Source: a virus. From it: 23,675 bases of DNA. The DNA is taken from the IMG/VR virus record IMGVR_UViG_3300027770_000257, positions 1-23,675 of that record. The stretch is one strand, 5' to 3'. Within the stretch, counting starts at the first letter, position 1; each line of letters begins with the position of its first letter. A program made the position numbers and the translations under genes. The notes under the pieces are model-generated. The model ran no database searches, was not told the DNA's origin, and saw only the letters and a list, made by a program, of their open reading frames with translations. Shown here in pieces: positions 1 through 23,675 of the stretch.

Positions 1-9
1 AAATCCCAT
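1..9 (-). CDS. Possible start of a further minus-strand gene (cut by window edge)
   Basis: Directly after the stop of the polyproline protein (stop at 11-13) the minus strand reads TAACATGGGATTT. An ATG sits at 9-7, with a GGAGG ribosome-binding sequence about 8 bases upstream, inside the end of the preceding gene. Only three codons (M-G-F) are in the window, so nothing can be said about the product. The tight spacing and good ribosome-binding site are the only evidence. Confidence 0.4.
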
Positions 10-10
10 G

Positions 11-349
11 TTAGTATCCTCCACCCATTAGTCTTAAAATGTTTGCTGCCACTTGAGACTGTGGTTGTAATAAATTTTTCTGTCCTATTTCATCGGGCAA
101 TTGTTGAGCACCCAGTGCTGTGCCTGATTGAATTAAAACACCCCTGCCACGCTGTGATGCCTGCAAAGTTCTTCCACTGCCTCTAACTGTGGTGCTTGGC
201 AATATTGCTGGTGGTGGTGGTGGTGGTGGTGGAGGTGGTGGACTTGGCTCTCCTCCCTTGCACTCGGCCACTGGCCCGGTGTACTCGCTTGATACTGATT
301 CGATAAGGTTGTTGTCTTTATCGAAAACCATTCTGCTGTAAATTTTCAT
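11..349 (-). CDS. Small polyproline protein downstream of terminase, unknown function
   Basis: A 112-residue protein. Its first half (MKIYSRMVFDKDNN...) is a short polar domain. It is followed by an uninterrupted run of 11 prolines at residues 37-47, then a basic and glutamine-rich tail ending in GGGY. The ATG at 349 has a GAAAGG ribosome-binding sequence about six bases upstream. It is the first gene after terminase large subunit, where T7 carries small terminal genes such as 19.5, but I see no homology that would let me name it. The proline run is encoded by a CCA microsatellite (about 209-241 on the plus strand as GGT), so its length could vary by slippage. Polyproline normally stalls ribosomes unless EF-P is active. 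The function is unknown; a virion or lysis-associated role is only a guess. Confidence 0.75.
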   Translation of the reverse strand: MKIYSRMVFDKDNNLIESVSSEYTGPVAECKGGEPSPPPPPPPPPPPAILPSTTVRGSGRTLQASQRGRGVLIQSGTALGAQQLPDEIGQKNLLQPQSQVAANILRLMGGGY

Positions 350-380
350 TTTTGGCCTTTCGCGCGTGTGTGTTATTATT

Positions 381-411
381 ATAAATAACTCTGATTGTCA
401 AAGTTATTTAT
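381..411. repeat. Perfect 10-bp inverted repeat between terminase and polyproline gene
   Basis: ATAAATAACT (381-390) and AGTTATTTAT (402-411) pair perfectly around an 11-nt loop. The repeat lies 5 bases past the terminase large subunit stop. There is no clean U-run after the stem on either strand, so it is not a classical intrinsic terminator. It could be an RNase III-type processing hairpin or a weak terminator. Confidence 0.55.
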
Positions 412-415
412 CTAG

Positions 416-1885
416 TTAGTTGATTCTAAACCTAGATCCAGTGTTTTGTAAGGGGTTGAATATCTTCGCTACCTTGCTCACATCTACCGATAGATTTGGA
501 AGATTGCTAATTGCTTCCGATGCAGCATCTATGCAGTCATCGTGTTTCATGCGTGGAAACGCTTGTAATTCATCTAAAAACGCAGATTTATCTCTCACTC
601 GCTCATGGACAAATAATCGGCCTACCTTGATCAATGGCTCCATGATCTGTGCAATGAATACCATTTTATTTTTGTTACGGAATTTAGGCACCACTTGAAC
701 CATGATCTTCATTTCACGAGCCACTCTCCTCAGCTCATTGGCCAGGGTGCTGGAGAAGTTTTCTTCCACATACACGTGTGATATTTTATGTTTGATGCAG
801 GTCTGGATGATCTCCCTGCACTGTCCTGTAAAATCTTTTGTGCTCTTGTCCACTGCTGACAACGTTACCATGTCATGTAGATAGGTGTTGCCATCGTTGT
901 CTCTCGCGGCCACGGCCAACACAGAAGCATCTCGACCTTTCAATCCTGTGGCAGCATCCCATGCAGCGCAGAGCCTGCTGACATTGTTTCTTCCTATCTT
1001 ACAAGTGGTGACATAACTGCCATAGGGTTGTGCAATGTTTTGCCATATCAATTCTTCGTTGTAGTATTTGATGTTTTCTAGCTGCACCAGGGGTTGGAAT
1101 ATGTTCTGTGGCACCAGCATGTATTGTGACATGTAGTCACCCTCCGTGGTCTCGTTCCGCTGCCTCTCTAACCAACTATAGGTAAACATGCCTTCTGGAT
1201 GATCGGGCCAAGCGATGTAATCTTCTTCTATGGTGGTGCCATCTTCCTGTTTGATGGGTCTTGCTCTTATGGCTGGTATCTTCTTCAATTCATAGCCCAC
1301 TGTGGCAAGGTGATCATAGATGCTGTCCTCGTGATGCGGTGTGCCCACCATTAAAATATTGTTGGCCAACTTACCAAATTCAGTCACTCGTTCTTTTGTT
1401 TTCATTCGCATGTCAGAACTCAGCACGTTGTCAGATGTCTCCACATCATCTGCGATCACGCAGTTGGCATGCAGTCCCGTGAATGATGCACCCAAGGATG
1501 ACACAGTCACAGATGGGTTCAATTGCATGATGGGTCGTTCCACTGTGAATGTTTCTGATTTCCAGGTGTATAGATCTGACTTGAGATGCTGCAGCATGGG
1601 ATGGCTCTCTATGGTGTTCCTTATGAACATGCTGTTACGCAGTGCAAGGTTTCGTTTGGCAGATATCAATAGGCAGGTCCAATTGGGATCGGTCAAGAGT
1701 TTCCAGCACACATAGGCACCTATGATAAAGGATTTGCCTCCATGTCGGAAACACTGTAAGATTCTTCTCTGATTGGTTTCTGTGCTCTCTAACCAATCAG
1801 CAATCTCTATATGAAATTCTGGTGTCTTCTGCTGTGATATAATGTTCAATGTATCTAAAAACACCCGAAAGGGTATCTTAGACAT
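416..1885 (-). CDS. terL: Terminase large subunit (T7 gp19-like DNA packaging ATPase/nuclease)
   Basis: The packaging motor that pumps genomic DNA into the prohead and cuts concatemers; 489 residues. The N-terminal ATPase shows a deviant Walker A, FRHGGKS (residues 46-52), a Walker B, CVIADDVE (142-149, with the acidic pair D146-D147), and a motif III-like stretch, ILMVGTPH (177-184). The C-terminal RNase H-like nuclease has acidic positions in AAWDAATG (D310), VYVEENF (E374/E375) and KHDDCIDAA (D449/D450/D453), as expected for two-metal terminase nucleases. The ATG overlaps the stop of the upstream 105-aa gene as TAATG, so translation is probably coupled. It is the penultimate conserved late gene, as in T7. 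The length is slightly below T7 gp19 (586 aa) but all motor and nuclease motifs appear present. Confidence 0.95.
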   Translation of the reverse strand: MSKIPFRVFLDTLNIISQQKTPEFHIEIADWLESTETNQRRILQCFRHGGKSFIIGAYVCWKLLTDPNWTCLLISAKRNLALRNSMFIRNTIESHPMLQHLKSDLYTWKSETFTVERPIMQLNPSVTVSSLGASFTGLHANCVIADDVETSDNVLSSDMRMKTKERVTEFGKLANNILMVGTPHHEDSIYDHLATVGYELKKIPAIRARPIKQEDGTTIEEDYIAWPDHPEGMFTYSWLERQRNETTEGDYMSQYMLVPQNIFQPLVQLENIKYYNEELIWQNIAQPYGSYVTTCKIGRNNVSRLCAAWDAATGLKGRDASVLAVAARDNDGNTYLHDMVTLSAVDKSTKDFTGQCREIIQTCIKHKISHVYVEENFSSTLANELRRVAREMKIMVQVVPKFRNKNKMVFIAQIMEPLIKVGRLFVHERVRDKSAFLDELQAFPRMKHDDCIDAASEAISNLPNLSVDVSKVAKIFNPLQNTGSRFRIN

Positions 1886-2202
1886 TATTCATCACTTTTA
1901 GCGCTGATCCTTTTCTGTGCCAGTTCTATCAATTTTGCAGCGTTGTTCTTTTCCTCTTCGCTGTTGACACCTGTGGGATGAACAGCACCGCTTGCAGCCT
2001 GTGCTAGATATTTCAACATCTGTAGTTTGGCTCTCTTGGAGTTGTCTAGGAATGTTGTTTTCTTAATATAATCTTTATCATCGGATGATGGATAATTCAT
2101 ATTAAAAAGTTCGTGGGCTTCTGATAATTCTTTCTTCCAATAATTGTCAGCGAATTGTTTTAGGATTGCCAGCCATTCTGCATCTACTCTATTCTTGGTC
2201 AT
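1885..2202 (-). CDS. Probable terminase small subunit (DNA maturase A position)
   Basis: A 105-residue, highly charged, largely helical protein with a lysine/glutamate-rich C-terminus. It lies immediately upstream of terminase large subunit and shares the TAATG stop/start with it. Position, size (T7 gp18 is about 90 aa) and coupling are the basis of the call. No helix-turn-helix can be asserted by eye and no diagnostic motif was recognised. The start ATG has a purine-rich leader containing AAAAGGAAAA. The 5' side is a 240-bp untranslated region packed with hairpins, which might be read by this protein (packaging site) or processed in the mRNA; both are inference. Confidence 0.65.
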   Translation of the reverse strand: MTKNRVDAEWLAILKQFADNYWKKELSEAHELFNMNYPSSDDKDYIKKTTFLDNSKRAKLQMLKYLAQAASGAVHPTGVNSEEEKNNAAKLIELAQKRISAKSDE

Positions 2203-2228
2203 TTGTTTTCCTTTTCTTTTCTGTTAGC

Positions 2229-2433
2229 GTTGTGGGGGGCTTGTTTATAGCATATCCCCCACAACTGATCAAACCCATATAGGGCCAAGTATTTATAGCT
2301 GTGAAGTTTAGGCTGCAGGGTATGGCATCGGTACGGAAGTAACGACCCTGCAGCAAATTATTTAGCACGCGGGTCCAAAAGGTTATTAAAAACCCGCGTG
2401 TATTCGCAGGAGTGGAGATAAGGAAACTCCCGC
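2229..2433. other. Gene-free interval with four tandem strong hairpins
   Basis: The interval 2203-2440 contains no ORF of credible length but four consecutive inverted repeats. H1 pairs GTTGTGGGGG 2229-2238 with CCCCCACAAC 2266-2275 (10 bp). H2 pairs GCTGCAGGGT 2312-2321 with ACCCTGCAGC 2345-2354 (10 bp); a second helix nests in its loop at 2329-2344, capped by GGAA on the plus strand, with one G-A mismatch. H3 pairs CACGCGGGT 2366-2374 with ACCCGCGTG 2392-2400 (9 bp). H4 pairs GGAGT 2409-2413 with ACTCC 2426-2430, plus two flanking pairs. None carries a U-run. Candidates are a structured RNA, RNase III processing signals in the late minus-strand mRNA, or a packaging/origin element upstream of terminase. 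The pairing is directly visible; the role is unknown. Confidence 0.6.
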
Positions 2434-2440
2434 AAATTCT

Positions 2441-2917
2441 TTAATATTGATATTGGATAAATTTATCTAACACAGTGTTTGTTGTTCCTTGTGTAGATGG
2501 CATCATCTCAATTTGGTAATCACTTGCCTTAAGTTTGGCCACATCTTGTGTGTGATCATTATATAATTTTGTTGCGATCTTTATGGTCCTGTTAAAATTA
2601 TCTATCTGTCTCATGCTGTATCTACCCGATTTACCGTTGTATTCTTTCACTGTGGTTTTGATCATTTCAGACCATATACATCTCACGCTGGGATTGTGTG
2701 TGTATTTGCCTGTGGCCCAAATCACTTCTTTGCCCAATTCTGCATTGTATATCTTCCAATCTTTTGGATTGGTAAATCCTGCTGATCGTTCCGACAGCAT
2801 TGTGATTATTGCCACAAGGCATTGGGTCAGTTGTTTTCTCTGTGCTGTTGTTTGATCATAATAGGGATTATTACTTTTGCCCTTTTTTATGATATTTTCA
2901 TATTCTATCTGTATCAT
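2441..2917 (-). CDS. Conserved-looking 158-aa protein of unknown function
   Basis: A soluble, basic and lysine/asparagine-rich protein with no signal peptide or membrane segment. It therefore does not look like a holin or spanin, even though lysis genes sit near here in T7. Its ATG overlaps the stop of the upstream acetyltransferase gene as ATGA, a classic coupling arrangement that suggests joint dosage or function. I recognise no domain. Several tryptophans and a mid-protein stretch (WKIYNAELGKEVIWATGKY) look like a folded globular core. It ends just upstream of the hairpin-rich interval 2229-2433. Confidence 0.75.
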   Translation of the reverse strand: MIQIEYENIIKKGKSNNPYYDQTTAQRKQLTQCLVAIITMLSERSAGFTNPKDWKIYNAELGKEVIWATGKYTHNPSVRCIWSEMIKTTVKEYNGKSGRYSMRQIDNFNRTIKIATKLYNDHTQDVAKLKASDYQIEMMPSTQGTTNTVLDKFIQYQY

Positions 2918-3381
2918 TTTAAATCCTTTTTGTAAATTTCTCCCACTATATCATATTTTAAAAATTTGTATATCTGCCCCACTCGTGGTTCTATCATTGC
3001 GCTGTTGCCCGGTTGAAATTCCACGGCACCCATCTGTTTGGCCCATTTTTCCGCTAGCTTGATAAGCCGCACTGCCATCATGGGAAATTTTTTCCTGTGT
3101 TTGACATCCACGTATAAAAAATAATCACTGCCCATTTTAACATCACAGAAAAAAAAGTTAGTGATGTAGGCCACATACATGCCTATGATCCTGCCTTCAT
3201 ACTTTGCCACCCATCCGTTGACTAGAGTCCTTTTGTGATCATACACCATTTGATCCAGCTGCCTCAACTTATCCGGAAGATATGGTAAGAATTTATATCT
3301 TCCCTCACGGTGCATGTGTGCACCAAGGGCTATCATTTCTTCCACATCTTCGTGTTGATATTCCTGGATAAGGTAACTCAT
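2914..3381 (-). CDS. GNAT-family N-acetyltransferase-like protein
   Basis: A 155-residue protein with the GNAT layout. It has an N-terminal helical part, the beta2-3 stretch GWVAKYEGRIIGMYVAYI (about 56-72), a central strand DYFLYVDVK (86-94), and the helix AVRLIKLAEKWAKQMGA (103-119) that follows the acetyl-CoA loop in this family. The loop itself reads HRKKFP instead of the usual R/Q-x-x-G-x-G/A, so cofactor binding may be altered. The C-terminus KFLKYDIVGEIYKKDL fits the closing strands. The substrate is unknown: phage GNATs can modify host or virion proteins, but nothing here decides that. The stop overlaps the start of the 158-aa gene (ATGA). Confidence 0.75.
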   Translation of the reverse strand: MSYLIQEYQHEDVEEMIALGAHMHREGRYKFLPYLPDKLRQLDQMVYDHKRTLVNGWVAKYEGRIIGMYVAYITNFFFCDVKMGSDYFLYVDVKHRKKFPMMAVRLIKLAEKWAKQMGAVEFQPGNSAMIEPRVGQIYKFLKYDIVGEIYKKDLK

Positions 3382-3384
3382 AGA

Positions 3385-3567
3385 TTAATTTAAATCTTCT
3401 GGGTCTGGTTGTCTAGCATCATCAAATTTTTCTGCAACGATCATGTGCATCTCTGATTGTGATAGATGCATCATCTGATGTTGCACTGCTTTCTCAAACA
3501 TTATTTTAGCAACAGTTTTTTTATTTCTAATTAAGTTTAAGATATCTTCTGCTCTTTTTTCTGACAT
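3385..3567 (-). CDS. Small helical protein, unknown function
   Basis: A 60-residue charged, methionine/histidine-rich, probably all-helical protein. The ATG at 3567 has a good ribosome-binding sequence in the leader ATAAACGAAAGGAA, a 14-base leader also found in front of the tail tubular A gene. It is the first gene of the leftward group after the plus-strand island and lies 3 bases upstream of the acetyltransferase gene. No family was recognised. Its 5' untranslated region carries the large hairpin at 3608-3658. Confidence 0.7.
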   Translation of the reverse strand: MSEKRAEDILNLIRNKKTVAKIMFEKAVQHQMMHLSQSEMHMIVAEKFDDARQPDPEDLN

Positions 3568-3607
3568 GTGTTCCTTTCGTTTATGTACTCTGTCATTTGT
3601 TTTTTGA

Positions 3608-3658
3608 GACTGCAGTTCTTTGGAGCGTCGTGCAAGGAGTTCTTTAGAAGCTGCAGTC
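3608..3658. repeat. Inverted repeat with CTGCAG arms in 5' leader of the 60-aa gene
   Basis: GACTGCAG+TTCT (3608-3619) pairs with AGAA+G+CTGCAGTC (3646-3658), 12 bp with one bulged G, around a loop of about 26 nt. The segment also contains a near-direct repeat of AGTTCTTT[T/A][G/A]GA-like sequence. It lies about 40 bases upstream of the minus-strand start at 3567 and in the divergent region. A leader hairpin, processing site or operator are all possible. Confidence 0.5.
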
Positions 3659-3821
3659 CCAGTATGCCTAAAGCCTATTAGTGAATCATTATATGCCTTA
3701 AGTAAACTATTTAGTATGATACAATAAAAACAGTTTAATTACGAGTTTAAATGTAAAAGAGATTACCAATATAAACTCAATAATTGCGTGCTTTAAAATT
3801 TATTTGATATATACAAGTGAC
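3659..3821. promoter_or_regulatory. Divergent intergenic control region
   Basis: The only divergent junction in the window: minus genes leave from 3567 and plus genes from 3832. It is AT-rich and non-coding. Visible elements are a near-identical direct repeat TATGCCTAAAG (3663-3673) / TATGCCTTAAG (3692-3702), and a 7-bp inverted repeat GAGTTTA (3743-3749) / TAAACTC (3772-3778). A weak sigma70-like pair facing the plus genes, TTGCGT (3784-3789) and TATATA (3808-3813), is also present. Promoter activity in both directions is expected from the arrangement; the exact boxes are tentative. Confidence 0.35.
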
Positions 3822-3826
3822 AGGAG
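3822..3826 (+). promoter_or_regulatory. Ribosome-binding site deciding the start of the 64-aa plus-strand gene
   Basis: AGGAG lies 5 bases upstream of ATG 3832. A GTG at 3817 is in frame but lies upstream of this site, so the ATG is preferred. Confidence 0.7.
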
Positions 3827-3831
3827 CAATA

Positions 3832-4026
3832 ATGAAATACAAAACAAAGTTACAAAGAACATGGCTAAACTTAGGCAAATACGACTGGCTGGCAAAAAAA
3901 TATTACAATAGGCCCTTTGCTCAATTGTTACCTTACCAAAAAGACAAGGTGATCACTTGGGTGACCAATTTCTCTCCGGACCAAGGCAAACATAGAAATA
4001 AATTTATTAAAAGCAACATCAAATAG
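3832..4026 (+). CDS. Small basic protein, first gene of plus-strand island, unknown function
   Basis: A 64-residue lysine- and aromatic-rich protein (several W and Y residues; strongly positive overall), which would suit nucleic-acid contact, though that is inference. The ATG at 3832 is chosen over the in-frame GTG at 3817 because the AGGAG ribosome-binding site at 3822-3826 sits between them with ideal spacing. It is the first of three small genes running opposite to the late operon. The sequence right after its stop leads into the structured region 4059-4411, so it may share a transcript with that RNA. No family was recognised. Confidence 0.7.
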   Translation: MKYKTKLQRTWLNLGKYDWLAKKYYNRPFAQLLPYQKDKVITWVTNFSPDQGKHRNKFIKSNIK

Positions 4027-4058
4027 GCACCCATAGGCTACATAGCATCTCTGAAAAA

Positions 4059-4411
4059 AAGCGAACTACTCTCATATATGAGCGGCGAATCGCTTGATGC
4101 AAAAAATTAAAAAAAGATGAGGCTCTGGGAAACAGATCCAACCTCGGGTCTATATAAGATTACCATACAAAGATTATATAGGCTTGCGTTGTAAACCAAT
4201 AATGAGTTAACGAGTACAGCACAACCGCTCGGCCAAGGCAACGATGTATGGACTATGAAAACACTCAAATCAAGTGTGGGTATTAGGCTAGAAATAGCCT
4301 AATATCTATTCAACATCTAAATCAAGAAAAGGCTTGCGACAGCAAGCAGATGAGCAGAGCTCATCTAATCAATACCCAAACACAGCCACTGACATCATCG
4401 CGGAGAATCGC
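4059..4411 (+). ncRNA. Candidate structured non-coding RNA (novel, multi-helix)
   Basis: The stretch 4027-4459 has no ORF longer than about 25 codons but is dense in perfect stems. P1 is AAGCGA 4059-4064 / TCGCTT 4090-4095, enclosing palindrome CTCATATATGAG. P2 is GAGG 4119-4122 / CCTC 4142-4145, with inner TCTG / CAGA capped by GGAAA. P3 is 4147-4157 / 4174-4184, 11 bp with G-U pairs. P4 is 4186-4192 / 4221-4228, one bulge. P5 is ACACT 4261-4265 / AGTGT 4273-4277. P6 is 4279-4290 / 4295-4306, 12 bp with a GAAA tetraloop. P7 is GCTTGC 4332-4337 / GCAAGC 4342-4347, loop GACA. P8 is AGATGAGC 4348-4355 / GCTCATCT 4359-4366. GGGTATT 4278-4284 can also pair with AATACCC 4371-4377, enclosing the distal hairpins. 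Plus-strand polarity is favoured by the GNRA GAAA cap and the flanking plus-strand genes. No known RNA family was recognised. Confidence 0.55.
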
Positions 4412-4448
4412 AAAGACCACTAAATATCATTACTAATCAATCTATCAT

Positions 4449-4454
4449 AAGGAG
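4449..4454 (+). promoter_or_regulatory. Ribosome-binding site of the 51-aa gene
   Basis: AAGGAG lies 5 bases upstream of ATG 4460. It is a strong match that supports the reality of a gene too short for routine ORF calling. Confidence 0.75.
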
Positions 4455-4459
4455 ACACA

Positions 4460-4615
4460 ATGCCACTATCACGAAAAGGTAAAACCATTTTAAAAGCAAT
4501 GGAAAAAGAATATGGTAAAAAACGTGGAGAACAGGTTTTTTACGCATCAGAGAACAAGGGCACTATAAAGGGTGTCCATATGGGTCGACCAAGAAAAAGT
4601 CTACTCAGCAAGTAA
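4460..4615 (+). CDS. Small very basic protein, 51 aa
   Basis: An ORF of 51 codons plus stop, beginning MPLSRKGKTILKAMEKEYGK and ending in a lysine/arginine-rich tail (HMGRPRKSLLSK). It is preceded by a strong AAGGAG site. The pattern of a basic helix followed by a tract like VFYASENKGTIKG resembles small proteins I have seen in marine phage genomes, but I cannot name a family or role with certainty. Its charge would suit DNA or RNA binding. It lies immediately 3' of the structured RNA candidate and 5' of the 10-bp inverted repeat at 4630-4681. Confidence 0.7.
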   Translation: MPLSRKGKTILKAMEKEYGKKRGEQVFYASENKGTIKGVHMGRPRKSLLSK

Positions 4616-4629
4616 TTTAATAAATACAT

Positions 4630-4681
4630 CGTGGGTCAGCACCTTTCTTGCTCTGTCATAGTCAAAAAAAACTGACCCACG
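4630..4681. repeat. Perfect 10-bp inverted repeat with 32-nt loop
   Basis: CGTGGGTCAG (4630-4639) pairs exactly with CTGACCCACG (4672-4681). The loop contains an A7 run next to the right arm. It lies between the 51-aa and 89-aa plus-strand genes. On the plus strand no U-run follows the stem, so it is not an obvious terminator. It may be a processing or protein-binding hairpin. Confidence 0.55.
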
Positions 4682-4691
4682 TCACTCTCCC

Positions 4692-4961
4692 ATGGATCCC
4701 AAAAAATTTGAGGCAAAGCTAAAGGCACTGGGCATCAAGAGAAAACGATCACCACGCTTGTATGGCAAATCCACCTATCTGCCAGAGATAACCAAGGCCA
4801 TAGTGCTGCCACGGAAACCCTGCAGCGGCCGGGCAGATCCCTCTAGATGTTCAGCTGTGCAGTTCCATCAATGGGGCACCACGCAGAAGCGTTGGTTCAG
4901 CCGATGTTTCAGTTGTCGCAAGAGCTATGGCAATGTGTTGAAAAATGGAGATGCCCTCTAG
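4692..4961 (+). CDS. Small protein with zinc-ribbon-like cysteines
   Basis: An 89-residue basic protein. Its C-terminal half has cysteines at 44, 53, 72 and 75, the last two as CFSC, with a histidine at 59. This could coordinate a zinc ion, though the spacing is irregular and the claim is tentative. The N-terminal part is lysine/arginine rich. The ATG at 4692 lacks a clear ribosome-binding site, which lowers confidence. It ends by sharing a CTAG tetranucleotide with the convergent glycine-rich gene: plus stop at 4959-4961, minus stop at 4958-4960. Being on the plus strand immediately downstream of the fibre genes, it closes the reversed island. Confidence 0.55.
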   Translation: MDPKKFEAKLKALGIKRKRSPRLYGKSTYLPEITKAIVLPRKPCSGRADPSRCSAVQFHQWGTTQKRWFSRCFSCRKSYGNVLKNGDAL

Positions 4962-6205
4962 GCAGTGTAGGTGCCGTTGGCAGTATAAGTCAATACTTTA
5001 AAACTACCATCTGTGGTCACTGTGGGAGATCCTGTGGTCAATCCTGAATAATTTGCAGTGGGTATTCTCAATATCACTACACCAGCATTGCCGCTGTTGG
5101 TGCCTTTGCCACCATCACCATATCCCGAGGTGGCAGTGCCTGGTGTGCTGTCTCCACCCGCTGCATAGGTTACCGCGGAACCAGTGATTGAATTTGATGT
5201 GCCTGCTCCACCTGTGCCTCCAGATGCTGCAGCGCTGCTGCCTCCACCACCACCCCCCAGTGTTGTGGGAGAAGCTGGACTGTTGGCTCCTGCGTAGCTG
5301 GTCCATGTGACTTTGCTGGTCCAACTAGTTTGATAATAGCCATCACCACCCGGATATGTCTGATCCGCAGTAAAAGCAGCACCACCGGTATAACCCGCTG
5401 TGGGCCCCTTGGCACCTGCTCCACCACCACTGCCGCTTTGAGAAAAATATACCCACGACAAAGTACCCCCAGAGGTGTAATTGCCGTATGTGCTGGTATC
5501 AATTTTACGAATATCCACAATTGTGTATCCAGTGTAGAGATCTATGTTGGTTGAATCTATCACATTGTAAGGAATACCTATGCCGGGAAATGCACCCGTG
5601 GCATTGTAAATGGTAAAATTGTTTATTTGTGTCATGCCTCCCACATTTTGTATGTTGACATATCCACCATATGGTGGGGAACCAAAATTACTTAATCCGT
5701 GAGCGGTGCTGGTAGTAACTCTAACTGTGCCGTTGGTTTTTTGCACATTTGAAATGGTAAAAATTTTTGCTGCGTTATCTACTGCACCAAAAGAAACTGT
5801 ATTTCCATACCCCTCATCTCCACCTCCAAAACTGCCCCATCCTAATCCTCCCCCACCTCCACCCTGTGCCACCACAGGAACTATGCCATGACCTAGAATT
5901 ACTGAATATCTACCCATTCTTCCTGTGAGATATGCCAGCCCAGCACCAGTGCTGTTCATGTGATCTCCTGTGTTGGGTCCACCTGCTCCCACTGTGATTG
6001 TGTATGTTTTTTCTGGAGTTAATGATAAGCCATCAATGGCATTGCCGTAAGAAGTTGCCACTGCCCCGGCACCCCCACCTCCACCATAATTTCCAGATTG
6101 TGTGTCTCCACCTGCTCCTCCACCACCCACCACTAAAAAATCTATGGAATACGGATCTCGTGTGTTTGTGCCACCAAATAACCATTTTGCAAGCCCTAGC
6201 GGCAT
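4958..6205 (-). CDS. Glycine-rich tail/adhesin-like protein
   Basis: A 415-residue, extremely glycine-rich protein with repeated GGGGGAG, GGGGGGLGWGSFGGG and TLGGGGGGSS tracts. These resemble the glycine-rich domains at the tips of phage tail fibres and in marine phage adhesins. It starts MPLGLAK, nearly the same as the LamG-like protein two genes upstream. Near residue 25 the stretch DFLVVGGGGAGG begins the Gly-rich fold. The C-terminus (VVILRIPTANYSGL... FKVLTYTANGTYTA) is a typical end of such domains. It is secreted nowhere by itself (no signal peptide), so a virion role is inferred from position after the fibre. The start has only a weak site (GAAAG). Confidence 0.75.
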   Translation of the reverse strand: MPLGLAKWLFGGTNTRDPYSIDFLVVGGGGAGGDTQSGNYGGGGGAGAVATSYGNAIDGLSLTPEKTYTITVGAGGPNTGDHMNSTGAGLAYLTGRMGRYSVILGHGIVPVVAQGGGGGGLGWGSFGGGDEGYGNTVSFGAVDNAAKIFTISNVQKTNGTVRVTTSTAHGLSNFGSPPYGGYVNIQNVGGMTQINNFTIYNATGAFPGIGIPYNVIDSTNIDLYTGYTIVDIRKIDTSTYGNYTSGGTLSWVYFSQSGSGGGAGAKGPTAGYTGGAAFTADQTYPGGDGYYQTSWTSKVTWTSYAGANSPASPTTLGGGGGGSSAAASGGTGGAGTSNSITGSAVTYAAGGDSTPGTATSGYGDGGKGTNSGNAGVVILRIPTANYSGLTTGSPTVTTDGSFKVLTYTANGTYTA

Positions 6206-6206
6206 G

Positions 6207-6749
6207 TTAACTTTCTATAATCTTTAAACAGATAAATCTATCATGATAAGGACTAATTATTTTACGATTTATTAATTCTAGTTTTTCTTGATCAGCAATT
6301 TGTCTATACACATTTTTAATCTGGTCTATTGAATGCAAATATTTGATCAAATTATCCCAGGTGTCAAAATATTTTCTTTCCACAACATGGGTGCCATTAT
6401 CGTTTAATTTGCTTAACGACATGTTTTCAAGTCCCCAGCCCTGCGTGTCTTCGTTCCATAATAGATCATATTCGGTTCTAGGACTAACGGGCCTAGCTAC
6501 CGGTGGTTCCCATTGTCTCGTAGAATCATTCCATGTCCATGATGGATAAGGTGAGGGGGCCGAATTTAACAATTGTGGTTTGGGATTTTGCGGTTCTTGC
6601 CATTCTTCATTAATTAATTGTTCTATTCGAAAACTGTGTCTAAACCATTGCTTACCTGCAATATTCCAAACCCACCGTACCAATTCGTTTGAATTGTTAA
6701 AATTATGCACTGTTGTACCAGCTGGGTCATGCCAAAATAATCTATACAT
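6207..6749 (-). CDS. Tryptophan-rich 180-aa protein in the fibre accessory cluster, unknown
   Basis: A protein with many tryptophans, a proline-rich middle (about residues 52-92, including WTWNDSTRQWEPP), and a charged helical C-terminus. Its start overlaps the stop of the LamG-like gene as TAATG, so expression is coupled. The W-rich segment is typical of small structural or decoration proteins of marine phages, but I cannot name a family. A chaperone or tail-decoration role for the flanking adhesins is conceivable and is inference only. Confidence 0.7.
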   Translation of the reverse strand: MYRLFWHDPAGTTVHNFNNSNELVRWVWNIAGKQWFRHSFRIEQLINEEWQEPQNPKPQLLNSAPSPYPSWTWNDSTRQWEPPVARPVSPRTEYDLLWNEDTQGWGLENMSLSKLNDNGTHVVERKYFDTWDNLIKYLHSIDQIKNVYRQIADQEKLELINRKIISPYHDRFICLKIIES

Positions 6750-7681
6750 TAGTAAGTGCCTCCTGAACCCGGGCCCGCTGTATTGGATATAATATTAATA
6801 TCTCCAGATCCTTTGGTAACTTTGGTTGTGGTTGTGTTGGCCAATGATCCACCCATTACAAGAGTAGAAGCTGAATGATACCAATATAATTTTGCCGCTG
6901 CCGCTCCACCCGTGGTGCCTGCTGTGCCCCCATCCACGTAACCATCTGTGTTTGCGGCATTGTAATAATAGCCTCTTGTGGTGGCATTACTAAAATCCAC
7001 GATAGAATCATAGAACCACGTGGGACCAATGTCCACTGTGGCTCCGCACTCCTGGTCTGCTGTGTATGCCGCTGTGATAGCATCTTGTCTGTTATATCTA
7101 AAAGGAAATATTGGCCACTGATTTTGATTTGATGATGTTCCAGACGTGTCTGTGCCTCTGCCTGCTCCCACATCCACACCATCAACGTATAGCCTTGAAT
7201 TGGCTACACTGGTCAATGACATACTCCACATCACACAATGCCATCTACCATTCAATAGATTACTTTTATATTTGGCTACTGTGTCATAGGATCCTCCAGA
7301 TTTTGAGGAAGTCAATCCTACGTTTATAACGTTATTATAAAAATTGCCACCAATACCATCTGGACCTAATACCAAGTTAAATCCATTATTTGAATTGGGA
7401 TAACCTGTGCCACGATAACTCTGTAATAATATCGTGTAATCATTACCACTATATGTTGCACTTGTATCCACGTTGCCTGCAAATCCATTCACTCGCACCC
7501 ACATCACTAAACTGAATGCACCAGCATCTGTGAGTTTTGAAGCACCCAGCGTGGTCACATAAGCGGCCTTGTCAGCACCGTTGATGACTGAATCTGCTCC
7601 TGCTTTGTTATCGTTGAATGCGTAGGCACCAACTGCCGTTGCACCTTTAGCTAATATATCTTTTGCAAAGCCAAGAGGCAT
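6749..7681 (-). CDS. LamG/concanavalin A-like adhesin
   Basis: A 310-residue protein beginning MPLGFAKDIL, then a beta-sandwich region typical of LamG/concanavalin-like domains. Evidence is AFSLVMWVRVNG (about 55-66) and the stretch at about 143-172 with NGRWHCVMWSMS and NSRLYVDGVDVG, the hallmark strand pair of that fold. The C-terminus is Gly/Ala/Thr rich. These domains bind carbohydrates and are common on phage tails. The ribosome-binding site AGGAGG (7687-7692) is built into the fibre stop codon, which argues for strong expression directly after the fibre. It is likely an additional receptor-binding or decoration protein; the ligand is unknown. Confidence 0.8.
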   Translation of the reverse strand: MPLGFAKDILAKGATAVGAYAFNDNKAGADSVINGADKAAYVTTLGASKLTDAGAFSLVMWVRVNGFAGNVDTSATYSGNDYTILLQSYRGTGYPNSNNGFNLVLGPDGIGGNFYNNVINVGLTSSKSGGSYDTVAKYKSNLLNGRWHCVMWSMSLTSVANSRLYVDGVDVGAGRGTDTSGTSSNQNQWPIFPFRYNRQDAITAAYTADQECGATVDIGPTWFYDSIVDFSNATTRGYYYNAANTDGYVDGGTAGTTGGAAAAKLYWYHSASTLVMGGSLANTTTTKVTKGSGDINIISNTAGPGSGGTY

Positions 7682-7686
7682 ATGAT

Positions 7687-7692
7687 CCTCCT
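7687..7692 (-). promoter_or_regulatory. Consensus AGGAGG ribosome-binding site inside the tail-fibre stop codon
   Basis: On the minus strand the fibre ends TAGGAGGATCATATG. The Shine-Dalgarno hexamer overlaps the TAG stop and lies 5 bases from the ATG of the LamG-like gene. It is one of the strongest ribosome-binding sites in the window. Confidence 0.8.
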
Positions 7693-10600
7693 ATGCGAAC
7701 GCTTTCGCTATGTTGCCCAAGAAGTTGGTGCCATCGTTGTAGATGGTCACAACATCAATTGCATTGGCTGCTGTGGACAGAGTGGGTGTGCCACCTGCAA
7801 ATTTTACCGCGGTGCTGGTGTCTGTGCCAAATGTGGCTGTGCGTGATCCCGTGGCATCCTGCACAATGATGATGGTCACTGTCTGGCCACTGCTTAAATT
7901 TGTTATAACAAATCCAGTGTTCACTGCCAGGGTGACCTTGTGTATGGGTGCCAAATTGCAATCCACAGTGATGGTGCTGCTGGATGTCAGAGCATTTTGT
8001 TTTTCTCTGTATCTCTCAATGGTTCCTAATCTTGATTGATAGGTGTCATCTGCTGAATAGAAAGCATATTTGGTTCCTGCAGTGGATCCAGATCCTATGT
8101 AGAATCCATAGTGCGTGGTTTCTAGATTGCTTGTGGTAGATGGTATGTCTGCAAAAGCATAGGCATTGGTGATCTTGTAATTGGTCCCTGCCACACCCGA
8201 GGAACCTCCCCCACCGTTGGTTTCTGATATGAAAGTGTAGCCATTGGTTATTGTAGTGGTGTCAGTGGAGTTACCTCTCACATTCAAGTTACCTCTAACA
8301 GCCATAGCATTGGTCACTGTCAGTGTGCCACCGTGATTTTCATCCACTTGACAAAATGCACTGGCACCAACTAAGTTAGGACCAGTCTTGGTTCCACCCC
8401 CTGAATTGGTCAATACAGCGATAGCAGTAGTCCCCCTTAAAGCTGTCGCTCGTGATCCTGTAGCGGTGGATCCAAATGTGGCACCATTGAGATCAAATAT
8501 GCTCTGGTCATGGTTTCCAATCCTCCAGTTGGTGTTGTTGTATGTGGTTGCAGAAGAATCTGCCTTGGCATAAGTGGTTCTTGAGTTATTGGTTAATCTT
8601 CCATCAAATGTGGTGATATCTGCCACAGATAGATTGGAATAAACCATTTGATTGCCTCTGTAAGAAGCAGAATCCCATTGTGGTATAGAGTTAGATGAGT
8701 TGTAGATGGTGTAAGGGAAATTGGTTGCAGTGAAGGCAGGACCCAAGATGGCCTTACCCGTGCCGTTGGGTTCCACTGTGATGTTGCCGTTGCTGACAGA
8801 AACTATCTGCGAGATCACAGGGCTGGTCAAAGTTTTATTTGTCAATATTTCTGAACCAGTGAGTGTGGCAAAATCTCCATCACTCAATGCTGTGTTAAAT
8901 TGTGCAGTGGTTCCAGATAATGTATTAGAAGTTAAATTAATTGTTTTATTTGTTAAAGTGTCGGTGGTTGCTTTACCCACCAATGTGTCAGTGGCAGTGG
9001 GCAATGTCACTGTGCCTGTGTTGCTGATGCTAGAGATAATAGGTGTGGTCAGGGTCTTGTTGGTCAAGGTCTGTGTGCCAGTCAAAGTGGCCACTGTGCT
9101 GTCTATGGCTATGGTGCCCGTGGATGTTATGGTGCCACCGGTCAATCCCGTGCCGGCAGTGATTGATGTAACCCCACTTGAAACTGTAGAAAAACTTAAT
9201 TGTCCAGAACCATTGGTGATCAACACCTGTCCGTTGGTGCCATCTGCCTGTGGATGACTGATGCCATCTATGACCACGGAACCTGTGCCATTTGGTAAAA
9301 GTGTGATGTTGCCGTTGACACCGTTTGCAATCACAACAGTGCCTGAATTTGTGCCTTCGTTGGTGCTGATCGTGATATTGCCCGTGCCGTTTGTGGTCAG
9401 GGTTGCCGCTGCATTTATATCACCAATCCTCACTGCATCTGCGGTAAGGTATACATCACCTGTGCCGTTGGGAGCGATCTCTATGTTTCTATTTGATGTT
9501 GAAACTATTTTATACGTTTGCACATCAAGATCCGCACCCAGCTGGGGAGTGGTATCAAATGCTATGTCTGTAAGCCATCCTTGGTTATCAACATAAATTT
9601 TTGTTACAGCATCTTGTGAGGCCACTGGATCTGCCACATTGATGATCCTTGCAGAATCCACATTGATATGTCCTGTGCCGTTTGTGATTAAATTAATATT
9701 GTCATTGCTTTGTGTTGCAGTGATGTTGTTGTCAGCTATGGTTATGCTGCCCGTGTCCAGATCTCCTGTGACGTTGCCTGTTACGTTGCCCGTTACGTTG
9801 CCTGTGACGTTGCCTGTGACGTTGCCTGTGTGAACCCCTGCTGTGTTACCTGTGACATTGCCTGTTACATTGCCAGTTAAATTTCCTGTGACATTGGCCT
9901 CCACCGTGCCGGCCACGAATGTTTCTGAGCCTATGGTCCACTTGTCAGTGGTTTCATTCCAAATTAAACTCTTGTCAGCGGACGTGCCTCGTTCAACTTC
10001 GATACCTGCATTTGCTGCGGGAGCACCAGATTGATTGGTTGCTAGTCTTATAATATTGTCTTCTATATCTAACTGTGTGGTATTCAGCGTGGTGGTTGTG
10101 CCTTCCACGGTTAAGTCACCGTTTATTATCACATCGTTGAATGTGCTGGTACCTGTGGTTGCAGTCACGTTGCCTGTTAAGTTACCTGTTACGTTGCCTG
10201 TGACATTGCCTGTTAAATTACCTGTGACAGATGTTGTGGTCAATACACCTGTGCTGGGATTATATGTGAATCCTGTGTCGGTCCTTGGTGACAAGTTGCC
10301 AGTGGCAGCCGAAACAAACAATGGATAATTGGTTGCATTGGTTGTGTTATCCGCAGTTAAAGTTACAGTGGATCCCACACCAGCAGTGGTAGCATTGGTG
10401 GCTGTGTCAGCATTACCTGTTAAGTTACCTGTGACATTACCTGTGACATTGCCTGTTAAATTACCTGTGACAGATGTTGTGGTCAATACACCTGTGGATG
10501 GATTGTATGTGAATCCCGTGTCAGTGCGAGGTGATAAATTGCCTGTGGCTGCTGAAACAAATGTTGGATAATTGGTTGCATTGGTTGTGTTATCTGCTGT

Positions 10601-11701
10601 CAATGTCACCGCTGATGCATATGTGGCAGTGTCAGCGTTGCCTGTCACAGCACCTGTTAAATTTCCTGAGAATGCAGTAGAAGTTAAAATACCTGTGGAT
10701 GGATTATATGTGAATCCTGTATCAGTGCGTGGTGAAAGATTACCTGTGGCAGCTGATGTGAATAATGGATAGTTGGTAGCATTGGTTGTGTTGTCTGCTG
10801 TCAGTGTTACAGCACTGGCATAAGTTGCTGAACCTGCATTGCCAGACACTGTGCCTGTGACATTACCTGTTAAATTACCTGTGACAGATGTTGTGGTCAA
10901 TACACCAGTGGATGGATTGTATGTGAATCCCGTGTCAGTTCTCGGTGAAAGATTACCCGTGGCAGCTGATGTGAATAATGGATAGTTGGTGGCATTGGTA
11001 GAATTATCTGCTGTCAGTGTTACAGCACTTGCGTATGTGGCTGTGTCAGCATTGCCTGTCACATTTCCTGTCACATTTCCTGTTACATTTCCTGTTAAAT
11101 TTTTTACTAACGGGTTGGTCAAAGCAATTGTAATGCTGCCTGTGGAAGTTACCGGTGTGCTGCCTATGGTGATGTTGGCATCTGAAGTGGTCAATCCCAC
11201 GCTGCTTACCGTGCCCGCACCCACTGCAGTTACTTGTGCATTGCCTGATGCATCAAACGATAATATTTTATTTGCTCTCGTGGCAGCCGCTGGAATGATC
11301 AATGTGGCAGTTTCCGCTGTGGGTTCTGCTAATCTAAATACTTTGTCTGTTAATATGTTGTCGATGTCCTGTATGCCCTGTGTCAATCTATCCAACTCGT
11401 TGTTGATGGTAGAAGCAAGGAAAGCACCACCCTGTTCAAAATCTGTTGATCTCACGTTGTACGTGTTCCTTATAAGATACACTGATGCTGCTGCGGAAGG
11501 TGCTGATACAAACACCACCGTGCCTGTGCCCGATGTGCCTGAACTAAATGTGATGGTGTAATCCGTGGTGTAGGTTTTTAACGTGGTGCCCACGTAGACA
11601 TCCAAGCTGCTGCTGTCAGCGATGCTGAAATTGAATGTGAAACTGGTCTGCGATCCGTTCGCTGTGTATTGTACCCTTGGTGTTGCTGTTGATGTAGTCA
11701 T
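7691..11701 (-). CDS. Tail fibre protein with T7 gp17-like N-terminus and repeat shaft
   Basis: A 1336-residue host-recognition fibre. Residues 1 to about 130 match the T7 tail-fibre N-terminal (virion attachment) domain: RVQYTANGSQTSFTFNF, TTDYTITF, STDFEQGG, NNELDRLTQGIQD. Residues about 203-513 form a shaft with four copies of a 70-80-residue unit (TADNTTNATNYP... LSPRTDTGFTYNPSTGVLT) separated by TGNVTGN microrepeats; a second TGNV tract spans about 603-646. The middle continues with NGDLTVEG and TQTLTNKTLT modules common in marine phage fibres. The C-terminus is a distinct beta-rich tip (about 1230-1336). It is much longer than T7 gp17 (553 aa). The ATG has an AGGAAA site. DNA repeats make the gene prone to expansion and contraction. 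Confidence 0.92.
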   Translation of the reverse strand: MTTSTATPRVQYTANGSQTSFTFNFSIADSSSLDVYVGTTLKTYTTDYTITFSSGTSGTGTVVFVSAPSAAASVYLIRNTYNVRSTDFEQGGAFLASTINNELDRLTQGIQDIDNILTDKVFRLAEPTAETATLIIPAAATRANKILSFDASGNAQVTAVGAGTVSSVGLTTSDANITIGSTPVTSTGSITIALTNPLVKNLTGNVTGNVTGNVTGNADTATYASAVTLTADNSTNATNYPLFTSAATGNLSPRTDTGFTYNPSTGVLTTTSVTGNLTGNVTGTVSGNAGSATYASAVTLTADNTTNATNYPLFTSAATGNLSPRTDTGFTYNPSTGILTSTAFSGNLTGAVTGNADTATYASAVTLTADNTTNATNYPTFVSAATGNLSPRTDTGFTYNPSTGVLTTTSVTGNLTGNVTGNVTGNLTGNADTATNATTAGVGSTVTLTADNTTNATNYPLFVSAATGNLSPRTDTGFTYNPSTGVLTTTSVTGNLTGNVTGNVTGNLTGNVTATTGTSTFNDVIINGDLTVEGTTTTLNTTQLDIEDNIIRLATNQSGAPAANAGIEVERGTSADKSLIWNETTDKWTIGSETFVAGTVEANVTGNLTGNVTGNVTGNTAGVHTGNVTGNVTGNVTGNVTGNVTGDLDTGSITIADNNITATQSNDNINLITNGTGHINVDSARIINVADPVASQDAVTKIYVDNQGWLTDIAFDTTPQLGADLDVQTYKIVSTSNRNIEIAPNGTGDVYLTADAVRIGDINAAATLTTNGTGNITISTNEGTNSGTVVIANGVNGNITLLPNGTGSVVIDGISHPQADGTNGQVLITNGSGQLSFSTVSSGVTSITAGTGLTGGTITSTGTIAIDSTVATLTGTQTLTNKTLTTPIISSISNTGTVTLPTATDTLVGKATTDTLTNKTINLTSNTLSGTTAQFNTALSDGDFATLTGSEILTNKTLTSPVISQIVSVSNGNITVEPNGTGKAILGPAFTATNFPYTIYNSSNSIPQWDSASYRGNQMVYSNLSVADITTFDGRLTNNSRTTYAKADSSATTYNNTNWRIGNHDQSIFDLNGATFGSTATGSRATALRGTTAIAVLTNSGGGTKTGPNLVGASAFCQVDENHGGTLTVTNAMAVRGNLNVRGNSTDTTTITNGYTFISETNGGGGSSGVAGTNYKITNAYAFADIPSTTSNLETTHYGFYIGSGSTAGTKYAFYSADDTYQSRLGTIERYREKQNALTSSSTITVDCNLAPIHKVTLAVNTGFVITNLSSGQTVTIIIVQDATGSRTATFGTDTSTAVKFAGGTPTLSTAANAIDVVTIYNDGTNFLGNIAKAFA
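9762..9896 (-). repeat. TGNV coding microrepeat (second tract)
   Basis: Tandem 12-base units (GACGTTGCCTGT-like on the plus strand) encode consecutive T-G-N-V residues, about 11 units with one interruption near 9833-9842. They produce the misleading VTLPVTLP open frames on the opposite strand. Confidence 0.8.
10165..11095 (-). repeat. Four tandem long repeats in the fibre shaft
   Basis: Four copies of a 210-240-bp coding unit begin at about residues 217, 289, 356 and 431. Each encodes the TADN[S/T]TNATNYP to NPSTG[V/I]LT block, followed by a variable number of TGNV/TGNL units. The copies differ by synonymous changes and a few substitutions (PLFTSAA, PTFVSAA, PLFVSAA), so they are not recent perfect duplications. 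Confidence 0.85.
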
Positions 11702-11720
11702 GTGTTTTTTCCTATGTTAT

Positions 11721-14534
11721 TTATTTAAATGGATTTTGTAAATCTACGATATTCACACCCCCAAATGCTCTTTCTTGTTTGGCACGCTGTTTCATCATTT
11801 TTTGACTTCTGCGATAGCCATCTTTGTCAAATAATTCCCACCACCAATCATGCATGGTTTGCCTCCACACGGCCTTGGTCCATATGCTTAATGCCAATGG
11901 ATTTAAATCGTTGGCCAAACTGCCCAATCCCATTATGCCATCTTTAAGATCTTGTGATTTTTTTCTGCCTTTGGCAATGTCAACGGTACCAGACAATATG
12001 CTCCATGTGGAAACTCCTAATTTGGTAAGATCGTTTGCTACTGGACCTAGCACCCTGCTAGCTACCTCTGCGTATTGTGGTATACGACTTTTTTTATCTT
12101 CGTTTCTTCCGGTTATAATAGAATCCCATAATGCTGCACCACCCGATTCTATAATTAGGTCTTGATAATATGGAACAATATTAATATATTGAAAACCTTT
12201 TTGCACCGCAGTTTCAAGAGTATATGGTTGCTTGCCAGCTATTACTTGTTTTAATGTGGCCACTATAGCTCCAGTTACTGTTAACAATCCACCCAGCAGA
12301 GCCAGTTGTGATACTTGTGTTATTCTGTTACCACCCTTAATTACATCTCCATATTCCTTTGCTAATATCTTCCTGCTGAATGTCAGCATAAAACTTTTAA
12401 ATTGAAACAAAGATTTTGTCAATTCTGCAGCTACCGTGTTTGGCATTTGCAATCCAGAAGTTAGTGCTCGATCAATTGTGTCGGGTTTTGTGCCGGCCCG
12501 TTCCACAAAATTGTTGATGAAGGTGATCATTTTTGTTTCTAAATCATTAACTTCAAATGAATATTTTTTTGGATTATTGCCTGTTGCTACCAATTGCTCG
12601 TTGGGCAATTTTATGTCATCGTTGAATCGATTTTTTAATGCCGCAATGTCAAACAGGCCACTCTGTGTGAGTGGTTTTAATTCTACAATCTTGTTCCATT
12701 GTTTTTCTGTAATACCCAATACTTTAAAATCATATTTAAATTCATCGGGTAAATTTATATACTGAACATTGGTTTTTACTAAATCTCCTAATCTTCTCTG
12801 CATTGTGGATGCCACCATCTTTGGCATGGCTTGCGTGTACCACGTGAAGCCATTTAATTTTAAACCAAAATGTGCAAATGCAGCAGTGCCTCTGCTAAAT
12901 TTGTCTAGGATGGGTTGATTGATTGTGGCAGTGTTGGCATCTACCAAATTAAATCTATCATGTAATTCAACACCAAACACCTCTGTTATGTCCAGCACAG
13001 AAGTATAAAATAAATTTTGTTCTGCTTTGGTTCCGCGGAACTCGTTTATATTGAATACAGAATCCACTAGATCCATGCTAGTAATACCGTATTTGTTAGC
13101 AACGTGTTTGATTGTAGGCCCATCCGCGATCTGTGTAATCAGTCCACCGGATAATTTTATAGTTTCAAGATTTCTTAAGGAAGATATTATTGCAGGTCCC
13201 ACACCACTTTCTCTTGTGGATGGATTAATTTGTTCTTCAACCCATTGATGTATATAGTTAGTTAATTTTATTTCGTTTGTGCTAAATTTTGTGTAGTTGT
13301 CAGATTCCTCACGTATCCATTTCTGCATCGATTCAAATCCTCGTTTGACATCTGGTCCATAAAAATCAACCAATGCCAATATTCTAGCATTTTCCGCTAT
13401 AGTTCTTTGCACAATAGCTCTCACACCATTTTGATTGGATCTTGAAAGTTTGTCTTTGACTTCTATGTAACTGTCCGCATCGGCTAGTTTTAAATAAAAA
13501 GGCAATTTATTAATTGCTGCATATTGTTGATCTTGATTTAATCCGCTACTCCGTATGTAATCTTTTAATTCGTTGTTTATTTCTTTCACTGCAGCATCTT
13601 GTACCCTCCAATCTTTATTTCGATTAGTTAAAAACTTTTCGTATAATATTTTTGCCAATTGTTTTCTATGTTTAAACGGATCACCCGAATCTATCACATG
13701 TCCTTCGTGATCTGGATGTAACTTTTGAGAATAAAATTCTACAAACTCATTTACATCTTTGAATGCTTTTTTTACCATTCTATAATCATATGTCACACGC
13801 AATCTATTTTGCAATCCTTGCAGAGCAGGCACTCCCATTAATCGTGATTGCATGGTAGACTCTTCTTCTAATTTTAAAATATAACTTTTGGCAAATTCAA
13901 ATGCTTCTCTAGATCCTCGCTTGTTTGCACCTGGGAGAAGCATATCACTTGCCTCGGGTGTTGTTGGTGGTGCAATTGTTTTATTTTTTTGTAAATCCTG
14001 TCGTAAAAAAAATACCTCTCTAATAAAATCATCCTCGCTAAATGTTTTTGGTATACTTCCTATGTCCTGGTCTTTCCATGGACCATATTTTTGTAAATCT
14101 ATCACAAAATCTAAACCCATTGCTTTGCCCTGTGCATCCCTTCTTTTATCTAACGGCACTATATTTCTTGTTTTATTAGTTAAAAAATGAGCGCTGTTGT
14201 AGGCCTCTGCCAAACTGTCTGTACTACCCTCGGCATCCAGCATCCTTTTTGCCTCTCGAATTTGTTCTATTCTCGCATTGACTTTTTCCTGTGTTATAAT
14301 TCTTTTGAGGTCATTTTCTATAATGTCTTCAAGTTGCACTTTTGCTAAATTAGCTAACCATTTGTTTAATTCATTTTCATTCCAAGATTTATCAGCTGCT
14401 TGCAATTCTGTGGTTCTGTCGTTAAATGCTTGTTCCACCCTGCTGGTCTCATCTCTTGCATTCACAACATTTAATTTTTTTAAATTACTTTTATTAAAAT
14501 CTTCTAATAAAATATCTTCGCAACTTTTTGCCAT
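11721..14534 (-). CDS. gp16-like internal core/ejection protein, C-terminal part (937 aa)
   Basis: A large internal virion protein, probably ejected with the DNA to form the trans-envelope channel. The first 300 residues are charged and helical. Residues about 460-480 (LSGGLITQIADGPTIKHVA) and 553-580 (AHFGLKLNGFTWYTQAMPKMVAS), then 690-735 (TSGLQMPNT... FQFKSFMLTFSRK), resemble the C-terminal half of T7-like gp16 proteins. A hydrophobic segment at 740-767 could insert in a membrane. The start overlaps the upstream 603-aa gene as TAATG with an AGAGG site 6 bases upstream. Together the two ORFs (1540 aa) would equal a slightly long gp16 (T7: 1318). I see no transglycosylase motif in this part. 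Confidence 0.8.
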   Translation of the reverse strand: MAKSCEDILLEDFNKSNLKKLNVVNARDETSRVEQAFNDRTTELQAADKSWNENELNKWLANLAKVQLEDIIENDLKRIITQEKVNARIEQIREAKRMLDAEGSTDSLAEAYNSAHFLTNKTRNIVPLDKRRDAQGKAMGLDFVIDLQKYGPWKDQDIGSIPKTFSEDDFIREVFFLRQDLQKNKTIAPPTTPEASDMLLPGANKRGSREAFEFAKSYILKLEEESTMQSRLMGVPALQGLQNRLRVTYDYRMVKKAFKDVNEFVEFYSQKLHPDHEGHVIDSGDPFKHRKQLAKILYEKFLTNRNKDWRVQDAAVKEINNELKDYIRSSGLNQDQQYAAINKLPFYLKLADADSYIEVKDKLSRSNQNGVRAIVQRTIAENARILALVDFYGPDVKRGFESMQKWIREESDNYTKFSTNEIKLTNYIHQWVEEQINPSTRESGVGPAIISSLRNLETIKLSGGLITQIADGPTIKHVANKYGITSMDLVDSVFNINEFRGTKAEQNLFYTSVLDITEVFGVELHDRFNLVDANTATINQPILDKFSRGTAAFAHFGLKLNGFTWYTQAMPKMVASTMQRRLGDLVKTNVQYINLPDEFKYDFKVLGITEKQWNKIVELKPLTQSGLFDIAALKNRFNDDIKLPNEQLVATGNNPKKYSFEVNDLETKMITFINNFVERAGTKPDTIDRALTSGLQMPNTVAAELTKSLFQFKSFMLTFSRKILAKEYGDVIKGGNRITQVSQLALLGGLLTVTGAIVATLKQVIAGKQPYTLETAVQKGFQYINIVPYYQDLIIESGGAALWDSIITGRNEDKKSRIPQYAEVASRVLGPVANDLTKLGVSTWSILSGTVDIAKGRKKSQDLKDGIMGLGSLANDLNPLALSIWTKAVWRQTMHDWWWELFDKDGYRRSQKMMKQRAKQERAFGGVNIVDLQNPFK

Positions 14535-16345
14535 TATAATCCTCTTTTACAATTAAAATATTTGGTTAAATTTGTTCTGTTTTCATCAATAAATATTTTA
14601 TTTTTTAATTGTGCATCTAAAAGAAGTTGTTTTATAACAGGGTCTCTGCCACCACCAATGTCTTTAAAAATATAATTTACTGGATCCCATTCTAGGCCCA
14701 GTTCTTTTATGGCATCTTTGCCTCTTGTAAATGTCCAAAATTCATAGAATAAGGCATTTGCCAATGCATTTTCTTTGCTGGATTCAGGCAATTTTTGAAA
14801 ATTAGCATCTGATCGTATTTTTTGTTCTGACACATCTGTAGTTTTATTTTTATTAATTGCATCATCTACCATAATTTCAGCTTGTCTTTTAGTTGGGACA
14901 GCATCTTTTATACTGTCAATTAAGGGTATGTCTAATTTTTTCTTTACTGCAGATTTTGGTGCTGTGCCTGCATCTGCTGGAACTGCTTGTTTTATATCTT
15001 GAAATATCTGGAACTTTTCATTATCTGTGGCTAATCTTGTTTTATTATTTTTATCTCTTATATAAAGATTGCCTTTGTTTTTAAAAATATCTAATTCACC
15101 ATTACCATCTTCTTGCAATATGTATGTTCTTCCTGTTGCTTCGTTTTTAGCAGTGTACATGGGTCTTTCATCTAACCCTAGTCTTAATTCTTTGTCTCTT
15201 AATGTATATGTTTTAGCTAGTTGTTCTATTTGCTTTGGTGTTAAATTATTTGCTGGTTCTCTAGTTTCTATATTTTTTATATTAATTCGATCTTTTATGT
15301 TCATTTCTTGAGACAATGCTGGCAATGTAGCGGCTAATCCTTGTGTGGTACCTTCGATCTCTATCTTATTTTGTGTTCTTTTAATTTTTACATAATCTCC
15401 CGAGTCTATGCCGGCCCTATCATTGTATATTCTACCAGCAGTATCTACATACGTTTCTATGCCTTCTATTATGGCTGATCCACCCTTGCCCACTCTTGGT
15501 GTAATATCATCTAGGCCCTCAGAATATCCTCTCTCGATCAATATACGTTTGGTATTTTCGTTTATGGTTTGCTTCAATGGCACCATGCCCTGTTTTTTCA
15601 TTTCGATATCTGTTAATGGTTTTTCTGTGGGATATTGTGTTGCTGCTATACTAGTTTCTACCTTGTCTAAATAATTGTGTCGGGTTATGCCATATCTTAC
15701 ACCCTCGAATGCTGCCCCAAACAAAAGACCTGCTCCTGCAGCCATGCCCACGTTGGTCAACATCTGTTCATAGGTTAATTCATCACCTCGTGCTTTATAT
15801 GCTGCACTTGCTAATGTGGGTTGTATCAGTGTTTCAATACCTGCACTGCTTAATGCAACTGCACCCGACCTATATAAAAATGTTTTTAATGCACTTTGTG
15901 CTATGACCTTGTTTATGCCCAGCACTGGTAAAAAATTTGTAGGATCAAATAATCCTGCAGCGATTCCACCCAACACAGAAGGCACAGTAATTTCATCTCC
16001 CACTATCCTTTGATACTCATCTATGTTTGCATAATGATCCTGCATGACATTGTAACTTTTATAGGTCATGCCTGGATACCACGACATTTTGGGCCTACGA
16101 CCCGGCAACTCATTAAATGTTTTTTCATCAATTTCTTGCTCATCGCTGAAAAATTTTGCCCCCCATGCTGTAGCAGTGTCGCTTGCATAACTTATGGTAT
16201 TTTCGGTTAATCCAGATTTGAAACCTTGTCCAAATTTTTCTGTAAATCCATATGGTCTAAGCGCTGCATCTTTTTGTTCGTACACACGCAACGATGTGGG
16301 TTCTATAGGATTTTCTTGTTGTAGTTGTAGATCTATATCAGCCAT
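14534..16345 (-). CDS. gp16-like internal virion protein, N-terminal part (603 aa)
   Basis: Located between gp15-like and the 937-aa ORF. Residues 1-120 are polar, with motifs such as PGRRPKMSWYPGM. Hydrophobic glycine/alanine-rich stretches at 121-150 (VPSVLGGIAAGLFDPTNFLP) and about 195-215 (MLTNVGMAAGAGLLFGAAF) may enter the membrane during ejection. The remainder is charged. T7 gp16 begins with a lytic transglycosylase; no ES-type catalytic motif of that family is evident here, so peptidoglycan cutting may be absent or done by another protein. It starts one base after the gp15-like stop, with AAAGGA as ribosome-binding site, and ends in TAATG with the next ORF. Confidence 0.7.
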   Translation of the reverse strand: MADIDLQLQQENPIEPTSLRVYEQKDAALRPYGFTEKFGQGFKSGLTENTISYASDTATAWGAKFFSDEQEIDEKTFNELPGRRPKMSWYPGMTYKSYNVMQDHYANIDEYQRIVGDEITVPSVLGGIAAGLFDPTNFLPVLGINKVIAQSALKTFLYRSGAVALSSAGIETLIQPTLASAAYKARGDELTYEQMLTNVGMAAGAGLLFGAAFEGVRYGITRHNYLDKVETSIAATQYPTEKPLTDIEMKKQGMVPLKQTINENTKRILIERGYSEGLDDITPRVGKGGSAIIEGIETYVDTAGRIYNDRAGIDSGDYVKIKRTQNKIEIEGTTQGLAATLPALSQEMNIKDRINIKNIETREPANNLTPKQIEQLAKTYTLRDKELRLGLDERPMYTAKNEATGRTYILQEDGNGELDIFKNKGNLYIRDKNNKTRLATDNEKFQIFQDIKQAVPADAGTAPKSAVKKKLDIPLIDSIKDAVPTKRQAEIMVDDAINKNKTTDVSEQKIRSDANFQKLPESSKENALANALFYEFWTFTRGKDAIKELGLEWDPVNYIFKDIGGGRDPVIKQLLLDAQLKNKIFIDENRTNLTKYFNCKRGL

Positions 16346-16346
16346 G

Positions 16347-19190
16347 TTATGATCCTTTTCTAGCTAGGTCAGTGATTACCTGTAGCGGAGACATCCTTGT
16401 TGGAGCCATGCCCTTGGATTGTTGTTTAGATAACGTATCAAAATTTGTTGTATATTCTGACAACAGTGCTTGTCTTTTTTTGCTATCTGTCGACAGTTCT
16501 TTAAGGTATGGCACGTTGTTGCCTAACCACAATAGGTCATTTTCTTCTAATTTATTTTCTTTGGCCTTGACACTGATTGCCAATGCAATTTCTGTTTTTT
16601 TATTATCTTTTCCAACCAGCAAGGGTGTGACCCAATCATAATAATTATATTCACGTTCTCCCTTGGCATTTTCCTTGGTGCCTATTTTGTCAATAAAATG
16701 TTTCTGTAGATCTCTTCCGTATTTTTCAGTATCATAAAATTTTACTCCCAGTCCTTTATAGATGTCGGCTCCTTTAAATCCATTAGAAAAATTGCCTGTG
16801 AATTCCCATGTGCCTTCTCTGTCTTTGAGTGGTGGTTGTAATCGTGAATCAGATTTAACTCCAATCAATGCAGGTGCAAATATTAAACTTTTTTCATCGC
16901 TGGGTAGTTTTGCACGAAAAGTGTAATCCTGTGTTATATCTCCCCTCTTATTTTTTAACAGTGCATGTTCTTGTGTGTAGGTAAAATACATACTATTTTT
17001 ATTTTTTAATAGATCAGAATATGTTTCTCCTGGACCAGGCACGATATTATATCTGTGTGGATTCTTGATCATGTCCTCTAGTTCTTTTTGTATGTCCGAT
17101 GACAGGTCTACTCCATTTTTCATGGTATGATTTTTTGGCATCAACATGTCCGTGCCATTGACTGTTATTGTGGCATTGGTATCTTTAATAAATTTTTCTG
17201 CTGCATCTGTGGCTGCACTGATACTGGCTCTACCAGCACGATTTTTAATATAGATGTTTTCGTAACTATCAAACATGGCCTGGCCATACGGTGTTGATAG
17301 ATTTACAGTGTCACCAAATTTATTTCTAAATTCTGCTCTTAATTCTTGAAATTCTTTTCTCCATTTATCACCATTGGGGTCTTCTGTTCCTCTGGATTCT
17401 AGAGCAATAATATTTTCTTTTCTTTTTAAATATGCGGATGCCAATTGATTAAATGCGGGCTCATCTCGAGATAATTTTAAAGCATGTAGATGTAATAAAG
17501 TGGCCTCACCCTCGGTTTTTGCACCTTTTAATTTGTCTATGCCAGCTGATATGTATCTGCTGTAGTATTCCTGTTGTCTACCGCTGCCTTGTTCCATTTT
17601 GGTTGAAAGATCTTGGACCGAAGTAGAGCCTTTTAATAAATCATATTCTATAGTCCCCTGCAGGCTGTCCACTTTTGAATAAGCCAGTGGAGAATTGGTA
17701 TTATTTTGCACTGCCCTATCAAATTTTCTATTGCCTTCTGCTGTGGAAACATCTATGCCCGATGGAAAATATAACGGTCCTGCATTGTTTTTAAACCATT
17801 CTCTTTCAGTACCTTCTAATTTGGCTTTTTGCCTGGCCGCAATTATGTCTGGCACTTCTTTTTCAGCTAGAACTGCCGCAGCCAATAATAGATTTTTTTT
17901 GGCTGGATTGGTCTCTGCCAGTGCTGCTGCTTTTTGTTCATTAATTTTATCTATGACTGTGCCCATTTGTTCAAAACCTATAGTTTTAGCAGTGTGAGTA
18001 TACTGTGCTGCCAGCACATGCGATTCATAATCAAATCTCATTTTGGCTATTTCTTTTGTGTCCATACCCAATGCTCTGTATTCTATCTCATTGAAAGGCA
18101 GAATGGTAAGTTTTAAATTACCGTTCTCATCAGCAACATAAGTTAAACTTTTAAGATTTAATTTATTAGTTTCATCTGCTGTTGATTTAGCACCCGCGAT
18201 CAATCCAGCGTTTTGATTAACACGCTCTTTGTCATAGTGATCTAATATTTGTTTATAATGCTTGGCTTCTCTTAATGTAATTTCTTTTCCACCCGGGATG
18301 AGATCCCCAAAGTCTTCTCCAAATTTACCAAATGTGTACAAACCACTTTCAACATCTTTTCTTAATTTTTGTGATGCAGCAGGATCGTTGGCTGTTTGTT
18401 TGTCTTGATATCCTATTATAGAAGCAAATAGTTGTTGTCTTGCTTGATCATTAATTTTGTAAATTTCTTTAGGATGCAATCCCAATTCATTCAATGCAAG
18501 AGTGTTTCTTTGCATTTTTGCCATGGCCTCTGATAATGCCTCACCATCGGCATTGTCTCCAGCATAATTTAATAATTTGCCAACCTCTGCAGCTAGCTTA
18601 GCTTGATCGTTTTCTATTGTTAAAAGACTATCTTGATAAGAATTTATTTGTACATTTTTAGAAATGTTAACTTCATGATGTAATTTTTTTTGATCAAACT
18701 GTAAACTTATATCAGCCATTAAACTAGAAGGTACACCATCTAATAATAATTCTTTAATTTTTTCTGATTCTTGTTTAAAAGCATTTAAATCGTTTGGTCT
18801 TTTATAAAATAATTCTTCTAATTTAATATCTCCTTCTGATTTTTTCTTTATGCTGTAGGCAAGAGTTGCACCTTTTTGATAAGCCTGTGCGCTCTTACTG
18901 AATGCAGATTCACCACCTAGGTATTGTGTATTTCCTTCACTGATAATTTTTTGTTGTTCAAGATATCCTTTAGCAGCAGCATTTTTTACAGATTCTTCAT
19001 CTGCCACTTTATTAAATTCTGCAGCAAGTGTTTTTACAATGCCCGCTGTGCTTTCACCTGATTGATATGGTATGGTAAAATTATTTGATGGTGTGATATT
19101 TCCACCTTCATATGTGGGTATGGTTACTTTTCTTCCACCTTCAATGGGTACTATCTTTTGTTCTGGTGGTACTTCTGGTATTGTTGCCAT
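16347..19190 (-). CDS. gp15-like internal virion protein (internal core protein C)
   Basis: 947 residues (T7 gp15 is 747), mostly charged alpha-helical sequence with lysine/glutamate periodicity typical of gp15-like core proteins. The N-terminus is a proline-rich beta-leaning segment (IPEVPPEQKIVPIEGG), followed by long helices (about 60-330). It forms part of the internal core stacked above the portal and is ejected with gp14 and gp16-like proteins; this role is taken from the T7 family and from gene order. The start overlaps the gp14-like stop as TAATG, with an AAGGAG site about 10 bases upstream. Little direct motif evidence is available for this fast-evolving family. Confidence 0.75.
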   Translation of the reverse strand: MATIPEVPPEQKIVPIEGGRKVTIPTYEGGNITPSNNFTIPYQSGESTAGIVKTLAAEFNKVADEESVKNAAAKGYLEQQKIISEGNTQYLGGESAFSKSAQAYQKGATLAYSIKKKSEGDIKLEELFYKRPNDLNAFKQESEKIKELLLDGVPSSLMADISLQFDQKKLHHEVNISKNVQINSYQDSLLTIENDQAKLAAEVGKLLNYAGDNADGEALSEAMAKMQRNTLALNELGLHPKEIYKINDQARQQLFASIIGYQDKQTANDPAASQKLRKDVESGLYTFGKFGEDFGDLIPGGKEITLREAKHYKQILDHYDKERVNQNAGLIAGAKSTADETNKLNLKSLTYVADENGNLKLTILPFNEIEYRALGMDTKEIAKMRFDYESHVLAAQYTHTAKTIGFEQMGTVIDKINEQKAAALAETNPAKKNLLLAAAVLAEKEVPDIIAARQKAKLEGTEREWFKNNAGPLYFPSGIDVSTAEGNRKFDRAVQNNTNSPLAYSKVDSLQGTIEYDLLKGSTSVQDLSTKMEQGSGRQQEYYSRYISAGIDKLKGAKTEGEATLLHLHALKLSRDEPAFNQLASAYLKRKENIIALESRGTEDPNGDKWRKEFQELRAEFRNKFGDTVNLSTPYGQAMFDSYENIYIKNRAGRASISAATDAAEKFIKDTNATITVNGTDMLMPKNHTMKNGVDLSSDIQKELEDMIKNPHRYNIVPGPGETYSDLLKNKNSMYFTYTQEHALLKNKRGDITQDYTFRAKLPSDEKSLIFAPALIGVKSDSRLQPPLKDREGTWEFTGNFSNGFKGADIYKGLGVKFYDTEKYGRDLQKHFIDKIGTKENAKGEREYNYYDWVTPLLVGKDNKKTEIALAISVKAKENKLEENDLLWLGNNVPYLKELSTDSKKRQALLSEYTTNFDTLSKQQSKGMAPTRMSPLQVITDLARKGS

Positions 19191-19891
19191 TAAAATGTTT
19201 CTCCTTGTCCCATGGGTATAGGATTAAATTGTGATAATAAAGATGGTTTAGTTTTAGGTGGAATATATCCTTCTAATCCTCTTCCCGCTAGTGTGGCTGC
19301 TGCATTTACAACACCACCCAATACTGCTGTGTTTGATTCGGCTCTTAATGATTCTGCAGTTAATGATTTTGAATACAATCCCGATGCTGTGTTAAAATCA
19401 TCAATAAATTGTGATTCTGCAAATTTTGCTGATGTTTGTTCTAATATATCTGTAGGTGTACCTTCTATGGTCACACCAGTTATACCATATAATGCTCTTT
19501 GTTTTCCAACTGCTTGTACCAGTTGTCTTTGTCTTTGAATTTTTCTTAATGCTGATGCTTCCATGTCAACTTTTGTAGAATAATCTACCATGTTAGCTCT
19601 CCCTTTTAGTAGATTTGCATTTAATACTCCACTGTATATTTGTCCGGCAGCTCCAATGATGGGTGCTGCAAATTTAGCATAACTGCCTAATGTGCTGAAC
19701 ATGCCAGATAAATTAAATCCTGAAGATACCGCATAATCAGTATACATTGCCGCACCGGCTTCTGCCGCTGTTGCTGTGCTTGCAGTGGTTGCGGCTGCTG
19801 TGCTGGAAGCAAATAAAGAAGAACCACCAGTAGCATATGCTGCTGCAGCTATCACTGCTATTTTTGCTAGATCACGTGTTGGTGCGCACAT
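19190..19891 (-). CDS. gp14-like internal virion protein (internal core protein B)
   Basis: 233 residues (T7 gp14 is 196). An alanine-rich hydrophobic N-terminal region (AKIAVIAAAAYATGG, about 10-24) precedes a second glycine/alanine hydrophobic patch (FAAPIIGAAGQIYSGVL, about 74-90). A long arginine/glutamine-rich helix follows (ALRKIQRQRQLVQAVGKQRALYG). This pattern and the segment GVTIEGTPTDILEQ are characteristic of podoviral internal protein B. It is thought to form the outer-membrane end of the ejection channel. The ATG follows the gp13-like stop by one base, with an AGAGGAAA leader. Confidence 0.82.
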   Translation of the reverse strand: MCAPTRDLAKIAVIAAAAYATGGSSLFASSTAAATTASTATAAEAGAAMYTDYAVSSGFNLSGMFSTLGSYAKFAAPIIGAAGQIYSGVLNANLLKGRANMVDYSTKVDMEASALRKIQRQRQLVQAVGKQRALYGITGVTIEGTPTDILEQTSAKFAESQFIDDFNTASGLYSKSLTAESLRAESNTAVLGGVVNAAATLAGRGLEGYIPPKTKPSLLSQFNPIPMGQGETF

Positions 19892-19892
19892 T

Positions 19893-20363
19893 TTAAGTTC
19901 GTTTCCTCTCGACTAATAAAATTTCTTCTGCACCTACATGATAGGATGCAAATGGATAAAATTTTAACATATTTAGCCACTTCACGCTGTCTTGATGCTT
20001 CTTCCATACCTGCACTACATGTCTCTTGTAGGGATATGTTCGCATGCTGTTTTCTATAAAATGATTGCTGCCTGAGGTAATTTTTTTAAAAAAGTCTTTT
20101 ACCATGGGAGTGCCAAAGAACCAATACCAACATTCAAAGTCAGTGAGCTGATGACCTGCTGCCAAGACCGGTGTGCCTTGATAGGTGGCAGTGATGCCTC
20201 GCATCCTATCAAAATATTTTAAAAGTGAATGTTTGGTAAATCCCATCAACATAATTTCCATTTGATCCCAATGTCGCATGTTATTCACAACATACTCATA
20301 ATGATCATAATTTAGATCATGTGTCTTGAGATTATCCAGCTTCCTGTAGTTTTCCTGTGCCAA
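19893..20363 (-). CDS. gp13-like protein (T7 gp13/GNAT-like fold), TTG start
   Basis: 156 residues between tail tubular B and gp14-like, matching the T7 gp13 position and pattern. An N-terminal helix YEYVVNNMRHWDQMEIML is followed by LAAGHQL...ECWYWFFGT and a C-terminal VKWLNMLKFYPF segment, the same order as in acetyltransferase-like gp13 proteins. In T7, gp13 is needed for virion morphogenesis. The reading frame overlaps the tail tubular B gene by 32 bases. The start shown is TTG with only a weak upstream site. The first in-frame ATG is residue 28, which would delete part of the conserved helix region, so TTG or another near-cognate start is preferred but unproven. Confidence 0.78.
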   Translation of the reverse strand: MAQENYRKLDNLKTHDLNYDHYEYVVNNMRHWDQMEIMLMGFTKHSLLKYFDRMRGITATYQGTPVLAAGHQLTDFECWYWFFGTPMVKDFFKKITSGSNHFIENSMRTYPYKRHVVQVWKKHQDSVKWLNMLKFYPFASYHVGAEEILLVERKRT

Positions 20364-22437
20364 ATTTAATCTCAGTTGTTAAACTTAATATGGTTAATGG
20401 TAGTGCTTCTGTGTTTGTTATAGTTACCTGTGGGGTTCTTGACCAGCCACTTAAACGAATTCTCTTTTGTCCTGTGAATGCCGTGATGTCTTGATTCAAT
20501 AGATCGGCACCAAATTCTCTGAACACCACAGGAAATCCATCCACGTTGCAAGATTTACTTTCAAAAAATTGTATTTCACACATGATTTTCCTAACACGTT
20601 CTCCCAGTGTGCTTAGGTTGGCTGCTGATATCTGCACCGGCAGTGTTTTCAGTGTGCTGGTGTAGGCATAACCTATCTGTGTGGATGCACTGGTCCTGGT
20701 CAGTGTAAAATTTCCTGTTGCGGCAACAGTGACATCTGGATGTTTCAATCCATCTGCGATCACTTGCACGGTCTTGCTTTCCAATCCCTGCGCACCTGTA
20801 AAACTTGAGCCAGATGAAGCAGAGGTATGGTAACCATCTAGATACACATCATCTTCCGATAATCGTTCTAAGAATACTCCCGCGTTCTGTGAGCTGCCAT
20901 CGTTGTCATATCTTTTAACCAGCGCATAAAGTTTATCATCTACTACACCGATGTCCTTGAAAAATCCATTCGTGGTCCATTTCATCCAACCCACCACAGA
21001 ATATTCTGTGTTGATACCCAGCACACCTATGGTGCCATCTGAGTTGATAACAAACACAAAGTTGTTGTTGATGTTGTCATAATTTTTAAGATATGCTCCC
21101 TGTGTGGCACCACTCAATATGTCGTGATGCACCAATGAATAGTTTTTGGCCGAATAGGCATCCGTGTTGAAGTTATAGACAAATGCTCGCAATTGCTTGC
21201 CACCCTTTTGCACAAACAACACCTCGTTGTCCACGACCTTAGGTTCTGTTTTGCCCGAGCCAATACCATATCTTGTCTGCTCTCGAATGATGATGTTGGT
21301 AGGTGTGACCGGTTCTCCCGACATGTCAAACTCACCATCTGATGTAAAAAGGAATAAGCTCTGTTGGCTCACCATGTGTCTTATGATGTTTAATTTGTTG
21401 CTGGCCACGGTGAATTGCAAGGCAGCATCATCTGTGACTTCACCTGTTATGGTTGTGGTCGCACCCACTGTGGTGACTAATTTTGTGTAAGGTTCAAAAT
21501 TAAAAAAATCTCCCGACTGTGATCCAAACATGGTTTGTGGTTTGTCTCTGGTACCACCAAATATCAATCTGTTTTGATGGAAAGAAACTGTTCGCGGATA
21601 GCCCCCACCCAGTGTTGCGGGTAGATTACTGAATGCTGTTATCTCCCATTCGTTGCCATTGGCTGCTTCTAGATCCACAAGGTCATATATCACCGTGCCA
21701 TTTACCACAGTGGCACTGGAATAAGAATCTATTTTTACCATGCCCCCGTTGAGAGTGACATACATGCCGGTATGACCATCTGGAAAACTGGCATTGACCC
21801 AGCGATATGTTCCACCTGCTAGTGTTAGAGTGATCGATCCTGTCTTGGCCGAAGCTGTCAAGGTTGCATCAAAATCAAAATTGGTCATGGGATAGTGATC
21901 AAATTCTAGATATCCTGCTGTCCAATCTGTGGTAGCACTGCCTCGAATTAATGTTATGGGTCGTAGGTCTGGATGAACAAATATCATCACATCAAAGCTC
22001 TGTGTGAATCTCACATCATCAATTATGTCTGTCGTGATGGGAAATATATTGCCACCCGATCCGTTTGTGATCACGGCAATCCTCACATCATTGTAAAAAA
22101 TATGCATCTTGGCCTCAGTTGCGGCCACGGTGTCTTTGGGTTCTAATATGATCACATATTCTTGTGCATCTGAAAATTGGAAAGGCAATATCCTGCTCTT
22201 GTCATGGAATCCGTTTGTGGTCAACACAGTGCTGCCATCTGGTGTGGTGGATGTGTCTGGATTGGCTGATATGAATTTAAAACCTTTTCTCTTGGTCACA
22301 CCACCCTGTGGTAAACACATGAAGTTTTCGCAAGTTTCTACTCCAGCCTTGTAGATGGGTGTCTCACCTCTGCCAAACAAGTATGGTCCTACCTGTCCCT
22401 GGGTGAAGTTATTTTGTGTAAACTTCCTTGTGGCCAT
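20332..22437 (-). CDS. Tail tubular protein B (T7 gp12-like nozzle)
   Basis: 701 residues (T7 gp12 is 794). The N-terminal signature FTQGQVGPYLFGRGETPIYK, followed by a GVETCENFMCLPQGGVTKRKG stretch split by the usual short loop (about 10-50), is diagnostic of the gp12 nozzle family. A beta-propeller-like body contains SFHQNRLIFGGTRDKPQTMFGSQ (about 285-307), the recurrent motif of these proteins. It forms the tail nozzle that closes the tube and contacts fibres. The start overlaps the stop of tail tubular A as TAATG. The end overlaps the gp13-like gene by 32 bases. Confidence 0.93.
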   Translation of the reverse strand: MATRKFTQNNFTQGQVGPYLFGRGETPIYKAGVETCENFMCLPQGGVTKRKGFKFISANPDTSTTPDGSTVLTTNGFHDKSRILPFQFSDAQEYVIILEPKDTVAATEAKMHIFYNDVRIAVITNGSGGNIFPITTDIIDDVRFTQSFDVMIFVHPDLRPITLIRGSATTDWTAGYLEFDHYPMTNFDFDATLTASAKTGSITLTLAGGTYRWVNASFPDGHTGMYVTLNGGMVKIDSYSSATVVNGTVIYDLVDLEAANGNEWEITAFSNLPATLGGGYPRTVSFHQNRLIFGGTRDKPQTMFGSQSGDFFNFEPYTKLVTTVGATTTITGEVTDDAALQFTVASNKLNIIRHMVSQQSLFLFTSDGEFDMSGEPVTPTNIIIREQTRYGIGSGKTEPKVVDNEVLFVQKGGKQLRAFVYNFNTDAYSAKNYSLVHHDILSGATQGAYLKNYDNINNNFVFVINSDGTIGVLGINTEYSVVGWMKWTTNGFFKDIGVVDDKLYALVKRYDNDGSSQNAGVFLERLSEDDVYLDGYHTSASSGSSFTGAQGLESKTVQVIADGLKHPDVTVAATGNFTLTRTSASTQIGYAYTSTLKTLPVQISAANLSTLGERVRKIMCEIQFFESKSCNVDGFPVVFREFGADLLNQDITAFTGQKRIRLSGWSRTPQVTITNTEALPLTILSLTTEIKFGTGKLQEAG

Positions 22438-23057
22438 TAGTTTTTATGTCGCAATGTTCCTGAAGACAACGGATCTGCACCAAGATGGGCCTCTATCAAT
22501 CTGCCCAGTGGCATGATGTTGTGTGGAGGTTGTTCTTGGCCATCCGCGATCCTTGCGGCCCTTAGTTTGATGTTAAAATCATTTAATAATCTGTCTGAAA
22601 GAGTGCCAATGCCCGTGATGGCTTCATTGATCTCATAGGCCATTTTTGCCACCAATGCTTCTATAAAGAAAACGGGAAAATATTGTTCTTCCATGTCTTC
22701 CACAAATTCTAAAAACACTGTGTCTTCGTTGGAATAAATTTTTTGTCCTTCCACTGAATAATCTGTCACTGTTTCTCCCTGGCTGTCAAATATACCTTTA
22801 ATTTTTATCACATCTCCCGGGATTGAATGTGCCCTGGTGTAGGATAGATCCACTGGTGTTTCAGCCAGCAAGTTTAATTCTGTTTTTTTGTTTGCAAAGT
22901 TCCAAAATGTGTAATAGAGCAGACCTTTTTTAACCATGTCATACATGGCACTGCATATGTTGGCTTCGTGTGATCCTTCGGTAAATGATGCAATTGTGGT
23001 GGCACCGCACTTGATTAAAGACTTATTTGATATGGAAATACTTGTTTCTACACTCAT
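22437..23057 (-). CDS. Tail tubular protein A (T7 gp11-like adaptor)
   Basis: 206 residues (T7 gp11 is 196), an all-helical adaptor ring between portal and nozzle. Typical features are the N-terminal ISNKSLIKCGATTIASF segment and the sequence ANICSAMYDMVKKGLLYYTFWNFA (about 32-56), which is the family hallmark, and the C-terminal helices FFIEALVAKMAYEINEAI and LNDFNIKLRAARIADGQEQ. It is preceded by the leader ATAAACGAAAGGAA, shared with the 60-aa gene near 3567, and by the terminator that follows the capsid gene. Confidence 0.93.
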   Translation of the reverse strand: MSVETSISISNKSLIKCGATTIASFTEGSHEANICSAMYDMVKKGLLYYTFWNFANKKTELNLLAETPVDLSYTRAHSIPGDVIKIKGIFDSQGETVTDYSVEGQKIYSNEDTVFLEFVEDMEEQYFPVFFIEALVAKMAYEINEAITGIGTLSDRLLNDFNIKLRAARIADGQEQPPHNIMPLGRLIEAHLGADPLSSGTLRHKN

Positions 23058-23086
23058 GGGATTCCTTTCGTTTATTTAGCAATCAT

Positions 23087-23120
23087 AAAAAAAGACAGGC
23101 CCCCTTTCAGAGGCCTGCCT
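23087..23120 (-). terminator. Rho-independent terminator after the major capsid gene
   Basis: On the minus strand AGGCAGGCC (23120-23112) pairs with GGCCTGTCT (23101-23093), 8 of 9 positions, around a 10-nt loop. Seven Ts follow (23093-23087; the stem's last base starts the run). It sits 20 bases after the capsid stop and before tail tubular A, the same place as the T7 late terminator after gene 10. It probably gives high capsid mRNA with partial read-through. Confidence 0.85.
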
Positions 23121-23140
23121 TGGAACTGAATAATTAAAAA

Positions 23141-23675
23141 TTATTCTGTTACGTTGATAGTGATAACACCATCTGTGTCGATAACTGTTGCTCCACCTGA
23201 CATTGTTCCTAAAATGATTGATGATGCTTTTTGAGGCACATAATCGATTCTAGTTGTGATGTCTTGAGCTAGGGCTAATCCTACTGCTTCTTTTTGTACT
23301 GCAAAACAAGTTCTTACACCTGATGTGGTTCCTGTAGAAGAAAGTAAGTTAGATACAATTACTCTAAATCCAAGTATATTTGGAATGTAACCAGTTGTTA
23401 ATGCACCATCAGCGATGACACCATTGGTAGCTGATACTAAAGATGTATCACCTAAAATGTCTGTCAATGCTGCTGGAGATATAACAAGCACTCTATCATT
23501 AGCTGGTACCTCTTGAGAGTTTAATCTCTCGTGTATCAATAATAGATTGGCTTTGGTTAATCCCGCAATGTTGAATGGACTTTGGTCTGTTGTTGCGTTT
23601 GTGTTTAAAACATCTATGATTTCTTGATCCACTGCTCTTGACAATGCACCTGCAATTGCTGTAGAGAATGTTGAT
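23141..23675 (-). CDS. Major capsid protein, C-terminal part (cut by window edge)
   Basis: The open frame runs through the right edge of the window (upstream codons read S-T-F-S-T-A-I-A-G-A-L-S-R-A). The TTG at 23644 is therefore internal and not a start. The visible 177 residues include VPANDRVLVISPAALTDILG, a GFRVIVSNLL strand and a TCFAVQKEAVGLALAQDIT helix-strand. This is the usual P-domain/A-domain end of HK97-fold capsid proteins in which the peptide chain returns to the capsomer core. The gene order (capsid, terminator, tail tubular A) matches T7 gene 10. The N-terminus and full length are outside the window. Confidence 0.85.
   Translation of the reverse strand, partial: STFSTAIAGALSRAVDQEIIDVLNTNATTDQSPFNIAGLTKANLLLIHERLNSQEVPANDRVLVISPAALTDILGDTSLVSATNGVIADGALTTGYIPNILGFRVIVSNLLSSTGTTSGVRTCFAVQKEAVGLALAQDITTRIDYVPQKASSIILGTMSGGATVIDTDGVITINVTE

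What the first reader, a model, noticed from the sequence alone, without database searches (positions are those of the whole stretch)
4059..4411. Candidate undescribed structured RNA in a phage plus-strand island
About 430 bp without a usable ORF contains at least eight stems of 5-12 bp, most perfect, including a 12-bp helix with a GAAA tetraloop (4279-4306), a 6-bp helix capped by GACA and an 8-bp helix with a 3-nt loop (4348-4366). It also contains a long-range GGGTATT/AATACCC pairing. Such density is well beyond what neighbouring coding DNA shows. The region is flanked by a small basic protein gene on each side, and both have good ribosome-binding sites. I do not recognise tRNA, tmRNA, RNase P, group I/II intron or riboswitch signatures. 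A large ornate phage RNA is the most interesting reading.
Basis: partly seen in the sequence, partly recalled or inferred. Interest (0 to 1): 0.82.

Follow-up and report, generated by a model that had tools for sequence, protein, structure and literature searches.

The report
Large folded RNA carried by phages
This stretch makes no protein but encodes a roughly 320-base, elaborately folded RNA that turns out to belong to a very widespread and almost undescribed family carried by aquatic bacteriophages, one fragment of which was catalogued in 2010 as a candidate bacterial RNA.

Summary
Window 4043-4366 (+) is a structured RNA (4027-4459 folds at z = -4.3). Motif searches found it in well over 100 uncultivated phage contigs. 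In 38 aligned relatives a 47-pair structure with two pseudoknots is 97.0% paired (shuffled 81%, slid 31-42%), and 33 pairs show compensatory changes. Frequent G-U pairs point to RNA rather than a DNA structure. It is a stand-alone unit: downstream genes differ in identity and strand, and T4-like relatives have a sigma70-like promoter just upstream.

It is not wholly unknown. In a distant subfamily the 5' part is Rfam RF01718 (Polynucleobacter-1 RNA, unknown function), lying directly upstream of our core in 19 loci. The window does not match RF01718 even at E = 10, and the core and 3' half match no Rfam family. Jumbo-sized phage contigs (up to 330 kb) carry it, some with 2-4 copies.

The main oddity is two short direct repeats, R1 in a hairpin loop and R2 apparently unpaired. 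They stay identical within one RNA but change between RNAs, even between copies in one phage. No complement was found in cis. My best mechanism is a trans-acting RNA that engages one partner at two identical sites; this is inferred, not shown.

The parts
3784..3822 (+). promoter-like element (TTGCGT, 18 nt, TATATA, then CAAGTGACAGG), matching the element directly upstream of the RNA in T4-like relatives
   Evidence: sequence inspection; relatives show TTGAC(A/C) ... TATATAC/TATAAAC AAGTGATAGGCA. A mechanical scan does not exceed chance here, so this rests on comparison only
3832..4026 (+). 64-aa basic ORF lying between promoter-like element and RNA; found only in the window lineage and L004
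4043..4100 (+). 5' domain: helices GCAUC 4045-4049/GAUGC 4096-4100 and AGCGA 4060-4064/UCGCU 4090-4094 around conserved internal loop ACUAC...GGCGAA
   Evidence: 27-sequence alignment, 99.3% of cells paired, covariation 0.344 vs 0.119 shuffled
4118..4146 (+). P1 (UGAGG/CCUCG) with inner P1a (CUG/CAG)
4147..4184 (+). P2, 11 bp, 9 of 11 pairs with compensatory changes; loop carries PK1 strand
4163..4169 (+). PK1 5' strand CCAUACA
   Evidence: 7 of 7 pairs covary, 99.2% paired with 4245-4251; also formed in distant L209, L219, L183, L188, L184, L021 by inspection
4188..4225 (+). P4 GUUGU 4188-4192/ACAAC 4221-4225
   Evidence: switches to GUAAG/CUUAC in L126
4211..4231 (+). PK2 CGAG 4211-4214/CUCG 4228-4231, H-type pseudoknot with P4, around near-invariant GUACAG...AACCGC
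   Evidence: 100% paired; 2 of 4 pairs with compensatory changes
4232..4239 (+). P5, short hairpin
   Evidence: 2 of 2 pairs covary, 100% paired
4245..4251 (+). PK1 3' strand UGUAUGG
4261..4277 (+). P7 hairpin ACACU/AGUGU with repeat R1 in the loop
   Evidence: sequence inspection in most relatives
4267..4274 (+). direct repeat R1 AAAUCAAG
4279..4306 (+). P8, 12-bp helix with GAAA tetraloop
   Evidence: 7 of 10 counted pairs covary, 98.7% paired
4319..4326 (+). direct repeat R2 AAAUCAAG, no conserved pairing found
4332..4347 (+). P10 hairpin (GACA loop)
   Evidence: equivalent hairpin in most relatives
4348..4366 (+). P11 terminal hairpin, 8 bp, 3-nt loop; probable 3' end
   Evidence: A-U to G-C change with L004; equivalent hairpin in most relatives

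Best explanation
A stand-alone, trans-acting phage noncoding RNA. Shown by comparison: it forms a 5' domain, a pseudoknotted core (P1, P2, P4, P5, PK1, PK2) and hairpins P7, P8, P10 and P11, and it belongs to one superfamily with the RNAs whose 5' part is Rfam Polynucleobacter-1. Inferred: it is made from a host-type sigma70 promoter. It presents two copies of the same short sequence, R1 in the P7 loop and R2 unpaired after P8, which recognise one partner twice or alternately. A strand between P7 and P8 can pair with the element preceding either repeat, so the RNA may switch between two states. The partner is most likely another RNA or DNA recognised by pairing, or less likely a dimeric protein.
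For: RNA: z = -4.3; 97.0% of cells paired and 33 covarying pairs on 38 sequences; 5' domain covariation; many G-U pairs. Family: motif scans plus nhmmer and a covariance model. RF01718 directly 5' of the core in 2 + 17 loci (core coordinates). Stand-alone: nearest conserved downstream gene is on + in 43 and on - in 38 loci; promoter-like sequence upstream. Repeats: shared-word length between regions before and after P8 averages 7.56 in the same RNA vs 5.90 (highest 6.21) in 200 re-pairings. Copies in one phage have different repeats: ACGAAAU beside a GACA-type in one, CGGAAAU and AGGUAAU in another.
Against: No transcript, processing or phenotype data. No consistent complement of R within -300 to +450 nt. 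In 40-60 kb of aligned relatives nothing else switches together with R, so a phage-encoded target in that part is unlikely. The three-strand switch was seen by inspection only and was not tested statistically. In a few distant members (L212, L183, L188, L240, L418) the repeat is short or hard to define.
Confidence: 0.6

Rival explanations
1. A cis-regulatory leader or riboswitch of the downstream gene, as Table 1 of the 2010 paper scores Polynucleobacter-1 ('y' in the cis-reg column).
For: PMC2864571 Table 1. In the window the next gene (4460) is on the same strand about 90 nt downstream.
Against: Nearest conserved downstream gene is on + in 43 and on - in 38 loci. In RF01718-bearing loci L240, L241, L244 and L268 the next conserved gene is convergent.
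Confidence: 0.06
2. A ribozyme or self-splicing element of a new class; R1 and R2 would be the two reaction sites.
For: Multi-pseudoknot core, GNRA-type tetraloops in P8 and P10 of many relatives, two identical sites flanking a hairpin.
Against: No Rfam intron or ribozyme hit. The locus interrupts no gene in the window. No internal guide complementary to R.
Confidence: 0.12
3. A scaffold that assembles into RNA-only oligomers, like GOLLD, ROOL or OLE.
For: Large, ornate, stand-alone and phage-borne; precedent in PMC12286853.
Against: No model similarity to any Rfam family for the window. Equal rather than complementary repeats do not suggest kissing loops.
Confidence: 0.15
4. A DNA element such as an origin or packaging site whose hairpins act as DNA.
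For: Perfect inverted repeats P8 and P11 and direct repeats in an intergenic gap.
Against: G-U pairs are frequent in P2 and PK1 (for example UG in 24 of 38 at one PK1 pair), which a DNA duplex would not favour. Pseudoknots are conserved.
Confidence: 0.03
5. The RNA is real, but R1 = R2 is only concerted evolution (slippage between direct repeats beside a palindrome) and has no function of its own.
For: The repeats flank a strong palindrome and no partner was found.
Against: The linkers between the two halves stay different in each copy, and the equality persists across very divergent subfamilies.
Confidence: 0.15

Closest known systems
Polynucleobacter-1 RNA (Rfam RF01718; PMC2864571)
   Same: In 19 distant-subfamily loci RF01718 lies immediately 5' of the core found here. 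It shares the 5' internal-loop motif ACUA...CC/GG...CGAA by inspection. Both lack a known function.
   Different: RF01718 is 141 nt and stops before the core; the window RNA scores no RF01718 match even at E = 10. The paper lists it for Burkholderiales and fresh water or estuary with a possible cis-regulatory role; here it is part of a phage-borne stand-alone RNA.
GOLLD and ROOL RNAs
   Same: Large ornate RNAs of unknown function associated with phages
   Different: No Rfam match to either; smaller (about 320-450 nt); internal equal repeats
IS110 bridge RNA
   Same: One RNA with two recognition stretches (analogy from memory)
   Different: No recombinase was recognised among recurrent neighbours; R1 and R2 are equal to each other rather than independent
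ToxI-type antitoxin RNA
   Same: Repeats plus pseudoknots in phage-related RNA (analogy from memory)
   Different: Only two repeats, non-tandem; no toxin-like family among the neighbours scanned

Membership tests
Polynucleobacter-1 RNA (RF01718) | covariance-model score at or above gathering (37 bits) over the 141-nt model | tested here: not met
   no match in the window at E <= 1 or E <= 10
Polynucleobacter-1 RNA (RF01718) | shares a continuous RNA with RF01718 members (core directly 3' of RF01718) | tested here: met
   RF01718 in 17 of 18 loci plus L403 and L408, directly 5' of the core; the same core model hits the window (121.5 bits, but the window is a training sequence)
Polynucleobacter-1 RNA (RF01718) | internal loop ACUA ... 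CC/GG ... CGAA in the 5' domain | tested here: inconclusive
   seen by eye in the window as ACUAC...GGCGAA and in RF01718 as CACUAuCC...GGAcGaa; no statistical test
GOLLD, ROOL, OLE, HEARO and other Rfam large RNAs | Rfam model match | tested here: not met
tRNA, tmRNA | ARAGORN or Rfam match | tested here: not met
group I or II intron | Rfam match and interruption of a gene | tested here: not met
   no match; lies between two complete ORFs
riboswitch or cis-regulatory leader | conserved same-strand downstream gene | tested here: not met
   43 + versus 38 -
IS110 bridge RNA | adjacent IS110-type recombinase | tested here: inconclusive
   no recurrent recombinase-like gene recognised among neighbour clusters within 6 kb of 122 loci, but the clusters were not all scanned against family libraries
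type III antitoxin (ToxI) | tandem repeats and adjacent toxin endoribonuclease | tested here: inconclusive
   two non-tandem repeats; selected neighbours scanned with Pfam and PHROGs show no toxin

The most novel reading that the evidence does not exclude
A new class of phage guide RNA: a conserved pseudoknotted scaffold that displays two copies of a changeable 7-10 nt sequence. One phage can carry several versions with different sequences, each directed at a different nucleic-acid partner.
Probability: 0.25. Interest if true: 0.95.

Novelty: new variant of a known kind. Interest (0 to 1): 0.8.

Why it matters
It turns an obscure 141-nt Rfam entry into the 5' end of a large, widely distributed phage RNA, and moves it from a suspected bacterial leader to a phage transcript. 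More than 100 matched members, covariation-supported pseudoknots and multi-copy jumbo-phage contigs make structure and function testable. The equal but variable internal repeats are, to my knowledge, an unusual feature and would matter greatly if they are guides.

Tried and rejected
Rfam, ARAGORN and intron or riboswitch readings: no match in the window. Annotated phages: blastn with nine subfamily queries found no homologue (the hits are weak matches outside the RNA). Isolates with similar gene order (Atu_ph07, Phosso, PA5oct, Vibrio 2.275.O) or a related GIY-YIG gene (Melnitz, phiM12): the core model finds nothing in the stretches fetched. Bacterial genomes: of 66 genome-contig pattern matches, four metagenome-bin contigs (L300, L322, L326, L333) are real by the core model, probably phage contigs; in 61 genomes of the genus of L333's bin, only that bin scores strongly. 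Cis complement of R: none consistent. Co-switching target in 40-60 kb of relatives: none. T4 late promoter TATAAATA: no exact match upstream in the loci listed. The close terminase relative L007 does not carry the core although its locus is structured.

Full report
Observation. The window is a 23,675-base IMG/VR virus record with T7-like structural genes on the - strand. Between an acetyltransferase-like gene and a small + strand gene lies a stretch with no + strand ORF. It folds far better than shuffled sequence, z = -4.30, and the signal is local. Rfam and ARAGORN give nothing.

Relatives. Terminase relatives gave an identical contig (L001) and L004. In L004 the RNA is 93.7% identical over about 303 nt while the flanks decay, and some changes are compensatory. 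A 16-base motif from the RNA then found about 26 more contigs; a second motif brought the profile matches to over 100 loci. A third motif gave 48 loci, all of which are the RNA by a covariance model. A scan for the window's own PK2 variant gave only the two known loci and one coding false match, L367.

Structure. On 38 diverse sequences RNAalifold finds 43 pairs, 25 with compensatory changes. A 47-pair structure that includes two pseudoknots has 97.0% paired cells against 81.0% after shuffling and 31-42% when slid; 33 pairs have changes on both sides. PK1, a pairing between the P2 loop and a strand about 80 nt downstream, has 7 of 7 covarying pairs. The 5' domain is supported separately. P10 and P11 recur in most relatives by folding single sequences. 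P7 was judged by eye only.

Known part. Rfam RF01718, Polynucleobacter-1 RNA, hits L403 and L408 and 17 further loci at gathering threshold, directly 5' of the core. The 2010 paper lists it for Burkholderiales and fresh water or estuary, with lower-case y for RNA and for cis-regulation (PMC2864571). No paper in the library uses the exact phrase 'Polynucleobacter-1 RNA'. The window is not a Polynucleobacter-1 RNA by Rfam's criterion; it is a divergent member of the same larger RNA superfamily.

Context. Most loci are T4-like: gp47/gp46-like genes upstream, and a baseplate hub, tape-measure-like and portal-like genes downstream. A SegE-type GIY-YIG gene (PF19835) recurs in 89 of 122 loci, usually as the next gene upstream (this cluster may include a few spurious frames). 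In seven distant loci a gene that looks like a Holliday-junction resolvase stands there instead (judged from sequence, not scanned). A promoter-like sequence precedes the RNA; the mechanical scan in the window itself is at chance level. Downstream gene strand is not conserved. The RNA also occurs on contigs of 111-330 kb, with two copies on one and four on another.

Repeats. Before and after P8 lie two copies of a short sequence, in the window AAAUCAAG at 4267-4274 and 4319-4326. Across 94 RNAs they match each other much better than they match other RNAs, with strings such as ACCACAG, AGCACAUA, AAAUGAA, AGAUGAU and AACGUGAUG. Copies within one phage carry different strings. No cis complement and no co-switching site in aligned relatives was found. 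The element preceding each repeat also recurs, and the strand between P7 and P8 can pair with either copy in several subfamilies (by inspection output). That would explain why those elements are equal, but not why R1 = R2.

Judgement. That this is a conserved stand-alone phage RNA I put at about 0.9. The two-site recognition mechanism I put at about 0.35. The single confidence given, 0.6, lies between these.

Noticed in passing
L007 (reverse strand), about 3,200-3,850 of the locus: The close T7-like terminase relatives have a different structured non-coding stretch at the same locus (z to -5.5), starting TAGGCAACATAGCA and ending in two similar hairpins, but without the core of this family. 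Possibly an extremely divergent or replaced RNA.
   Followed up: partly
L336 8224-9237 (Sinorhizobium phage Phosso) and L337 7529-9041 (Pseudomonas phage PA5oct): Large gaps with few or no annotated genes and strong fold signals (z to -6.3 and -7.8) sit beside a resolvase gene at a similar gene-order position in cultured jumbo phages; no Rfam and no core-model match.
   Followed up: partly
window 4460-4615 (+): The 51-aa basic protein has at least 125 relatives in viral contigs, unrelated to the RNA, and no Pfam or PHROGs match.
   Followed up: no
T4-like loci, for example L150 5647-6111 (-): The SegE-type GIY-YIG protein is matched best by a PHROG described as 'NAD synthetase', and isolates carry that product name: probably a propagated misannotation.
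   Followed up: no
L416-L421 (records G013 and G012): Single phage contigs of 236 and 318 kb carry two and four copies of this RNA in different places, with different internal repeats.
   Followed up: partly
window 7691-11701 (-): 1,336-aa fibre-like protein with many GNVTGNVTGN repeats.
   Followed up: no
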